Shown in pieces: positions 1 to 64,000 of a stretch of 64,000 bases of DNA. The position numbers were made by a program, and so were the translations under genes. Below the pieces are notes generated by a model. The model was not told the origin of the DNA. It did no database searches and saw only the letters and a program-made list of their open reading frames with translations. Origin of the DNA: Pseudoalteromonas holothuriae (lineage in GTDB: Bacteria; Pseudomonadota; Gammaproteobacteria; Enterobacterales; Alteromonadaceae); the NCBI RefSeq assembly GCF_945859825.1, contig NZ_CAMAPC010000002.1, forward strand, positions 434,001-498,000, written 5' to 3'. How positions within the stretch are numbered: the stretch's first letter is position 1; every line of letters begins with the position of its first letter.

Positions 1-87
1 ATCAATATTACGATGTTGCGCTGCTTTTGCAAAAGACCCTCGTTCAATAACATCTAAAAAAATTAATAAACGCGTACTTGTATCCAT
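1..87 (-). CDS. LysR-family transcriptional regulator, N-terminal fragment
   Basis: Only the first 29 codons are inside the window; the gene runs off the left edge. The reading frame from the ATG at 87 gives a typical LysR winged-helix start (MDTSTRLLIFLDVIERGSF followed by AKAAQ), the first helix and turn of the HTH. It is divergent from the efflux genes beginning at 209. LysR regulators divergent from MexEF-type pumps (as MexT for mexEF-oprN) commonly activate them, so local control of the pump is a reasonable inference. Effector and C-terminal domain cannot be seen. Confidence 0.75.
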   Translation of the reverse strand, partial: MDTSTRLLIFLDVIERGSFAKAAQHRNID

Positions 88-94
88 GGTTTTC

Positions 95-126
95 TGCCAA
101 TAATTTATATTGGTGCTATTTTGGCA
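95..126. promoter_or_regulatory. Nested inverted repeats, candidate LysR operator
   Basis: The divergent intergenic region carries CCAATA-5 nt-TATTGG (97-113), and the outer TGCCAA (95-100) is matched by TTGGCA (121-126). Dyads with a short AT-rich spacer between a LysR gene and its divergent target are typical regulator binding sites. Assignment to this regulator is inference. Confidence 0.4.
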
Positions 127-208
127 CTAAATAAATTAAAAATCGATGCTTTTTTGGCTTTTGTCCATTCTATATACTGAGCATCACATAGGAAGAGGAG
201 ATAAAACC

Positions 209-1393
209 ATGAAAAAATCATTAGTGACGATAGCTATCTTAGGATGCTTGGCTTATTTAACAGGATGTAGTGAGTCACATGCGGATGCGCCTGCTCAACA
301 AGTGCAAGCCTTTAAACAGCCTATTGATGTGGCTGCTGTTAAAGAATACCCAGTTCAAACTTGGTTTACTTATACTAGCCGTTTAGAAGCGATGGAGTTT
401 GTGCAGCTGAAACCTCGGGTTTCAGGCAATATTGCACAAGTAAACTTTGAAGAAGGGCAGCAAATTAACAAAGGCGATGTGTTGTTTACTCTTGATGAGC
501 GTCCTTTCATGGTTAAAGTTGCAGAATTAAAAGCACAACTAGCTAGTGCTAAAGCGCAATTATCACAAGCAAAAAATGATTTGAAACGTGCTGATCGTTT
601 ACTGGCTAGTAAGTCAATTTCGCAAGAGGAAGTTGAGCATCGCCGCTCTCTACTTGCTCAACACAAGGCAAATGTACAAGCAACTAAGGCGAAATTAGAT
701 GCTGCTGAGTTGGACTTAGCTTATAGCAAAGTAAAAGCACCGATAAATGGTGTTGTATCTCGCGCAGAGCTTACCAAAGGAAATACGGTTCAAGCAGGAG
801 TCAGCTTACTCACACACCTTGTTTCTGATGATTACGTGTATGCATACTTCGATATTAATGAACGCACATGGCATCAACAATTTAACCAGTTAAAAGGTGA
901 TAAGACAACGCAAGTGGTAATGCAAATGCTTGGCGAACAAGGTTTTAACCACGGCGGAGTCATCGACTTTGTAGATAACCGCATTGATATTGAAACAGGT
1001 ACACTGCGTGTTAGAGCACTCTTTAGAGCCACAGATCAACTCAAACCAGGTGCATTTGCGCGAATTCGTGTTGCCGCTGATGATGTGAAGCAACATGTAT
1101 TAGTACCTGAAAAAGCAATCGGCACTGATCTTAAAAATCGTTTTGTATTAGTGACTGATGAACAAAATGTTTTGCAATATCGGCCTGTCACTTTAGGGGA
1201 TCGTTATGGTCAAATGAGAGCGATAACTCAGGGTCTTCAAGCAGGTGATAAAATAGCTGTTAATGGCCCGGCAAGAGTGGGCCCTGGCATGCCAGTTGCA
1301 CCTCAACTAGTTGAAATTGAACCTGAACATGCATCATTGGTCATGACCAAGCAAGCTGTAAAGGCTTTGTTGGTTGCTAAGCGCGGAGAATAA
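209..1393 (+). CDS. RND efflux periplasmic adaptor (membrane fusion) lipoprotein, MexE-like
   Basis: A 394-residue periplasmic adaptor linking an inner-membrane RND pump to an outer-membrane channel. The start at 209 is preferred over an upstream in-frame start at 146 because GGAAGAGGAG (191-200) is a strong ribosome binding site, and the protein then begins with a lipoprotein signal (MKKSLV, lipobox LTGC). Next come the biotinyl-lipoyl-like half-motif (RVSGNIAQVNFEEGQ), a long alpha-helical hairpin rich in Ala, Lys and Gln (about residues 100-170), the second lipoyl half (VKAPINGVVSRAEL) and beta-barrel / membrane-proximal domains. It sits 3 nt before the pump gene, so the two are co-transcribed. 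The overall resemblance is to MexE. No outer-membrane factor follows. Confidence 0.9.
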   Translation: MKKSLVTIAILGCLAYLTGCSESHADAPAQQVQAFKQPIDVAAVKEYPVQTWFTYTSRLEAMEFVQLKPRVSGNIAQVNFEEGQQINKGDVLFTLDERPFMVKVAELKAQLASAKAQLSQAKNDLKRADRLLASKSISQEEVEHRRSLLAQHKANVQATKAKLDAAELDLAYSKVKAPINGVVSRAELTKGNTVQAGVSLLTHLVSDDYVYAYFDINERTWHQQFNQLKGDKTTQVVMQMLGEQGFNHGGVIDFVDNRIDIETGTLRVRALFRATDQLKPGAFARIRVAADDVKQHVLVPEKAIGTDLKNRFVLVTDEQNVLQYRPVTLGDRYGQMRAITQGLQAGDKIAVNGPARVGPGMPVAPQLVEIEPEHASLVMTKQAVKALLVAKRGE

Positions 1394-1396
1394 TCA

Positions 1397-4300
1397 ATGT
1401 CGTTTTCTCACTTTTTTATTCATAGGCCAATATTTGCGGCTATGTTGTCGTTAATCATCTTTATTGCTGGTGCTTTGAGCTTATTTCAGTTACCAGTCAG
1501 TGAATATCCAGAGGTGGTGCCACCCACAGTAGTCGTTTCTGCAAGTTATCCTGGTGCTAATCCAAAAGTGATTGCACAAACGGTTGCAACCCCACTTGAG
1601 CAGGAAATCAATGGTACAGAGAACATGCTTTATATGTTTTCACAAGCGACTAGCGATGGCCGTATGACTTTAACTGTAACATTTGCGCTCGGTACAGACT
1701 TAGACCGTGCACAAGTTCAGGTTCAAAATAGAGTTAATAGTGCACTGCCTCGCTTGCCCCAAGAGGTCCAGCGCTTGGGTGTCGTTGCTGAAAAGGCATC
1801 GCCTGATTTAACGATGGTAGTTCATTTATACTCACCAGAAAACAGCCATGATACGGCTTATTTATCTAACTACGCTGACTTATATGTGAAAGATGAAATT
1901 GCGCGCTTGAGTGGAGTGGGTGATGTTCAGCTATTTGGTGGTGGAAAATATGCCATGCGTGTATGGCTTAACCCTGATGCTCTAGCATCAAACCAACTGA
2001 CAGCAATGGATGTAGTAAGTGCACTCAGAGAGCAAAATCAGCAAGTTGCTGCAGGTAGTTTAGGTGCACAACCAGCAGCTAATGAGTCACAATTTCAAGT
2101 TCTTTTAAATGTTCGAGGGCGTTTGAGCAGTATTGAAGAATTTGAGCAAGTGGTGATCAAAGTTGGAGAACAAGGTGCAATTACACGCCTTAAAGATGTT
2201 GCCCGCATTGAGCTTGGGCAAGACCAGTATGCATTAAGAGCGCTTTTAAACGGGCAACCAGCTTTAGCGATGCCGATTTTTCAGCGTCCAGGTTCAAATG
2301 CGATTGAACTTTCAGATCAAGTACGTGCAACTATGGCACGATTAAGTGAGTCGTTCCCTGATGGTGTTGAGTATGACATTGTCTACGACCCCACGGTGTT
2401 TGTGCGCGGGTCAATTGATGCTGTAATAAAAACGCTGTTAGAAGCCATTGTATTGGTCGTACTTGTGGTTATCTTGTTTTTACAAACATGGCGTGCGTCT
2501 ATCATTCCATTGATTGCTGTACCTGTATCTTTAGTGGGGACTTTCGCTGTAATGCAATGGTTGGGTGTATCTATTAATACGTTGTCTTTATTTGGTCTAG
2601 TGTTGGCCATCGGTATTGTGGTGGATGATGCGATAGTTGTCGTTGAAAATGTTGAACGTAATATTGCCAATGGTCTAAGCCCTGTAGAGGCCACTAAATT
2701 GGCGATGAATGAAGTAACAGGCCCTATTATTGCAATCGCTTTAGTACTGTGTGCAGTATTCATTCCGACCGCTTTTATCACAGGACTGTCGGGTCAATTT
2801 TATAAACAGTTTGCTCTAACAATAACAATATCAACGATTATTTCTGCGATTAACTCATTGACGCTATCGCCTGCATTATCTGCATTGTTACTTAAACCTC
2901 ATAACAGTGCGCCAGATAAACTCACGGTTTTGCTTGATAAGCTATTTGGTCGTTGGTTGTTCAAGCCGTTTAATCGGTTTTTTGAAAAAAGCGGTGAAGG
3001 GTATGAGAAATTAGTTAAAAAACTCATTCGACTCTCTACAGTTGTTGCCGTGTTGTATCTTGTGTTGGTCGGCTCAACGGTTAAATTGTTTGATGTAGTA
3101 CCAGGTGGTTTTATTCCTGCTCAAGATAAGCAGTACCTAGTCGCTATTGCACAGCTACCAGATGCCGCAAGTCTTGATAGAACTGAAGCTGTTACGAGAG
3201 AAATGGAAAAGATAGCACTTCAAGTTCCGGGCGTTGCCAATACGGTTTCATTCCCAGGCCTATCAGTTAATGGGTTTACGAATAGCCCTAATTCGGCGAT
3301 TGTATTTACACCATTAGAAGATTTTGCCAGTCGAGATGACCCAAGCTTGTCAGCTATGGCGATTGCCGATGAGCTCAATAAGCGCTTTACTGCAATTGAT
3401 GAAGCATTTGTTGCGGTTTTTCCACCACCGCCAATTCAAGGGCTAGGTACTACAGGTGGTTTTAAGCTGCAAATTGAAGACCGAGGAAATAAAGGGTTTG
3501 AAGCATTGTTTGAGGCATTGCAAAAAGTAACTAATGAGGCACGAAAAGACCCAGCACTGACAGGTATATTTTCAAGTTTTAGAATCCAAGTACCACAAAT
3601 GGATATTGATATAGACAGAGAGCAAGCGTTGCTGCAAGGCATTCCCTTATCTGAAGTATTTAATGCACTTCAAGTTTATATGGGCTCTTTGTACGTGAAC
3701 GATTTTAATTTGTTTGGTCGTACTTATCAGGTGACAGCGCAAGCTCAGGCACAAAGCCGCTTAGACCCCCAGCAGATTTTGGCACTGAAGGTACGTAATG
3801 TGCGTGGTGATATGGTGCCATTAGGGTCAGTGTTAACTGCAACGCCCACTACTGGGCCAGATAGAGTTATGCATTATAATGGCTATCCAAGCGCTGAGTT
3901 AAACGGTAGCCCTGCACCGGGGTATAGCTCAGATCAAGCGCAACAAGCGATAGAAGCAATTTTGGCTCAGCAGTTATCTGGTGGTATGGCTTATGAATGG
4001 ACTGATGTCACTTACCAGCAAATTCTAGCTGGAAATACTATGATGTATATCTTTCCGCTGGTCGTATTACTTGTATTTATGGTGTTGGCAGCGCAGTACG
4101 AGAGCTTACGATTGCCGCTGGCAATCATCTTGATTGTACCAATGACTATATTTTCAGCGTTACTAGGGGTGTGGTGGGTAGGCGGAGATAATAATATTTT
4201 CACCCAAATTGCATTGATAGTGCTTGTGGCCCTTGCCTGTAAAAATGCGATTTTAATGGTGGAATTTGCCAAAGAGCAAACAGAAGAAGGGCAGTCTGCG

Positions 4301-4564
4301 TTTGACGCTATCATGACTGCGTGTCGGTTACGCTTAAGGCCAATTCTGATGACTTCTATCTCATTTACGGCGGGTGTAGTACCGTTGGTATTAGCATCGG
4401 GGGCAGGGGCAGAGATGCGCCATGCGATGGGCATAGCAGTATTTTTTGGTATGCTTGGTGTGACACTGTTTGGTTTATTATTTACGCCGGTATTTTATAT
4501 GTTGGTGAATGGTAAAAATCAGCAAAAGCATGCCAATGCAGGCAATGATAAAACTTCTAGTTGA
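1397..4564 (+). CDS. RND multidrug efflux permease, MexF/AcrB (HAE1) family
   Basis: A 1055-residue proton-driven inner-membrane pump of full family length. The N-terminus (FFIHRPIFAAMLSLIIFIAG) is the canonical TM1. The conserved PTVVVSASYPGANPKVI and LEQEINGTENMLYM stretches of the porter domain follow. TM4 around residues 400-420 has the proton-relay pair in GIVVDDAIVVVENVERN, and a second TM bundle near residues 880-1030 contains LACKNAILMVEFA. The sequence is closest to MexF in my recollection, which matches the upstream MexE-like adaptor and the divergent LysR gene. Substrates are probably amphiphilic drugs or metabolites, but specificity cannot be read from the sequence. A TolC/OprN partner must be encoded elsewhere. 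Confidence 0.93.
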   Translation: MSFSHFFIHRPIFAAMLSLIIFIAGALSLFQLPVSEYPEVVPPTVVVSASYPGANPKVIAQTVATPLEQEINGTENMLYMFSQATSDGRMTLTVTFALGTDLDRAQVQVQNRVNSALPRLPQEVQRLGVVAEKASPDLTMVVHLYSPENSHDTAYLSNYADLYVKDEIARLSGVGDVQLFGGGKYAMRVWLNPDALASNQLTAMDVVSALREQNQQVAAGSLGAQPAANESQFQVLLNVRGRLSSIEEFEQVVIKVGEQGAITRLKDVARIELGQDQYALRALLNGQPALAMPIFQRPGSNAIELSDQVRATMARLSESFPDGVEYDIVYDPTVFVRGSIDAVIKTLLEAIVLVVLVVILFLQTWRASIIPLIAVPVSLVGTFAVMQWLGVSINTLSLFGLVLAIGIVVDDAIVVVENVERNIANGLSPVEATKLAMNEVTGPIIAIALVLCAVFIPTAFITGLSGQFYKQFALTITISTIISAINSLTLSPALSALLLKPHNSAPDKLTVLLDKLFGRWLFKPFNRFFEKSGEGYEKLVKKLIRLSTVVAVLYLVLVGSTVKLFDVVPGGFIPAQDKQYLVAIAQLPDAASLDRTEAVTREMEKIALQVPGVANTVSFPGLSVNGFTNSPNSAIVFTPLEDFASRDDPSLSAMAIADELNKRFTAIDEAFVAVFPPPPIQGLGTTGGFKLQIEDRGNKGFEALFEALQKVTNEARKDPALTGIFSSFRIQVPQMDIDIDREQALLQGIPLSEVFNALQVYMGSLYVNDFNLFGRTYQVTAQAQAQSRLDPQQILALKVRNVRGDMVPLGSVLTATPTTGPDRVMHYNGYPSAELNGSPAPGYSSDQAQQAIEAILAQQLSGGMAYEWTDVTYQQILAGNTMMYIFPLVVLLVFMVLAAQYESLRLPLAIILIVPMTIFSALLGVWWVGGDNNIFTQIALIVLVALACKNAILMVEFAKEQTEEGQSAFDAIMTACRLRLRPILMTSISFTAGVVPLVLASGAGAEMRHAMGIAVFFGMLGVTLFGLLFTPVFYMLVNGKNQQKHANAGNDKTSS

Positions 4565-4660
4565 GCTATGTGACAATGAATGCTCTAATTGTTAAACAAA
4601 GAGGTTAGAGCAGCATTTAGCATAGCTAAACGTACCTAATAATTGAATATAGAGGATAGC

Positions 4661-5668
4661 GTGACAACGACGATACCCAAAAATATGAAAGCGATATTAT
4701 TGAATAAAGTTGGGCAAAATTTTAACCTAGAGCAAGCGCAGGTCTCAGTTCCTAAAATGGCAGAACAGCAAGTACTTGTAAAAGTACAGTATGTGGGTTT
4801 GGGGGCGCTTGATGAGAAATTTGTTCAAATTGGTACACCATGTTGGCAATATCCTCGAATCTTTGGTTTTGATGCAGTAGGAACGGTTGTAGATGCGCCA
4901 AAGGGAATACATCCTCAAGTAGGCACTAAAGTTATGTGGCATAATGATATTAGTACTGCAGGTGTAATGAGTGAATATGCTTGTGTTGCAAATTATGCAT
5001 TGACTGCATTACCAGAGGGTGTTGACTTGGCCAAAGCAGCGTGTTTGCCAACACCAGGTATGACTGCTTTAATAGCGTTGTTTAAATTACAGTTAAATGA
5101 AGGTGATTCTGTATTTATAGAGTCAGGACACTCTTGTACAGGTCAACTGGCGATTCAATTCGCTAAACAGCAGGGGCTGATGGTTTTTACAAATTGTCCG
5201 GATGATCAGCTGGAGTTGGTAAAAGAACTTGGCGCTGATGTTTTGTTCTCACAAGATGAACAAGACCTTGCTGCACAGATACAGCGAAAATATGGTTATG
5301 ATGGCGTACAAGGTGTGATTGATTGCACTGGCGAGCATACCAACGAGCTCATATCATTATTGCAGTTTTGCGGGCGGATTAGTTGTATCTCGGGTCTCTC
5401 TCAATTAGATGATGCTTTATTGTTTAAAAAGGCACCCAATATAGGCATTGTTTCTTTACCTGGCGCTTGGCTGGCGAAAAGTATGTGTGCTCAACAAAGG
5501 ATGTCGTTTTTAGGAAATATACTTATAGAAAACCTAGAGAGTGATTTGTTGAGAATGCCATTTCACGAGCAAATCAATTTTGATGCTGATGCTATCACGA
5601 ATGCTTTAAAGACAAGAATAGGCTCGAGCCATTTTACTTACCAAAGTATAGAGGTAAGTGCAGACTAA
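4661..5668 (+). CDS. Zinc-type alcohol dehydrogenase-like / quinone oxidoreductase (MDR superfamily)
   Basis: A 335-residue medium-chain dehydrogenase/reductase. The N-terminal GroES-like fold covers roughly residues 1-130 (FGFDAVGTVVDAP). The Rossmann domain follows, but its usual GxGxxG is replaced by the divergent IESGHSCTGQLAIQFAKQQG. No structural-zinc cysteine cluster is evident, which fits the zinc-free quinone oxidoreductase branch. GTG at 4661 is chosen because AGAGGA (4651-4656) precedes it; a TTG at 4643 and an ATG at 4685 are alternatives. It lies about 100 nt after the pump gene and may have its own promoter. Physiological substrate is unknown. Confidence 0.75.
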   Translation: MTTTIPKNMKAILLNKVGQNFNLEQAQVSVPKMAEQQVLVKVQYVGLGALDEKFVQIGTPCWQYPRIFGFDAVGTVVDAPKGIHPQVGTKVMWHNDISTAGVMSEYACVANYALTALPEGVDLAKAACLPTPGMTALIALFKLQLNEGDSVFIESGHSCTGQLAIQFAKQQGLMVFTNCPDDQLELVKELGADVLFSQDEQDLAAQIQRKYGYDGVQGVIDCTGEHTNELISLLQFCGRISCISGLSQLDDALLFKKAPNIGIVSLPGAWLAKSMCAQQRMSFLGNILIENLESDLLRMPFHEQINFDADAITNALKTRIGSSHFTYQSIEVSAD

Positions 5669-5963
5669 TCACTTGTCTTATTAGTGGTCACGTTTAAACA
5701 GATAATTGTGGCCACAACTTTGTTTGCAAACACTTTCATTATATTCCTTACAAATCCTAACACTTCTAGCTCACGGCTGCAGATATACTACACCCTATCA
5801 ATATTTAAGCTCTTGGATCAGCATGGTTGCTAATGACTGATGTAGAGTTTGGTAAATTGTTCATTGGTGTTTTTTAGGCATCAAATATATGCACTTTTGC
5901 ATCTTTTTCAGCATGAAATGTTTGCGTATCATACACGCAGATAAACATTTAGGACTTATGGTT

Positions 5964-6548
5964 ATGAATAAATTACTCTTCGCATTTGCATTGTTTTTTT
6001 CTGCATTTAGCTTTTCGTCAGACACACCATATCAGTTGATTAATCAAGTGGGTGATGGGTTATTTTCCGATATAAAAGTGGTTAATAAAGAAGGTAAAGC
6101 AGAACCTACAGTTATGAAGAATATTGTCCGAAGTCGCTTGATGCCACATATTGATGTCAAGTTTGTTTCATTTAAGCTCTTAGGTAAGCATATTAAAGGG
6201 TTGCAACGTGCCGATGCGGTTGAGTTTATTGATGCAGTGGATAGTTATCTTGTAACAACTTATGCAAATGCGCTTATGCAATACAAAGGCCAGCAAGTGA
6301 TATTTGAAGAATTACCGATTAGTAGTGACAGTCATTTTGCAACCGTTAAAGTTGTTATAAAAGAAACTTCAGGTCCAGATATCGATATGCATTTTAAATT
6401 CAGACAAAGCAATGACGGAAGCTGGAAAGTATATGACATGGTTGCTGAGGGTATTTCATTACTTAGCGCAAAACAAAAAGAGATCACCACACGTATATCA
6501 GAAGTGGGGCTTACAAAAGTGACTCATGAATTGAAAAGTAAGGCGTAA
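5964..6548 (+). CDS. MlaC/Ttg2D-like periplasmic phospholipid-binding protein
   Basis: A 194-residue exported protein. The start at 5964 has AGGA nine bases upstream and gives a clean signal peptide (MNKLLFAFALFFSAFSFSSD). The mature part has the MlaC-type pattern: a helical N-terminal region with paired Met/Val/Arg helices (VMKNIVRSRLMPHIDVKFVSFKLLGKH), the segment ending in VTTYANALMQYKGQ, and a beta-rich end with a conserved GSWKVYDMVAEGISL. MlaC ferries phospholipid between the outer-membrane MlaA complex and the MlaFEDB ABC transporter. No mlaFEDB genes are adjacent, so this is a solitary paralogue. A rho-independent terminator follows at once. Confidence 0.75.
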   Translation: MNKLLFAFALFFSAFSFSSDTPYQLINQVGDGLFSDIKVVNKEGKAEPTVMKNIVRSRLMPHIDVKFVSFKLLGKHIKGLQRADAVEFIDAVDSYLVTTYANALMQYKGQQVIFEELPISSDSHFATVKVVIKETSGPDIDMHFKFRQSNDGSWKVYDMVAEGISLLSAKQKEITTRISEVGLTKVTHELKSKA

Positions 6549-6583
6549 CTAATTTAACTTTCCGACTTTAAAGTTAAAGCTTT

Positions 6584-6612
6584 AAGAGCAGCACTGAGCT
6601 GCTCTTTTTTTA
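6584..6612 (+). terminator. Rho-independent terminator after the MlaC-like gene
   Basis: AGAGCAGC (6585-6592), loop ACTGA, GCTGCTCT (6598-6605), then a run of T. It touches the stop codon of the convergent gene. Confidence 0.85.
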
Positions 6613-7410
6613 AAACTCTCTTGGTGAAACAAATATACCTTCTTGTATTTGCGTATAAGTTTGTTGTGCGAGTTCATCATAAGAGTCTAATGACTTTCCC
6701 GCACTTATAAGTTGGTTTTCTATGGGGATGATATCTACATTTGTGTAGCCAGATAGAGTTGCTACTTTCGCGAAGGTGTAAGCGTGTTTATATTTTTCTT
6801 GTTTATAAAAAATGCTGGTTAATGTTTCATAAACCTCTGCAGCGGGATGTTGACCCGCTTGATTTAGCTCTAAGACACGGTACAGAATATTTATCGTTTT
6901 ATCATCATCAATTTTTGCGTAAAACGTCGCTAAAAATAATTGCAGCTCAGAGTCGTTACGCACATCTTTTTGATCTTGCATATTTAGCAATTTGTTCATG
7001 GCTGCTTTATTATTGTTACGAGACCAATGATAGTACAGTAGCCCTGGATGAGAAGTATCTAAGGTTTCGTTAAAAATCCGGTTCATCTCTTTGAGGCTAG
7101 TTAAGTGACCTTCTACTCTTGAAGTGGTTTTTTCTTTTAGCTTTATGTGTTCTATTTTTGCAGCACGTGATACGCACTTGTTGTAGCCTTCAAATAATTT
7201 AAGTAATTGGTATTTGTTATTGTCGGTAGGCTCTTTATATTCATGATAGCGAGCGATTATGACATTGGCACGCTCTTCTCTACAATGACTATCAGTATTT
7301 AAGTCACTACACAAACCAGGGGTTTCGTTACAAACATGACTTAACGTTATGGTATCGTCGCACCCAGCCAACAGCAATACAGATAAGACAATAGATTGTC
7401 TTAATGCCAT
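6610..7410 (-). CDS. Putative lipoprotein, DUF2989-like with TPR-like helices
   Basis: A 266-residue protein with a short lipoprotein signal (MALRQSIVLSVLLLAGC, lipobox LLAGC), so a membrane-anchored periplasmic protein is predicted. The mature N-terminus is Cys-rich (HVCNETPGLC, SHCREE). The C-terminal half is helical with TPR/Sel1-like repeats (LATFYAKIDDDKTINILYRVLELNQAGQHPAAEVYETLTSIFYK spans roughly residues 165-210). The arrangement resembles the DUF2989 family of vibrios and shewanellas, which I recall being placed beside a GAPDH gene, as here (divergent from the gene at 7555). Function unknown. Confidence 0.6.
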   Translation of the reverse strand: MALRQSIVLSVLLLAGCDDTITLSHVCNETPGLCSDLNTDSHCREERANVIIARYHEYKEPTDNNKYQLLKLFEGYNKCVSRAAKIEHIKLKEKTTSRVEGHLTSLKEMNRIFNETLDTSHPGLLYYHWSRNNNKAAMNKLLNMQDQKDVRNDSELQLFLATFYAKIDDDKTINILYRVLELNQAGQHPAAEVYETLTSIFYKQEKYKHAYTFAKVATLSGYTNVDIIPIENQLISAGKSLDSYDELAQQTYTQIQEGIFVSPREF

Positions 7411-7554
7411 AAGACTTCCTCTAATGGTTAGTTGTTAATTAGTATTCTAGCCCAATGAATTGATGAGTAACAGTGGAGAATCAAAGCAGTTTAAATTAGA
7501 ATAGCGATGCCCAAGTGGGCTATCCGTTCAAAAATTGTTTATTAGGCAGAAAAA

Positions 7555-9000
7555 ATGACCTTATCTCACGAGCAAGAATATCAAAATAGCTGGCAAGAAC
7601 GCCAAGATTACGCAGAAAACATGCAGCCAATTATTGGCCGTTTATACCGTAACGCAGGCATAGAAATTGCTGTTTACGGTCGTCCATTAGTAAATACGAG
7701 CACGATTGATGTAATTAAAGCACACAAAACGGTTGCTCGTTTTGAAGAGCGTAAATTGCGTTTGCGCGAAAGTTTTCCATTTCTAGAAGCAATCAGTAAA
7801 ATGGACTTAGCGCCAGCACGTATTGATTTGGGCAAGTTAGCATACGGCTATATTTATAAGAATGCTGGCGAAGGTCGCTCTATTGAAGAATATTTAAACG
7901 CAGAATTAAGTGAGTTGCTCAATAAAGATGCAGAGCAAAAACCTCGTGACGTTGTGTTGTATGGTTTTGGCCGCATTGGTCGTTTATTAGCGCGCTTACT
8001 TATTGAACGTGGCGGCTCTCACGCTGATTTACGATTACGTGCAATTGTGGTTCGCGGTGGTCGTGATGGCGATTTAGAAAAACGTGCAAGCTTACTACGC
8101 CGAGACTCTATTCATGGGCCTTTTAATGGTTCGATTACTGTTGACCATGAAAAGAGTGCAATCAAAGCAAATGGTAATTACATCCAAATAATTTATTCAA
8201 ACTCTCCTGATGAAGTAGATTATACAAAGTATGGTATTGAAAATGCTTTGATTGTTGATAATACAGGTATTTGGAAAGATGAAGATGGTCTTGGCCTTCA
8301 CCTTAAATCTACCGGTGCGGCTAAAGTATTATTGACCGCACCTGCTAAAGGTGACATCAAGAACGTTGTTTATGGTGTAAATAACCAGGATATAAAAAAC
8401 GAAGATAAAATTGTATCAGCAGCTAGCTGTACTACCAATGCTATCACACCAGTATTGAAAGCAATTAATGATAAGTTTGGTATTAAGAATGGCCATGTAG
8501 AAACAGTACATTCGTATACTAATGACCAAAACTTGATTGATAACTACCACAAAGCTGAACGCCGTGGTCGTAGTGCTGCATTGAATATGGTTATTACTTC
8601 AACTGGTGCAGCCAAAGCGGTTGCTAAAGCTCTACCTGAGCTTGCTGGTAAGTTGACAGGTAATGCTATTCGAGTACCTACGCCTAATGTGTCAATGGCG
8701 ATTATTAACTTAAACCTTGAAAATGCGACTGACCGTGACGAGTTAAATGAGTTTTTACGTGACACGTCGTTGTATTCAGAGTTACGCGACCAAATAGATT
8801 ATACGGCGTCAACAGAAATTGTATCAACTGACCTAGTAGGTAGTCGTTATGCGGGCGTAGTTGATTCCCAAGCTACTATTGTTGATGGTGACAGAGTTGT
8901 ACTTTATGTATGGTACGATAATGAGTTTGGCTATAGCTGTCAGGTAGTGCGAGTAATGCGCGATATGGCAGAAGTCTCTTTTCCAAGCCTACCTCGTTAA
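7555..9000 (+). CDS. Glyceraldehyde-3-phosphate dehydrogenase with long N-terminal extension
   Basis: A 481-residue phosphorylating GAPDH, about 150 residues longer than the usual 330-340. The extension (residues 1-130) is mainly helical and precedes the NAD-binding start VVLYGFGRIGRLLARLL. The catalytic loop SAASCTTNAITPV puts the active-site Cys at residue 292. The partner His lies in VETVHSYTNDQN, and RVPTPNVSMAI and WYDNEFGYS are the normal C-terminal signatures. It interconverts glyceraldehyde-3-phosphate and 1,3-bisphosphoglycerate in glycolysis and gluconeogenesis. Long forms of this kind occur in other Alteromonadales and vibrios alongside a standard GapA; a gluconeogenic role is plausible but not shown by the sequence. 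It is monocistronic, with a terminator 15 nt after the stop. Confidence 0.9.
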   Translation: MTLSHEQEYQNSWQERQDYAENMQPIIGRLYRNAGIEIAVYGRPLVNTSTIDVIKAHKTVARFEERKLRLRESFPFLEAISKMDLAPARIDLGKLAYGYIYKNAGEGRSIEEYLNAELSELLNKDAEQKPRDVVLYGFGRIGRLLARLLIERGGSHADLRLRAIVVRGGRDGDLEKRASLLRRDSIHGPFNGSITVDHEKSAIKANGNYIQIIYSNSPDEVDYTKYGIENALIVDNTGIWKDEDGLGLHLKSTGAAKVLLTAPAKGDIKNVVYGVNNQDIKNEDKIVSAASCTTNAITPVLKAINDKFGIKNGHVETVHSYTNDQNLIDNYHKAERRGRSAALNMVITSTGAAKAVAKALPELAGKLTGNAIRVPTPNVSMAIINLNLENATDRDELNEFLRDTSLYSELRDQIDYTASTEIVSTDLVGSRYAGVVDSQATIVDGDRVVLYVWYDNEFGYSCQVVRVMRDMAEVSFPSLPR

Positions 9001-9014
9001 TACATTTTAGCCTC

Positions 9015-9041
9015 AAAAAGCCAGCTTTAGCTGGCTTTTTT
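9015..9041 (+). terminator. Rho-independent terminator after GAPDH gene
   Basis: AAAAAGCCAGC-TTTA-GCTGGCTTTTTT, an 11-bp stem with a T tail. The A-run on the 5' side would also let it act on the opposite strand. Confidence 0.9.
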
Positions 9042-9159
9042 GGTTTTTGAACTTATCATGCTGTGTTACTCTTGACCCTATTACGTTACAGGTAGATAAC
9101 AAGATTAACAGCGCAGTGGTTCTATCTTATTAGTATGGAATGAAATATTAAGGTACATA

Positions 9160-10287
9160 ATGAAGATCTCCAGTAATTTTGACAGTGGCAATATCAAGGT
9201 GCTTGATTCAAGCGAGCCACTTGATATTCAGTTAGAAATTAATCAAGACAATGAGTCGGAATTTTTCCAGTGGTTTCACTTTCGTCTCGAAAGCACACCG
9301 TTTTTATGTCATAAGTTACATATAAATGGTTTAGACAAGTCTGCTTACCCTGAGGGGTGGGACGACTATCATGCAGTCGCATCTTATGATCGCCAAACTT
9401 GGTTCAGAGTACCGAGTCAGTACGATAATGGTCAATTAGTTATTGATTTTGAACCTGAGTATGCGCATACCTACTTTGCTTATTTTACACCTTATAGTTA
9501 TGAGCGCCATCTAGATTTAGTGTATTGGGCTCAAAGTCACGATATTAGTGACGTTGAGACACTAGGCGAAACTCTAGATGGACGAGATATTAGTTTATTG
9601 ACGATAGGTGAACCCAGCGACGATAAAAAACATATTTGGATAACTGCTCGTCAACACCCCGGTGAAACTATGGCACAGTGGTTTGTTGAGGGGTTATTGC
9701 ATAAACTACTTGATGATGAAGACCCTCATGCTGCTGCATTACTCTCAAAAGCAGTATTTCACATCATACCTAATATGAACCCTGATGGCAGTGTTAGAGG
9801 GCATCTTCGTACCAATGCAGCGGGTGTTAATTTAAATAGAGAATGGCAAACGCCGAGTTTAGAAAAATCACCTGAGGTTTATTATGTATTGAATAAAATG
9901 CATGAAACGGGTGTTGATATGTACTTAGATATCCATGGTGATGAAGCGCTACCATACAATTTTGTAGCTGGTGGTGAAGGTATTCCCAGTTACGATGCAC
10001 GTATTAAAAACCTTGAAGAGGTGTTTAAAAATGCATTGCTCACTATTACACCTGAATTTCAAGATGAATTTGGCTATGATAAAGATGCACCTGGGAAGGC
10101 TAATTTAACTGTTGCTTCAAGTGCAGTTGGCGAGGCATTTAAAGTGTTGGCATTTACCATCGAAATGCCTTTTAAAGATAATGCCAATCTACCGGATCCA
10201 TATTACGGTTGGTCTGACAGACGTTCATATCAATTTGGCCAAGATACATTAGCGGCTATCGTTAGTGTGGTAGATAACTTAAGATAA
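9160..10287 (+). CDS. M14-family zinc carboxypeptidase (cytosolic carboxypeptidase-like)
   Basis: A 375-residue protein without a signal peptide. The N-terminal beta-sandwich domain (about residues 1-125, with FQWFHFRLES) is typical of the AGTPBP1/CCP-like M14 subgroup. The catalytic domain has the zinc motif HPGE (RQHPGETMAQWFVEG, near residue 166), NMNPDGSVRGHLRTNAAGVNLNREW for substrate binding, DIHGDEALPYNF for the third zinc ligand, and FTIEMPFKDN carrying the catalytic Glu. All key residues are present, so an active metallocarboxypeptidase is expected. Bacterial substrates of this subgroup are not well established. It stands alone between two terminators. Confidence 0.85.
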   Translation: MKISSNFDSGNIKVLDSSEPLDIQLEINQDNESEFFQWFHFRLESTPFLCHKLHINGLDKSAYPEGWDDYHAVASYDRQTWFRVPSQYDNGQLVIDFEPEYAHTYFAYFTPYSYERHLDLVYWAQSHDISDVETLGETLDGRDISLLTIGEPSDDKKHIWITARQHPGETMAQWFVEGLLHKLLDDEDPHAAALLSKAVFHIIPNMNPDGSVRGHLRTNAAGVNLNREWQTPSLEKSPEVYYVLNKMHETGVDMYLDIHGDEALPYNFVAGGEGIPSYDARIKNLEEVFKNALLTITPEFQDEFGYDKDAPGKANLTVASSAVGEAFKVLAFTIEMPFKDNANLPDPYYGWSDRRSYQFGQDTLAAIVSVVDNLR

Positions 10288-10297
10288 TAAACAATGC

Positions 10298-10327
10298 AAA
10301 AAGCAACCTTATATATGGTTGCTTTTT
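10298..10327 (+). terminator. Rho-independent terminator after the M14 peptidase gene
   Basis: AAAAAGCAACC-TTATATAT-GGTTGCTTTTT; 11-bp symmetric stem, so it may be bidirectional. Confidence 0.85.
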
Positions 10328-10352
10328 ACGTATAACAACAAGAGGGTGAGTC

Positions 10353-12083
10353 GTGGATGCGTTCGGACAGTTTCTAGATTTTCTAGATAGCATTTTAGGG
10401 GGATCGGCATGGTTCCCGTATGTATTATTAGGTGTAGGATTCTTTTTTACAATTTATCTCAAGTTCCCGCAAGTTCGATACTTCAAACATGCATGTAAAG
10501 TGGTTACTGGTAAGTTTGATAAAAAGGGTAATGAAGGCGATACCACGCATTTCCAAGCATTAGCAACAGCACTATCAGGCACCGTAGGTACTGGTAATAT
10601 CGGTGGTGTTGCGTTGGCAATTTCAATTGGTGGCCCAGCTGCATTATTTTGGATGTGGATGACGGCATTCTTTGGTATGACGACCAAGTTTGTAGAAGTG
10701 ACGTTGTCACATAAATATCGTGTAAAAACAGATGATGGCACTATGGCGGGTGGTCCTATGTATTATATGGATCGCCGCTTGAATATGAAATGGTTGGCTA
10801 TCTTATTTGCCATAGCCACAGTAATTAGTTCGTTTGGTACTGGAAGTTTGCCACAGATCAATAACATAGCTCAGAGTATGGAGGCTACGTTCGGTTTTGA
10901 GCCTTGGCATACTGGTGGTGTGTTGTCGGTGTTACTTGCCTTGGTTATTCTAGGTGGTATTAAACGCATCGCAGCAATTACATCACGTATTGTACCACTG
11001 ATGGCTGCCGTATATATCGTCGGTGCATTGGGTGTGATTCTATACAACATAGAAAATATTGGACCTTCGTTTGCGTCAGTATTTACAAATGCAATGTCTG
11101 GCTCTGCAGCGGCAGGTGGATTCCTCGGGGCATCATTTGCCTATGCGTTTAACCGCGGCGTTAACAGAGGGTTATTTTCAAATGAAGCTGGTCAAGGCTC
11201 TGCACCAATAGCCCACGCATCGGCCAAAGCTGATGAGCCAGTATCAGAGGGTATGGTATCAATTCTTGAACCATTTATTGATACTATTATTATTTGCACG
11301 ATCACTGGTCTCGTTATTTTATCGTCAGGTGTGTGGTCAGAAAAATTCGATACGCAATTTGAGCGTTCATCTATGACTATTATTCAAGGTCAATATAGTG
11401 AGGGTAACGCGCAACAAAGGGAGTCTCTTTATCAATATCTAAATGGTGGTAAAGAACATGACATTGAGCTTTACAATGGCAATATTGAGGTGGCTCAAGG
11501 TAAAGCCCTGAGTAATGATTTTACTATTCTTCACTCTCGCTCAATTGGTGAAGATATTAGCTTTGGCATTACTGAGCGTCATGTGTATACCGGCATTGTC
11601 GAAGTTAAGAATGGCCGATTGGTTGATAATAGCATTAGTATTCGTGGTAAATCGTTGGTGCATTCAGCAGAGTTGACCACAAAGGCGTTTACCCGAGGCT
11701 TTTTTGGTGACAGTGGGCAATATATTGTTTCCATTGGTTTACTTATGTTTGCATTTTCAACTGCAATTGCTTGGTCTTACTATGGTGACCGTGCGATGAT
11801 TTACTTGCTTGGTAGTCGCTCTGTCATGCCTTATCGGGTATTTTATGTGGCAGGTTTCTTTTGGGCATCATTTGCAGATACCACATTAGTTTGGAAGCTA
11901 GCTGCGGTTGCTATCGTCGTGATGACCTTACCTAACTTGTTTGGTATTTTCTTACTACGTAAAGAAATGAAAGAGTCAGTTGATGATTATTGGAAGAAAT
12001 TTAACTCAGAGCATAATGCTGATGACCAAAACCCAAACAAAGGTGATGATAAAAGCAGCATGCGGGTAAACGAGTCTAATTGA
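10353..12083 (+). CDS. Sodium:alanine/glycine symporter (AGCS family) with an extra soluble insert
   Basis: A 576-residue inner-membrane symporter importing alanine or glycine with Na+. GTG start at 10353 after AGAGGG. Family signatures: the N-terminal [20 protein letters not shown], the sodium-site region [30 protein letters not shown], and [22 protein letters not shown]. Typical members are about 450-500 residues. Here roughly 100 polar residues (about 330-440, from the [11 protein letters not shown] region to [14 protein letters not shown]) separate two membrane segments, where the family normally has a short loop. The C-terminal tail is hydrophilic and acidic. A terminator follows. Confidence 0.9.
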
Positions 12084-12110
12084 ACAAAGACATTCGATTA
12101 GAAAGCGAGT

Positions 12111-12139
12111 AAAATGGCGCCCACAATGGGCGCTTTTTT
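12111..12139 (+). terminator. Rho-independent terminator after the AGCS gene
   Basis: GGCGCCCA-CAA-TGGGCGC followed by TTTTTT (stem about 7-8 bp, GC-rich). Confidence 0.85.
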
Positions 12140-12160
12140 GTAGCATTTGGAGAGTTATTT

Positions 12161-12487
12161 ATGGCAATTGTACAATGTCCCGGTTGCAGCAAATCTATTT
12201 CAAATAAAAATACGGTATGCCCGAACTGCCAAATGCAGTTAGGTGAAATGACGGCTGAACAAATTGAACGCCTTGCAAGTAGAAAGCGTATCAGTAAACA
12301 GCAAAAATTTATTAATCACTCATTTTTAGCATTAATTTTGTTCTTGGGTGGTTTTTTTTATATGTATTGGCGTCAACCCGAACCCGGTTCACTTCAGATG
12401 ATGGCAGCCCAAGGAGCAATCGCGACTGGTTGTGTGTGGTATTTGGTTAACCGTGTAATTTTGATATATCTGAAAAAGAAAAAGTAG
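12161..12487 (+). CDS. Small zinc-ribbon membrane protein
   Basis: A 108-residue protein with an N-terminal zinc ribbon (CPGCSKSISNKNTVCPNC, residues 6-23), a charged helix, then two hydrophobic segments (FLALILFLGGFFYMYW and a second near residues 80-100) and a KKKK tail. Cytoplasmic zinc ribbon plus two TM helices is the likely topology. It begins the cluster with yeaC (2-nt gap) and the DUF349 gene. I do not recognise a specific family or function. Confidence 0.65.
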   Translation: MAIVQCPGCSKSISNKNTVCPNCQMQLGEMTAEQIERLASRKRISKQQKFINHSFLALILFLGGFFYMYWRQPEPGSLQMMAAQGAIATGCVWYLVNRVILIYLKKKK

Positions 12488-12489
12488 CG

Positions 12490-12771
12490 ATGAATATTGA
12501 TAATTTGGTAAATAGCATTACTCCAGATGTGTTTGAACGTTTGCAATATGGTGCATCAACGGGCAAATGGCCTGATGGCACGGTGCTCAGTGAAGCGCAA
12601 AAAGCGCAAACGGTACAATTGGTAATGCTGTATCAGGCCAAAGTAGCAAAAAGTAATGAGCAATTTACTGTTAATGAACGTGGCGAAATGGTTCAAAAAT
12701 CAAAACGTGAGTTACAACAAGAATTTAAAACCCAAAATGAAATAGCTAGGTTCAGCGAAAATGATCTTTAA
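12490..12771 (+). CDS. yeaC: YeaC/DUF1315 family protein
   Basis: A 93-residue soluble protein whose N-terminus (MNIDNLVNSITPDVFERLQYG, then GKWPDGTVLSEAQK) and middle (VQLVMLYQAK, NERGEMVQKSK) match the conserved DUF1315 pattern of E. coli YeaC. The molecular function is not established. It overlaps the next gene by 11 nt, which implies translational coupling with the DUF349 protein. Confidence 0.8.
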   Translation: MNIDNLVNSITPDVFERLQYGASTGKWPDGTVLSEAQKAQTVQLVMLYQAKVAKSNEQFTVNERGEMVQKSKRELQQEFKTQNEIARFSENDL

Positions 12772-15442
12772 ACACCTTTTTACCCCGAAGTGGAAGCACC
12801 CAAAAACAGCGGTGCGTCTAGCCGCAGTTGATAAACTAGATACCGGGAAAGATGCCGAGGTATTGCAGACTTTAGCGCTTAAGGATAGCTCAGCAGAAAT
12901 TCGTAAAAAAGCGTTGCACAAAGTTAATAACTTAGTGCTGTGGTGGCAAGCTTATAAACAAGATCAAAGTCTGAAAGAGCTTGCTGAACAACAAATATCC
13001 AGTGCTGTGCTAAATAAAAATGAGGCGTTATCCGATGATATTCGCTGCGAGTATATAGATAAATATGCATCAGCAAAACTACTAGAGAAATTAGCTTTTT
13101 CAGAAAAAGAGATTCAGATCAAAGTCAAATTACTTAAGCGTTTGGCAAATGCAAAGTTAATAGAGCGGGCTTTTAAAGATGGCGAAGAAGAGTTACAAGT
13201 TGCATTGCTGCCTTTAATTGAGCAGTACCAGTTAGATAAAACCGTTCTTAAAAGTGCTCATAACGCGGCTAAGACGCACATTACTAATCGCATTGAGCAG
13301 CAACGTTTAGCTAAAGAAATGCCAACCCAAGTTGAGCAGCAGACCAAAGTCGTGTTGGCCAAGCTCAATGCTTTGCGTGAAAAGACGCAATACTTGCAAG
13401 TTGAAGAGCAATCAACTGCCCTGCTCAAGCAGTGGCAAGAAATAGAACTAAAATGGTTAAATGAAGATACCATTGCTACGGTGGATGAAAAGTTTAATCG
13501 CATCAATGAAAAGTTAACTCAACATTTAGCCAAGCTTAAGCATGATTTTGATACACAGCAAGCATATGAGCAGGCATTGCAAGCTAAAGCAAGCTTTATA
13601 AGCCAAATGATAGAGGCAGTGGCGCGTGCCGAGAAGCAATTAGCAGCAGCCATTGAAGCGCTTGAAGAGCAGCAAACATCCGCTCTTGCTGACATGCTCA
13701 GTGATTTAAGAGCACAGATAACGCAAAGTGAATTTAGTGACTCGAAAGAGTTGCTTACATTGAGTAAGCAAGTTGATAGCCTGACTGAACAGTTGGCGAA
13801 GCTTCCTGAGCTTATCGCTGCTAACACATTGATGCAAAAAAATCTTGATGAGTTGGAGCAGGTTACACCTGCACAAGATATTACACAGTTAGATGCTGTA
13901 TTAATGGCACAAAAAGCAGCGTATGAACAATGTAAAACTACATTACGCAAACTACCGACGAGTTTGCATAAACAGGCATCAGCGCGTTTAAATGCTTTGA
14001 GCAAGCAGTTTAAGCAGGATGTCTCACCGTTAGTAGATGAGCAGCAAAACCAGCTAAAGCAAGCAAGACGAAAGGCTAAAGACGTGCAAAGGCTTATCGA
14101 TCAAGGTCGTTTTAATGTCGCGTTTGGTGTATTTAATGGCTTTTTAGAGCACTATGAGAAACTAACTGAATACAATCAGCAAAGTATTGAAAAGTTGCAC
14201 AGTAGTTTAAATGACGCATTGAAAGAGGTGCGTGATTGGCAGAAATACGCAGCAACGCCTAAACGTGCTGAGTTACTATTACTACTTGATGAAAAACTTA
14301 TACAAACTGATATTGACCCTAAAGAGCGAGCGAAAGAAGTTAAATTGCTCAGAGCTCGTTGGAACGAATTAGGCCGTATAGATACAGATGAAGAAAAAGC
14401 TCAGGCAACCTTGTTCGATGAAAAAATAGAGTTGTTATTTGCACCATGTCGTGAATTCTTTGCGCAGCAGGAACGCCAACGCGATGAAGCTAAAAAATCG
14501 AGAACGCTTATTATTGAGCAAATGCAAGAACTTGGTCTTCAAGATACGCAACAGCAGGTATTTGATTGGCGACAATATGAAAGCCAATTCAATCGTATAG
14601 CAAAGCAATGGCGCTCAGCTGGCAGTGTTGATGGCGCAGTGTATAAAACACTCAATAATGAATATCGCAGCAATTATAATGTGGTGAATGATCGTTTAAA
14701 GGCCTACCACCAAAGTAATGCAGTATTGAAACAACAGCTTGTTGAGCAAGCGCAGCAGCAGCTTGAATTAGATGACCTCGCTTCAGCGTGTGAGCAACTT
14801 AAAGAGCTTCAAAAACAATGGCAAACGATTGGTTTTGCAGGCTCTAAACAAGAGCATACTTTATGGCAAAACTTTAGAGCACATAACGATGCGGTGTTTG
14901 TTAAACGAAGTGAGCAATTTGAATTACAAAAGCAGCAGCAATCTGAACAAGAAACTCAACAGCAGGCTCAGTTAGATGCTTTGGCATCACAACTACATAA
15001 CGACTTATCAGAGCAAGAGCTTGAACAACTTACTGCAAAAGTTTCTGAATTACGCTTATTGCCTAGCATGAAAAAGCTCCAAGCAGCTTTAGTAGATAAA
15101 ACTGCACAGCTTAAGCAAAAGCTAGCGGTAAAAAAAGATCAGCAAAAATATGATGTTCTTATTGCAGCCATAGAGCATGGTGCGCCACTTCCTGAAGCTT
15201 GGCAACAAGCTAAAAGTACAAGTAAGCTTACGGGTGAGCAACTATTACTTCGTTTAGAAATTCTGGCAGAAGTTAGCTCCCCGGCCGAGTTGAAATCTCG
15301 TCGTATGGCTGAGCAAGTTGCCTTATTGGATGCAAAATTGCAGGGCGAAAAAGTCAGTTTTAAGCAGTGTTTGCTTGATTACTTTAGTGTTTGTAATGGT
15401 CAAGTTGATAGCAATAGAGTGATTGCTATTTTAAAACGTTAG
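12761..15442 (+). CDS. DUF349-repeat coiled-coil protein
   Basis: An 893-residue cytoplasmic protein, overwhelmingly helical and rich in Gln, Glu, Lys and Ala. The N-terminus (about 1-130) resembles HEAT-like helices (VRLAAVDKLDTGKDAEVLQTL). Long coiled coils follow, then at least three DUF349 repeats in the second half, recognisable by the W-x-x-[LA]-G pattern with trailing helices: RWNELGRIDTDEEKA, QWRSAGSVDGAVYK and QWQTIGFAGSKQEH. Proteins of this type occur in many gammaproteobacteria; their function is unclear. The start overlaps yeaC. A symmetric terminator separates it from the convergent TonB receptor gene. Confidence 0.8.
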   Translation: MIFKHLFTPKWKHPKTAVRLAAVDKLDTGKDAEVLQTLALKDSSAEIRKKALHKVNNLVLWWQAYKQDQSLKELAEQQISSAVLNKNEALSDDIRCEYIDKYASAKLLEKLAFSEKEIQIKVKLLKRLANAKLIERAFKDGEEELQVALLPLIEQYQLDKTVLKSAHNAAKTHITNRIEQQRLAKEMPTQVEQQTKVVLAKLNALREKTQYLQVEEQSTALLKQWQEIELKWLNEDTIATVDEKFNRINEKLTQHLAKLKHDFDTQQAYEQALQAKASFISQMIEAVARAEKQLAAAIEALEEQQTSALADMLSDLRAQITQSEFSDSKELLTLSKQVDSLTEQLAKLPELIAANTLMQKNLDELEQVTPAQDITQLDAVLMAQKAAYEQCKTTLRKLPTSLHKQASARLNALSKQFKQDVSPLVDEQQNQLKQARRKAKDVQRLIDQGRFNVAFGVFNGFLEHYEKLTEYNQQSIEKLHSSLNDALKEVRDWQKYAATPKRAELLLLLDEKLIQTDIDPKERAKEVKLLRARWNELGRIDTDEEKAQATLFDEKIELLFAPCREFFAQQERQRDEAKKSRTLIIEQMQELGLQDTQQQVFDWRQYESQFNRIAKQWRSAGSVDGAVYKTLNNEYRSNYNVVNDRLKAYHQSNAVLKQQLVEQAQQQLELDDLASACEQLKELQKQWQTIGFAGSKQEHTLWQNFRAHNDAVFVKRSEQFELQKQQQSEQETQQQAQLDALASQLHNDLSEQELEQLTAKVSELRLLPSMKKLQAALVDKTAQLKQKLAVKKDQQKYDVLIAAIEHGAPLPEAWQQAKSTSKLTGEQLLLRLEILAEVSSPAELKSRRMAEQVALLDAKLQGEKVSFKQCLLDYFSVCNGQVDSNRVIAILKR

Positions 15443-15460
15443 CTTAGTTTTACGAAATCC

Positions 15461-15497
15461 AATAAAAAATCCGATGTAATGCATCGGATTTTTTATT
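15461..15497. terminator. Bidirectional terminator between convergent genes
   Basis: AATAAAAAATCCGATG, short loop, CATCGGATTTTTTATT: long symmetric hairpin with A-run and T-run, serving the DUF349 gene and the receptor gene. Confidence 0.9.
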
Positions 15498-15519
15498 GTC
15501 TTCAGTATCTTTTTGGATT

Positions 15520-17883
15520 TTAGAAGAAAATATAATCTAAGCGTACAGCTAGAGTTCTACCGGGTAAAAACTCGATATATTTCTGCGCTGTTGCACTATC
15601 GCTTCGACTTCTGTCCTTTTGATATTTAACCGCATCATTATTAAAAATATTGTTAAGGTGAACGCTAAGTTTTACGTTGTCATTTAGCTCATAGCGTGTA
15701 GATAAGTTAAACACCTCATAACTAGGTACTTTATCGCCATCTTTAGTATCAAAATGTGTTTGATATTTACCATAGGCACTCATATCAGCACGAATAAAAG
15801 CCGGACGACCTCTAAATTCAAACTCTTGATCAAGCGCAATGTAGGCATTATATTTAGGTACTAAGGTCATTTCATCGCCTTTGCTACCACCAATAGAGTC
15901 ATTGTCTTGCGTAAGCTCCGATTTTGTATACGAAGCATTAAAGATAAGTGATAAATTATCAGTTAGGTTGGCTTTTGACTCAAACTCAAGACCACGAGAT
16001 TGTGCAGCACCGGCATTAGCTGTATAACTAAAACCACAGGTATTCATGTAAATACTGGTTTTAATATTGGTCCAGTCAATGTGATACAGAGCAGAGCTAA
16101 AACTAAAGCGACCATTAAACAACGATGCCTTAACTCCCAGCTCATAGTTATCGATGGAATCAGAAGTATATCTATCTTTGCGTTTACTGGCTTTAGGGTC
16201 ATCTATACATGATTGGGCGAGGGGCCCGTTGTTACCGCCAGGGCGATACCCTTCAGAGTAAAGCGCATAAACTGAATAGTATTGTTCTGGGCGCCAAGAT
16301 GCACTAAATTTATAACGATTACCATTTTCTTGACCTTGTGTTAGTGTTAATTCTTCAGACCAAACCCCTGCGGTTTCACTGTGGCTATAGTCTTCTAAGT
16401 CAAAACGGCGTACACCCGCGTTTAGCTCTATTTCACCTAACTTTTGTGTTTGAAAGGTATAACTCACATCAGCAAACAGGGCTTGTTCTTCTTCCCAAGC
16501 ACTAAAGCGGTGTAGGTTCCAGATTTTTGCTGGGTCGCCAAATTTATCGATGCCTATTTGACGGGCATCTACTTCCCACCAATATTCAGCTGCGGCAGAA
16601 ACGTGGTCACCTAACTCCAAATATTGCCATTGGTAATCTGGAGTGTTTGGCTCTTTGGTTTTGTCATAGAAAAAACCGAGAGTCCAACTTAGGGGGCTAT
16701 TTAAATCAATGTTCTGTAATCTAAATTCATGCGTTGTGCGCTCATATTCATCATGGGTAATAATCCAAGTTTTGAACATATCTGCCGCGTCAAGGCGCGA
16801 CCAGTCATCTAGATAATGCGTTTCGTATTCACGATAAGAGCCGGTATAAGTCAGCGAGGCAATATTAGCAATGTTATCTACATTGACCGTGACAGAGAAT
16901 AGGTCGAACTTTTCTTCTTCCCAATAATCAAAGGTGTTGTACACTGAGTACCTATCAACAGCTCCCGTTACAAATTCACTACCTTGAACACAACGCACAC
17001 GTCCCCAACTCGGGTCGCATTCGTTCCAGCTATCAGATACGTCATAGCCATATTTAGCTTTTTCATTGTTTTGATAATTTAAGCTATAGAAGCCACCTGG
17101 TTTTGATGTGTCACCTAACGGAGAACCTTGTGGGTTTCGCTCATCTCGAACGTATGCAAAGTTAACCGTTGTGCCATCTACGGGTTGCCAAAGTAGTTGA
17201 GTACGCACGAAGCTGGTTTTTTTATCGCTTTGCACACCCGTAGCTTTGTTAACCATAGGTCGCATATCATTTGTGATATTACCGTTAATGCGCATTGCTA
17301 GCGTATCGGTCACAAGGGGAATGTTTACGCCAAGAGACATACTACTGTCATAGCCATCAACATCTTTTTCTGCAGCACCTTGTATAGTACCAAACAGTTC
17401 AAACTCGTTTAAGCGAGGTTTTTTGGTGATAACACGTACAGTCCCACCGATAGCGTTAGAGCCATATAGTGTGCCTTGTGGACCGCGTAATATTTCTACC
17501 CGTTCGATATCGGCTAAATTTGTAAATTCATAGGGAATATCATCGGTAAATATGGCGGTTGTATCAGGAGTGGTATCATTACCGCCACTTAAACCACGTA
17601 AAATAAGTTGATTTCTCGGTGCTGCGGCACCAGCAAGCGTGCGATAAATATCACTGGCATCTAAGTAATTCCGATTACTCATTTCAGCGGCTGAAACCGC
17701 AGAGACACTCATAGGTATTTCAAGAATCGACTCGACTTTTTTACGAGAGGTAACCGTAATGACCTCTAATTGTTCTTGTTCAATGGTACTTGCCTGTGCC
17801 AGCGAACTAGTAGGTAGCCAGCACAGAGCACTAATAATTGCAGTGCTAATTAAGCTTATATTTGGTAATTTGTTGTTATGCAT
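15520..17883 (-). CDS. TonB-dependent outer-membrane receptor
   Basis: A 787-residue outer-membrane receptor. A signal peptide (about residues 1-31, ending SSLAQAS) is followed by a TonB-box-like EVITVTSRK. The plug domain carries IFTDDIPYEFTNLADIERVE and the hallmark LRGPQGTLYGSNAIGGTVRVITKKP. A 22-strand barrel follows, ending with LPGRTLAVRLDYIFF (C-terminal aromatic residue for BAM recognition). Sequence character is that of the broad FecA/iron-siderophore-like group often found in Alteromonadales, but the ligand cannot be deduced: no siderophore, haem or sugar genes adjoin it. A Fur-box-like sequence just upstream favours an iron-related role. A paired cysteine (CDPSWGRVRC) sits in an extracellular-loop region. 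Confidence 0.88.
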   Translation of the reverse strand: MHNNKLPNISLISTAIISALCWLPTSSLAQASTIEQEQLEVITVTSRKKVESILEIPMSVSAVSAAEMSNRNYLDASDIYRTLAGAAAPRNQLILRGLSGGNDTTPDTTAIFTDDIPYEFTNLADIERVEILRGPQGTLYGSNAIGGTVRVITKKPRLNEFELFGTIQGAAEKDVDGYDSSMSLGVNIPLVTDTLAMRINGNITNDMRPMVNKATGVQSDKKTSFVRTQLLWQPVDGTTVNFAYVRDERNPQGSPLGDTSKPGGFYSLNYQNNEKAKYGYDVSDSWNECDPSWGRVRCVQGSEFVTGAVDRYSVYNTFDYWEEEKFDLFSVTVNVDNIANIASLTYTGSYREYETHYLDDWSRLDAADMFKTWIITHDEYERTTHEFRLQNIDLNSPLSWTLGFFYDKTKEPNTPDYQWQYLELGDHVSAAAEYWWEVDARQIGIDKFGDPAKIWNLHRFSAWEEEQALFADVSYTFQTQKLGEIELNAGVRRFDLEDYSHSETAGVWSEELTLTQGQENGNRYKFSASWRPEQYYSVYALYSEGYRPGGNNGPLAQSCIDDPKASKRKDRYTSDSIDNYELGVKASLFNGRFSFSSALYHIDWTNIKTSIYMNTCGFSYTANAGAAQSRGLEFESKANLTDNLSLIFNASYTKSELTQDNDSIGGSKGDEMTLVPKYNAYIALDQEFEFRGRPAFIRADMSAYGKYQTHFDTKDGDKVPSYEVFNLSTRYELNDNVKLSVHLNNIFNNDAVKYQKDRSRSDSATAQKYIEFLPGRTLAVRLDYIFF

Positions 17884-17904
17884 GTATTTTCCCTATAAAT
17901 AATA

Positions 17905-17919
17905 TGATAATTATTGTGC
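17905..17919 (-). promoter_or_regulatory. Fur-box-like sequence upstream of the TonB receptor
   Basis: TGATAATTATTGTGC resembles the 7-1-7 Fur consensus (TGATAATnATTATCA), with most mismatches in the distal half, about 22-36 nt upstream of the receptor start codon. The AT-rich context raises the chance of a fortuitous match. Confidence 0.35.
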
Positions 17920-18142
17920 AGGGAAGGGTATGTTAATTTTTCAACCTAAACAATGTTATTTTGTTACGGATTGAGTAAAAAAACTGATATTTCGTAATAA
18001 TGAACAAGTGAGTTACCAAAAAAATTTTAAATTATTAATATGGTGATACTAAAGCTATGAAATTATTAACTATTTTAAATTAGGACTTAAAAAGGATTTA
18101 AGTCCATCAGTATAGAATATTATATCTACATATTGTCGACTG

Positions 18143-18571
18143 TTAGCCAACTATCAGTTCTACAGCAATATTGCCTCTCGTTGCATTTGAATAAGGGCAT
18201 ACTTGATGCGCTTTTTCAACAAGTTGCGTCGCTGTGTCTTTATCCATATTAGGGATAGTTACGGTAAGCTTTACAGCAATACCAAAACCACCTTCAATAG
18301 CGCCAATATCTACTTGAGAGTCAATTTTGGTATCGACAGGCAGCGATTGTTTATTTTGCCCAGAGACAAACTTTAACGCACCAATAAAGCAAGCTGCATA
18401 TCCTGCTGCAAATAATTGCTCTGGATTAGTACCAGCGCCATCATCACCACCTAGCCCCTTTGGAGTTGAAAGCTTCACATCCAAACGGCCATCATTTGAT
18501 TTGGCTGTGCCTTCACGACCCCCAGTTGCACTCGCTTGGGCTGAATAGGCGACTGATTGTAATTGATTCAT
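18143..18571 (-). CDS. ohr: Organic hydroperoxide resistance protein Ohr (OsmC superfamily)
   Basis: A 142-residue thiol peroxidase reducing organic and lipid hydroperoxides. The two catalytic cysteines are both present: Cys61 in AAGYAACFIGAL and Cys125 in HQVCPYSNATRGN. The signature GGREGTAKSNDGRLDVKLSTP and GAGTNPEQLFAAGYA distinguish Ohr from OsmC. It is divergent from the MarR-type regulator at 18681, with the shared control region carrying two near-identical palindromes. In the Ohr/OhrR paradigm the regulator represses ohr until oxidised by peroxide. Confidence 0.95.
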   Translation of the reverse strand: MNQLQSVAYSAQASATGGREGTAKSNDGRLDVKLSTPKGLGGDDGAGTNPEQLFAAGYAACFIGALKFVSGQNKQSLPVDTKIDSQVDIGAIEGGFGIAVKLTVTIPNMDKDTATQLVEKAHQVCPYSNATRGNIAVELIVG

Positions 18572-18598
18572 TATTTTCTCCTAGTTGGTTGCATTTAG

Positions 18599-18654
18599 TT
18601 TGCATGCAAAGTATATGTGACATTAAAATAATTTGCAAATACTTTGCGTGCAAA
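18599..18654. promoter_or_regulatory. Paired OhrR operator palindromes
   Basis: TTTGCATGCAAAGTAT at 18599-18614 and ATACTTTGCGTGCAAA at 18639-18654 are inverted copies of one 16-mer with a single difference. Each contains the near-palindrome TTTGC[AG]TGCAAA. A third palindrome, ATTTGCAAAT, lies at 18631-18640. TTGCA/TGCAA dyads are typical of proteobacterial OhrR sites. Centres are 44 bp apart. Confidence 0.75.
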
Positions 18655-18680
18655 ATAAAATAAGCCTAGAGGTAAATATT

Positions 18681-19109
18681 ATGAATGACAGTCTTCTTAA
18701 GTTAGAAAACCAGCTATGTCACCGGTTGTATATGGCTTCAAATGGTGTAACTAGAAATTACAGACCATTACTCGAAACAATTGGTCTCACTTATCCACAA
18801 TATATTGTGATGATGGCAATGTGGGAGCATGATAAGTTAACGATTGCGCAATTGCTGGATAAAACTGCCATAGATGGAGGCGCCATGACTTTGATCTTAA
18901 AAAAAATGGTTGCTAAGTCGCTGCTAGATATTGTGAAAGATGAACATGACAAGCGTAAAAAATGGGTCTTTTTGACCTGCGAAGGGGCAAAGCTAAAAGA
19001 TGATGCTAAGGCTTTCCCTGAAAGGATACGATGTAGTTTTAAAAGTTTAACTTCACAAGACCTGCAACAATTAACACAGCTATTAGACAAAGTGCTGGTT
19101 GAATTATAA
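18681..19109 (+). CDS. ohrR: OhrR, MarR-family peroxide-sensing repressor
   Basis: A 142-residue MarR-family regulator. The start at 18681 is preferred to one at 18633 because AGAGGTAA lies just upstream and the family sequence begins there (LLKLENQLCHRLYMASN). Cys13 in the first helix is the expected peroxide-reactive cysteine. The winged helix-turn-helix includes LTIAQLLDKTAIDGGAMTLILKKM and the wing KDEHDKRKKWVFLT. Divergent arrangement with ohr and the operator pair supports repression of ohr and autoregulation. Confidence 0.9.
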   Translation: MNDSLLKLENQLCHRLYMASNGVTRNYRPLLETIGLTYPQYIVMMAMWEHDKLTIAQLLDKTAIDGGAMTLILKKMVAKSLLDIVKDEHDKRKKWVFLTCEGAKLKDDAKAFPERIRCSFKSLTSQDLQQLTQLLDKVLVEL

Positions 19110-19350
19110 TCGATTTTGTGAGTTTTAAAGTGTGCATTGATTGTGCTATCTCAATCGTACCTATTTTTTCTTCTAGTTTTATGAACGGAATTTGTCAACT
19201 TGGTATGGCGTAGGTTAATTAATGTTGAATTTAATTTGAATGCTTGGTTTTAATTTTACATACTGACTTTAAAATAACTCTAAAGGTCTTAGGTAGGGAG
19301 CTTTATCTTTGACTTCTTTCATGACAACTGTATAACTGAGAGAGTATGCT

Positions 19351-20406
19351 ATGAAAAAAAGGTATCTTGTGCTAGGCGTATGTCTTGCAGGTTTATTGTT
19401 TTGGTCTCTATTAGATAACGAGGAGTTAGAGAGTAACAGTAAAGGTGTGTATGAGAAGCCGTTGATAGACTCGGATTTAACTGATGTGGTAAAGAGTGTC
19501 GCGCCATTGCCAAAACCACAAAAACATACGGTACATGCTATGGTGCAAATGAGTGGTCAACTTAGTGAAGCAGCAGAACATGTCGCGACTCAATACCAAC
19601 AAGCGCTAAAATATCCACCATACTCTCAACCTTTATCAGCTAATGACGACGACCGTCTAAGGCCAAACTATTTTTACCCCGTTTCAAGTGTGATTGCTGA
19701 TCAGTCAGAACCATTGACCATTAAACTTTCAAAATATCGTTATGTGTATCCAGAAGATATTGTTGTTGAGATAAGTGGCCCTGACGTTAAAAACGTTGAA
19801 CTAAAATTGGTAGATATAGATAACCAGCAAGAATATGCATCTACCCGCTTATTAACTCATCCTTATGAAGCGCGATTTAAAGGTAGTAAGCAACTGCCTA
19901 GAAATCTCCAGCTTATTGCCAGCGCTCAGCTTGAACGAAAGGAGGTGCCTATTATTGCGCAATTTCAGTACATGCAGCCCAGTGCAAAAGTTGTCTCTAT
20001 TTCTGACGTATACCCCAACAATGACAATATGGTCGTTGATGTGCGTTTAGAGGTTATAAATCCGGGTGTATATCGTTTAAGAGCGAACCTATTTGCAGGT
20101 GATCTGCCTTTAGCGCATTTAGTGAGCAAAGAAAAGTTATCACGAGGCACACAAACGATTAAACTTCAGGCACATTGGTCTGTTCTACAACCGACAATTT
20201 CCAATATGCTTTTGTCTGGATTTGTTATTGAGCGCATGTCACCAAGCCCTGACGAACCTAATAGTTATGGCAGTAGTGATATAAAGTTATATGAGATCCA
20301 TGACTTTCCCTATGACAGTTTACAGCAGCTACCTTACCAAGCGAGTTCAAAGGAACTACAGAGCTTAGAGTTTTTACGCCAGCTAGCTAACAGTGGCCAG
20401 CTTTAG
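19351..20406 (+). CDS. Exported hypothetical protein next to a secreted hydrolase
   Basis: A 351-residue protein with an N-terminal signal peptide or anchor (MKKRYLVLGVCLAGLLFWSLLD), then a low-complexity charged stretch and a mostly beta-stranded C-terminal region. The segments VRLEVINPGVYRLRANLFAG and LPLAHLVSKEKL look like Ig-like or C2-type beta-sandwich strands. A DxDDRxRPNYFYP motif near residues 95-105 is notable. I do not recognise a named family. It lies 305 nt before the secreted alpha/beta hydrolase, in the same orientation. An accessory role for that enzyme is possible but is only inferred from proximity. Confidence 0.6.
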   Translation: MKKRYLVLGVCLAGLLFWSLLDNEELESNSKGVYEKPLIDSDLTDVVKSVAPLPKPQKHTVHAMVQMSGQLSEAAEHVATQYQQALKYPPYSQPLSANDDDRLRPNYFYPVSSVIADQSEPLTIKLSKYRYVYPEDIVVEISGPDVKNVELKLVDIDNQQEYASTRLLTHPYEARFKGSKQLPRNLQLIASAQLERKEVPIIAQFQYMQPSAKVVSISDVYPNNDNMVVDVRLEVINPGVYRLRANLFAGDLPLAHLVSKEKLSRGTQTIKLQAHWSVLQPTISNMLLSGFVIERMSPSPDEPNSYGSSDIKLYEIHDFPYDSLQQLPYQASSKELQSLEFLRQLANSGQL

Positions 20407-20711
20407 CTTGTCGGTAACAGAGGTATCTTATTCAATAAGTTAATCAGTTTCATCGTACTTAAGCTAAGGAACACATTAAGTTAAAGTAGAGTTATTAATC
20501 TATTTGTTCTTTATCAAAATAACATGTACTTATCTGATTTTTATACTTAAAGGTGTTTCTAAGAGGAGAATGTTTGTTGTCTAAATCGGGTTTGTTGTAA
20601 ATTTATTGTTGAACTTTGTTTATTTCTTGAACATACTGAGGTCACTCAGTGATACGAGATCTGATGTCTGAGTGTACAAATGAATAATAAATAAATACTC
20701 AGGAGTTTTAC
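20407..20711. other. Intergenic region upstream of the secreted hydrolase
   Basis: No gene seen. It holds ACTGAG-GTCA-CTCAGT (20635-20650), a perfect 6-bp dyad that could be an operator or a weak hairpin. The ribosome binding site AGGAG (20701-20705) precedes the hydrolase start. No clear terminator follows the upstream gene, so read-through is possible. Confidence 0.4.
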
Positions 20712-21788
20712 ATGAACAACAAATTCGGTAAGTTGAGCATCAAATCCCTTGGGAATACCCTAGGGGTGTTTATTTTATGCTTATTAACAAGTTTTACAGC
20801 GCACAGTAATGATTACAAAACGATTCTTATCCATGGTTTTCAGCCATCTCAATTGACTAATCCCAACGGTACAAATGTTATTAGTGATGGTCAATCTTAT
20901 TGGTCATCTTACTGGACAGATAAAGCTGACGAGCGTATCGATTGGCCATCATATGAACGTATTGAAGGCAAGATTGCAACTGATTGGCTATGGCCTAAGT
21001 TAAAACAACTTTCTCAATCAGGTTTGTGTGAGTCTGGTTGTGTATTACTAACACACTCAACTGGCGATTTGGTTGCGCGTTATCTGTTAGATAATCAAGC
21101 AAACTGGCTTGAAAATGCGGGATTGCAACCGCTTAATATTGTTGCAACCTTTGATATTGCAGGCGCAGGTGGAGGTAGTGAGTTAGCAGATACAGCAGTT
21201 AGTGCGCTAATGGGCGGGAATGCCTGGGATGACTTAGTCGAAGCTGCGATATATTTATGGTTAGGCAGCTCTACAGTCGATGCATTGGGCGTGCTGCATG
21301 ACTTAAAAGTTAATAACGCGCGAAAAATAGCACCTTTACCTGATAGCCGAGCACCACGGCTGCGTTTTGTTGCTAATTCAAGTGACTTTTTTGGCATTAC
21401 GGGTGGATTTTTAAAGGGCAGTGATGATGGTGTTGTTGCCTCGCACTCTGCATGTGGTGCCAGCAGGGTCGGAAGGTTTGGTAGTTGTTCGCAACAGATT
21501 GCAATGGATGGGAAAATCAAATCACAAAGTAATGCGGTCACTGGATTTATGCCGTACCACTACCCGTTAATCATGGCTGATGACTATACACATAGTAATA
21601 TCCGTAAAGCTGATAACCAAGGGAAGGTGACAATAGCACAAAACAACATAGATGTAGCAGGGCGTAATGTAGGCTTTCAAACCTATGATAAAAGCACTGG
21701 CTTTTGGATATTCAAAGAGCATTATCGTTATGTGAAAAACTCAGATAGCAAGAGTGTATCTCAGCTTATTGATAGCGTACTGCCTTAG
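20712..21788 (+). CDS. Secreted alpha/beta-hydrolase (lipase/esterase-like)
   Basis: A 358-residue protein with a long signal peptide (residues 1-32, ending FTAHSN). The first beta strand and oxyanion region read YKTILIHGFQPSQ. The nucleophile elbow is THSTGDL (about residue 118), a G-x-S-x-G variant with Thr in the first position. A Gly-rich AGAGGGSELADTA segment follows, and a late Asp/His pair is likely in DGVVASHSAC and PYHYPLI. Four cysteines (two in GLCESGCVL, two in the CGASRVGRFGSC region) suggest disulfides, as expected for an exported enzyme. Probable substrate is a lipid ester, but this is not proven. Followed by a terminator. Confidence 0.75.
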   Translation: MNNKFGKLSIKSLGNTLGVFILCLLTSFTAHSNDYKTILIHGFQPSQLTNPNGTNVISDGQSYWSSYWTDKADERIDWPSYERIEGKIATDWLWPKLKQLSQSGLCESGCVLLTHSTGDLVARYLLDNQANWLENAGLQPLNIVATFDIAGAGGGSELADTAVSALMGGNAWDDLVEAAIYLWLGSSTVDALGVLHDLKVNNARKIAPLPDSRAPRLRFVANSSDFFGITGGFLKGSDDGVVASHSACGASRVGRFGSCSQQIAMDGKIKSQSNAVTGFMPYHYPLIMADDYTHSNIRKADNQGKVTIAQNNIDVAGRNVGFQTYDKSTGFWIFKEHYRYVKNSDSKSVSQLIDSVLP

Positions 21789-21827
21789 TATTTAACATTA
21801 GCTCTAAATATGTAAGTTTACTCAGTT

Positions 21828-21866
21828 AAAGCGACAAAGAGCATACATTTTGCATTGTCGCTTTTT
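21828..21866 (+). terminator. Terminator after the secreted hydrolase gene
   Basis: AAAGCGACAA (21828-21837) pairs with TTGTCGCTTT (21855-21864) across a 17-nt loop, followed by further T. Confidence 0.65.
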
Positions 21867-21889
21867 CATGCAGTCTAAAACAACTATCA

Positions 21890-22210
21890 TACCAATTGCA
21901 TTAAATGAATAGATACTTTGACAGATAAATGGCTTTGTAACTAGGCACAAATTTCGATATGTAGTTATTCTACATGAGTCATTTTTAGTTTATGTCAGTT
22001 GCGAATAATAAAGTAGTGAACCCTTTGGGCAGCGCTATTCGGGCATTTTTTTTACGTTATCACCTGACTTACATAGAATAGCTCTGGATGCAGGTTCTGC
22101 CTTGGGAAAATACCCGAATGACTGTTGAAAAAATACGTAGCAAAGATCAACAGACCTTAGCAAACGCAGGATGTGCATATAATTAGTTTAATACCAAATC
22201 AATTACTCAA
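21890..22210. repeat. Noncoding block with internal inverted repeat, possible interspersed element
   Basis: About 320 bp without a plausible ORF. ATTCGGGCATTTT (22037-22049) is repeated inverted as AAAATACCCGAAT (22107-22119) with one mismatch. The block is framed by two directly oriented ATACCAA words (near 21891 and 22192). Style and position after a terminator resemble the intergenic repeats common in Alteromonadales, but copy number cannot be seen from one window. Confidence 0.35.
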
Positions 22211-22242
22211 GCCTTAAATCTTTCACGGCATACTTTACTATT

Positions 22243-23148
22243 TTAGCTATCTCTGACCAATAAGTTGGAGAACGCTTCACTAATACTGCTAAACCTAAAC
22301 CGATACCCCGATTGTTGCAAACGTTTTGGAATGACCGCCTGACCATAAATTAATAGCTCAGACATTTCACCAAATAATAGCTTTAGGGCTTTCTCAGGCA
22401 TGGGTAAAAATGTTGGCCGACGTAATGCGATGCCCAGTGCTTGGGTAAAATTATCATTGCTCACAGGGGTGGGGGCTGTTGCGTTGAACACGCCATTGAT
22501 CTCGTTATGCTTGAGTAGAAATAAAATGATATGAACCATATCATCGATATGTATCCAAGACATCATTTGTTTGCCGTTGGCAAGTTTGCCACCTAAGCCC
22601 AATTTGAATGGCAATAGCATTTTTTTCAGTGCACCACCATGTTGGCTCAACACAATACCCGTTCGCAAAATACATACGCGAGTTGATGGGCTATGCGCGC
22701 TCATGGCAAGGTCTTCCCACTGTTTGCACAAGCGATGACTAAATTCATCATATGGTTTGTCGTGCTTTTCATCAATGGTTACATCGTTATTTTGGCGACC
22801 ATAATAGCCGATTGCACTACCTGATATAAATGTGTGAGGCGGTGTTTGCGCTTTATCTATCTTCTCTACAATGGCTTGTGTAATATTGAAACGGCTTTGG
22901 CGTATTAGTTGTTTTTGATTGTCTGTCCAGCGTTTTTCTGCGATTGGCTCTCCGGCAAGATTTATAACAACATCTATTTGGTTGAAATCTATCTTATCAA
23001 GACTATTTAAACAATTTACCCGGTTCCTGAATTGCTGCTGTGCTTTTGGTACATTACGCGTCAATATACTGACCTGATGTTTGTTGTATAAAAATCGACA
23101 TAGGTGATCGCCTATTAAGCCAGTAGCGCCTGTAACCAAAATATTCAT
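22243..23148 (-). CDS. yfcH: TIGR01777/YfcH-type NAD-dependent epimerase family protein
   Basis: A 301-residue extended-SDR-like protein with the N-terminal nucleotide-binding motif ILVTGATGLIGDHLCRFL, then VVINLAGEPIAEKRW and ISGSAIGYYG (catalytic Tyr region). The C-terminal DUF1731 portion has GVFNATAPTPVSNDNFTQAL and LPMPEKALKLLFGEMSELLI. All match the YfcH subfamily; the metabolic substrate is not known. Transcribed alone, divergent from the permease at 23281. Confidence 0.88.
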   Translation of the reverse strand: MNILVTGATGLIGDHLCRFLYNKHQVSILTRNVPKAQQQFRNRVNCLNSLDKIDFNQIDVVINLAGEPIAEKRWTDNQKQLIRQSRFNITQAIVEKIDKAQTPPHTFISGSAIGYYGRQNNDVTIDEKHDKPYDEFSHRLCKQWEDLAMSAHSPSTRVCILRTGIVLSQHGGALKKMLLPFKLGLGGKLANGKQMMSWIHIDDMVHIILFLLKHNEINGVFNATAPTPVSNDNFTQALGIALRRPTFLPMPEKALKLLFGEMSELLIYGQAVIPKRLQQSGYRFRFSSISEAFSNLLVRDS

Positions 23149-23280
23149 ATTCGTTTGCTCTGAAGATGTGTTTATATAATCAAGTGTAGGTAATTTACGG
23201 AAAATACTGAATAAAGATCATAACGTTTTATTTTGTATGGTAATCCTTTAAACTCAGCAAAAACTTAGTAAGGAAGTTAT

Positions 23281-24303
23281 GTGTCATCATTATCAGGATT
23301 AAATAAAAGTCTCGTGGTTTTGGCTTCGCTTGTAATCGTATTTGCGGGTGTTAAGCTCGCCAGCGATATTATCGTGCCTTTTATCTTGGCTGCTTTTATC
23401 GCCATTATTTGTAATCCACTTTTAAAGTTTTTTGCGAGGTTTCACATCCCCAAAGGAATAGCGATTATCATTGTGATTTTTCTTGTGCTTGCGATTGGCA
23501 CTAGTATTGCTGGGTTAGTGGGCCAATCGGTTACCGATTTCTCACAGCAGTTACCGAGTTATAGGGAGCAGTTGCAAAGTAAATTTCTTTGGTTAGTCAA
23601 TACTGCAGCGCAATATAATATTTTAATTGATAAACAACAAATTATCTCATTGTTTGACCCAGGGAAAATGATCGATATGGCATCTTCCATGTTGACGGGA
23701 CTTGGCGGGGTAATGGCTAATGTGTTCTTGATCATACTGACAGTGGTTTTTATGTTATTTGAAGCACCTATGATCACTAACAAGGTGCATTTGGCTCTTG
23801 ATGACCCAGAAATGAAAATTAAACAAATTGATCGATTCTTGGAGTCAATTAACTCATATCTTGCTATTAAAACAATGGTTTCTTTGGCTACTGGTATTTG
23901 CGCGTCGTTGTTACTTTGGTTGCTGAATGTTGATTATTTTGTATTGTGGGGCGTGGTTGCCTTTTTATTGAATTATATCCCCAATATCGGTTCTATTATT
24001 GCTGCTATTCCGGCCGTACTGCTTGCGCTTGTTACACATGGCCCTTTGGTCGCAGGTATTGTAGCGATAGGCTACGTAACCATTAATACTGTGATGGGTA
24101 ATATTGTAGAGCCAAAATATATGGGCAGAGGACTTGGGCTATCTGCGCTAGTCGTATTTTTATCTTTAATATTTTGGGGGTGGTTGTTAGGCACAGTCGG
24201 TATGTTGCTGTCAGTTCCTTTGACAATGGTAGTAAAAATAGCGTTAGAAAACAGTGATGATGGTCGTTGGTTAGCGACTATGCTAGGTGGTAGAGACGAG
24301 TAA
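23281..24303 (+). CDS. AI-2E family transporter (PerM/YdiK-like permease)
   Basis: A 340-residue membrane protein with about eight TM segments. GTG start at 23281 follows AAGGAAG; an ATG two bases earlier is out of frame. The central soluble stretch (about residues 75-140) lies between early and late TM groups, and the family signature FLLNYIPNIGSIIAAIPAVLLAL followed by NIVEPKYMGRGLGLSALVVFLSL is complete. Despite the family name, few members export autoinducer-2; others act as ion or small-molecule exporters. No quorum-sensing genes are adjacent. Confidence 0.88.
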   Translation: MSSLSGLNKSLVVLASLVIVFAGVKLASDIIVPFILAAFIAIICNPLLKFFARFHIPKGIAIIIVIFLVLAIGTSIAGLVGQSVTDFSQQLPSYREQLQSKFLWLVNTAAQYNILIDKQQIISLFDPGKMIDMASSMLTGLGGVMANVFLIILTVVFMLFEAPMITNKVHLALDDPEMKIKQIDRFLESINSYLAIKTMVSLATGICASLLLWLLNVDYFVLWGVVAFLLNYIPNIGSIIAAIPAVLLALVTHGPLVAGIVAIGYVTINTVMGNIVEPKYMGRGLGLSALVVFLSLIFWGWLLGTVGMLLSVPLTMVVKIALENSDDGRWLATMLGGRDE

Positions 24304-24307
24304 CTGC

Positions 24308-24718
24308 TTAATAAGGTTGCTGTAAGTCTTCAATATGCCGGTGTAACATGTGTAGTGTACATTTTTTGTATGCTACTGAAGCCTTAATAGAGTTTGGTAA
24401 TGTGTAAAGGTAGCGCCATTTACAGGTATCGTCAGAATACTGCTCATGGTACACAATACTTCTTTTAATAATAGGCATCAATTGGGTGTTACCCGTTTGA
24501 GTTTGAACTTGCTCAATATCGTGCAATAGCTTGTTGATCCAGCTTTGTTGATGCCTGCGCATCATATTAATATTACTGTCTAAGCACTTAATATATATTT
24601 TTGAATCAACAGGATGATAGCTTTCAAGCGAAGAGCAATCCTGTAGTGTGATGTCTGTTGAGCTTGCTTGTGCACATAATGGCAACAAGCAAACTAATGT
24701 AACACTAATTTTTGTCAT
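24308..24718 (-). CDS. Small exported cysteine-containing protein, LprI/DUF1311-like
   Basis: A 136-residue protein with a signal peptide (MTKISVTLVCLLPLCAQAS). The mature part has four cysteines (LQDCSSLES, YIKCLDSN, DTCKWRY, YKKCTLHML) spaced as in lysozyme-inhibitor-like LprI/DUF1311 domains, with long helices between them. The gene overlaps the 3' end of the kinase gene upstream by 14 nt, so it is the last member of the PepSY-regulator-kinase operon. Domain assignment is tentative; a stress- or envelope-related role would fit the operon. Confidence 0.5.
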   Translation of the reverse strand: MTKISVTLVCLLPLCAQASSTDITLQDCSSLESYHPVDSKIYIKCLDSNINMMRRHQQSWINKLLHDIEQVQTQTGNTQLMPIIKRSIVYHEQYSDDTCKWRYLYTLPNSIKASVAYKKCTLHMLHRHIEDLQQPY

Positions 24719-26045
24719 AATTGAATTCGATTAAAAATTTTGCACCTGCAAATTTAGAGCTTCCTATCTCAATATTACCATGGTAAGAATTAACTAAGTC
24801 AGACACAATCGCCATCCCGACGCCGTGTCCTGCTTCGTATGTATCTAAACGACTTCCTCTTTTGAGCAACTCCGAGCGTTGATGTTCAGGTATACCTGGA
24901 CCATCATCCTCTATCTTGAACTGAAGCGTGTTATGTTTATCAAAGCGCACATTAATTTCCACTTGTGTATCACATGCTTTACATGCGTTATCGATAAGAT
25001 TGCCCAAAATTTCCATTAAGTCGGTTTTGTCACCCAAAAATGCAAGTTTGTCATCACATTGAGAATTAAAAATAATCTCCTTACCATGATAGACCTTTTT
25101 CATCGCATTTAAAATTGAGTTGAGGATAGGTTTGATGATTGTCTGTTTTTTCCAAGTGTCAGATGCGCCAGTTGCAGCTCTTTTAAGCTGATGTTCGATC
25201 ATCGCATTAATGCGGTCTAGTTGCTCTTGAGCATCGTGATCTTTGGCTAATTCACTCGATTTAAGTACCGCGAGAGGTGTTTTGAGTGCGTGAGCCAAGT
25301 CACTCAAAGAGGCTCTATAACGTTCCTTCTGGCGCTTTTGTGAATCGAGCAATAAATTTAAGTCTGATTTTATTGTTACTAACTCTTTAGGATAGAGACC
25401 TGTAATTTTTTCTATTTTACCCGCTTCAATGGCCTTGATCTCTTTGTCCAATCGTTGCAATGGTCGGGCATTCCAAATAAACCCAATTGCCATAAGTGCC
25501 GCAATAATTACACCCATAATCATGGTCCAGCTAATTAATGTATTTCTAAATCCGGACATCAATTTTATTAGTGCTTTGTTATCTTTGAGTAAGACAAACT
25601 TAGCTTGCTGAGAATAATCTGCATTCCCTAAAATCACAGTTAAACTCAGTTGCCAAAATTCTCGACCACTGTAGCTAATCAATTTAAAATCAGCGGCACC
25701 AGCTTCATCATCATCAAAAATGGGTGAAAAAGACAAATTAATCGCCGATTCAGAGTACCAGATAAGCTCTTGTCCTTGGTAAATTAACGCAAACGTGTCT
25801 GAGTTTATTCGGTTTAACTCTGGTGCTAAGATTGTACGCGGCATTTCCAATCCGTCTTCTAAGAATTCGACTTCAGAAATTAATGAATATAGATGTGCTT
25901 CAAGCGTTTTTTCAGTCGCTTCTACTAGGGATGCGTGATAAGCACGACCAATTGAAAAAAATAGTGCAGGCAGTGCCACTAAAAGCACAAAGACAAGGAT
26001 AAATCCTTGTCTTATTTTGAGAGAAATTTGAGCTGTTTTTACCAC
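24705..26045 (-). CDS. Sensor histidine kinase, PhoQ-like
   Basis: A 446-residue inner-membrane kinase. TM1 near residues 12-32, a periplasmic sensor domain with a strongly acidic stretch (FDDDEAGAADFKL), TM2 near 170-190 and a HAMP-like linker. The dimerisation box LAHALKTPLAVLKSS has the phospho-accepting His near residue 250, then the N box LGNLIDNACKACD and G boxes IEDDGPGIP and GHGVGMAIV. Acidic periplasmic patches in PhoQ sense divalent cations and cationic peptides, so a similar input is plausible. It overlaps its response regulator gene by 7 nt. Confidence 0.9.
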   Translation of the reverse strand: MVKTAQISLKIRQGFILVFVLLVALPALFFSIGRAYHASLVEATEKTLEAHLYSLISEVEFLEDGLEMPRTILAPELNRINSDTFALIYQGQELIWYSESAINLSFSPIFDDDEAGAADFKLISYSGREFWQLSLTVILGNADYSQQAKFVLLKDNKALIKLMSGFRNTLISWTMIMGVIIAALMAIGFIWNARPLQRLDKEIKAIEAGKIEKITGLYPKELVTIKSDLNLLLDSQKRQKERYRASLSDLAHALKTPLAVLKSSELAKDHDAQEQLDRINAMIEHQLKRAATGASDTWKKQTIIKPILNSILNAMKKVYHGKEIIFNSQCDDKLAFLGDKTDLMEILGNLIDNACKACDTQVEINVRFDKHNTLQFKIEDDGPGIPEHQRSELLKRGSRLDTYEAGHGVGMAIVSDLVNSYHGNIEIGSSKFAGAKFLIEFNYDKN

Positions 26046-26713
26046 TGGGTTTTAAACCTATACCCTCTACCACGCAATGTTTCTACTGGGTTTAAACTAC
26101 CATCGGGGTCGAGTTTTTTACGCAGACGCAATACGAATACTTCGATGACATTTGAATCAAGATCAAAGTCCTGATCGTATATATGCTCTGTTAATTCAGA
26201 TTTAGAAATCACCTTTTGTGGGTTAACCATCATATATTCAAGTACTTTATACTCATATGCAGTCAGTGATAATTCTTGTTCACTCACCCAAACCTGTTGA
26301 GAACGAGTGTGAATTTTAATCGGGCCAATGCAAATTTCTGGGTTCGCTTGACCTGCGCTTCGTCTAATCAGCGCATTACATCTAGCGATCAGTTCTTCTA
26401 CATGAAATGGCTTGGTGAGATAATCATCGGCGCCCGCGTCTAACCCTTCTACTTTGTCTTGCCATCGGTCTCGCGCCGTTAAGATCAAAATTGGGATCTT
26501 AATACCGGCTGCGCGAGCCCGTCTGATTAGTTCAATACCATCTAATTTTGGTAACCCTAAGTCAATCACTGCCATATCAAGTGGGTATTCAGTCAAATGA
26601 AATAATCCAGACTCTCCATCATGACATAAATCAATACTATACTTTTCTTTTTCAAGTGCGCTGCGCAGGTTTTCTGCTAGCTGTATATCGTCTTCGATTA
26701 CTAAAATTCGCAT
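26039..26713 (-). CDS. OmpR/PhoP-family response regulator
   Basis: A 224-residue regulator. The receiver domain has acidic pocket residues Asp8 and Asp9, the phospho-acceptor Asp51 (MAVIDLGLPKLDG) and Lys in DDYLTKPFH. The C-terminal winged helix includes LTAYEYKVLEYMMVNPQKVISKSEL and the DNA-reading LRGRGYRFK. It is the cognate partner of the kinase that overlaps it downstream. Only 2 nt separate it from the PepSY gene. Targets cannot be inferred beyond likely autoregulation. Confidence 0.93.
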   Translation of the reverse strand: MRILVIEDDIQLAENLRSALEKEKYSIDLCHDGESGLFHLTEYPLDMAVIDLGLPKLDGIELIRRARAAGIKIPILILTARDRWQDKVEGLDAGADDYLTKPFHVEELIARCNALIRRSAGQANPEICIGPIKIHTRSQQVWVSEQELSLTAYEYKVLEYMMVNPQKVISKSELTEHIYDQDFDLDSNVIEVFVLRLRKKLDPDGSLNPVETLRGRGYRFKTQW

Positions 26714-26715
26714 TT

Positions 26716-26961
26716 TTAATCCTTTGTGACCGTGCCTGTTTTTTTATCAATAATAATATCGATAACACGGCCATCAGTTTGTAACACTCTGACTATGAAA
26801 CTGTCATTTTGTTCTGTAATTTTGAGCGTTCGCCCTTTATATTCTGCTAGGGCTAGTTCAATGGCTTGTTTTTTATTCACATTTTTGTTTTCGTTTGCTG
26901 CACCTAACACATCAGTGCAGTAGATACAGGCAATAAATAGAAAACAAACTGACAATCGCAT
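26716..26961 (-). CDS. PepSY-domain exported protein
   Basis: A small protein (81 residues from this start) with a signal peptide (MRLSVCFLFIACIYCTDVLGA) and a single PepSY domain (QAIELALAEYKGRTLKITEQ, then DGRVIDIIIDKKTG). The start at 26961 is preferred over an ATG five codons upstream because GGAG sits nine bases before it and overlaps the upstream ATG. PepSY proteins leading a response regulator-kinase operon are a recurrent arrangement and probably tune sensor activity in the periplasm. Confidence 0.85.
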   Translation of the reverse strand: MRLSVCFLFIACIYCTDVLGAANENKNVNKKQAIELALAEYKGRTLKITEQNDSFIVRVLQTDGRVIDIIIDKKTGTVTKD

Positions 26962-27036
26962 TTTACTAAGCTCCATTGTTTGTATTGCTAAACATCTGTC
27001 GCAATCTTATGGTACGTGTAATTAACCAAAACTGAA

Positions 27037-27336
27037 TTATGGCAATACTTTTTTATACGGCTTAACAACGCTATTAGCGTAGACGCCAGCTTCGATATAG
27101 GGATCAGCGTGTGCCCAAGCTTTGGCTTGCTCTAACGATGCAAACTCTGCAATGACTAAGGAGCCACTAAAGCCCGCTTGTCCTGGGTCTTCACTATCTA
27201 TAGCTGGCAATGGCCCTGCGGCAAAGAGGCGGTTTTGTGTTTGTAATTCGGTTAAGCGTGCAAGATGAGCTGGTCTAGTTGCAAGGCGTTTTTCTAAAGA
27301 GTTTTCTACATCAGTAGAATAAATCATATAAAGCAT
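27037..27336 (-). CDS. yciI: YciI family protein
   Basis: A 99-residue protein. The start at 27336 is chosen since the family begins there ([18 protein letters not shown]); an upstream in-frame start would add 18 unrelated residues. The conserved core [25 protein letters not shown] has the family His, and [19 protein letters not shown] and [19 protein letters not shown] match E. coli YciI closely. YciI-like proteins have a ferredoxin-like fold with a putative His/Asp active site; the reaction is unknown. It belongs to the conserved yci-trp neighbourhood. Confidence 0.9.
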
Positions 27337-27510
27337 AGTGAGCGATTCATTGTTAGAACAAACAAACGCATATATTAGTCTGCTTTGCATATTAATGTAA
27401 ATCCTTCATGACATTTGTAGAGGGCTTTATCCTTTAAAACTTGAAAAGCCTATATCAAGGCTGGTAGAGTCGCTCGGATATTAAGAAAAAATAATAATAA
27501 GGTTTTTCAC

Positions 27511-28935
27511 ATGAGTGCAAATCGTGAGCATTTTAGCTCTCGACTGGGTTTTATATTAGCGGCAGCGGGATCTGCGGTTGGTATTGGTAATTTGGTCGGT
27601 TTTCCTGTTTCTGCAACTAAAAATGGCGGTGGTGCATTTTTATTAGTATATGCCTTATTTGTGGCATTTATTTGTTTGCCTGTAATGATGGCTGAAATGG
27701 CCATGGGTAGAAAATCGCAGAAAGACCCTTACGGTGCTTATAAAGACCTATCTGGGGGCGATAAGCGATGGTCTATTGCAGGCGGACTAGCTGTATTGAC
27801 ACCGTTTATGATAGCGGTATTTTATATGGTTATTACAGTCTGGATCTTTGGTTATCTAGTACAAACCGCCATGGGTAATTTGGATGCTTTGGCTAATCCT
27901 AGCCATTTTGGTCAGTTCATTAACCAAACGAGCGTATTTTGGTACATGCTGCTTGTTGGCCTAATTGTTAATTTGATTCTAGTGGGTGGTGTTAAACAGG
28001 GGATTGAAAAAGCTGCGAAGTTTCTAATGCCGACTCTGTTTGTGCTGTTAACAGGTTTGGTTGCTTACGTCTTAACACTTGATAATGCCATGGCGGGAGT
28101 GCGTTATTACATAGTACCTGATTTCTCTAAGATGGACGCCAGTGTACTTAATGGTGCTTTATCACAAGCTTTCTTCTCACTGTCATTGGGTATGGGTATT
28201 TTGATGACCTATGCGTCTTATATTTCTAAGAAAGACGATATTGTCGGCGGCGCAAAAATGGTGGCTATTACGGACTCTTTAGTGGCATTTATTGCAGGTC
28301 TCATGGTGCTTCCTGCTATTTTTAGTTTTAACCCTGCAACCAATACTGATGAGTTATCTGAATCATCTGTATCAATGATTTTCGAGTTTTTACCAAAAAT
28401 CTTATTAGCAACGCAAAGTGATATAGGTTACGTAGGGGCATCTATTGTCGCGTTTATTTTCTTCTTGTTAGTGTTTTTTGCTGCGATCACCTCTTTGGTA
28501 TCAATCGTAGAAGTGCCTACCTCTGCGTTGATGGAAGAAAAAAACTTGAGCCGTAAAACTGCATTACTAGTTTTAGCAGCATCAACAGGGTTGTTAACTG
28601 TATTATGTACCATGTCATTTGGTATGGTTGATTGGTTAACTCAATTTGTAAACTATGGTGGTGCTAACAAAAGCTTATTTGACTTGGTCTATGATGTTTT
28701 CTACGACACAATTTTACCGTTAAATGGCTTGATGGTTTGCTTGTTTGTTATTTACCGTTGGAAAAAATCAAATTTAAATGCTGAGTTAGAGCAAGGTTGT
28801 GAGCACTACAAAGGCAGTTTTGGTGAAAAATACGTAAACTTCTCACTTTCAACCTTTATCCCAGTCATACTACTCATTATTTTTGTTAATACGGTGTCGA
28901 CCAAGTTTTTTGCTTTTAGTATATTCGGGTTCTAG
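27511..28935 (+). CDS. Sodium-dependent neurotransmitter-symporter-like transporter (NSS/SNF family)
   Basis: A 474-residue LeuT-fold symporter with 11-12 TM segments. TM1 has the unwound substrate and sodium site AAAGSAVGIGNLVGFPVSATKNGGGAFLLVY; TM2-3 follow with PVMMAEMAMGRK. The TM6-8 region includes LSQAFFSLSLGMGILMTYASYISKKDDI and FFAAITSLVSIVEVPTSALME. Family members import amino acids with Na+; the particular substrate is not evident. Monocistronic, followed by a strong hairpin. Confidence 0.92.
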   Translation: MSANREHFSSRLGFILAAAGSAVGIGNLVGFPVSATKNGGGAFLLVYALFVAFICLPVMMAEMAMGRKSQKDPYGAYKDLSGGDKRWSIAGGLAVLTPFMIAVFYMVITVWIFGYLVQTAMGNLDALANPSHFGQFINQTSVFWYMLLVGLIVNLILVGGVKQGIEKAAKFLMPTLFVLLTGLVAYVLTLDNAMAGVRYYIVPDFSKMDASVLNGALSQAFFSLSLGMGILMTYASYISKKDDIVGGAKMVAITDSLVAFIAGLMVLPAIFSFNPATNTDELSESSVSMIFEFLPKILLATQSDIGYVGASIVAFIFFLLVFFAAITSLVSIVEVPTSALMEEKNLSRKTALLVLAASTGLLTVLCTMSFGMVDWLTQFVNYGGANKSLFDLVYDVFYDTILPLNGLMVCLFVIYRWKKSNLNAELEQGCEHYKGSFGEKYVNFSLSTFIPVILLIIFVNTVSTKFFAFSIFGF

Positions 28936-28954
28936 CCTATCTTAATCTTGAGTC

Positions 28955-28980
28955 AAAAAGCCGAGGTGTCTCGGCTTTTG
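28955..28980. terminator. Bidirectional terminator
   Basis: AAAAAGCCGAG-GTGT-CTCGGCTTTT; symmetric stem between the convergent NSS gene and the CPBP gene. Confidence 0.88.
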
Positions 28981-28981
28981 G

Positions 28982-29641
28982 TCAAAAAGTCATACCAGAA
29001 TCTAAGTATTCACCTAGCCCTAAAGTAAAAATCCACAGCCCCCACAAACTGTGCTCAAGTACGCAGACTAATAGTGAGCGACTGTGTGCATAGGTATAAG
29101 AAAACAACAAACCGCCAGCGAAAGAAAGTGCTATTGCAATCCAGTTATCATAAACACAATGAGCTAGAGCGAATACAGCCGCGCTGAGGACGATACGCGC
29201 GCTTTTTTTTGGTAGTATGCGCTTGTACCTGTGGAAAAAATAACTTCTGAAGATAAGCTCCTGCGGGAGCACGGAAAGCACTGGGTAAGCAATGAGTAAA
29301 TACAGCCATTGGGTTGTTGAATTCAGAGGCAGTGCAAACCAATTCTCTTGGCTAGAAAGTCCGTATAGCATGGCTGAAAATAGGGCCCCTGCAAAAAAAG
29401 TTGTAAACAAACGCCGTTTAATCGTAGAAAACTGCCCTAAGCTGGTCAAACGAAAGCGCTTAAAGTGGGGGTCGCTAAGTAACAGAAAGCTGCAAACTAT
29501 CATTAAAATAATGAGTGCAGGAAATAGCCAATTGGACAAGTGATCACGAAAAACATATGCAAGAATTGGCAAGCAAAAGAAAATTAAAAACAGTTCACAC
29601 CAACGGTATTGACTAGCGTTCAAGGATATTCTCACTTTCAA
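28982..29641 (-). CDS. CPBP-family (CAAX/ABI-like) intramembrane metalloprotease
   Basis: A 219-residue polytopic membrane protein with about six TM segments. The CPBP motif 1, normally EExxxR, reads QELIFRSYFFHRY, so the first Glu is replaced by Gln. Motif 2 (FALAHCVYDNW) and motif 3 (EHSLWGLW) keep their His residues. Such proteins cleave membrane peptides or confer bacteriocin self-immunity, but most are uncharacterised. The Glu-to-Gln change makes activity uncertain, as the second Glu, Arg and the two His remain. Confidence 0.78.
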   Translation of the reverse strand: MKVRISLNASQYRWCELFLIFFCLPILAYVFRDHLSNWLFPALIILMIVCSFLLLSDPHFKRFRLTSLGQFSTIKRRLFTTFFAGALFSAMLYGLSSQENWFALPLNSTTQWLYLLIAYPVLSVLPQELIFRSYFFHRYKRILPKKSARIVLSAAVFALAHCVYDNWIAIALSFAGGLLFSYTYAHSRSLLVCVLEHSLWGLWIFTLGLGEYLDSGMTF

Positions 29642-29743
29642 TCAGTTACAAAAACTATAGCAGTAAAAATGCCTTTGTAAGTGATATTATTGCGACAATA
29701 TTGGCAAGCAGCATTGTGGCTCTAGCTTGAATACTTTAGAGTG

Positions 29744-30325
29744 CTATTTTTCGTCGGGTAGGTATTTATAAATGCGTACCATAGTAGCTAAAATAGCTAA
29801 AAAGGTTATGCCCATCAATCCGAAAACCTTGAAGTTTACCCACGTATCTAATGAAAAGTTATATGCTACATATAAGTTAAGAACAGAAATAAATGCTAAA
29901 AATACCATCCACATCATGTTCAGTTGTTCACAAATTGACTCTGGAATGGTAATTTCAAGCTGCGAACCACGGCCATTCTCTTTTTCATTGACTGTGTTAA
30001 GGAGCCCGAGCAGCGTTTTTTCAACTAGGTTTTTGTTAAAAATATAGCGAGAGATGAGTAATGATAAAGCAAGTAGTGCATAAATTACTGTGGCTTTCCA
30101 CATAATAAAATGTTCATTTTGAAACAACACAGTCATGCCACCAAGCACCAGAGCAATAACGAAAAACACCCAATGCCTTGTGGCAATGTGGCCACTTTGT
30201 AAATAATAAAAGCCGAGCTGAATGATAGAAGCAATAATTAACACGCCTGTAGCCCAATAGATATCAACAAATTTATAGACGGCAAAAAATAAAATGAGTG
30301 GCAAGTATTCAAGCAATGCGGCCAT
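29744..30325 (-). CDS. yciB: YciB/IspZ family inner-membrane protein
   Basis: A 193-residue protein with about five to six TM segments. The N-terminus LLEYLPLILFFAVYKFVDIYWATGVLI is the classic YciB start. The middle IMWKATVIYALLALSLLIS and the C-terminal NMMWMVFLAFISVLNLYVAYNFSLDTWVNFKVFGLMG are family hallmarks. YciB affects cell envelope integrity, septation and length in enterobacteria. Its place near trpA matches the order in E. coli, though here an HU gene intervenes. Confidence 0.93.
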   Translation of the reverse strand: MAALLEYLPLILFFAVYKFVDIYWATGVLIIASIIQLGFYYLQSGHIATRHWVFFVIALVLGGMTVLFQNEHFIMWKATVIYALLALSLLISRYIFNKNLVEKTLLGLLNTVNEKENGRGSQLEITIPESICEQLNMMWMVFLAFISVLNLYVAYNFSLDTWVNFKVFGLMGITFLAILATMVRIYKYLPDEK

Positions 30326-30662
30326 TTATGGTCACCTATTCAATAACAATCCTTTGGTTTTACCAAGTTATTTAACGAAGTTCAAGATTGACATTTTGAT
30401 GCTAACTCCTTAGCCTCTGCGGTTTTTATTATTTGTATCGTCAAAGTGTTGCATAATTAACCTGAGGTTAGGATAAGAATTTTGAAATAGTAAAGATGTA
30501 ATAACTTACGTTATTTATCATCTGATTAAGATATTTTGTTCAGTATCAGGACGTTTTTATGCAGAAATAGTTGGCTATTACAAATAAAAACAACGCTGAG
30601 AGTGGACAACTTCGCTTACCAAGCGCTTAGGTTATTAAGCAACCCCTAATGAGAGTGTAGTA
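30326..30662. other. Intergenic region between yciB and the HU gene
   Basis: No ORF or clear terminator seen. It must hold divergent promoters for yciB and the HU gene. A TTGACA at about 30387 is the only good -35-like word, without a convincing -10 at correct spacing. Confidence 0.4.
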
Positions 30663-30935
30663 ATGAATAAATCTCAATTGATAACAGCTATATCCACGCA
30701 TAGTGAACTGACTAAAAAAGAGTCGCAGGATGCGCTGAATGCGCTGTTGTTTGTAATAAAAAAGCGTTTGTCGGAGGGAGATCAGGTGCCAATATCAGGG
30801 TTAGGTACTTTCGCATTGAGTTACCATCCAGCAAAAGCAGGGCGTAACCCAAGAACGGGAGAAGCAATCACCATTGCAGGGGCAAATAAAGTACAATTTA
30901 AGGCGGCTAAGGCGCTTAAAGACGCCTTAACCTGA
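30663..30935 (+). CDS. HU-family DNA-binding protein
   Basis: A 90-residue histone-like protein of normal length. It starts MNKSQLITAISTHSELTKK and contains the beta-arm region ISGLGTFALSYHPAKAGRNPRTGEAITI with the Pro that intercalates into DNA, then AANKVQFKAAKALKDAL. It binds and bends DNA without strong sequence preference. It converges on trpA with only 8 nt between stop codons. An additional HU gene inside the yciB-trp interval is not part of the E. coli arrangement. Whether it is the main HU or a paralogue cannot be told. Confidence 0.92.
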   Translation: MNKSQLITAISTHSELTKKESQDALNALLFVIKKRLSEGDQVPISGLGTFALSYHPAKAGRNPRTGEAITIAGANKVQFKAAKALKDALT

Positions 30936-30943
30936 CTGTTGAG

Positions 30944-31750
30944 TTACTTTAATGTTGCTTCTTTCATTGCACTGACAAACTGTGTGAGTTCAGCTAACAT
31001 GCGCTCAGGTTCACTAAGGTGTTGCTCAATAATTTTAACCACAGCTGAGCCACTAATTGCACCAGCAGCACCTGAGTCAAGCGCTGCTTTTACATGCTCG
31101 GGTGTTGAAACACCAAAACCAAGTAAAGTTGGCGCAGCGTGATATTCTTTAAGTTTGCTGATTATAGAGTCCGCTGGTATTTGAACGCTGGTGTCAGTCC
31201 CTGTTACGCCTGCGCGTGACAGCAAGTAAGTATATCCTCGACCATAGCTGGCACACTCTCGAAGTGTGTCATCATTGGCGTTAGGCGTGGCAATAAAAAT
31301 AGGCTCAATACCTACACTTTGTGCGGCATGTCGAAACAGTTTTGACTCATGTAGCGGTACATCTGCTACGAGGATTGAATCCACACCCGCTTCTTTTGCT
31401 TGCTGATAAAAGGTATCAATCCCTTTAGCAAAAATAAGATTAGAATAAAGTAATAATCCAATAGGAATATCAGCATTGTATTGGCGTACTTGCTTGATTA
31501 TTTCAAAGCAATCTTGGGTATTAATGTTTTGCTCTAATGCTCTAATGTTTGCAGCTTGGATAACCGGGCCATCGGCAATCGGATCTGAAAATGGAATACC
31601 CAGCTCTAACGCATCAGCGCCACCATCAATCAAGCTTTTTATAATATCAAGGCTAAGTGCTTTATTTGGGTCGCCTATGGTGACAAAAGGAACAAAAGCC
31701 CCTTGGTTTTGTTCAGCCAAGGCATTAAACGTTTGGGCGTAACGGCTCAT
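30944..31750 (-). CDS. trpA: Tryptophan synthase alpha subunit
   Basis: A 268-residue TIM-barrel enzyme cleaving indole-3-glycerol phosphate to indole and glyceraldehyde-3-phosphate, and passing indole to TrpB. Signatures: [11 protein letters not shown], the catalytic Glu/Asp region [22 protein letters not shown] (catalytic Glu and Asp), [13 protein letters not shown] and the phosphate-binding [11 protein letters not shown] and [13 protein letters not shown]. The start codon overlaps the trpB stop by one base (TAATG), so the two are translationally coupled. It is the last gene of the trp operon; no clear T-run hairpin lies downstream. Confidence 0.97.
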
Positions 31751-32934
31751 TACAGTTCTCCTCGCTCATTTAAAACTTGATGTACATGGGCCAAATCTTT
31801 ATCACCACGGCCACTTAGGTTTACTACAATAATTGTTTCTTCGGTTTGTTGTTCTGCATATTTTAGTGCGTACGCTAACGCGTGACTAGACTCAAGCGCT
31901 GGAATGATACCTTCATTTTTTGCTAAAGATTGAAATGCATTAAGCGCCTCGGTATCAGTAATAGCCACGTACTGCGCACGACCTGTTTCGTGTAAATAAG
32001 CATGTTGAGGGCCTACCGCAGGGTAATCTAAGCCAGCGGACACTGAGTAAGACTCTTCAATTTGCCCATCTGAGTTTTGCATAATGTAAGTATAAGCGCC
32101 GTGTAATATACCTTTAGTGCCTTTACACAAGGCAGCACCATGCTCTTGTGTGTCTAAGCCCTTACCAGCGGGCTCTATGCCGATAAGTTTTACACTTGGG
32201 TCATTAATAAAGTCACTAAACATGCCAATCGCATTTGAACCACCACCCACACACGCCATCACTACGTCAGGCAAACGGCCTTCAGTGTTGAGTACTTGCT
32301 GCTTGGCTTCTTCACCAATCATCTTTTGAAACTCTCGAACAACGGTGGGGAAAGGATGAGGGCCTGCCGCAGTACCAAGTAAATAATGCGCTGTTTGGTA
32401 GTTAGCTGACCAATCACGCATTGCTTCATTTACGGCATCTTTCAATGTGCCAGAGCCTGCCGTAACTGGAATAACCTCAGCGCCCATCAAACGCATTCTA
32501 AATACGTTCGGTTGTTGACGCTCTACGTCTTTTGCGCCCATGTAAACACGACACTTTAAGCCAAGCAGTGCGCAGGCTAAAGCGGTTGCTACGCCATGTT
32601 GACCCGCGCCAGTTTCAGCAATCACCTCTTTTTTACCCATACGCTTGGTAAGCAAAGCTTGACCTAATACTTGATTGGTTTTGTGAGCCCCGCCATGGAG
32701 TAAATCTTCGCGTTTAAGATACAGTTTTACTTTTGGGTTTTTGACAAGGTTACGCGTTAAGGTTAAAGGCGTAGGGCGTCCAGCATACTCATTGAGTAAC
32801 TGATGAAATTCCTGTAAAAAGTCAGGATCTTTTTGTGCATTATTAAACTCTTGCTCAAGTTGTTTGAGCGCAGGAACGAGTAATTCAGGGACATACATGC
32901 CACCAAAATCACCAAAATAAGCTGCGTTGTTCAT
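31750..32934 (-). CDS. trpB: Tryptophan synthase beta subunit
   Basis: A 394-residue PLP enzyme condensing indole and serine to tryptophan. The start at 32934 is preferred to one at 33012 because GAGGTGG lies just upstream and the family begins [17 protein letters not shown]; the longer reading only re-reads trpCF in another frame. The PLP lysine is in [17 protein letters not shown], the catalytic [14 protein letters not shown] follows, and the phosphate-binding [12 protein letters not shown] is intact. Length equals the usual TrpB. Confidence 0.97.
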
Positions 32935-32941
32935 TTCCACC

Positions 32942-34309
32942 TCAATAATTTCTAATGTTTGCAAAAGCAGCCTGAAGTTTCTTCTGGCACTTTTTACCGG
33001 GGCTTTGTTCAACCCCTGAATTTAAATCTAATCCCTGCGCGCCAAGCTTGGCGGCAGCAATGACATTATCTGGATTTAGTCCACCAGCAAGCATAAAGTT
33101 GCTGGCTGTTTGTTCGGTTAATAATTGCCAGTCAAATGATTGGCCAGTGCCCCCGAAGCCATTGCTCGTTTTGGTATCGTAAAGATGTTTATCCACCCCT
33201 TTTATAGGCTCAGGTAGCGTTGTGCTAATACCCTGAGCTTTCCAAATTTGGCAGCTAATAGGTAACTGGTTTCTTAGTGCATTGATATAAGCTTCATCTT
33301 CTTGTCCATGCAGTTGTACAGCGCTGAGCTTGAGTAATTGTGCATATTCTGCGACTTGGGCTAATTGTGCGTTAACAAACACCCCTACATACTTAAGTGG
33401 GGCGCTCTCTACAATAGCTTTTGCACAATCTAAATCTACATAACGTTCAGATTTAGGGTAAAAGATCAATCCACCATAAAGTGCACCAGCATCATAAGTC
33501 GCTTGCGCATCTTGGCAACGTGTTAAACCACAAACTTTATTTTCCCCTAAAATCAGCTTACGACAAGCAGCTTCTAAGTTTTGCTCTGCCATTAATGAAC
33601 TGCCTACTAAAAAGCCGTCACACAGCGGTGCTAATCGTTTCACATCTTGATGGGTATAAATGCCGGATTCTGAAATCACCACTTTACCTTTAGGGATCAG
33701 TTTTTTAAGCTGCTCAGTGGTGGCTAAATCAGTTGTTAAGTCTCTTAGATTACGATTATTAATCCCAATAATTTGGGCATTAAGTGTTAGTGCACGTGCG
33801 ACTTCTTGTTCATTACTTACTTCGGTTAACACGGCCATGCTGAGTGATTTTGCAACTTGAGCTAGGCTATGGTATTGCTCATCATCCAGTACAGATAGCA
33901 TGAGTAAAATGGCATCGCCGCCATTTAATCTGGCTAAGTATACTTGGTATTCATCAATGAAAAAGTCTTTACAAATAATTGGTTGTTCAACCTTTTGACG
34001 TACATAACTTAAGTAATCAAAGCTACCTTGAAAATACTTTTCATCAGTTAATACACTGATACAACTGGCATAGCGCTTATAAACACGGGTAATTTCATCA
34101 AGGTCAAAATTCTCTCGTATCAGCCCCTTAGAGGGGGATGCCTTTTTACACTCTAAAATAAACTGTGTACCGGCCTTGGCTAGCGCTGCGTAAAAATCAC
34201 GTTGTGTTGGTTGTACTTTATGTTTGAACGAATCTAATGAAAACTCAGCTTTACGCTTTTCAAGTTCTATACGTTTATCGGCAACGATTTTTTCTAGTAC
34301 ATTAGGCAT
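32942..34309 (-). CDS. trpCF: Bifunctional indole-3-glycerol-phosphate synthase / phosphoribosylanthranilate isomerase
   Basis: A 455-residue fused enzyme as in enterobacteria. The N-terminal IGPS half (about 1-255) has [29 protein letters not shown] and [13 protein letters not shown]. The C-terminal PRAI half (about 256-455) begins [18 protein letters not shown] with the catalytic Cys, and continues with the [11 protein letters not shown] phosphate motif. The two catalyse consecutive steps from PRA to indole-glycerol phosphate. It overlaps trpD by 8 nt and ends 7 nt before trpB. Confidence 0.96.
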
Positions 34310-35309
34310 TGTTACTTACCTCTACAATTTGTGCCAATTTTTCATGGGCGATACCGGAGTTTAATACTTCAAGCACTTGCTCAGTAGCCACTTTAAAGTT
34401 GTCCGCTTTTTGTTCCATTACTAATAATGCAGCAACATTGACAGCAATCGCGGCATTATGTGCCACATGACCTTTGCCTGTTAAAATATCTAGGCTGGCT
34501 TTGGCATTATACTCTGGCGTATCACCGGCAATGTCAGCAAGCGAATAGTTTTCAAGACCAAAGTCTTGCGCATTGAGAGTATATTGTGTCAGTTCGCCTT
34601 GATTAAGCTCAGTGACTTGCGTTGGGCCATGTAAAGCAATTTCGTCAGTGCCCGCACCGTGAACGACCATCGCACGCTCTGTTCCTAGTGTTTTTAATGT
34701 TTGCGCCATTGGAGCACACAGTTGCGGATCGTATACACCTAATAGCTGTGTTTGTGGTGCTGCTGGGTTGGCTAATGGGCCAAGAATATTGAAAATAGTA
34801 CGTGTTTTTAACGTGGTGCGAACCGCCATCGCGTGTTTTGTGCCTTGATGATAGTTTGGGGCAAATAAAAACGTAAAGCCGGTTTGTGCAAGGCATTTGC
34901 TAGCAATGTCACTATCCATATCTAAGTTTATGCCAAGCGTTCTTAATAAATCAGCCGAGCCTGATTTACTTGATACGCTACGGTTACCATGTTTGACTAC
35001 ATTAAGGCCACAGGCAGCTGCAACAATGGCTGCAGTTGTGCTCACGTTAATGGTATTAGCGCCATCCCCACCAGTGCCACAGCTATCGACACAATGCAGA
35101 CCTTGGGTATTAAAAGCTTTTGCATTTTTGCGCATGGCATTTGCAGCGCCTGCTATTTCTTGAGCTGATTCGCCTTTGATTTTTAGCGCGATTAATACAG
35201 CGGTTAATTCTATATCGTTAAGCTGGCCAAGCATAATCTGATTGAATAGGGCGCTGCTTTGTTCATAGTCTAACGATTGTTGTGCGATTAATGTGTTAAT
35301 ACTATCCAT
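34302..35309 (-). CDS. trpD: Anthranilate phosphoribosyltransferase
   Basis: A 335-residue enzyme transferring phosphoribose from PRPP to anthranilate. Conserved PRPP and Mg motifs are visible: DSCGTGGDGANTINVSTTAAIVAA, KHGNRSVSSKSGSADLL, and the FNILGPLANPA and GTDEIAL stretches. It is separate from TrpG, unlike the TrpGD fusion of E. coli. It starts 8 nt after trpG and overlaps the start of trpCF. Confidence 0.96.
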   Translation of the reverse strand: MDSINTLIAQQSLDYEQSSALFNQIMLGQLNDIELTAVLIALKIKGESAQEIAGAANAMRKNAKAFNTQGLHCVDSCGTGGDGANTINVSTTAAIVAAACGLNVVKHGNRSVSSKSGSADLLRTLGINLDMDSDIASKCLAQTGFTFLFAPNYHQGTKHAMAVRTTLKTRTIFNILGPLANPAAPQTQLLGVYDPQLCAPMAQTLKTLGTERAMVVHGAGTDEIALHGPTQVTELNQGELTQYTLNAQDFGLENYSLADIAGDTPEYNAKASLDILTGKGHVAHNAAIAVNVAALLVMEQKADNFKVATEQVLEVLNSGIAHEKLAQIVEVSNNA

Positions 35310-35317
35310 GATAACTC

Positions 35318-35911
35318 CTAACGCGTTAAATAGGCGATGCTTTGCTGCAATAGGCGGGCACCATCTGGGGTTAATATTGATTCAGGGTGAAATTGGTAGC
35401 CGAGCACTTTGTCTTCGCTGTGGTAAATCGCCATGGGTATATCCTGATATTGGGCAATGACTTTCAGCGAGTCAGGCACATGTGTGGCCATCAACGAGTG
35501 GTAGCGAGCGACAGGGAACTGCGCCCCAAGCCCATCAAAAACAGGGTGCGGCTGTGCATCAATGATAGACGCTTTGCCATGAACTGTTTCTCCTGCATGG
35601 CCTATGGTACCGCCATAGCTTTGCGTGAGTGCTTGCTGCCCTAAGCAAATACCTAGTATGGGGAATTTGCCTTTGCACAATGCAACTAACTCTAATAAGC
35701 AGCCTGCTTGTGCAGGGGTTCCCGGACCGGGCGAGAGTACCAAAATAACCGGTTGCTGCTCTTTACTCATTTTCTCAAAAATTCGTTGTGCACTTAAATG
35801 GTTGCGATACACCACCATATCAAGCCCTAAGAGGGTTAACTCATCGACCAAGTTGTAGCTAAAGGAATCAAAATTATCTAAAAAATAAACCTTTGTATTA
35901 CTGTTCATCAC
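35318..35911 (-). CDS. trpG: Anthranilate synthase component II (glutamine amidotransferase)
   Basis: A 197-residue class I glutamine amidotransferase supplying ammonia to TrpE. The N-terminus VYFLDNFDSFSYNLVDEL, oxyanion strand SPGPGTPAQAG, catalytic Cys89 in LGICLGQQAL, and the His-Glu pair in GYQFHPESILT form a complete active site. The gene overlaps trpE by 14 nt, consistent with coupled translation of complex partners. Two adjacent ATG codons (35911 and 35908) could start it. Confidence 0.95.
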   Translation of the reverse strand: MMNSNTKVYFLDNFDSFSYNLVDELTLLGLDMVVYRNHLSAQRIFEKMSKEQQPVILVLSPGPGTPAQAGCLLELVALCKGKFPILGICLGQQALTQSYGGTIGHAGETVHGKASIIDAQPHPVFDGLGAQFPVARYHSLMATHVPDSLKVIAQYQDIPMAIYHSEDKVLGYQFHPESILTPDGARLLQQSIAYLTR

Positions 35912-37478
35912 TCACTCCTTGATAGGTAGACTGCACGGCTTTAATAACAGCTTGTGCTTTTGCGCGTGTTTCATCCGCTTCAGCTTGAGGGATAGAGTCA
36001 TAAACCACCCCCGCACCTGCTTGTACATATGCGGTGGCATTTTTTACAAATGCTGAGCGAATTACGATACATGAGTCCATCGCGCCATCACCCGTTAGAT
36101 AGCCGACGGCACCGCCGTAGCTACCTCTGCGTTTTTTCTCTACGTGACGAACTAATTGAGCGGCTTTGACTTTAGGGGCACCCACTAAAGTGCCCATATT
36201 CATACAAGCTTGGTATGCGTGCAGTGCATCAAGGTCGGGTTTTAGCTGACCTACGACACGAGACACCAAGTGCATTACTTGAGAGTAGCGGTCTACCTTT
36301 AATAATTCTTTGGCATGGCGCGTACCTGCAACACTAATGCGTGCGATATCATTACGAGCAAGGTCTACCAACATTAAATGCTCCGCGCGCTCCTTTTGAT
36401 CATTACGCAGTTCTAACTCGATACGGCTGTCTAAATCAGGGTTAATGCGTCCGTCAACAAATTTACCGCGTGCTCGTGTGCCTGCAATGGGATAAATCTC
36501 GACTTGATTACTGTTAGTATCGTATTTTAAAGCCGACTCTGGCGAGGCTCCAAACAGCACAAAGTCTTGGTCTTGCATGTAAAACATGTAAGGGCTTGGG
36601 TTTTGTTGTTTTAGCTGTTGATAGGCTGCAAGTGGTTGAGCACAAGGCAATGAAAATGTTCGAGATGGTACTACTTGAAAGATATCACCATCAATAATAT
36701 TTTCTTTCAATTGTGCAACTTGTTCACAAAACGTTGCATCGTCGATATTCACGTGTACATTAGCTTTGCCTGCGTTAGGCCCGGCAAAGTAAGGGGTAAG
36801 TTCGTCACAACGGGCATTAAGTTGTTCAAGCTGTTTGCCAACTTCAAAGCAGTTTGCATGCACGTCTGGACCATTAAATACGTTGCCGATTAGCTCTGTG
36901 GTTTGCGCTTGGTGATCAATCAATACCAAAGTCTCGGCTAAGTAAAATACGTAATCTGGGCAGGTATTTTCACCATTAGGTACATCGGGTAATTGCTCAA
37001 AATTGGCCACCATGTCATAGGCAAATACACCACCCAAGAATACCGATAGTGGCGTGTCTGAGTTACGTTTAATACTGTTAATGCAGGTCCGAAGTGCGCT
37101 AAAGGCATTGTCGGCTTTGAGTTTGCTAACTTCATCTAAATCATCATCAATACCTTGATAAGTGAGTGTCAGCGTATCTGCATGTAACTCACTTAGGCAA
37201 TTGGCTACTTTGTCTTGCAAAAAAGCAAGTAATTGTTGACCATTGTTTGAAAGTGCTTTTACCGTAACCTGTTTGCCAACACATTCAATACGCAGTGCTG
37301 CATCAGCGAGAATAATGCTTTTGACATTATCTTTTGAATCAATTTCTGCTGACTCTAACAGCAGTGAATTATTTTTCCCCAGTGATGCATATAAAGACAG
37401 CGGGCTACTTATATAGTCGCGCCTTTGTCGTATGCTGGTCACTTCACCTGGAGTTGTTGTAATGTGACTAAATATCAA
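35898..37478 (-). CDS. trpE: Anthranilate synthase component I
   Basis: A 526-residue chorismate-using enzyme making anthranilate with ammonia from TrpG. The start is a TTG at 37478, with GGGGAA about eight bases upstream; the resulting N-terminus has the expected spacing to the Trp-feedback motif LLLESAEIDSKDN. The catalytic half includes FQVVPSRTFSLPC, PSPYMFYMQD, IAGTRARGK, ELRNDQKERAEHLMLVDLARND and GSYGGAVGYLTGDG. The LLLESA motif implies feedback inhibition by tryptophan. Expression is governed by two attenuators located directly upstream. The nearby ATG at 37486 opens only a six-codon frame and is not the start. Confidence 0.95.
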   Translation of the reverse strand: MIFSHITTTPGEVTSIRQRRDYISSPLSLYASLGKNNSLLLESAEIDSKDNVKSIILADAALRIECVGKQVTVKALSNNGQQLLAFLQDKVANCLSELHADTLTLTYQGIDDDLDEVSKLKADNAFSALRTCINSIKRNSDTPLSVFLGGVFAYDMVANFEQLPDVPNGENTCPDYVFYLAETLVLIDHQAQTTELIGNVFNGPDVHANCFEVGKQLEQLNARCDELTPYFAGPNAGKANVHVNIDDATFCEQVAQLKENIIDGDIFQVVPSRTFSLPCAQPLAAYQQLKQQNPSPYMFYMQDQDFVLFGASPESALKYDTNSNQVEIYPIAGTRARGKFVDGRINPDLDSRIELELRNDQKERAEHLMLVDLARNDIARISVAGTRHAKELLKVDRYSQVMHLVSRVVGQLKPDLDALHAYQACMNMGTLVGAPKVKAAQLVRHVEKKRRGSYGGAVGYLTGDGAMDSCIVIRSAFVKNATAYVQAGAGVVYDSIPQAEADETRAKAQAVIKAVQSTYQGVSDEQ

Positions 37479-37492
37479 ACCTCATTCCCCTA

Positions 37493-37533
37493 AAAATAAA
37501 AAACCCCACTAACTGTTTAGGCTTAGCGGGGTT
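37493..37533 (-). terminator. trp attenuator 2: terminator hairpin
   Basis: On the minus strand AACCCCGCTAA (37533-37523) pairs with TTAGTGGGGTT (37512-37502), one G-U pair, and is followed by TTTTTTATTTTT. Its 5' arm shares CCCGCTAAGCC (37530-37520) with an 11-bp perfect antiterminator partner GGCTTAGCGGG (37568-37558). The two structures are mutually exclusive, as in classical trp attenuation. Confidence 0.9.
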
Positions 37534-37561
37534 GTTAACTTGATACAACAATACCGTCCCG

Positions 37562-37609
37562 CTAAGCCAGGCACCACCACCAACCAATTGTAGTTATATT
37601 GTCGAACAT
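37562..37609 (-). CDS. trpL: trp leader peptide 2 (three consecutive Trp)
   Basis: A 15-residue leader, MFDNITTIGWWWCLA, preceded by AGGA (37619-37616) at good spacing. The three UGG codons (37582-37574) lie just upstream of the antiterminator 5' arm, and the stop codon lies inside that arm. Ribosome stalling at the Trp codons would free the arm to pair with CCCGCTAAGCC and prevent the terminator at 37493-37533. This is the leader proximal to trpE. Confidence 0.9.
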   Translation of the reverse strand: MFDNITTIGWWWCLA

Positions 37610-37630
37610 TGTTTTTCCTAAAATTTAGAT

Positions 37631-37659
37631 ATAAAAAAACCCGCTTATATAGCGGGTTT
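37631..37659 (-). terminator. trp attenuator 1: terminator hairpin
   Basis: Minus-strand AAACCCGCT (37659-37651), loop ATATA, AGCGGGTTT (37645-37637) with a T-run to 37633. The competing antiterminator pairs GCGGGT and TTTCGTT (37691-37678) with AACGAAA and ACCCGC (37670-37652), using the terminator 5' arm. Confidence 0.9.
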
Positions 37660-37694
37660 AAACTTTCGTTAAGACACAACGAAACACCCGCAAA

Positions 37695-37742
37695 TTACGA
37701 GCGCCACCACCAGATTTTGTTTTTATTGTTTGTTGATGTCAT
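37695..37742 (-). CDS. trpL: trp leader peptide 1 (three consecutive Trp)
   Basis: A 15-residue leader, MTSTNNKNKIWWWRS, about 25 nt after the predicted transcription start. The three UGG codons are at 37712-37704 and the stop codon ends four bases before the antiterminator arm. No strong Shine-Dalgarno is visible. Together with its hairpin at 37631-37659 it forms a complete attenuator upstream of a second complete attenuator. Apart from WWW and the 15-codon length the two peptides differ. Confidence 0.85.
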   Translation of the reverse strand: MTSTNNKNKIWWWRS

Positions 37743-37770
37743 GATTCTATACGTTTAGATGTCTTTAGTG

Positions 37771-37805
37771 GGTACAGTAAACCGCACTGTTTGATATTCT
37801 GTCAA
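37771..37805 (-). promoter_or_regulatory. Candidate trp operon promoter
   Basis: On the minus strand a perfect TTGACA (37805-37800) is followed after 18 bp by TTTACT (37781-37776). The predicted start lies about 25 nt upstream of leader 1. No convincing TrpR operator (GTACTAGTT-AACTAGTAC) overlaps it. Confidence 0.6.
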
Positions 37806-37916
37806 CCCTTTTGCAAACAAAATTTAAACAAAAAGAAAAAATAGTCGAAGGTTGTCGTAGAAACCAGTGATACAATGGCGCTTTAAGACAAAATCATAAA
37901 TTCACAAAGGGTTAAT

Positions 37917-38765
37917 GTGATAAAATACGACTTACATAGTCATACCACTTTTTCTGATGGTCGTTTAAGCGTGGCAGAGCTGCTTGAGCGCGCAACAGAA
38001 AAAGGCGTTGATGTGCTAGCCATCACCGATCATGATACTACCGCAGCGATAATACCTGCAAAAACATACATAGATGAAAATTCATTAAATTTAAAGTTAA
38101 TTTCAGGTGTTGAAATATCTACTAAATGGCATAGCTTTGAGATTCATATCGTTGGCTTAGCGGTTAATATTGAACACCCTCAGTTAGTTGCATTGCTACA
38201 GCAGCAACAAGCTAAAAGACAAGCGCGTGCAGAAGAAATAGGTAAACGTTTGACAAAAAACGGCTATGAGGGTGTTTATGAGCGTGCTAAGGAGTTGGCT
38301 GGGAAAGCGCAAATCACGCGTGCTCACTTTGCAGCCGCTTTAGTTGAACAAGGTGTAGCAAAGAACATTCAAGGTGTGTTTAAAAAGTTCCTAGCACGTA
38401 ATAAAATAGGTTATGTTCCGAGTCAGTGGTGTGACATGGCTACGGCAATTGAAGCTATTAAAGCGGCAGGTGGGGTAAGCATTGTAGCGCACCCAGCACG
38501 GTATCAGATGTCGAACAAATGGTTGCGTAAGTTACTTGATGAATTTTCTCAAGCTGGTGGTCAAGCCATGGAAGTAGCACAGCCTCAGCAAGCGCCATCA
38601 GAACGTCAATTTTTAGGGCAATTAAGCCAAGAGTATAATTTGTTTGCGAGTCAAGGATCAGACTTTCATTATCCCATGCCTTGGTTAGATTTAGGAAAAA
38701 ACCTATACTTACCAAAAGATTGCCAAGGTGTTTGGCAGTTTTGGCAGGCTAACGAGGAGTGTTAA
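37917..38765 (+). CDS. rnm: PHP-domain 5'-3' exoribonuclease RNase AM (YciV/TrpH)
   Basis: A 282-residue PHP phosphoesterase. GTG start at 37917 follows AAAGGG. Metal-binding motifs are in the expected order: YDLHSHTTFSDGRLS, AITDHDTTAAI, ISGVEISTKWHSFEIHIVGL, VSIVAHPARY and a final SQGSDFHYP. E. coli RNase AM trims 5' ends of 23S and other rRNAs. The gene is divergent from trp, as in E. coli where it was named trpH, and leads an operon ending in rluB. Confidence 0.9.
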   Translation: MIKYDLHSHTTFSDGRLSVAELLERATEKGVDVLAITDHDTTAAIIPAKTYIDENSLNLKLISGVEISTKWHSFEIHIVGLAVNIEHPQLVALLQQQQAKRQARAEEIGKRLTKNGYEGVYERAKELAGKAQITRAHFAAALVEQGVAKNIQGVFKKFLARNKIGYVPSQWCDMATAIEAIKAAGGVSIVAHPARYQMSNKWLRKLLDEFSQAGGQAMEVAQPQQAPSERQFLGQLSQEYNLFASQGSDFHYPMPWLDLGKNLYLPKDCQGVWQFWQANEEC

Positions 38766-38766
38766 C

Positions 38767-39387
38767 ATGAGCCATTTTTTCCATATCCATCCAGAAAACC
38801 CACAAGCTCGGCTCATAAAGCAGGCAGCTGAAATCATTCGCCAAGGTGGTGTTGTTGTTTATCCTACTGATTCAGGTTATGCAATAGGCTGTAACATAGG
38901 TAATAAGCAGGCAAAAGAACGAATAGAGCGTATTCGCGGTATTGAAAAGCACCATAATTTTACCCTTATGTGTCGTGATTTATCAGAGCTTGCAACGTAT
39001 GCAAGAGTTGATAACCAGATGTTTCGATTGATAAAAAATAATACACCTGGGCCTTACACCTTTATCTTTAAAGGCACAAAAGAGGTCCCTAAACGTTTAT
39101 TAAATGATAAAAAGAAAACCATCGGTATTCGTGTCACAGATCATCCAATCACATCGGCACTTCTAGCCGAATTGGGTGAGCCAATTATGTCTTGTTCGCT
39201 GATTCTACCTGGTGAGCAGTTTACTGAGTCAGATCCTGATGAGATCCGTATGAGAATTGAAAAGCAGGTAGATCTTATTATTCACGGTGGCTTTTTGATT
39301 GAGCAAGCTACCACGGTTGTTGATTTATCAGAAGATAACATTGAGATATTACGGGCTGGCTGTGGTGATACTTCAGTATTCGAGTAA
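38767..39387 (+). CDS. yciO: YciO, Sua5/YrdC-family protein
   Basis: A 206-residue protein with the YrdC fold. Start at 38767 is one base after the rnm stop and is preceded by GAGGAG; an upstream in-frame start at 38728 would lie inside rnm. Motifs: GGVVVYPTDSGYAIGCNIGNKQAKERIERIRG, TPGPYTFIFKG, KKTIGIRVTDHPI and SCSLILPGE. YrdC relatives make threonylcarbamoyl-AMP for tRNA t6A, but YciO is a paralogue whose role is less clear. It is tightly linked to rnm and scpA. Confidence 0.9.
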   Translation: MSHFFHIHPENPQARLIKQAAEIIRQGGVVVYPTDSGYAIGCNIGNKQAKERIERIRGIEKHHNFTLMCRDLSELATYARVDNQMFRLIKNNTPGPYTFIFKGTKEVPKRLLNDKKKTIGIRVTDHPITSALLAELGEPIMSCSLILPGEQFTESDPDEIRMRIEKQVDLIIHGGFLIEQATTVVDLSEDNIEILRAGCGDTSVFE

Positions 39388-39393
39388 TCGGCT

Positions 39394-40197
39394 GTGAAAG
39401 AAGTACAACAGCAGCAAAAATTGCCTTTAGCTTTTTTAAATGGTGAAGCCGTTGTTGAGAAGCCCGAGGATCTTTATATTCCTCCTGATGCATTGGAAGT
39501 TATATTAGAGACGTTTGAAGGTCCGCTAGATCTCTTGCTGTACCTAATTAAAAAGCACAAATTAGACATTTTACAACTGCCAGTTCTAAGCATTACTGAG
39601 CAATATGTTGCTTATGTTGAGTTAATGAAAGATTTGCAATTAGAGCTTGCTGGTGAGTATTTGGTTATGGCTGCGCTTTTGGCTCAAATCAAGTCGCGTA
39701 TGTTGTTGCCTGTGCACGAGGAATTAGAAGAGGAAGAAGACCCAAGAGCCGAGTTAGTAAGGCGCTTACAAGAATATGAGCAATTTAAACGCGCCGCTGA
39801 GAATTTAGATGCGCTCCCGCGTGTAGAGCGAGATATTTTTACTGCCCATGCGTTAGTTGATGAGTCAGCAGAACCTGAACCGGTCCTGCCTATTATTGAA
39901 CTAAAAGAGTTGGTTTTAGCATTGGGAGATGTAATGGCCAGAGCTAAAACGTTTGAGCATCATCATATCAGTGCAGAAGTGCTGTCGACCAGAGAACGAA
40001 TGAGCCAAATTCTACAATATTTGTCTGAACATGTTGGGCCTTGTGCTTTTAATACATTGTTTAAAGTTGAAGAAGGGCGCAGTGGCGTAGTTGTTACGTT
40101 TATTGCAATGTTGGAGTTGTTGAAAGAGCAATTGATCAATTGTGTACAAGTTGCGTCTAATAGCCAAATTTATTTGAGCTTGCAGCTACAACAGTAG
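39394..40197 (+). CDS. scpA: Segregation and condensation protein A
   Basis: A 267-residue kleisin. GTG start at 39394, six bases after yciO. The N-terminal kleisin motif FEGPLDLLLYLIKKHKLDI binds the SMC neck; ITEQYVAYVELM and LAGEYLVMAALLAQIKSRMLLP follow, with an acidic linker (EELEEEEDPRAEL) and a C-terminal winged helix ending in QVASNSQIYLSL. With ScpB and SMC it would form a condensin acting in chromosome segregation; Alteromonadales that use MukBEF often keep ScpAB too. No smc gene is in the window. Confidence 0.92.
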   Translation: MKEVQQQQKLPLAFLNGEAVVEKPEDLYIPPDALEVILETFEGPLDLLLYLIKKHKLDILQLPVLSITEQYVAYVELMKDLQLELAGEYLVMAALLAQIKSRMLLPVHEELEEEEDPRAELVRRLQEYEQFKRAAENLDALPRVERDIFTAHALVDESAEPEPVLPIIELKELVLALGDVMARAKTFEHHHISAEVLSTRERMSQILQYLSEHVGPCAFNTLFKVEEGRSGVVVTFIAMLELLKEQLINCVQVASNSQIYLSLQLQQ

Positions 40198-40247
40198 TGC
40201 AACCTCTGTCATAATAAACGTCTGTGTGTTGAAAAGGCTGCAAGGGT

Positions 40248-40835
40248 ATGACCACACGTCGAATTAGCGATGAGCAATTAATTGAGCTAATAGAAGCGGC
40301 TATTTTTGTTGCTGATAAACCGCTGTCAAAAAAACGTTTAAAAGAAACTGTTTTACAAGATATTGCGGTTTCTAATACTCGTGTAGATAAAGCCTTGGAT
40401 AGTATTTTTGAGCATTATCAAACACGTGGTATTCGCCTTGTTGAAGTTGCCACAGGTTTTCGTTTTCAAGCATGTGCGAGCTTAAGCCCTTGGTTAAGTA
40501 ACTTATTTCAAGAAAAAGCACCGAAGTATTCGCGCGCCACTTTGGAAACGATGGCACTGATAGCTTATCGTCAGCCTATTACGCGTGGAGAAATAGAGCA
40601 AGTTCGAGGTGTTACTGTAAGTTCTAATATTATCAAGAGTTTACAAGAAAGAGAGTGGATAAAAGTTGTTGGGTATAAAGAAGTACCTGGCAAACCCGCA
40701 TTATATGCAACCACAAAGCAATTTTTAGATTATTTTTCTTTATCTGGTTTAAACATGTTGCCTAGATTACCGGAGCAACATCGAGTGAAAATAGATCAGA
40801 TGTTGAACGATCCTTCTGTGAGAGAACCATCTTAA
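40248..40835 (+). CDS. scpB: Segregation and condensation protein B
   Basis: A 195-residue tandem winged-helix protein that dimerises and binds ScpA. Family signatures: [21 protein letters not shown], the [13 protein letters not shown] strand, and the core [28 protein letters not shown] with [24 protein letters not shown]. It follows scpA by 50 nt and its stop codon overlaps the rluB start (TAATG). Confidence 0.95.
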
Positions 40836-41698
40836 TGAGTGAAAAGTTACAAAAAGTATTAGCAAGAGCCGGTGTGGGATCACGCCGGGAAATGGAAAAG
40901 TATATCGAAGCAAACCGTGTTAGTGTTGATGGTAAGGTAGCTAAGTTAGGCGACCGCGTTGAAGAAAATGCGATAATTCGTGTTGATGGACACATTGTTA
41001 AAATTGAGCAAAAAGAAGACAGAATTTGTCGTGTGATCATGTACCACAAACCTGAAGGTGAGCTGTGTACACGTAAAGACCCAGAAGGCCGTCGTACCGT
41101 ATTTGATAGGTTACCTCGTATTGATGGTGATCGCTGGATAGCCATCGGACGCCTCGATATTAATACATCAGGACTTTTGTTGTTTACCAACGATGGTGAG
41201 TTAGCCAACCGTTTAATGCACCCTAAATATGAAGTTGAACGTGAATATTCAGCACGCGTATTTGGAGAGGTTACTAACGATACACTTAACAACTTAACCA
41301 AGGGTGTTGAATTAGAAGATGGTCTGGCAAAATTCCTTAAAATAAAGCCAATGGGCGGTGAGGGTATTAATAAGTGGTTTAACGTTAGCCTGACAGAAGG
41401 CCGTAATCGAGAAGTTAGACGTTTATGGCAATCACAAGATGTGGAAGTGTCACGCTTAATTCGTATCCGTTATGGTAAGTTAGAGCTCGATAAACGCTTA
41501 CCACAAGGCGGCTGGGAAGAGCTTAAGCTGGAAGAAGTGAATTACTTACGTAAGTCGGTGCAATTGCGTAATGAAACAGAAACCAAATTATCGGTCATGC
41601 CAGAGAAACGCAAAGACAAACGAGCCAAAATTAATCAAATTCGCAAAGCCGTTAAAAAGCACAACCAACGTGTGCAAAAGCCAAAAAAACGTACATAG
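40835..41698 (+). CDS. rluB: 23S rRNA pseudouridine(2605) synthase
   Basis: A 287-residue pseudouridine synthase of the RsuA family. An S4-like RNA-binding domain occupies residues 1-60 ([22 protein letters not shown]). The catalytic motif [26 protein letters not shown] contains the active Asp. [11 protein letters not shown] is the RsuA/RluB signature. The C-terminal tail is highly basic, typical of RluB. It modifies U2605 of 23S rRNA in E. coli. It is the last gene of rnm-yciO-scpA-scpB-rluB and is followed by a terminator. Confidence 0.95.
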
Positions 41699-41716
41699 TC
41701 AGACTGACTATTCATA

Positions 41717-41745
41717 GAAAAACCCGCTTAATGCGGGTTTTTTTA
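41717..41745 (+). terminator. Terminator after rluB
   Basis: AAAAACCCGC-TTAAT-GCGGGTTTTTTT; strong 10-bp stem, A-run upstream makes it potentially bidirectional. Confidence 0.9.
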
Positions 41746-41784
41746 GTTCTACAGTGGCTAGTCTTACAGTTTGTTTATTGAGCT

Positions 41785-43131
41785 TTATAGTTTGCTAAGA
41801 CTCGGGTCATTTTGCACTACTATATTGCCACTTTTTACTACTAGCGCTATTTGTTGAGTATTTAAAATGTCGTCAACAGGGGATGCATTTAAGATTACAA
41901 AATTGGCATGCTCCCCTTCGTTAAAGCCACTTTTGATACCTAAAAAGTCTGCCGAATGTGTGGTTGCTGATGCAATTGCTTGCAGCGGTGAAATACCTGC
42001 ATCGGTCAGTAGTTTCATTTCTCTGTGCACAGAATATCCTTGAACGGTATTCCAATTTCCAGCATCGGTGCCTACCAAAACCTTAACGCCAGCATCACTC
42101 ATTGCCTTAACAGCATTAAGCGTAACTTCATTTCTTTGTTGAAAACTCGTCTTACGGTCTTGGTATTTAGCAATTAAATCATTGGCGCGGTAGGCAGAAA
42201 TTAAAGTGTCTGGCACAAGTTCTGTCAGTAATGGAGAGTTTAGTACTGAAGGGTCAAATAAGTAGTTCACGAAATCGTTATGAACGGATAACGTAGGTAT
42301 AATTGCAACGTCAGCGTTTGCCATCAAATCAGCAATGTCTTTCGGTATTTCGCCCCTTGGCACGTGAGTTACTGCTGAAACACCGACTTTGGCTGCATCT
42401 CTAATATCTTGCCAAGTTTTTATATGTGCAATGCTTTTAATGCCCAGCTTTTTAGACTCTTGAACTAATTGCGCAAACACTGCTTTAGAAATAGAAGGTT
42501 GGTCATCGCTCGGTTGATAAACAATCTTAATTACATCGGGTTTTTGCTTTGCAAGTTCCGCCATTTGCTTCTGCGCTTGCTTAACAGTACTGACGGTTCT
42601 TGTTGTAATGCCATATTCTGAGCAATGTCCTTTAGGCGCCGTAAAGCAAGTTAGACTGGCATAGATATCTGCACCAACAAACTCGCCATTTCGTTGTCGA
42701 TTTCTGACAGCAACAAGTGCGGTTTCATCTCCAAATAAGTCAACCAAGCCTGTGACGCCAGCTTTTAATACTCTTTGTGAAACACCTTGAGTTCCAGGGG
42801 CATCATTTTTAGCATTTGGTATAAAATTACCAAATGAATGGGTATGCATATCTATCAGCCCTGGGATCCCCCATTTACCTTGTAAGTCAATGACTTTGCC
42901 TGGAAAGTTATCTGACAAAGCATTCACATTAGCGATGACAATGCCTTCTCTTATGATTATGGCTTTGCTTTCAAAGCCATGGCTTTGATTAAAAAACTGG
43001 CCGTTCACATAGGCGATATCTTGTTGAGCGTATTTATTTTGTGTGGCTTTTTGCTCAGAAGACACGCAGCCAAGTAGTAGGGTTGTATAAATGATAACTG
43101 CGACAGATTTTATATTTATTAGCGAAAACAT
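41785..43131 (-). CDS. Exported amidohydrolase lipoprotein (imidazolonepropionase/prolidase-like)
   Basis: A 448-residue amidohydrolase. Start at 43131 has GGAG eight bases upstream. A lipoprotein signal with lipobox LLLGC suggests membrane anchoring in the periplasm. Metal ligands of the TIM barrel are all present: DMHTHS after GIPGLI, the Lys in VIKIVYQPSDD (possible carboxylated lysine), His in IAHIKTW and VTHVPRGE, and Asp in VLVGTDAGNW. Close relatives hydrolyse Xaa-Pro or other dipeptides and lactones, so specificity is open. Monocistronic. Confidence 0.8.
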   Translation of the reverse strand: MFSLINIKSVAVIIYTTLLLGCVSSEQKATQNKYAQQDIAYVNGQFFNQSHGFESKAIIIREGIVIANVNALSDNFPGKVIDLQGKWGIPGLIDMHTHSFGNFIPNAKNDAPGTQGVSQRVLKAGVTGLVDLFGDETALVAVRNRQRNGEFVGADIYASLTCFTAPKGHCSEYGITTRTVSTVKQAQKQMAELAKQKPDVIKIVYQPSDDQPSISKAVFAQLVQESKKLGIKSIAHIKTWQDIRDAAKVGVSAVTHVPRGEIPKDIADLMANADVAIIPTLSVHNDFVNYLFDPSVLNSPLLTELVPDTLISAYRANDLIAKYQDRKTSFQQRNEVTLNAVKAMSDAGVKVLVGTDAGNWNTVQGYSVHREMKLLTDAGISPLQAIASATTHSADFLGIKSGFNEGEHANFVILNASPVDDILNTQQIALVVKSGNIVVQNDPSLSKL

Positions 43132-43383
43132 GCAGAAAACTCCAAAATCCATTTATTTAAAAACAGGTGTGGCTGTAATTGTTTTGGACTCACACCACTA
43201 TAATCAGGCTGAGTTGTAATTAGTTTGAAATTCGACGTGTAATGCATTAGCTGTACGTTTAATTTTCAAACAGTATCATATAGATTTACGCCGATTTACA
43301 CAATGGTTATTTTGAAATCAGTGTGTGGAATATTTCAATATATTCATGTGGTTACCTAAAGTAAGATCACAAGTCTTAGGTGA

Positions 43384-44247
43384 TTATTCTGGTGTATTTT
43401 GCGGTAAAATTGCGCGCCAATCATTTACAGTGTCATTAAAAAAACCACATTGACGGTATGCTTGTTCAATAAACCCTTGGGCTCTTAACTTTTTGATTCC
43501 AGACTGTAGTGCTAAAAATGTTTGCTCTGCTAACGGGTGTGAGCGTGATACTGCAAAGTGGCGGCTGTCTTGTAGTGGCACTTTTATTCCATTAATAGCT
43601 TCAATAGAGTAACCGTTACCACTGTACTGAAAGGGTATTTGGTTGTTGAACGGCACTAACATGGCGTCAACCCAGCCTCGGCTGACCATTTTTGCCATTA
43701 CAATCCAATCGGACTCATCTACTAGCGACTTTGGCTTTAATGCTTTAAGTGTGTGCCAGTCCGCATGCCAAGCGCTGCTTGACACAAAGGTTACTTTTGA
43801 AAGACCGTTATCAATTTTATCTTTCATGGCCTTTAGGTTATTTTTTTTGGTATACACGCCTGCAACGTATTCACCTTTGCGAATAATAGGGTCTGAAATA
43901 TACAGTTTACTACTATATTTTTTGGCAGTTTGTAACCAAATGGTATCAAAACCAACTAACAACAAGCCATTAATGAGTAGCTTAATATTTCTTGCATCAT
44001 AATTACCAAGGTGAAAGTTAAATTTTAAGTCAATACCACCTAACTTGAGTGCTTTTTGGATCAGGACAAACTCAACAACATCTCTTTGACATAATGGGTG
44101 ATTAAAGTCTTTAATATCATGTACTGATTGATCCCCAAGTATAATCTGCGCGTAATGGTATATGTCTTTCTCTATTGTTATTGATACCTCAGTAGCATTT
44201 ACAGCGGTGCTGTATAGGGTGAATAGTAGAATTAATATTAGATGCAT
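43384..44247 (-). CDS. Periplasmic solute-binding protein-like (SBP family 3-like)
   Basis: A 287-residue exported protein with a signal peptide (MHLILILLFTLYSTAVNA). The two-lobe pattern of small-ligand binding proteins is recognisable: lobe 1 with LCQRDVVEFVLIQKAL, a hinge near LYISDPIIRKGEYVAGVYTKKNN, and lobe 2 with KVTFVSSSAWHADWHTLKAL and MVSRGWVDAMLVPF. The C-terminus has FIEQAYRQCGFFND. No permease or ATPase adjoins it; solitary members of this kind are common in marine Alteromonadales, and ligand and role are unknown. Confidence 0.65.
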   Translation of the reverse strand: MHLILILLFTLYSTAVNATEVSITIEKDIYHYAQIILGDQSVHDIKDFNHPLCQRDVVEFVLIQKALKLGGIDLKFNFHLGNYDARNIKLLINGLLLVGFDTIWLQTAKKYSSKLYISDPIIRKGEYVAGVYTKKNNLKAMKDKIDNGLSKVTFVSSSAWHADWHTLKALKPKSLVDESDWIVMAKMVSRGWVDAMLVPFNNQIPFQYSGNGYSIEAINGIKVPLQDSRHFAVSRSHPLAEQTFLALQSGIKKLRAQGFIEQAYRQCGFFNDTVNDWRAILPQNTPE

Positions 44248-44408
44248 AAACCTTCCAAATTAAAGCCTTAGTACTTTTAAGTGTAGTGGAGTCGCTGATG
44301 ATGAGAGTTTTTAATGTGACATTTAGCAATTTGTCTAATATGGTAGTACAGCGCTATGGTGATTTAGTCGCATGTACATCGTTAACTAAATTCAAGGAGT
44401 AAGGAATT

Positions 44409-44801
44409 ATGAAATTTGAACAATTACTTAACCACTTTGATAGTGGCATTTGTGTTGAGCAGCTACAAAAAGAGTCTCTTCTCGACTTAGCACTATTATT
44501 TGTTGCTATTGATGGCTCAGTATCTGACTCGGAATTAAATGTGGTCAGAGAGTGGGCGGCGACGCTTAAATGGAACTCAGCAGTCAGTATGGATAATTAT
44601 ATTACCGATATGACTGGTAAATGTGTTCATGCGGTTAAAACAGCAGATGTCGAAGCGTTCATTCAACATCGGGTGAAGTATATTATTGATCGGCCAATGC
44701 GAGAGTTAGCATTAAAAATTGTACAAGAAGTTATCGACGCAGATGGAAAATTAGATGCAAGTGAAAAGTCAGCAATGGAGTTTTTGGAAGAGCAAGTGTA
44801 G
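44409..44801 (+). CDS. TerB-like helical protein
   Basis: A 130-residue all-helical protein. The segments DLALLFVAIDGSVSDSELNVVREWA and ALKIVQEVIDADGKLDASEKSAMEFL are the duplicated acidic helices (DG-S/K-D-S/A-E pattern) of TerB/DjlA-type domains. TerB domains are linked to tellurite and phage stress responses, but single small members have no fixed role. It is monocistronic; ribosome binding site AAGGAGTAAGG is strong. Confidence 0.7.
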   Translation: MKFEQLLNHFDSGICVEQLQKESLLDLALLFVAIDGSVSDSELNVVREWAATLKWNSAVSMDNYITDMTGKCVHAVKTADVEAFIQHRVKYIIDRPMRELALKIVQEVIDADGKLDASEKSAMEFLEEQV

Positions 44802-45195
44802 GTTATAACTTGTTGTTCCTTTTCATTACGACTTGTTAAGTATTTTTATTACAATGGGTTAGATAACTACTCTGTCGAATTTTAGTCGAGCTATTGCGAT
44901 GGCCTTTGCGTGCTCAAAACCATATCACGTGTTCTTTTGAATCTAACCACCTCCAGTTATAGCTCATATCAACTCAGCTTCAAATATTGAGCGACACTCT
45001 ATCAACCCCTAGAATTTCAATTTATAAGTTATATGACTATGCATTTTGCAAGCGACTTGGTATTACAATAAACAAGATTTGCTGGAAATAGAGTTGGTTA
45101 ATTTGCCTGCTCATTCGGACGTCTAAACATCTAGAGGTTGATATTTTTAGGATTCCATTCATAATGTCAGCTAAATTAAGGATGGGGAGTGAAGT
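44802..45195. other. Noncoding region upstream of metA
   Basis: A 394-nt stretch with no credible ORF. The 3' end holds the MetJ boxes given separately. No riboswitch fold of the SAM type was recognised by eye. The remainder is AT-rich and featureless apart from the metA ribosome binding site near 45180. Confidence 0.5.
45117..45140. promoter_or_regulatory. Tandem MetJ boxes upstream of metA
   Basis: GGACGTCT (45117-45124) and AAACATCT (45125-45132) are adjacent 8-mers close to the met box AGACGTCT, followed by a weaker third AGAGGTTG. MetJ binds such tandem boxes with S-adenosylmethionine as co-repressor. The position, 56-79 nt before the metA start, suits promoter overlap. Confidence 0.65.
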
Positions 45196-46143
45196 ATGCC
45201 AATTACAGTAAAAGACGAATTGCCAGCAATTGTGCACTTGCGTCAAGAAAATGTGTTCGTGATGCCAAAAAGCCGCGCAAAAACCCAAGAGATCCGCCCA
45301 ATGCGTTTGGCTATTTTAAATTTAATGCCAAACAAAGTAGAAACTGAGGTGCAGTTTATTCGTTTATTGGCAAACTCTCCGCTACAAGTGAATGTTGATT
45401 TGTTGCGCTTAGATACGCATAGAAGTTCAGATAACTCCGGACAACATTTAGATATGTTTTATCGTTACTTTTCAGATGTAAAAGAGCAAAATTACGATGC
45501 GCTTATAGTTACCGGTGCTCCACTTGCGCACCTTGAGTACGATGAAGTAATTTACTGGCAGGAGCTAAAAGAGTTTTTTGACTGGGCAGAGCACCATGTC
45601 ACCTCAACTTTATTTTCATGTTGGGCTGCACATGCGGGGCTTTATCATCATCATGGACTTAAACGAACGCTGATGAAAAATAAGTTATGTGGCGTTTTTA
45701 AACATCAGTGTCATTTCGAGCATGGCGCCTTGACTCGGGGTTTTGATGACGAATTTTTGGTTCCCCATTCGCGCTATGGGCATATTGACCCTACGCAAAT
45801 TGCGGACAATAAAAATCTAGTAACACTGGCTGGATCGCAAACGGTGGGGGCTTACTTAGTTAAAAATGTTTCAGGTAGCCAAGTATATTTAACTGGGCAC
45901 CCAGAATATGATGCTGATACACTACTAAAAGAGTACCAGCGTGATGTTGCTAAAAATGCGGATGCACCTAAACCTAAGCATTACTTTCCAAATGATGATA
46001 CCACGCAAAAACCAGCTAAAACGTGGCAAAGCCACGCCTTTTTGTTATTCTCCAATTGGTTAAACTATTATGTTTACCAGACAACGCCCTATGATATTAA
46101 CCTCGTTAGCCACGATGTAAGGACTAACAATTATGCCGAATAA
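45196..46143 (+). CDS. metA: Homoserine O-acyltransferase (succinyltransferase, MetA)
   Basis: A 315-residue MetA-type enzyme that activates homoserine for methionine synthesis. The start [44 protein letters not shown], the catalytic Cys142 in [19 protein letters not shown], and the YLTGHPEYD motif are all typical. Succinyl- versus acetyl-CoA specificity cannot be assigned safely from sequence alone. It overlaps the next gene by 11 nt, linking its translation to methionine synthase. Confidence 0.95.
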
Positions 46144-47188
46144 ACGCACAGCCTTAACTGAGGCGTTAAAACAACGTATTTTAATTCTTGATGGTGCAAT
46201 GGGTACCATGATCCAAGAACATAAACTTGAAGAGCAAGACTACCGAGGTGAACGGTTTAAAGATTGGCATGTACTTATCAAAGGTAATAATGATTTACTT
46301 AGTTTGACTAAACCAGAGGTGATTGAAAAAATTCACCGAGATTTCTTACAAGCCGGTGCTGATATCATTGAAACCAATACATTTAATGCAACTACAATTT
46401 CAATGGAAGATTATGATATGGCCAGTGTCAGTAAGGAAATTAACCTTGCTTCTGCTACACTAGCAAGAGCGCTTTGTGACGAGTTTACGGCGCAAAACCC
46501 AGCCAAGCCTCGTTTCGTAGCGGGTGTGTTAGGACCGACTTCTAAAACGTGCTCTATTTCTCCAGATGTGAATGACCCAGGTTATCGTAATGTAACATTC
46601 GACCAACTTGTTAAAGCTTATGTAGAATCTACTTTGGCATTGATGGAAGGGGGCGTTGATCTTATTTTAATCGAAACGATATTTGATACGCTAAATGCAA
46701 AAGCAGCTTCATTTGCAGTGGAAGAAGCGTTTGAGCAAGCTGGTAGAACATTACCGGTGATGATATCAGGCACGATTACAGATGCTTCAGGGCGAACATT
46801 GTCAGGTCAAACAACCGAAGCTTTCTATAATTCTATTCGGCACATTAAACCGCTCTCAATTGGCTTGAACTGTGCGCTTGGACCTGACTTGTTGCGCCAG
46901 TACGTGGTTGAGTTATCACGGGTGTGTGAAACTTTTACTTCCGTTCACCCAAATGCGGGTTTGCCAAATGAATTTGGTGAGTATGATTTAGAAGCACCTG
47001 AAATGGCAAAAGAAATCATTGATTGGGGCAAAGAAGGGTTGATTAACATTGTTGGGGGGTGCTGTGGCACAACGCCCGCTCACATTAAAGCATTTGCAGA
47101 TGGCTTGGCACAAATTGCTCCTCGACAATTACCTGAGCTTGAAGTGCGTATGCGCTTAGCTGGGCTTGAAGCTTGTAACTTGAATTAG
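46133..47188 (+). CDS. metH: Methionine synthase, homocysteine-binding module as a separate protein
   Basis: A 351-residue homocysteine S-methyltransferase barrel. It starts like full-length MetH ([15 protein letters not shown]). The zinc ligands are at Cys247 (GLNCALG), Cys310 and Cys311 ([11 protein letters not shown]), the same numbers as in E. coli MetH. The protein ends [13 protein letters not shown], at the linker where E. coli MetH continues into its folate domain. A proper stop, a 9-nt spacer with AGGAAG and a new ATG follow, so this is a two-gene form, not an obvious frameshift. The cobalamin part is the next gene. Confidence 0.92.
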
Positions 47189-47197
47189 GAAGTAATT

Positions 47198-49831
47198 ATG
47201 ACGCAACAATCTATAGCCATATTTACCAACGTTGGTGAGCGGACTAATGTGACCGGCTCTGCGCGTTTTAAGCGCCTAATTTTAGAAGAAGAATACGAAA
47301 AAGCCTTAGATGTCGCACGCGATCAGGTAGAAAATGGTGCCCAGATAATTGACATCAACATGGATGAAGCCATGTTAGATTCAAAAGCCGCGATGGTGAA
47401 GTTTTTGAATTTGATTGCCTCTGAGCCTGATATTTCTCGAGTACCTATCATGGTTGACTCATCCAAATGGGAAGTGATTGAGGCTGGCCTGAAATGTATT
47501 CAAGGTAAAGCCATTGTTAACTCTATCTCTCTTAAAGAGGGTGAAGAACCCTTTATTCATCAGGCTAAGATCATCAAGCGCTTTGGTGCCGCTGCAGTGG
47601 TTATGGCATTTGATGAGGTAGGGCAAGCAGAAACTGCAAAAAGAAAGTTTGAAATTTGCCAACGTTCATATCGTATTTTGGTCGATCAGTTAGGCTTTGC
47701 GCCTGAAGACATTATTTTTGACCCTAATATTTTTGCTGTAGCTACCGGTATTGAAGAGCATGACAACTATGCTGTTGAATTCATCGAAGGAACACGCCGT
47801 ATAAAGTCAGAACTACCGCATTGCAAGGTATCGGGTGGGGTCTCTAACGTATCATTCTCATTTCGGGGTAACAACCCTGTTCGAGAGGCCATCCATTCAG
47901 TCTTTTTATATCATGCTATTCAAGCGGGCATGGATATGGGAATTGTGAATGCAGGTCAGTTGGCTGTGTATGACGATATACCACAAGAGCTTAGACAAGC
48001 AGTTGAAGACGTTATTCTAAATAAGGATAGTGAAGCGGGTGAGCGTTTGGTTGAACTTGCCCCGAAGTATTCAGGTATGGCACAGGCAGCGAAGGTTGAA
48101 GACTTAGAATGGCGCGCTTGGCCTGTGGCAAAACGGTTAGAGCATGCATTAGTTAAAGGCATTACCGAATATATTGATGATGATACGGAAGAATGTCGAG
48201 CTGGTATGAATAAGCCTATTGAGGTTATTGAAGGGCCGCTGATGGATGGCATGAACGTGGTTGGAGACTTATTTGGTGCCGGTAAAATGTTTTTGCCTCA
48301 AGTGGTTAAATCGGCGCGAGTTATGAAGCGTGCGGTGGCTTACCTTGACCCTTATATCGAAGAAGAAAAACAAGAAGGTGATACCAACGGTAAAATAGTG
48401 ATGGCGACAGTAAAAGGGGACGTTCACGATATTGGTAAGAATATTGTTGGTGTGGTACTGCAATGTAATAATTATGAAGTGATTGATCTTGGTGTGATGG
48501 TGCCTGCAGAAAAAATTCTACAAACCGCCATTGACGAAAAGGCAGATATAATCGGTTTATCTGGTTTGATCACGCCTTCTTTAGATGAAATGGTGCATGT
48601 GGGCAAAGAAATGAAGCGCAGAGGGTTTGAGCTTCCGCTATTGATAGGTGGTGCAACAACGTCTAAAGCACATACAGCGGTTAAAATAGAGCCACAGTAT
48701 GATAAAGGTGTGGTGTATGTAAATAATGCTAGCCGCGCAGTCGGTGTTGTGTCTAATTTGCTTAGCAAAACGCAAAAGAGTGATTTTTTAGCTAAAACAA
48801 CTGTGGAATATGAAAAAGTACGTGAGCAACAAGCACGTAAAAAACCACGTTCAAAGCCAGTTACTTTACAACGTGCACGCGACAATGCGATAAAACTTGA
48901 TTGGGATAGTTATACCCCTCCGGTGCCTAAGAAATTGGGCGTAACTGAATTTACCAATGTGAGTATTAGCACACTTCGAAACTATATCGACTGGACCCCG
49001 TTTTTTATGACTTGGTCGTTGGCAGGTAAGTACCCGCGTATTCTTAATGATGAAGTGGTTGGTGAACAGGCGCAAAGTTTGTTTGCAGATGCCAATGCGA
49101 TGCTAGATGAATTTGAAAAAACGGGTGTATTGCAGCCGTTAGGTGTGATTGGGTTATTCCCGGCTAATCGTGTTGGTGACGATATTGAGATTTATACCGA
49201 TGAAACACGCTCTGAAATTTTGTCATTGTCGTGTCACTTGCGCCAGCAAACTGAAAAAACGGATTTTCCAAATTATTGTTTAGCAGATTATGTGGCCCCT
49301 AAAGGTGTTGCCGATTATTTTGGTGCTTTTGCCGTAACTGGTGGTTTAGAGGAAGATGATTTAGCAGATGCGTTTGATGCTCAGCAAGACGACTACAATA
49401 AAATTATGGTTAAGGCTATTGCTGATAGACTTGCCGAAGCGTTTGCAGAATATTTGCATGAACAAGTACGAAAGCAATACTGGGGTTATGCACCAGATGA
49501 GCTCCTGAGCAATGAGGCGCTTATTCGTGAAAACTATCAAGGTATTCGCCCAGCTCCAGGCTACCCCGCATGTCCAGAGCATACCGAGAAAAAGAAAATT
49601 TGGCAGTTGCTAAACACTGAGCAACGTATAGGTATGCAGCTTACTAGCTCTTATGCGATGTGGCCGGGTGCGGCAGTATCTGGATGGTATTTTTCGCATC
49701 CAGAGGCAAAATATTATGCGGTAGCCAGTATTCAAAAGGATCAGGTAGAAGACTATGCAAGACGCACTGACATGACGCTAGTTGAGGCCGAGCGTTGGTT
49801 ATCACCGAATCTTGGCTATGAGCCTAGTTAA
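47198..49831 (+). CDS. metH: Methionine synthase, folate-, cobalamin- and AdoMet-binding modules
   Basis: An 877-residue protein containing the remaining MetH modules. The pterin-binding domain (residues about 8-290) begins [20 protein letters not shown] and has [20 protein letters not shown]. The B12 cap and Rossmann domains (about 300-545) carry the lower axial ligand His410 in [11 protein letters not shown], then [12 protein letters not shown] and [15 protein letters not shown]. The reactivation domain (about 560-877) has [15 protein letters not shown] and [24 protein letters not shown]. It needs the homocysteine module encoded just upstream to complete methyl transfer. Confidence 0.93.
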
Positions 49832-49845
49832 CTTTTTTCATTTTA

Positions 49846-49876
49846 ATAAAAAGCGCTTCAAAGAAGCGCTTTTTAT
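49846..49876. terminator. Bidirectional terminator after metH
   Basis: AATAAAAAGCGCTTC-AAA-GAAGCGCTTTTTATT; symmetric stem between convergent metH and the ABC permease gene. Confidence 0.9.
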
Positions 49877-49887
49877 TGTTGATAAGG

Positions 49888-51105
49888 TTACGCACTACGA
49901 GTAACAATTGCAGGCGATATTCTACTTGCTTGAATAACGGGTTGCATAGTCGCTAATTGGCTGATAAACCACATGCATAGCGCACCAATAAACAAATAGC
50001 TTACTGGTACTGGACTAATTGAAAGTGTGTTTATCAGATAAACATTAATAATGATACTAAAGGTAATGCCAATTAATACGCCCACGCTGCAGATAATAAA
50101 GCTCTCTAACATAAAGAACCTTAAAATTTGAGTTTTACTCGCCCCCAGAGCACGACGCGTACCAATTTGTTTGCGCCGAGTAATAATTGAAAAGCGAACT
50201 TGAGCAAAAATCCCTAGTGACGTGGCAATGCTAATGATCACTATCATAACGACTAATATAACTACCACTGCAGCGTCATTTTGATGCGCAGTCTGCCTTA
50301 GTTGCTCGAATGAAATCATTTGGTCAATCCAGCGTTCAGGTGTTTTCATTAGTAATTCAGTTACATCTTTCATTGCTTGTTCACGCATCCCTGGCTGCGC
50401 TCTTACAATAATTTTAGGCTCTGTAGAGAGCAAATTTGCATTAGTAATAATGCCATACCAGTGGTTTTCCCACCAGCTCCAGCCACTACTAGGAAACTGA
50501 TATGCAACCCCACGTACTGTATAAATAGTGCCTGATGCATAAATCATTTCACCAACTACTTGTCGCCAATCATCCGGAAATAGTTTTTTTGCCAGCGCTT
50601 GGGAAATCACCAGCTGATTCTGACCAGCTCGGCTTTCGCTGGCGTCAGTATAATAAAATACGTCACTCTCTTTGAACCACTCACCAGCAAGCATCTCAAT
50701 TTTCCAAGTGTCTTTCATATTATAGCTACCCCAGTAACTTGCAGCTCGGATCACTACTTCGTCAGGGTTAGGAGGCAAACTGATGTTTTCTGTTCCACCG
50801 CGTTGTGAATAGGGAATACTTGATGTTGATGATGCGTTATGAACACTTGGCAAAGCTCTTATGGCTAATAGGTCTTGTTTTAGTAGTGAGACAAGCTCAT
50901 CAGGTTCACCTTGCAGGTTCATGTTAAAACTGAATGTGTCTTTTTCAGATATACCGCTATCAGCTAAAATACGTTCTTGCTTTTGTTGTAGCATGAATGC
51001 GGTGTTAATAATAATGGTTAGCGTCACTGAAATTTGCAATATCAGTAATATCGCTGAGCCTTTTCTTTGCTTTAGAGATTTTAATATGGGTAATAAGTCT
51101 TTCAC
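49888..51105 (-). CDS. ABC transporter permease, MacB/FtsX type
   Basis: A 405-residue membrane protein with one N-terminal TM (GSAILLILQISVTLTIIINTAFML), a large periplasmic MacB-PCD-like domain (about 45-270), and three C-terminal TM segments. The FtsX-domain signature FSIITRRKQIGTRRALGASKTQILRFFMLESFIICSVGVLIG is clear. Such proteins do not move solute across the membrane directly but drive periplasmic mechanotransmission for lipoprotein or peptide export. It lies 9 nt after a second permease of the same type, so the two may form a heterodimer. Confidence 0.85.
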   Translation of the reverse strand: MKDLLPILKSLKQRKGSAILLILQISVTLTIIINTAFMLQQKQERILADSGISEKDTFSFNMNLQGEPDELVSLLKQDLLAIRALPSVHNASSTSSIPYSQRGGTENISLPPNPDEVVIRAASYWGSYNMKDTWKIEMLAGEWFKESDVFYYTDASESRAGQNQLVISQALAKKLFPDDWRQVVGEMIYASGTIYTVRGVAYQFPSSGWSWWENHWYGIITNANLLSTEPKIIVRAQPGMREQAMKDVTELLMKTPERWIDQMISFEQLRQTAHQNDAAVVVILVVMIVIISIATSLGIFAQVRFSIITRRKQIGTRRALGASKTQILRFFMLESFIICSVGVLIGITFSIIINVYLINTLSISPVPVSYLFIGALCMWFISQLATMQPVIQASRISPAIVTRSA

Positions 51106-51114
51106 TACTGGCTC

Positions 51115-52458
51115 CTACAAACTTTTTAATTGGCTAGAAGGCTGTATTTTTATCGCTTTATAAATTGGCCATAATCCAAATAAGCAGGTTGAACAGACAG
51201 CTAAAATAAGGGTGGAAATAACGAGTAGGGCATCCATCTGCATAAAACTTATATTGAGGAAGTGAAATATATTTCTGGCTGTGAGTAAGCCGACCTGAGC
51301 AAGTAATAGCCCAAAAATGCCCCCTACCAAACCAATTAACACGGTTTCACAGCCAAATTGCAGGGCTATTTGTTGTTTACTTGCACCTATTGCTCGTCGT
51401 AAACCAATTTCGTTTCGTTTATTATAAAATTTATTTACCAGTAGACTCATGCAATTTAATAAGCATACAGCTAAAAATGCAAATGCTAGCCAAACTGCCA
51501 TTTTTGAGTGCTCTGGTACCACCCCAGCATACACAAAGTGCTCAGAAATATTACGTACATAACTATTTATTGGTCTAGGAAAACGGCCCAATTGCTTTTG
51601 CTGTTCATCATAATCTTTAAGTAGTGCACTATAAGCATCTCTTTGATTACTATCATTTAGCTCAACCCATAAAAATAGCCATAAACAGTCTGATTCTAAA
51701 ATAGTATGAAAGGTGATATTTTCAGGCAGGCTTGGGCAATAGATTGGAAAGTAAGGACCTAAATAAAGCTGTGAGTTTATTTGAGTTTTAAACGGTACGT
51801 ATAGATCATGAGGTTTATTATAAGCATAGCTTGCATAGTCAAAATATTTAGGGACCGGGTGCCAAGTATCTAACACGCCTGACACTGTAAATGTATGCTC
51901 GCCTATCATCAGCGGTTTACCTACGGAGTTTTGTCCTTTGAAAACTAAGTCATTAAAGGGCTTACTTATTACAACATCAAGTCCGCCTTTTTCATCAGAT
52001 TGTGTTGTCCAAGGTGCACCATATAAAAAAGGAGAGTCAAACATTGTGAAGAACGATTTATTAACAGTGTACATATAACGCATTTGGGCTTCAGCTTTTG
52101 CTTGTTGTGGAGTTCTTATTAACGCTTTATGTTGTGCAACAGGAGTGTGTGTTTTTACTATTTTGCTATTTTTATGGGCTGTAGATAAATTAGTGTAATC
52201 CATGTAGGTGAGCAGGTCTGCAGCCTGCTCTTTGCCATTTTTTTCTTTGTAGGGACGACTTGCATTCCATGCATTTAAGTAAACTTTAAATACGGTATCG
52301 GCTTTGGCTTCGAGGGGGTGTTTGGACATCATATAGGTAATGGTATATGCGACCATAGATGTTGCAATACCAATAGCAATGATTAGCACCATTAATAGGC
52401 TAAGCAAGGGGGTGGCACGGATACTCAACCAAGCAAGCTTAAAATAATAGGGGATCAT
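51115..52458 (-). CDS. ABC transporter permease, MacB/FtsX type
   Basis: A 447-residue paralogue of the following gene. Start at 52458 is preceded by AAGGAG with correct spacing; an in-frame upstream ATG would start within the ribosome binding site region. TM1 at about residues 10-40, a periplasmic domain to about residue 320, and three C-terminal TMs around the FtsX motif NKRNEIGLRRAIGASKQQIALQFGCETVLIGLVGGIFG. No ATP-binding subunit or adaptor is next to the pair. These pairs are often controlled by a linked two-component system, but none is here. Confidence 0.83.
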   Translation of the reverse strand: MIPYYFKLAWLSIRATPLLSLLMVLIIAIGIATSMVAYTITYMMSKHPLEAKADTVFKVYLNAWNASRPYKEKNGKEQAADLLTYMDYTNLSTAHKNSKIVKTHTPVAQHKALIRTPQQAKAEAQMRYMYTVNKSFFTMFDSPFLYGAPWTTQSDEKGGLDVVISKPFNDLVFKGQNSVGKPLMIGEHTFTVSGVLDTWHPVPKYFDYASYAYNKPHDLYVPFKTQINSQLYLGPYFPIYCPSLPENITFHTILESDCLWLFLWVELNDSNQRDAYSALLKDYDEQQKQLGRFPRPINSYVRNISEHFVYAGVVPEHSKMAVWLAFAFLAVCLLNCMSLLVNKFYNKRNEIGLRRAIGASKQQIALQFGCETVLIGLVGGIFGLLLAQVGLLTARNIFHFLNISFMQMDALLVISTLILAVCSTCLFGLWPIYKAIKIQPSSQLKSL

Positions 52459-52754
52459 TAGTTCTCCTTGTAGAGACAAACATTGAGTTTGAATAAAAGC
52501 AAAGCATTACTAAAGGCTATTTGCATTTTCCATTAATTGCTAGGATACAGTAAGTTACCTATGCTTGTCTTTATTTTTTACATATTAATAACTTTATATA
52601 TACTATTGTGCGTATTTTGATTAGTGAGTATGTTAGTTACTATTTTTTGATACAAAAAGCATGCTGAAAGTGCTTAAGAATAAAGGTAAAATGGCGCTTA
52701 AGCGTTTGCTACTAGCGTGCTAAAATTGTAAAAAAAATCGTGAAGAGTTGTGTT

Positions 52755-55181
52755 GTGTTGCCCATCCAGTCTGTTTACCCACAATTGGTCTCTAAGTTTA
52801 AAAATTACAATACCGTTTTGTTGCAAGCACCGCCTGGTGCAGGTAAGTCAACATGGTTGCCATTACAATTAGTACGAGATAATCATTTTCAACGAATTAT
52901 CATGTTAGAACCTCGGCGTTTAGCTGCACGCAATATTGCGAATTTTTTATCAATTCAACAGCAAGAGCCTTTAGGGCAAACGATTGGTTTACGCATACGC
53001 AATGAAGTGGTGGTTTCAAGTGCGACACGTCTAGAAATTGTCACTGAGGGGGTGTTAACACGAATGCTCCAAGCAGACCCAGAACTCAGTGGTGTTGATT
53101 TAGTTATTTTTGATGAGTTTCATGAGCGCTCTTTAGCGGCAGATACGGCATTGGCATTTGCGTTAGAAACTCAGTCAGCCTTTCGTGATGATTTAAATAT
53201 TTTGGTTATGTCGGCTACATTAGACAGTGAGCGTTATCAGTCATTTTTACATTGTCCCCTTGTATCTTCACAGGGGCGTAGTTATCCCGTAAGTGAAATT
53301 TACCAGCCATTACATGACGAAGGTAAATGGCTAGAAGCTATGCCATCATTGGTGTTAAATGCACTAGAGCAGCAAGATGGTAGCGCACTAGTGTTTTTAC
53401 CAGGCCAACGAGAGATTAATTACTTGCTAGGGCAGTTAAGTGAAAAAGTAGCGAATGATGTAGATGTTGTTACTTTGTTTGGTGAACAAGATAAAGCAAC
53501 ACAACAAACAGCGATAGCGCCCGCGCAAAAAGGCAGGCGTAAGGTTGTATTAACCACTAATGTGGCAGAAACTTCATTAACGATTGAAGGTATTAGAGTA
53601 GTTGTCGATTGTGGCAAACGCAGAGCAGCACGATTTAATTTAAAAACAGGCGTTACTGAACTGATCACGCTTTCCATATCACGTTCCTCAGCAGTACAAA
53701 GGGCTGGCCGAGCTGGCAGAATTGAGCCAGGTGTTGTTTTTCGACTCGGATCGCATGCGCAGTTTGAACGCCGAGATAAATATGATACAGCGGAAATTTT
53801 GTGTTCTGATATAGCGCCTTTAGTGCTTGAAGCTAAAATTTGGGGCACGGATATTACCCAGTTGCCTTTGCTTGATAAGCCAACTCCTATAGCGATTAAA
53901 CAAGCATATGGCTTGCTGCAAATGCTAGAAATTCTAGATGAAGACAACAGGCTAACAGCATTGGGCCAAAAAATTCATCAATTTGGTACAGATCCTCGAC
54001 TTGCGCATATGTTAATAAAAACTCAAGAGTTAGAAGACCAGCTACCCGGTATTAGTGCGCTAGGGTGTTATTTTATTGCTTTGTTAGAGAGCCGGGTAAA
54101 GGGCCCTTCTGAGCTGAGACTTGCTTTACAAATTCAGTTTGAAAAGCCGCAAAAACAGTTTTCTGAGCATTTAGCTATATGGCTAAAACGATTTAAACTA
54201 AATAAACCAACCGAGCTGGCATGTGAATATTTAAGCATAGTTGTTGCACTTGCCTTTCCTGATAGATTAGCTAAACGTCGCGGGCAAGGTTTTTTGCTTG
54301 CTAACGGAGCTGGTGTAAATAGCCATGAAAGCCTTTGGTTAGATAGCGACTATATTGCGGTTGCAACTTTGGGTGGCATAAAAGGGCAGCGTATTTTTAG
54401 CGCTACAGAGCTTAATATGGGGTTAGTTCAAGATATGCTGCCACACTTATTTAGCCTACAAAGTGTGTGTGAATTTGATGAAAAAAAAGGGCGTTTTTTA
54501 CACGAGGAGCGTACTTTGATCGGTGCGTTAATAGTTCATACACAACCGAGTGGCAAAGCGCTAAATGTGCAAATTCGCACGCAAGCTTGGTTAAATTTAT
54601 TACAAAAGCATGGCTTAGAGTTTTTTGAGCAATACCCGCAAACTAAACAGTTATTGATTAGAATGACACTTGCTCAGCAGTTTTATCCACAAGAGTTTAA
54701 ACAAATTGATGAAGCGTCTCTGCTGGCTAATTTAGCACAGTGGTTGGGACCTTTTTTAGATAATGTTAAACAATTTACTGAATTAAAAAAGTTTGATTTG
54801 GCCAATTCATTGCAAACCTTGTTAGATTGGCACTTACAACAGCGTTTGGAGCATATTTTACCAAAGCGTATTGACGTGCCCAGTGGTTCCAGCATAAAAG
54901 TTGAATATCAATTAGAGGGCCCAGCAAAACTTTCGGTGAGAATGCAAGAAGTGTATGGTTTGACTGAAACGCCAAAACTGTGCAATGGCCAATTACCATT
55001 ATTAATGGAGTTATTGTCGCCCGCGCGGCGGCCTTTACAGTTAACACAAGACTTAGCCCACTTTTGGCAAACAAGCTACAAAGAGGTTCAAAAAGAAATG
55101 AAAGGGCGCTACCCCAAACATTTTTGGCCAGGTGACCCCGCCAATGCACAAGCGACCAATAAAGTAAAAAGTAAAATGTAA
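52755..55181 (+). CDS. hrpB: ATP-dependent RNA helicase-like protein HrpB
   Basis: An approximately 808-residue DEAH/RHA helicase. Motif I is APPGAGKSTWLPLQL, motif Ia EPRRLAARNIA, motif II in the HrpB form DEFH (IFDEFHERSL), motif III VMSATLDSERY, motif V TNVAETSLTIEGIRVVVDCG and motif VI QRAGRAGR. HA2, OB-like and the HrpB-specific C-terminal domain (ending YPKHFWPGDPANAQAT) follow. GTG at 52755 has GAAGAG seven bases upstream and is preferred; an in-frame GTG at 52740 is the alternative. Its cellular substrate remains unclear in E. coli as well. Confidence 0.9.
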   Translation: MLPIQSVYPQLVSKFKNYNTVLLQAPPGAGKSTWLPLQLVRDNHFQRIIMLEPRRLAARNIANFLSIQQQEPLGQTIGLRIRNEVVVSSATRLEIVTEGVLTRMLQADPELSGVDLVIFDEFHERSLAADTALAFALETQSAFRDDLNILVMSATLDSERYQSFLHCPLVSSQGRSYPVSEIYQPLHDEGKWLEAMPSLVLNALEQQDGSALVFLPGQREINYLLGQLSEKVANDVDVVTLFGEQDKATQQTAIAPAQKGRRKVVLTTNVAETSLTIEGIRVVVDCGKRRAARFNLKTGVTELITLSISRSSAVQRAGRAGRIEPGVVFRLGSHAQFERRDKYDTAEILCSDIAPLVLEAKIWGTDITQLPLLDKPTPIAIKQAYGLLQMLEILDEDNRLTALGQKIHQFGTDPRLAHMLIKTQELEDQLPGISALGCYFIALLESRVKGPSELRLALQIQFEKPQKQFSEHLAIWLKRFKLNKPTELACEYLSIVVALAFPDRLAKRRGQGFLLANGAGVNSHESLWLDSDYIAVATLGGIKGQRIFSATELNMGLVQDMLPHLFSLQSVCEFDEKKGRFLHEERTLIGALIVHTQPSGKALNVQIRTQAWLNLLQKHGLEFFEQYPQTKQLLIRMTLAQQFYPQEFKQIDEASLLANLAQWLGPFLDNVKQFTELKKFDLANSLQTLLDWHLQQRLEHILPKRIDVPSGSSIKVEYQLEGPAKLSVRMQEVYGLTETPKLCNGQLPLLMELLSPARRPLQLTQDLAHFWQTSYKEVQKEMKGRYPKHFWPGDPANAQATNKVKSKM

Positions 55182-55237
55182 TAAAGCTAGTGAATTAACA
55201 AAAATCAAGGGTTTTGAGGGAGTGTTATGAATTGCGG

Positions 55238-55325
55238 TTAGTTACAACTTGCGTTTGTGTTAACACGTTTTCACTGATGCTAACTCGGGTTGTCATAAAA
55301 CCAGCTTGTGAATACAACGATTTAT
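55238..55325 (-). pseudogene. Degenerate fragment of a LacI-family regulator gene
   Basis: About 88 bases match 57400-57490 within the intact LacI gene at roughly three quarters identity by eye: both contain CTTGCG-like/CCTGCGTTTGT, CGTTTTCA, TGCTAACT and GTCATAAAACC followed by AGCTTG. In the intact gene this segment codes for part of the ligand-binding domain near residues 85-117. Here it has no surrounding regulator ORF. It is therefore a fossil of a related regulator gene. Confidence 0.6.
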
Positions 55326-55342
55326 ACAGACAATAATTTTCA

Positions 55343-55501
55343 GGTATTTACTTGTTTGAAAGTACTTCTCAAGTAAAAGTAATGGAGTGGCTCTGGTGAT
55401 TAGCTCACAACGAAGAACATACTCATGAAAACTTTGGGGATCTGCCGTCAGCCGCTTACCAAGCTAAATTGGAAAACTCTAGTTTAGTGGTGTGTTACTA
55501 A
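55343..55501 (+). pseudogene. IS3-family transposase remnant (C-terminal end)
   Basis: One frame reads YLFESTSQVKVMEWLW, then an in-frame TGA at 55397, then LAHNEEHTHENFGDLPSAAY and QAKLENSSLVV before a TAA at 55499. This is the typical end of IS3-family OrfB integrases (W-x-x-YNxERxHExLGxLPPxxY pattern). The stop codon, the loss of the normal YN and the absence of the rest of the element show it is dead. It directly follows the LacI-type fossil. Confidence 0.7.
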
Positions 55502-55692
55502 TGAGGTGTAACCCTTTGTTTTCTAAGTTTTGTTAATATTTAATTGTAGCAGTCAGTAAAAAATCATCTAAAAGTCATAAGCACGTCTGGTATTTTAAAG
55601 CTGCTTTACTTAAATTCGATGCTTACACAATTCCATTAAAGCAACTTCTATATTGAAGTTGAATAATTCTTTGATTTAAAGGGAAGTAGATT

Positions 55693-56586
55693 ATGAATCG
55701 AATTTTTATGTTAAGTATATTACTCTTTTCTACTATAACGATTAGTGGCAATAGTTATAGTAAAGATGAATCTCCAATCGTAGAAAGTCGTTATTTTGGC
55801 GAAAAGCCGCCGGCCTTAATTCCTAAACTTTTTGACCCTAAAATAGTATCTCCAGAAGGAAAATTTGATGCTGGTTGGTTTTCACCAGATATGCAGGAGT
55901 TTTATTTCACTCGAAGAGGAGGGAAACATAAAAAACGCACTTTTTTTGTTATTCGTTATGAACACAATCGCTGGGGGCAGGAGTTTGAGACTGATATAAA
56001 GTGGCCACAATTCTCTGCTGATGGCAATATAATGTACGTTGGTAAGGAATATAGAGAACGAACCGACAAAGGTTGGTCAGACCCTAAAAGCCTAGGGGGT
56101 TTCTTAAAACAAACCGCGCATGGTTTATCGGTTTCATCTAAAGGTACTTATTATTTTCCTCTGTTCGAAAAAGATTTTAATACGGGACACGGTAAACTTA
56201 GTTATTCTCGATTGGTTGATGGCCAATATGAATCCCCAGTGACATTGAGCAATGAGATAAATAAAGGTAAGTGGATTGCTCATCCATTTATTGCGTTAGA
56301 TGAATCTTATTTAATATGGGATGTAGTGCGAGAGGATGGCTACGGACAATCGGATCTCTACATTAGCTTTAAACAAGAAGACGGCTCTTGGTCATCAGCA
56401 ATAAATATGGGTCCGCAAATAAACACAGATTTACAGGAAAGTGCTCCACAGGTGACATATGATGGAAAATACCTCTTTTTTAGTAGAGGAGACTGGGAAG
56501 TCAAAGAAGATGGAAGCCGTAATTACATAGGCAAAAAATATTGGGTGGATGCCCAGATTATTGAGAACCTCAGAACTAAACAATAA
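55693..56586 (+). CDS. Exported beta-propeller (PD40/TolB-like) protein
   Basis: A 297-residue protein with a signal peptide (MNRIFMLSILLFSTITISGNSYS). The mature part has repeated WD40-like PD40 blades: FDAGWFSPDMQEFYFTRRGG, WPQFSADGNIMYV, HPFIALDESYLIWD and APQVTYDGKYLFFSRGDW, usually ending S/D-x-D/E-G/S-x-x-L/I-x-F/W. At least four to five blades are visible. Such proteins bind peptides, sugars or other ligands in the periplasm. It lies next to a LacI regulator on the opposite strand; a link to carbohydrate use is possible but unproven. AAAGGGAAG precedes the start. Confidence 0.7.
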   Translation: MNRIFMLSILLFSTITISGNSYSKDESPIVESRYFGEKPPALIPKLFDPKIVSPEGKFDAGWFSPDMQEFYFTRRGGKHKKRTFFVIRYEHNRWGQEFETDIKWPQFSADGNIMYVGKEYRERTDKGWSDPKSLGGFLKQTAHGLSVSSKGTYYFPLFEKDFNTGHGKLSYSRLVDGQYESPVTLSNEINKGKWIAHPFIALDESYLIWDVVREDGYGQSDLYISFKQEDGSWSSAINMGPQINTDLQESAPQVTYDGKYLFFSRGDWEVKEDGSRNYIGKKYWVDAQIIENLRTKQ

Positions 56587-56760
56587 ACCATACTCAATTG
56601 ACTAAGTATTATATTAAAGGTGGCAGCCCATCTTTAATTACGGTGAGTAAGTAAAATGCATATAATCGGGTAGCGGGCGGTTTATAACCTTCAGCCAATG
56701 TAAAAAGGAGAGTGTAATAGAATGAGTGAATTACCTAGAGATTGGTGCTTTGAGGGTGCG

Positions 56761-57750
56761 CTATGAATCGCGCTCTATAAGTGCAACGGGAATTTGATGT
56801 AAACCTTCACAGGTGATCCCCTGAATTATGTTACAGACCGTCTTTGCAATCTCATCAGTATTAATTTGTACAGTACTTAAAGGGACGCCCATATTTTTGG
56901 ATTCATCTAGGTCATCAAAACCTATTACACCAATATTCTCGCCTGGTTTAAGGCCCTGCTCAAGTAAGTGTTCGACAGACCCATACGCAACCATGTCATT
57001 AAAACAAACGATAGACTCTACTTGAGGTACCTGAGCTAAGCATTCAGACATAGCCATACGCCCTCCATACCTGCTTGCTACGCTGTTAAACACCCAAGAA
57101 TGCAGATCGCTTTGCGTATTTATTGCACTATTGAAACCGTTTAATCGTTGTTGGTAATCAGATACGGTGGCATCTCCTCCAATAAATGCAATGTGTTTAT
57201 GCCCGCGTGCAATTAAGGCTTTTGTGGCTTGAAATGTACCTAGCTCATTGTTGGGTAATACGCAAGATACATCGCAGTTGTTAACTTGGCGTATAACCGT
57301 TATAACTTGAGTGCTAGGAGTTCTTAATTGATTTAGCCAGCTTGCTTGTGTGTTGACGGTAGGGCAGATAACAAATGCTTTTACACGATACTCTTGGAGT
57401 TTAGCAACTACCTGCGTTTGTATTAATGCGTTTTCATTAGTGCTAACTAAAGTGGTCATAAAACCAAGCTTGCGAATATGTGCTTCGATAGAAACAGCTA
57501 ATTTAGCAAAAAATGGGTGGGTTAGGTCGTTAATAACAATAGCCACCAAATCAGAGGACTTGCTTCGCATTGCAGCAGCTTCACGATTATATACATATCC
57601 TGTTTGCTTTATGGCGCTTAGCACTTTTTCTTTGGTATTTTTGCTGACTTTTTCACTATGACGCAATACCAGTGATACAGTGGATTTAGAGACGCCTGCA
57701 ATACGTGCCACGTCATGTACAGTGACTGACTGTGTGTTACTTTTATTCAA
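56761..57750 (-). CDS. LacI-family transcriptional regulator
   Basis: A 329-residue regulator. The N-terminal HTH is canonical (VTVHDVARIAGVSKSTVSLVLRH, then the hinge-adjacent TGYVYNREAAAMRSKSSDLVAIVINDLTHPFFA). The periplasmic-binding-like effector domain continues to the end, with VIGFDDLDESKNMGVPLSTVQINTDEIA as the family C-terminal signature. The start appears to be TTG at 57750 without a clear ribosome binding site. Its target is not evident; the palindrome TTGGGCCCAA just upstream may be its own operator. Most relatives respond to sugars. Confidence 0.85.
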   Translation of the reverse strand: MNKSNTQSVTVHDVARIAGVSKSTVSLVLRHSEKVSKNTKEKVLSAIKQTGYVYNREAAAMRSKSSDLVAIVINDLTHPFFAKLAVSIEAHIRKLGFMTTLVSTNENALIQTQVVAKLQEYRVKAFVICPTVNTQASWLNQLRTPSTQVITVIRQVNNCDVSCVLPNNELGTFQATKALIARGHKHIAFIGGDATVSDYQQRLNGFNSAINTQSDLHSWVFNSVASRYGGRMAMSECLAQVPQVESIVCFNDMVAYGSVEHLLEQGLKPGENIGVIGFDDLDESKNMGVPLSTVQINTDEIAKTVCNIIQGITCEGLHQIPVALIERDS

Positions 57751-57784
57751 GGTAATATTTTCTATAAATGTGAGTGAACAGACC

Positions 57785-57794
57785 TTGGGCCCAA
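57785..57794. promoter_or_regulatory. Palindrome upstream of the LacI gene, candidate operator
   Basis: TTGGGCCCAA is a perfect palindrome 35 nt upstream of the LacI start with the central GC step favoured by LacI-family proteins. Assignment is inferred from position. Confidence 0.3.
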
Positions 57795-57860
57795 AATGAC
57801 ATAGCAGCGGTGCTTGTTTAGCATTGTAACAAGCTAATAAGCAGAGTTAAAAGACCTTTA

Positions 57861-57886
57861 TGATTGAATTTTTGTTAATTCAATCA
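57861..57886. other. Perfect 10-bp inverted repeat (hairpin)
   Basis: TGATTGAATT, loop TTTGTT, AATTCAATCA. It lies between the peptide gene at 57974-58126 and the LacI gene, both read on the minus strand. It may be a processing or attenuation structure, or an operator. No T-run follows on either strand, so it is not a classical terminator. Confidence 0.45.
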
Positions 57887-57926
57887 GGGCAAATTTCAAT
57901 GCCGTTGGGGGAACATTTCATCAGTC

Positions 57927-57940
57927 ACTCAAATTTGAGT
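57927..57940. other. Perfect 14-bp palindrome
   Basis: ACTCAAATTTGAGT, uninterrupted palindrome 34-47 nt beyond the stop codon of the double-glycine peptide gene. Possible operator; no known consensus recognised. Confidence 0.35.
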
Positions 57941-57973
57941 CCTTTACAATACAAAGCAATGAGCTAAAAGGTA

Positions 57974-58126
57974 CTAACATTCAGCTGTCCATGGTACACA
58001 CTTGACGAACACTGAGTAAAAAATAGGGGGACGACCACCGGCAATTTGTTGAGTTATTTCATTTGGTAGTTTAGCTTGATCTTTAGAAAGGTTTTTAATT
58101 TTTTTCTTGTTTAGAATTGGTTTCAT
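57974..58126 (-). CDS. Short peptide precursor with double-glycine leader (RiPP or bacteriocin-like)
   Basis: A 50-codon ORF with an excellent ribosome binding site (AAGGAA, about six bases before ATG). The product begins with a basic, Lys-rich helix (MKPILNKKKIKNLSKDQ), continues with KLPNEITQQIAGG and ends with the 19-residue core RPPIFYSVFVKCVPWTAEC. This is the layout of GG-leader natural-product precursors cleaved after Gly-Gly by a C39 peptidase/ABC exporter. Two Cys in the core could form a disulfide or thioether. No modification enzyme, transporter or immunity gene is recognisable beside it, so it may be an orphan or served in trans. Coding status rests on ribosome binding site and leader pattern. 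Confidence 0.65.
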   Translation of the reverse strand: MKPILNKKKIKNLSKDQAKLPNEITQQIAGGRPPIFYSVFVKCVPWTAEC

Positions 58127-58506
58127 TTTATTTCCTTTTTATCTTTATTAAATTAATGAATATTCACGATAACAAATGACTGTGAAATAACAAGTAAATC
58201 TCGACTTGGTTTTGTTGATTAAAAAACTAGAAGAGTATACATGATCCCTTTGAGCTTATTTCAGGGCCTTCGTTTAGCACCAGCAAACCTATTCCAACTT
58301 ACATCATAATGATAGTGTTTAACACTCAATGAAAATATCTTTACAATTGATTTGTATAAGAATATCAATAAATATAGTGAGTCAAACTTATTAACCTATC
58401 ATGTACCAAAAATAGAAAATAATAGCTAAGAGAAACTAAGACGTTGATTGCAAAAAAGAGACACAATGGCTGTCAGCCTTGATTGTTCAATTATGAGGTA
58501 TGAACT
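58127..58506. other. Noncoding region between the peptide gene and the lysozyme-like gene
   Basis: A 380-nt AT-rich divergent region. It should hold the promoter of the minus-strand peptide and of the plus-strand lysozyme-like gene. No further ORF with a credible ribosome binding site was found. No strong -35/-10 pair stands out. Confidence 0.4.
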
Positions 58507-58923
58507 GTGAACCAAGTTTTAATGAATGAAATGAAAAAACAACTCACCATGCATGAAGGTAAAAAACATACTGCCTACACATGTCCTGGCGGTAAGTTAA
58601 CAATAGGAGTGGGTCGCAACCTAGAAGATAGGGGCTTATCTGATGATGAAATTGATTACCTACTTAGTAATGATATAAAAAGCACTTATGCTGAGCTTAG
58701 TCGACGTTTTAAAGGGTTTTCAGAACTAGACGATGTTAGGCAGCAGGTATTGGTTGATATGGGTTTTAACTTAGGCATGGCAGGGTTATTCAAGTTTAAG
58801 CGTATGTTTGCAGCACTAGATATTAAAGATTACGATAAAGCAGCAGTTGAAATGCTTGACAGCCGTTGGGCTTGTCAGGTTGGACATAGAGCACATCGAT
58901 TAGCTGATATGATGCGTAGATAA
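58507..58923 (+). CDS. GH24 phage-type lysozyme-like protein
   Basis: A 138-residue muramidase-like protein. GTG start at 58507 with GAGGTATGAA upstream. The GH24 catalytic arrangement E-8aa-[D/C]-5aa-T is present as Glu17 (MHEGKKHTAYT), Cys26 and Thr32 (GKLTIGVGRN). Late motifs VLVDMGFNLGMAGLFKFKRMFAAL and the DSRWACQVGHRAHRLADMM segment are typical of T4-type lysozymes. It has no signal peptide, and no holin, spanin or phage gene is near, so it is a solitary domesticated phage gene or an effector. Confidence 0.82.
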   Translation: MNQVLMNEMKKQLTMHEGKKHTAYTCPGGKLTIGVGRNLEDRGLSDDEIDYLLSNDIKSTYAELSRRFKGFSELDDVRQQVLVDMGFNLGMAGLFKFKRMFAALDIKDYDKAAVEMLDSRWACQVGHRAHRLADMMRR

Positions 58924-59015
58924 TAAATAAAGTGGCTCAAATCATTGGCGTTATAATTAGTAAGTAACTTTAGATATACCGAAATAAACGTTTTTAATAC
59001 GTAAAATAAGAAACA

Positions 59016-59044
59016 AAGCCCTACTTGAATAAAATAGGGCTTAT
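59016..59044 (-). terminator. Hairpin downstream of the coupled unknown pair
   Basis: Minus strand AAGCCCTA, 11-nt loop, TAGGGCTTTGTTT; short stem with a T-rich tail directly after the CxxCH gene stop. Confidence 0.65.
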
Positions 59045-59047
59045 AAG

Positions 59048-60610
59048 TTACTTAGTTGTACTTGATGAGAATACAAATGAATAATACGACGCATAGGGCG
59101 CACTATTTGCGTTGCCTGTTGACAACATGGCTCTTGGCGCCTTACTTCCTGCTAATTTAAGTGTGTTGAAGGCCGCAATAACAGCCGTTTGAGTTTGCGA
59201 AGCCGTCGCTGCATATTTGTGGCAATCCATACAACTGTCTTTGTTTTGTACAAATGTTTCCAAAGTGGTATTGGCAACAATGCGTGTTCCATTGCTTGGG
59301 GTGATGTCTCCGGTAGTTAATGGTGGTGTTGCACCCGCTTGAATAGTGCTTGGGTTATTAGGCCACTGTACATCTATAAGGCGGTAGTAGTTAAACACAG
59401 AGTTAGCTGGTAATAGGCTCCAAGCGTAAGCATTCACACTATTAGCTGTTGAATCTACAGGAGTAACTCGGTTGACCTGTACGGGGGCTGAGTAAGGTAT
59501 ACAGTTATCTGGGCTGTGAGCAGGGCCGCTGTCACACGGAATTTGGGGGGCCATATTAGGCGTCCAATTAGGCTTACACTGATAATATATATCTTGTTCC
59601 GGATTACAATCAGGGTTAAACAAAGTATAAGATGGGCGTGGCTTGCGATTTGGATTACTAGGCAAATTAACCGTATGTTTACCCGCATCTGGCGTGTTAT
59701 CAACCTGTTCAAACGTTGTCCAAAGCATTTGAGGTGCACCAGGTAAGTGCCTAATAATATGTAGCCCAATAAGACCGACGGTGACAGGGTTGCTTTGCTT
59801 TGTGGCATTTGTGTCAGCACCTGGCTTAAGTAGTACAGCCTGAGCGGTTAAATAGCGATAATTCAGAGAACCATCTTCGGGTAATTTGATCCAAGCTGCT
59901 TTGATCTCCATCGCGCCAACATTACCGCCAAATATCTTAGGCTTACCATCACAGGTCTTATCATTGTTATAACCCGAAGGTAGGCGAAACCCGCCAGTTC
60001 CTTGCGCACATGCGCTCTGGCCCGCCGCCCACGTTAAGTTTTTACCTGTTGGATTAGCGTTGTAAATATAATCTACTTCATCGGGGTTTAAACGAATATC
60101 ATAATACACGAGGTTACCGCGTTGATCAGTTAACCACTCGCCCGTTGCTTGACCTATTGAGCTTAAATCAATAGCCCCCGTTTTTGATACTTGATGTAGA
60201 ATTAGCGGACGTTTTTCATCGGTCTTTTTTGCTAAGGTATTAGCTTGTGTATCGTTAAAAACTTCTGTTGATTGCAGGTAACTTTCCCAAACGGTTAAGT
60301 CACTCGTGGTGGGATTACCAAATGAACTGGATGGCGAGCTTGAGTTTGGATAACCAGGGTTTTTAGGGTCTGCAGGCCAATTTGCGTAAATAAACTGCTG
60401 CCACGCTGTACAGTCAGCGTTAGTTTGATTGCGAGAATTAAAATTACTTGGTAGTTGTGGATTTAGTGAAACTGGATTTGTACCAAAGGCTGTGCATGGA
60501 TTAGCAACGGGGTCAGCCATGGCTATTTGCACATTTAGACCTAGAGTGGCGAGTAGGGCCCATAACATGAGAATAAAGGCCCTTGCGGGCCTGACGTGTC
60601 GGTTACGCAT
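59048..60610 (-). CDS. Exported protein with one CxxCH haem motif, unknown family
   Basis: A 520-residue protein. Start at 60610 is preferred over one at 60673: it overlaps the stop of the upstream gene by 8 nt and gives a standard signal peptide (RPARAFILMLWALLATLGLNVQIAMADP). A single haem-binding CMDCH (Cys460, Cys463, His464) lies near the C-terminus. Cys-rich segments (DPVANPCTAFG, NADCTAWQQFIYANWP, FNPDCNPEQDIYYQCKPNW, PQIPCDSG and DNCIPYS) suggest several disulfides. It looks like a periplasmic cytochrome-containing protein, possibly an oxidoreductase subunit or electron acceptor for its partner. I do not recognise the family. Confidence 0.6.
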   Translation of the reverse strand: MRNRHVRPARAFILMLWALLATLGLNVQIAMADPVANPCTAFGTNPVSLNPQLPSNFNSRNQTNADCTAWQQFIYANWPADPKNPGYPNSSSPSSSFGNPTTSDLTVWESYLQSTEVFNDTQANTLAKKTDEKRPLILHQVSKTGAIDLSSIGQATGEWLTDQRGNLVYYDIRLNPDEVDYIYNANPTGKNLTWAAGQSACAQGTGGFRLPSGYNNDKTCDGKPKIFGGNVGAMEIKAAWIKLPEDGSLNYRYLTAQAVLLKPGADTNATKQSNPVTVGLIGLHIIRHLPGAPQMLWTTFEQVDNTPDAGKHTVNLPSNPNRKPRPSYTLFNPDCNPEQDIYYQCKPNWTPNMAPQIPCDSGPAHSPDNCIPYSAPVQVNRVTPVDSTANSVNAYAWSLLPANSVFNYYRLIDVQWPNNPSTIQAGATPPLTTGDITPSNGTRIVANTTLETFVQNKDSCMDCHKYAATASQTQTAVIAAFNTLKLAGSKAPRAMLSTGNANSAPYASYYSFVFSSSTTK

Positions 60611-62453
60611 TACCAGACTCCTTGGTTTTTGGCTGTACAAATAGCAAGGACGCCATGGTTTGTGGTTGCGCACCAGTATAACTCACTTCTATTGCTCTTA
60701 AACCTGCCACCGCTGATTTATCAGTAGTCACAGTCAGTGAAAGCGAAGTATATGTACCTGGTCCAGAGTTGCCTGGAACGGCGTAGGTTACCGTATTTTT
60801 ATCTGTTACGCTGACAGTGACTTTAGGGTCATTACTACCATCTGTTGAGCCAGTTAGCACCTTGACTATTGGTTGAACACCAGCGGGAAGTTTATTGACT
60901 GTGAGTGCTATATCGGCGGTACTACCTGCAGTTGCGACCGCAGGTACGATAACGCTGTTGCTCGCTAATGATAGCTCTGAGCCCGCTGGGTTGGTTTCAT
61001 TTACAGCATAATAAGCATCCCACACATGTTGCTGCATTGCTTGCAATGGTGCACCGGCTGCAGATGGGCCGGCACAAGGAACCTGAGGAGGCGCTTTGCT
61101 AGCACTTAAAGGCCTTGCAAATAAACCGATGTCTATTTGTTCAGTGATTTGTGATCCCCATTGAATTGGTGCACCATTAATCTCAATATCCGCAAGCGTC
61201 AATGTTGGGTCCATTGCTAACCATGCTGATGGAATTTGGCAAATAGCATGCAAGATTAAATTCCCTGGAAATGCAGAGTTTGTAACAGGGTCGTTGACTT
61301 GCGTACTCCCCCTGATTATTTGCCAAATATCAGAAGCTTTTGCATCAGCAGGGACATTTATCCCTTTCTTTACTCTGCTTGAGAATGTCCATGAATCTAA
61401 GCTTTGTGGCTGTTGAATATATAAGCCAAATGGATTGGCTAGGTTAACCTTAAAATATTGGTTCTCAATGAATTGCCCACCTACTATTTGGTTAACTGTT
61501 TGGCCGATATGCGGATCGCTATGGCGATATGCTTGACCGAACTGACCGCAACAAAGCAGTTTTTGTTGACTTTCATTTCCACTTTCATATTGCGGTGTTG
61601 AGAAGCCAGCCAAACCTATTTCCGTTTGAAGTGTGTTTGGCGTGCTCGTTAAGTGCATTACCCCACCATTCATATTGGCACTTTGACGATTTGAAATAGG
61701 GCTGTTATTCCATTTGTTCAACGGGTTATAAACAGGGTTGCCATTTACAGGGTTAATCACTGCATGGCCGTGTTGATCTTTTAGCGTTAAGTCATCAACT
61801 GACACTGTGATTTGACTGCTTGTAGGGGCGTCAAAGTTTAGTGTGTCTTGATAAAGCTTAGCAACAGTGTCTGGGCTTACTGACCAAAGCGCATGCCAGT
61901 ATTCAGGGTTTTCACAGGCAAAATCTACACGGGTGATATTACCATCATCATTTTTTTGAACGGCCCATTCACAATACTCATCTTGCCAGCCTCTAGGACC
62001 ATATGGCAAAAATGGGTTTAACGTACCGCTCCAATCTGCTTCAGGGCAAAAAACGGCGGGGATATCTTGCAATGCTTGAGGTTGCCCGTTAGTTGTATAA
62101 CTCCCTGTATCTGCTAACTCTCGTAACTGAGTTAACGACAAGTTGTATGGGTTTGGTGGACTTACAGGAGTTGAAGCCGAAAAATATTGTTGCAAACGCC
62201 CAGGGAAGGCATTCCAAGTTACTGGTGCAGAAGCTGTGCCAGTAGGGACTATGGTTGTAGCTGGGTTATAAAAATAAGCTTCACCACTGGGTGTTGCTTG
62301 CTCTACAAATGCATATAAATAAGTGTTCCAAATAGTGTCAAGTTGTGCCTGTTTAGCTGGGCTATTACTTAGATCTTGTATAAAAGCGGGTGTATTAAAG
62401 GTAAGGTTGGTCGAAATATCATCATTATTGTCGTGTAATTTAGTATCGGTCAT
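60603..62453 (-). CDS. Large protein of unknown family, coupled to the CxxCH protein
   Basis: A 616-residue protein. Start at 62453 has AAGGAG just upstream; a longer reading from 62567 lacks support. Notable motifs: RGWQDEYCEWAVQ, DFACENPEYWHALWSV and KLLCCGQFGQAYRHSDPHIGQ, rich in Cys, Trp and His, as expected for metal or redox sites. The last 110 residues are a beta-rich Ig-like domain (SLASNSVIVPAVATAGSTAD). No signal peptide is visible at the chosen start. Translational coupling by an 8-nt overlap with the exported CxxCH protein implies joint function. No family name can be given. Confidence 0.6.
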   Translation of the reverse strand: MTDTKLHDNNDDISTNLTFNTPAFIQDLSNSPAKQAQLDTIWNTYLYAFVEQATPSGEAYFYNPATTIVPTGTASAPVTWNAFPGRLQQYFSASTPVSPPNPYNLSLTQLRELADTGSYTTNGQPQALQDIPAVFCPEADWSGTLNPFLPYGPRGWQDEYCEWAVQKNDDGNITRVDFACENPEYWHALWSVSPDTVAKLYQDTLNFDAPTSSQITVSVDDLTLKDQHGHAVINPVNGNPVYNPLNKWNNSPISNRQSANMNGGVMHLTSTPNTLQTEIGLAGFSTPQYESGNESQQKLLCCGQFGQAYRHSDPHIGQTVNQIVGGQFIENQYFKVNLANPFGLYIQQPQSLDSWTFSSRVKKGINVPADAKASDIWQIIRGSTQVNDPVTNSAFPGNLILHAICQIPSAWLAMDPTLTLADIEINGAPIQWGSQITEQIDIGLFARPLSASKAPPQVPCAGPSAAGAPLQAMQQHVWDAYYAVNETNPAGSELSLASNSVIVPAVATAGSTADIALTVNKLPAGVQPIVKVLTGSTDGSNDPKVTVSVTDKNTVTYAVPGNSGPGTYTSLSLTVTTDKSAVAGLRAIEVSYTGAQPQTMASLLFVQPKTKESGNA

Positions 62454-62649
62454 TGCAAATCTCCTTATTGAGGGTGTGCTACGTTGTATTTTCAACTCTA
62501 CAAAATAACTAAAGCTGAAAATTAATAAGCCTTTTACCTGCCTACTACCATAGTAGGTATTAGGCAATTTGCGTATTACACGGGGTTACAGTAATGCGAC
62601 GAAGGGTTAGGAAGTGAGGTTAAAAAGGGAAGTCAGGCTTCCCATAAGC

Positions 62650-62841
62650 TTAGCGGCAATAGTCTACTAACAACCCTCCAAAGAAGAAGCAAGCTGACAT
62701 TACTGCAAACTCAATTAAGAGTATTTTTAAATCTTGAAAAGAGCTTACTTCATAAGTGCTGCCCAGAATTTCAGTTAAAAGAAATATAGCAGCGATCATA
62801 AAAGCAAACCCAATAGCCATTGTGTACGGTTTAAAAGACAT
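62650..62841 (-). CDS. Small two-TM membrane protein
   Basis: A 63-residue protein with GAGGGAG upstream and two hydrophobic segments (TMAIGFAFMIAAIFLLTEIL and IEFAVMSACFFFGGLLVDYC) separated by a short polar loop. It lies 109 nt downstream of the unknown pair's promoter side, in the same orientation, and so may precede that pair in a transcript. No homologous family recognised. Confidence 0.55.
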   Translation of the reverse strand: MSFKPYTMAIGFAFMIAAIFLLTEILGSTYEVSSFQDLKILLIEFAVMSACFFFGGLLVDYCR

Positions 62842-63077
62842 AGGTGTCTCCCTCTTATTTTAAAAATTTGAATGATTTTTACTACTATGCACATGATGTG
62901 CTTGAAGGCAGCAAGCTATAAACTAGCGCCTATCTTTTTTGAAATGCACGATGACTGCTGTCTCGTTATTATTGAGTAGAAGCCCATAACAAGCGTTATG
63001 TTGCGGCCACAATAAAATTGGTTGGCTTTCGCCGCAGAACAAAAATAGCAATAGATGGCTTTTTGGTCAACAAGGCT

Positions 63078-64000
63078 TTAGCATTTTATAATCGGTATAT
63101 CTGACCACCGAGTAGTGTAACGCGGTGATAAAAACTCTCTGCGCATTCTCCATGACTTTGTGTGTAGTTCTGAGCCCACTTGCATGGCAGTGGAGCCGTA
63201 TCTATTGTTAATTTCATCTATGCACTTCATCAGTTTAGGGTTGTCTAGGGATTGATTAAACATATCAGCTTGCTGATATACATCATCTTCAAGCTCTATT
63301 GCGCCTACACCCGCTTTATAGTATCGAACATGAGGTGAATATATCTGGCTAAATACATTTGCTACAATATTTGCAAATACAGTTAAATCATTTGATGAAA
63401 CAGGCAACTCCTGAATGAATGACTTTTTAAAATAGTGCTCTTCAAAGGGGGAGCTATGAGCAAAGATAACAATACGTTTGGCGAGTGAGTTTTGTTGTCT
63501 TAGTTTTTTAGTGACAATAGAGCAGTGTGTTACAAGTGAAGCTTTCAAAGAAGAGGGATCGGTAACTCGTTCGCCAAAACTTCGAGTGCTATAAATCTCT
63601 TTTTTTCGCTGTTTTATTTCATCCCATGATAAACACTTAACGCCATTTAACTCTGAAATAGTCCGCTCTAGCACAACGCTAAATTGCTGGCGCATCCGTT
63701 TAGGGTTTTGTTTAGCTAAATCTAAAGCGGTTTCAACGCCTAATAGATTAAGGCTTTTCGCTAGTCTACGCCCTATACCCCAGACATCACCAACGGCCAT
63801 CCGAGATAAGATCTGTTTGCGACTTTGCTCGCTATCTATTATAGCAACACCAGTTGCATCAGGAAATTTTTTGGCTGCGTGGTTTGCAGCTTTTGCAAGC
63901 GTAGATGTAGGGCCAAATCCAACGCCAACAGGCAGCTTTGTTCTGCGCCATACGGTTCTTCTTATCAAATGCCCATAGTCATACCAGCTATCGACAACGC
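63078..64000 (-). CDS. umuC: DNA polymerase V catalytic subunit UmuC, 3' part
   Basis: Y-family polymerase fragment; the frame is open to the right edge, so the true start lies outside the window and the TTG at 63968 is not a start. The fragment covers the palm end, thumb and little finger: LPVGVGFGPTSTLAKAANHAAKKFP, ALPVDDVWGIGRR-like VGDVWGIGRRLAKSL, VVLERTISELNGV, EIYSTRSFGERVTD and the terminal REFLSPRYTTRWSDIP. It performs error-prone translesion synthesis with UmuD'. umuD would be expected upstream, beyond 64000. Confidence 0.92.
   Translation of the reverse strand, partial: VVDSWYDYGHLIRRTVWRRTKLPVGVGFGPTSTLAKAANHAAKKFPDATGVAIIDSEQSRKQILSRMAVGDVWGIGRRLAKSLNLLGVETALDLAKQNPKRMRQQFSVVLERTISELNGVKCLSWDEIKQRKKEIYSTRSFGERVTDPSSLKASLVTHCSIVTKKLRQQNSLAKRIVIFAHSSPFEEHYFKKSFIQELPVSSNDLTVFANIVANVFSQIYSPHVRYYKAGVGAIELEDDVYQQADMFNQSLDNPKLMKCIDEINNRYGSTAMQVGSELHTKSWRMRREFLSPRYTTRWSDIPIIKC

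Follow-up and report, generated by a model that had tools for sequence, protein, structure and literature searches.

The trp operon of Pseudoalteromonas holothuriae is, with good probability, governed by two complete ribosome-mediated transcription attenuators placed in series behind one promoter. The leader lies in the 64,000-nucleotide stretch of DNA that was analysed (hereafter the window), where the minus-strand order upstream of trpE was found to be a promoter followed by two leader ORFs, each with its own antiterminator and intrinsic terminator. The putative promoter (37776..37805, minus strand) is a consensus match comprising TTGACA (37805-37800), 18 nt and TTTACT (37781-37776), and short RNAs of ~138 and 273 nt are predicted when the start is taken to lie ~7 nt below TTTACT. 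The first structural gene, trpE (anthranilate synthase component I; 35898..37478, minus strand), was assigned by an NCBIfam match of 786 bits (cut-off 471), starts with TTG, and has its Shine-Dalgarno sequence (pairing -6.4) directly after terminator 2 (37478-37502 in the window). The remaining operon (trpG, trpD, trpC(F), trpB and trpA; 30944..35911, minus strand) was likewise identified by NCBIfam matches. The TrpE of the window is closest to those of Pseudoalteromonas, with 92% to P. caenipelagi.

Anatomy of the two leader units

Leader ORF 1 (37695..37742, minus strand) encodes MTSTNNKNKIWWWRS in 15 codons plus a stop, and no recognisable Shine-Dalgarno sequence precedes it (anti-Shine-Dalgarno pairing +0.5 kcal/mol). 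Antiterminator 1 (37652..37691, minus strand), obtained by both duplex search and codon-by-codon folding, pairs GCGGGU (37691-37686) with ACCCGC (37657-37652), and intrinsic terminator 1 (37631..37659, minus strand; -12.8 kcal/mol) consists of a hairpin at 37659-37637 and a T-run to ~37631. Leader ORF 2 (37562..37609, minus strand), also of 15 codons plus a stop, encodes MFDNITTIGWWWCLA and has the Shine-Dalgarno-like UUUUAGGA upstream, with an anti-Shine-Dalgarno pairing of -4.2 kcal/mol in the window (E. coli trpL, -4.5). Antiterminator 2 (37520..37568, minus strand), found by duplex search, joins 37568-37558 to 37530-37520 in a duplex of 11 perfect pairs, in which the UAG stop codon of ORF 2 takes part, and intrinsic terminator 2 (37493..37533, minus strand; -15.3 kcal/mol) comprises a hairpin at 37533-37502 and a T-run to ~37493, situated between ORF 2 and trpE. 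At the sequence level, a short ORF with regulatory Trp codons is therefore found twice before the trp genes, with one intrinsic terminator per ORF ahead of the first gene. Since terminator 1 ends ~20 nt before ORF 2 in the window, a ribosome would load onto ORF 2 only after read-through. A first-pass annotation of the window had described two 15-codon leader ORFs with three consecutive Trp codons each, and an antiterminator and T-run terminator belonging to each unit; the ORFs were confirmed in the sequence, the coordinates of all these elements hold on re-examination, and the paired structures are supported, as predictions, by the duplex search and the folding.

As naked RNA, unit 2 did not exceed its shuffles in stability (z -0.68); the value for unit 1 was z -4.10. 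Matches of 38.9 and 24.6 bits to the Rfam model Trp_leader (RF00513) in the window fell short of its 41-bit cut-off, and in a scan of the genome unit 2 ranked seventh among 53 matches, none of which was above the cut-off. The cut-off was also reached by none of 20 loci scored (18 from Pseudoalteromonas, one from Algicola and one single-unit locus from Rheinheimera). Because of this z value and the sub-threshold, seventh-ranked Rfam score, the case for unit 2 rests on its ORF, its anatomy and its conservation, and not on energy or Rfam.

Conservation across Pseudoalteromonas

Leaders were compared in a sample of 42, made up of the window and 41 Pseudoalteromonas loci. Both ORF-plus-terminator units were present in 41/42, window counted, so that conservation in related strains, which the first-pass annotation had named as a check on its proposal, was found for both units. 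WWW occurs in ORF 1 of all 41 two-unit leaders and in ORF 2 of 39 of them, which puts three consecutive UGG codons in the second ORF of 39/42 leaders; the triplet has been lost from the second ORF in L066 (WW) and L067 (WGW). The one exception among the 42, L074, has a single ORF and then two terminators, ~210 to 50 bases before trpE, and looks like a leader with a decayed second unit from which ORF 2 was lost. When every one of the 42 leaders was dinucleotide-shuffled 50 times (2,100 shuffles in all), one unit arose in 2 and two units in 0, and these shuffles together with the conservation rule out chance ORFs. A pattern search over 108 genomes of the genus returned the unit 1 pattern in 104 and the unit 2 pattern in 87, all 87 lying within the 104 (the two lists were compared by genome, with distances not tabulated), and reversed patterns, used as a control over the same 108 genomes, gave 0 matches. 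Two close-set matches of the unit 1 pattern were seen in four further genomes (G322, G339, G011 and G340), and G313 (C1:1414335-1416174) carries the whole tandem leader in two copies separated by 1,653 bases, where trpE may be duplicated as well.

The leader peptides are variable except for the Trp codons and one or two residues after them. Nascent-peptide sensing was dropped for Pseudoalteromonas because of this variability; the conserved peptide of an arrest attenuator is not seen in this genus and is found in the WFIWWLLPIYAG ORF of other genera described below.

The same comparison bears on whether unit 1 alone senses Trp, with unit 2 serving trpE translation by reinitiation from ORF 2 or acting as a leakage-lowering terminator without Trp sensing, which we consider improbable. 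Such roles would suit the better Shine-Dalgarno sequence at ORF 2, the two second ORFs without three consecutive UGG codons (L066, L067) and the recurrence, in other lineages, of terminator-less second Trp ORFs ahead of trpE, and leader-gene reinitiation has been proposed to raise translation (PMC4833913). Against them stand the near-universal retention of the ORF 2 triplet and the terminator that follows ORF 2 in 41/42 leaders, together with an antiterminator candidate, and that lies ahead of trpE.

A single conserved putative promoter precedes both units. The pattern TTGAC[AT]-N17/18-TTTACT was found upstream of unit 1 in 41/42 Pseudoalteromonas leaders, with a variable spacer, in line with the TTGACA promoter originally placed ahead of the two units. 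Between the units, the best promoter-like sites (per-locus scores) change in sequence and position from one clade to another, and they score below the upstream promoter except in L060-L063, with L075 lacking an upstream value in this scoring. P. lipolytica and its relatives (L060-L063) have, immediately past terminator 1, a TTTATA-17-TATAAT match that outscores the main promoter (12.8 versus 11.3) and could allow unit 1 to be bypassed there. It is this match that would favour two units acting in parallel on transcripts of two promoters, unit 2 serving the one in between; given the variable and lower-scoring in-between matches elsewhere and the retention of the upstream promoter, such an arrangement is very improbable. 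Two attenuators in series upstream of trpE, as first proposed, are supported as the best reading by the one conserved upstream promoter and the variability of the sites in between.

Predicted RNA switch

With plentiful Trp-tRNA, the ribosome would clear the three UGG codons, reach the stop codon and cover the left arm of the antiterminator, upon which the terminator would form; with scarce Trp-tRNA, it would stall on UGG, the antiterminator would form and RNA polymerase would continue. The polymerase would face the test at unit 1 and again at unit 2, whose ORF would be loaded only past terminator 1, and because both must be passed, read-through probabilities would multiply and sensitivities would add.

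For 11 of the 42 leaders (22 units), and for E. coli trpL as control, we stepped a ribosome along each ORF codon by codon and folded the RNA that it left uncovered. When the ribosome was placed at the first Trp codon, with the right arm unmade, 4-12 terminator left-arm bases were paired in 22/22 units, at pairing energies of -9.7 to -24.0 kcal/mol (E. coli, 5 of 8 bases at -15.6). Once it was moved to the stop codon, no more than 2 left-arm bases were paired in 19/22 units, and 4-6 stayed paired in L068 unit 1, L075 unit 2 and L077 unit 2. The expected arrangement, with one arm common to antiterminator and terminator and the antiterminator masked by a ribosome at the stop codon, is clear in these 19/22 units, and for the 11 leaders the folding reproduces, as a prediction, the trp switch in unit 1 and unit 2 alike. 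The full-length minimum-energy fold with the ribosome at the first Trp codon still contained the terminator in 18/22 units and in E. coli, from which it follows that, under this model, the choice between the structures must be kinetic.

Terminator stems were also compared by alignment. Seven stem pairs of terminator 1 are invariant over 29 distinct hairpins, which gives no evidence either way on pairing. In terminator 2, also over 29 distinct hairpins, three stem positions changed on both sides (C-G/A-T/G-C; A-T/C-G/G-C; A-T/C-G), with some mismatches, in a register set by hand on CCCG/[CT]GGG, with no shuffle control, in which lengthening of the C-run on both sides scores as paired changes; hand anchoring was used instead of MAFFT, which put the C-run one base out. 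A 1:2 pause hairpin with at least 5 paired positions was predicted in 25/42 first units (L074 included) and in 33/41 second units, again with no shuffle control.

Differences between the two units

The Shine-Dalgarno pairing of ORF 1 has a median of -0.9 kcal/mol over 41 leaders, 0/41 being at -5 or below (L071 and L078 reach -4.2), whereas that of ORF 2 has a median of -3.9 kcal/mol with 10/41 at -5 or below. Over 41 leaders, the first UGG lies a median of 14 nt from the antiterminator in unit 2 and 20 nt in unit 1, values that reflect the program's choice of duplex and include one wrong row (L076 unit 1, where the terminator of unit 2 was taken). In the window, naked RNA favours the antiterminator in unit 2 and the terminator in unit 1, and when the ribosome stalls at the third UGG, antiterminator 2 becomes weaker (from -13.2 to -11.6) and antiterminator 1 does not. 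These asymmetries may translate into different thresholds or default states.

Whether unit 2 has a Trp threshold of its own, instead of repeating unit 1, can be judged from the same data, and we regard it as possible but doubtful. An antiterminator 2 that overlaps the ORF 2 stop codon and starts nearer the Trp codons, its weakening by third-UGG stalling, the opposite preferences of the naked RNAs and the unequal Shine-Dalgarno strengths all point that way; on the other hand, the distances vary by lineage besides depending on duplex choice, and the energy effect is small and lineage-specific. A difference in threshold is compatible with two attenuators in series, of which it would be a refinement.

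TrpR and the role of a second unit

Textbook trp attenuation involves one sensor per operon and is usually taught together with the repressor TrpR. A TrpR match (PF01371) above the Pfam cut-off was found in 0/25 genomes of the genus (the window genome and 24 relatives) and in 0/147 genomes of the family. Sub-threshold PF01371 matches occurred in 4/25 and 8/147 of these genomes, respectively, and were not counted as TrpR since they covered only part of the profile. A TrpR operator at the promoter was likewise rejected, the promoter spacer being unconserved by eye across leaders and no TrpR match lying above the cut-off, in agreement with the first-pass annotation, which saw no obvious operator there. 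That annotation had also suggested that attenuation may carry most of the control, which fits the absence of a TrpR match above cut-off; given this absence, attenuation may carry the Trp-specific control in these genomes.

A basal read-through of 10-15% is quoted for the E. coli trp attenuator in an extract of Elf and Ehrenberg (PMC1183508), from which two units at 10-15% each would, by analogy, give a read-through of about 1-2% and replace part of the role that TrpR has in E. coli. The tandem layout would in this way probably provide tight control without a repressor protein. Loss of TrpR does not require a second unit, as 109/146 genomes of the TrpR-less family have a single attenuator (29 have none by the same rule). 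The his attenuator of the same genome is also single, with MFNILTAVHHHHHSTG and a terminator of -18.7 kcal/mol (L330, G000 C11, near 133194); the His-codon pattern used to find it matched five loci in the genome, one of them a leader.

Relation to known attenuators

The Pseudoalteromonas leaders share with E. coli trpL (RF00513) a short ORF with a run of UGG codons, an antiterminator and a T-run terminator before trpE, as well as the same folding behaviour, and rnm (RNase AM) is the divergent neighbour of the operon in both organisms. They differ in having two units instead of one, in scoring below the Rfam cut-off and in the absence of TrpR above cut-off. Within the same genome, the his attenuator has the classical ribosome-mediated layout with a single unit. 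Tandem T-boxes place repeated sensing units in one leader, and this repetition of sensors is shared by the tandem riboswitches and by the trp leaders described here; in riboswitches and T-boxes, however, the RNA itself senses the metabolite or tRNA, with no translating ribosome. Proteobacterial attenuators are reportedly the subject of Vitreschak et al. 2004.

Repetition within one leader takes several forms in the sources consulted. An excerpt of PMC3641672 describes two terminator sites in the metE leader of B. clausii, which has tandem riboswitches, and one of PMC3766115 gives two riboswitch copies in 82% of glycine-regulated operons. The tandem attenuators of Salmonella mgtCBR, in the former excerpt, likewise place two leader ORFs one after the other in a single mRNA leader, but these respond to two signals, ATP and proline, and the stem-loops are unlike intrinsic terminators (PMC3641672), whereas Trp codons and intrinsic terminators are found in both units of Pseudoalteromonas. 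The rimP-leader of some Gammaproteobacteria has two tandem terminators, the upstream one with a potential antiterminator (PMC2965389); the extract of that paper names no amino-acid leader peptide, unlike Pseudoalteromonas, where each terminator follows a Trp-codon ORF. The literature searched, with most subscription papers outside its scope, contained no description of tandem trp attenuators, Salmonella mgtCBR being the nearest case. Two complete units for the same signal, in series and conserved across a genus, are thus, as far as sequence can tell, a real and new form of putative ribosome-mediated trp attenuation. They offer a natural, genus-wide series circuit in which the predicted multiplication of read-through and the predicted steeper response are directly measurable.

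Origin and distribution of second Trp ORFs

In the T1lg lineage (L075, L076) the two units are near copies of each other, the 20 bases after the Trp codons being identical in L075. The similarity of unit 1 to unit 2, measured against shuffles, reached z 13.0 in L075 and 11.0 in L076, compared with a median of 1.9 over 41 loci. In a quick TrpE tree (midpoint root, long-branch warnings) this lineage branches first within the genus. Of the two origins first considered, an old duplication or separate emergence, these near-copy units favour duplication; the sequences support a tandem that arose by duplication or, alternatively, a later gene conversion in the T1lg lineage.

Two terminator-bearing Trp ORFs were found in 8/146 genomes of the family and in 4/52 genera, namely in 5/5 Pseudoalteromonas and in one genome each of genera g38, g45 and g61; the Algicola locus L083 also has two units. 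The 85 genomes from other families of the order yielded no convincing second terminator-bearing unit. Several candidates were rejected: the second unit of G218 proved to be two overlapping frames sharing one terminator, and what passed for the first unit in G230 and G262 is a fragment from upstream of the real leader. G113 was left out, as a contig end had shifted the extraction.

Second short Trp ORFs between the first attenuator and trpE, mostly without a terminator, recur in other TrpR-less lineages. Across the order, among leaders with a recognised first attenuator, a second Trp ORF was seen in 0/24 leaders with TrpR versus 54/149 without it (three of them false: G230, G262 and G102, the last with an ORF inside trpE), in a count by genome that is inflated by relatedness. 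In shuffles of the same stretch, a second Trp ORF arose in ~1% (34/3,480). The one within-family comparison made, in f11, shows the same contrast: G203 has TrpR and no second ORF, and 4/5 genomes without TrpR have one; in the fifth TrpR-less genome (G273) a WRWW ORF was seen that the counting rule excludes. WRW-type second Trp ORFs with no terminator were observed in families f11, f12 and f25 and in genera g61 and g66.

A different type of second ORF encodes the peptide WF[ILM]WWL[LQ]P[IL]YAG (WFIWWLLPIYAG), ending at a stop codon before trpE, and was found in 26 genomes from 11 genera (26/30 of those sampled there), with L205 (G047), L224 (G078) and L215 (G132) as example loci. Its codons vary and its residues hardly do; as the search pattern fixed W, WW, P and YAG, this conservation is partly by selection, and the looser pattern WF.WW returned 27 genomes, of which 26 end in P.YAG. 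No intrinsic terminator was found for this ORF, and a Pfam and NCBIfam scan of three examples of the peptide gave no family match. Judged by its residues, WFIWWLLPIYAG is possibly a new arrest peptide or nascent-chain sensor, and it provides a concrete candidate for ribosome arrest.

A tentative scenario, which we hold to be rather less probable than otherwise, is that, after loss of TrpR, several lineages independently gained a second Trp sensor, with leader sensors stacked in the place of the repressor. Pseudoalteromonas would have acquired it by duplicating the whole attenuator, other lineages would have evolved a terminator-less ORF, and in eleven genera that ORF would have become a TnaC-like peptide sensor acting on translation or Rho. 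The association with TrpR makes it testable whether RNA leader sensors were stacked in place of a lost repressor.

In Rheinheimera and relatives (L084, L085, L087, L104, L106 and L109), the second ORF reads ISWRWWQFS... and its end lies 15-68 bases ahead of the trpE match, right at the Shine-Dalgarno sequence of trpE in the case of L087 and L106. The placement of this ORF suggests translational coupling or attenuation.
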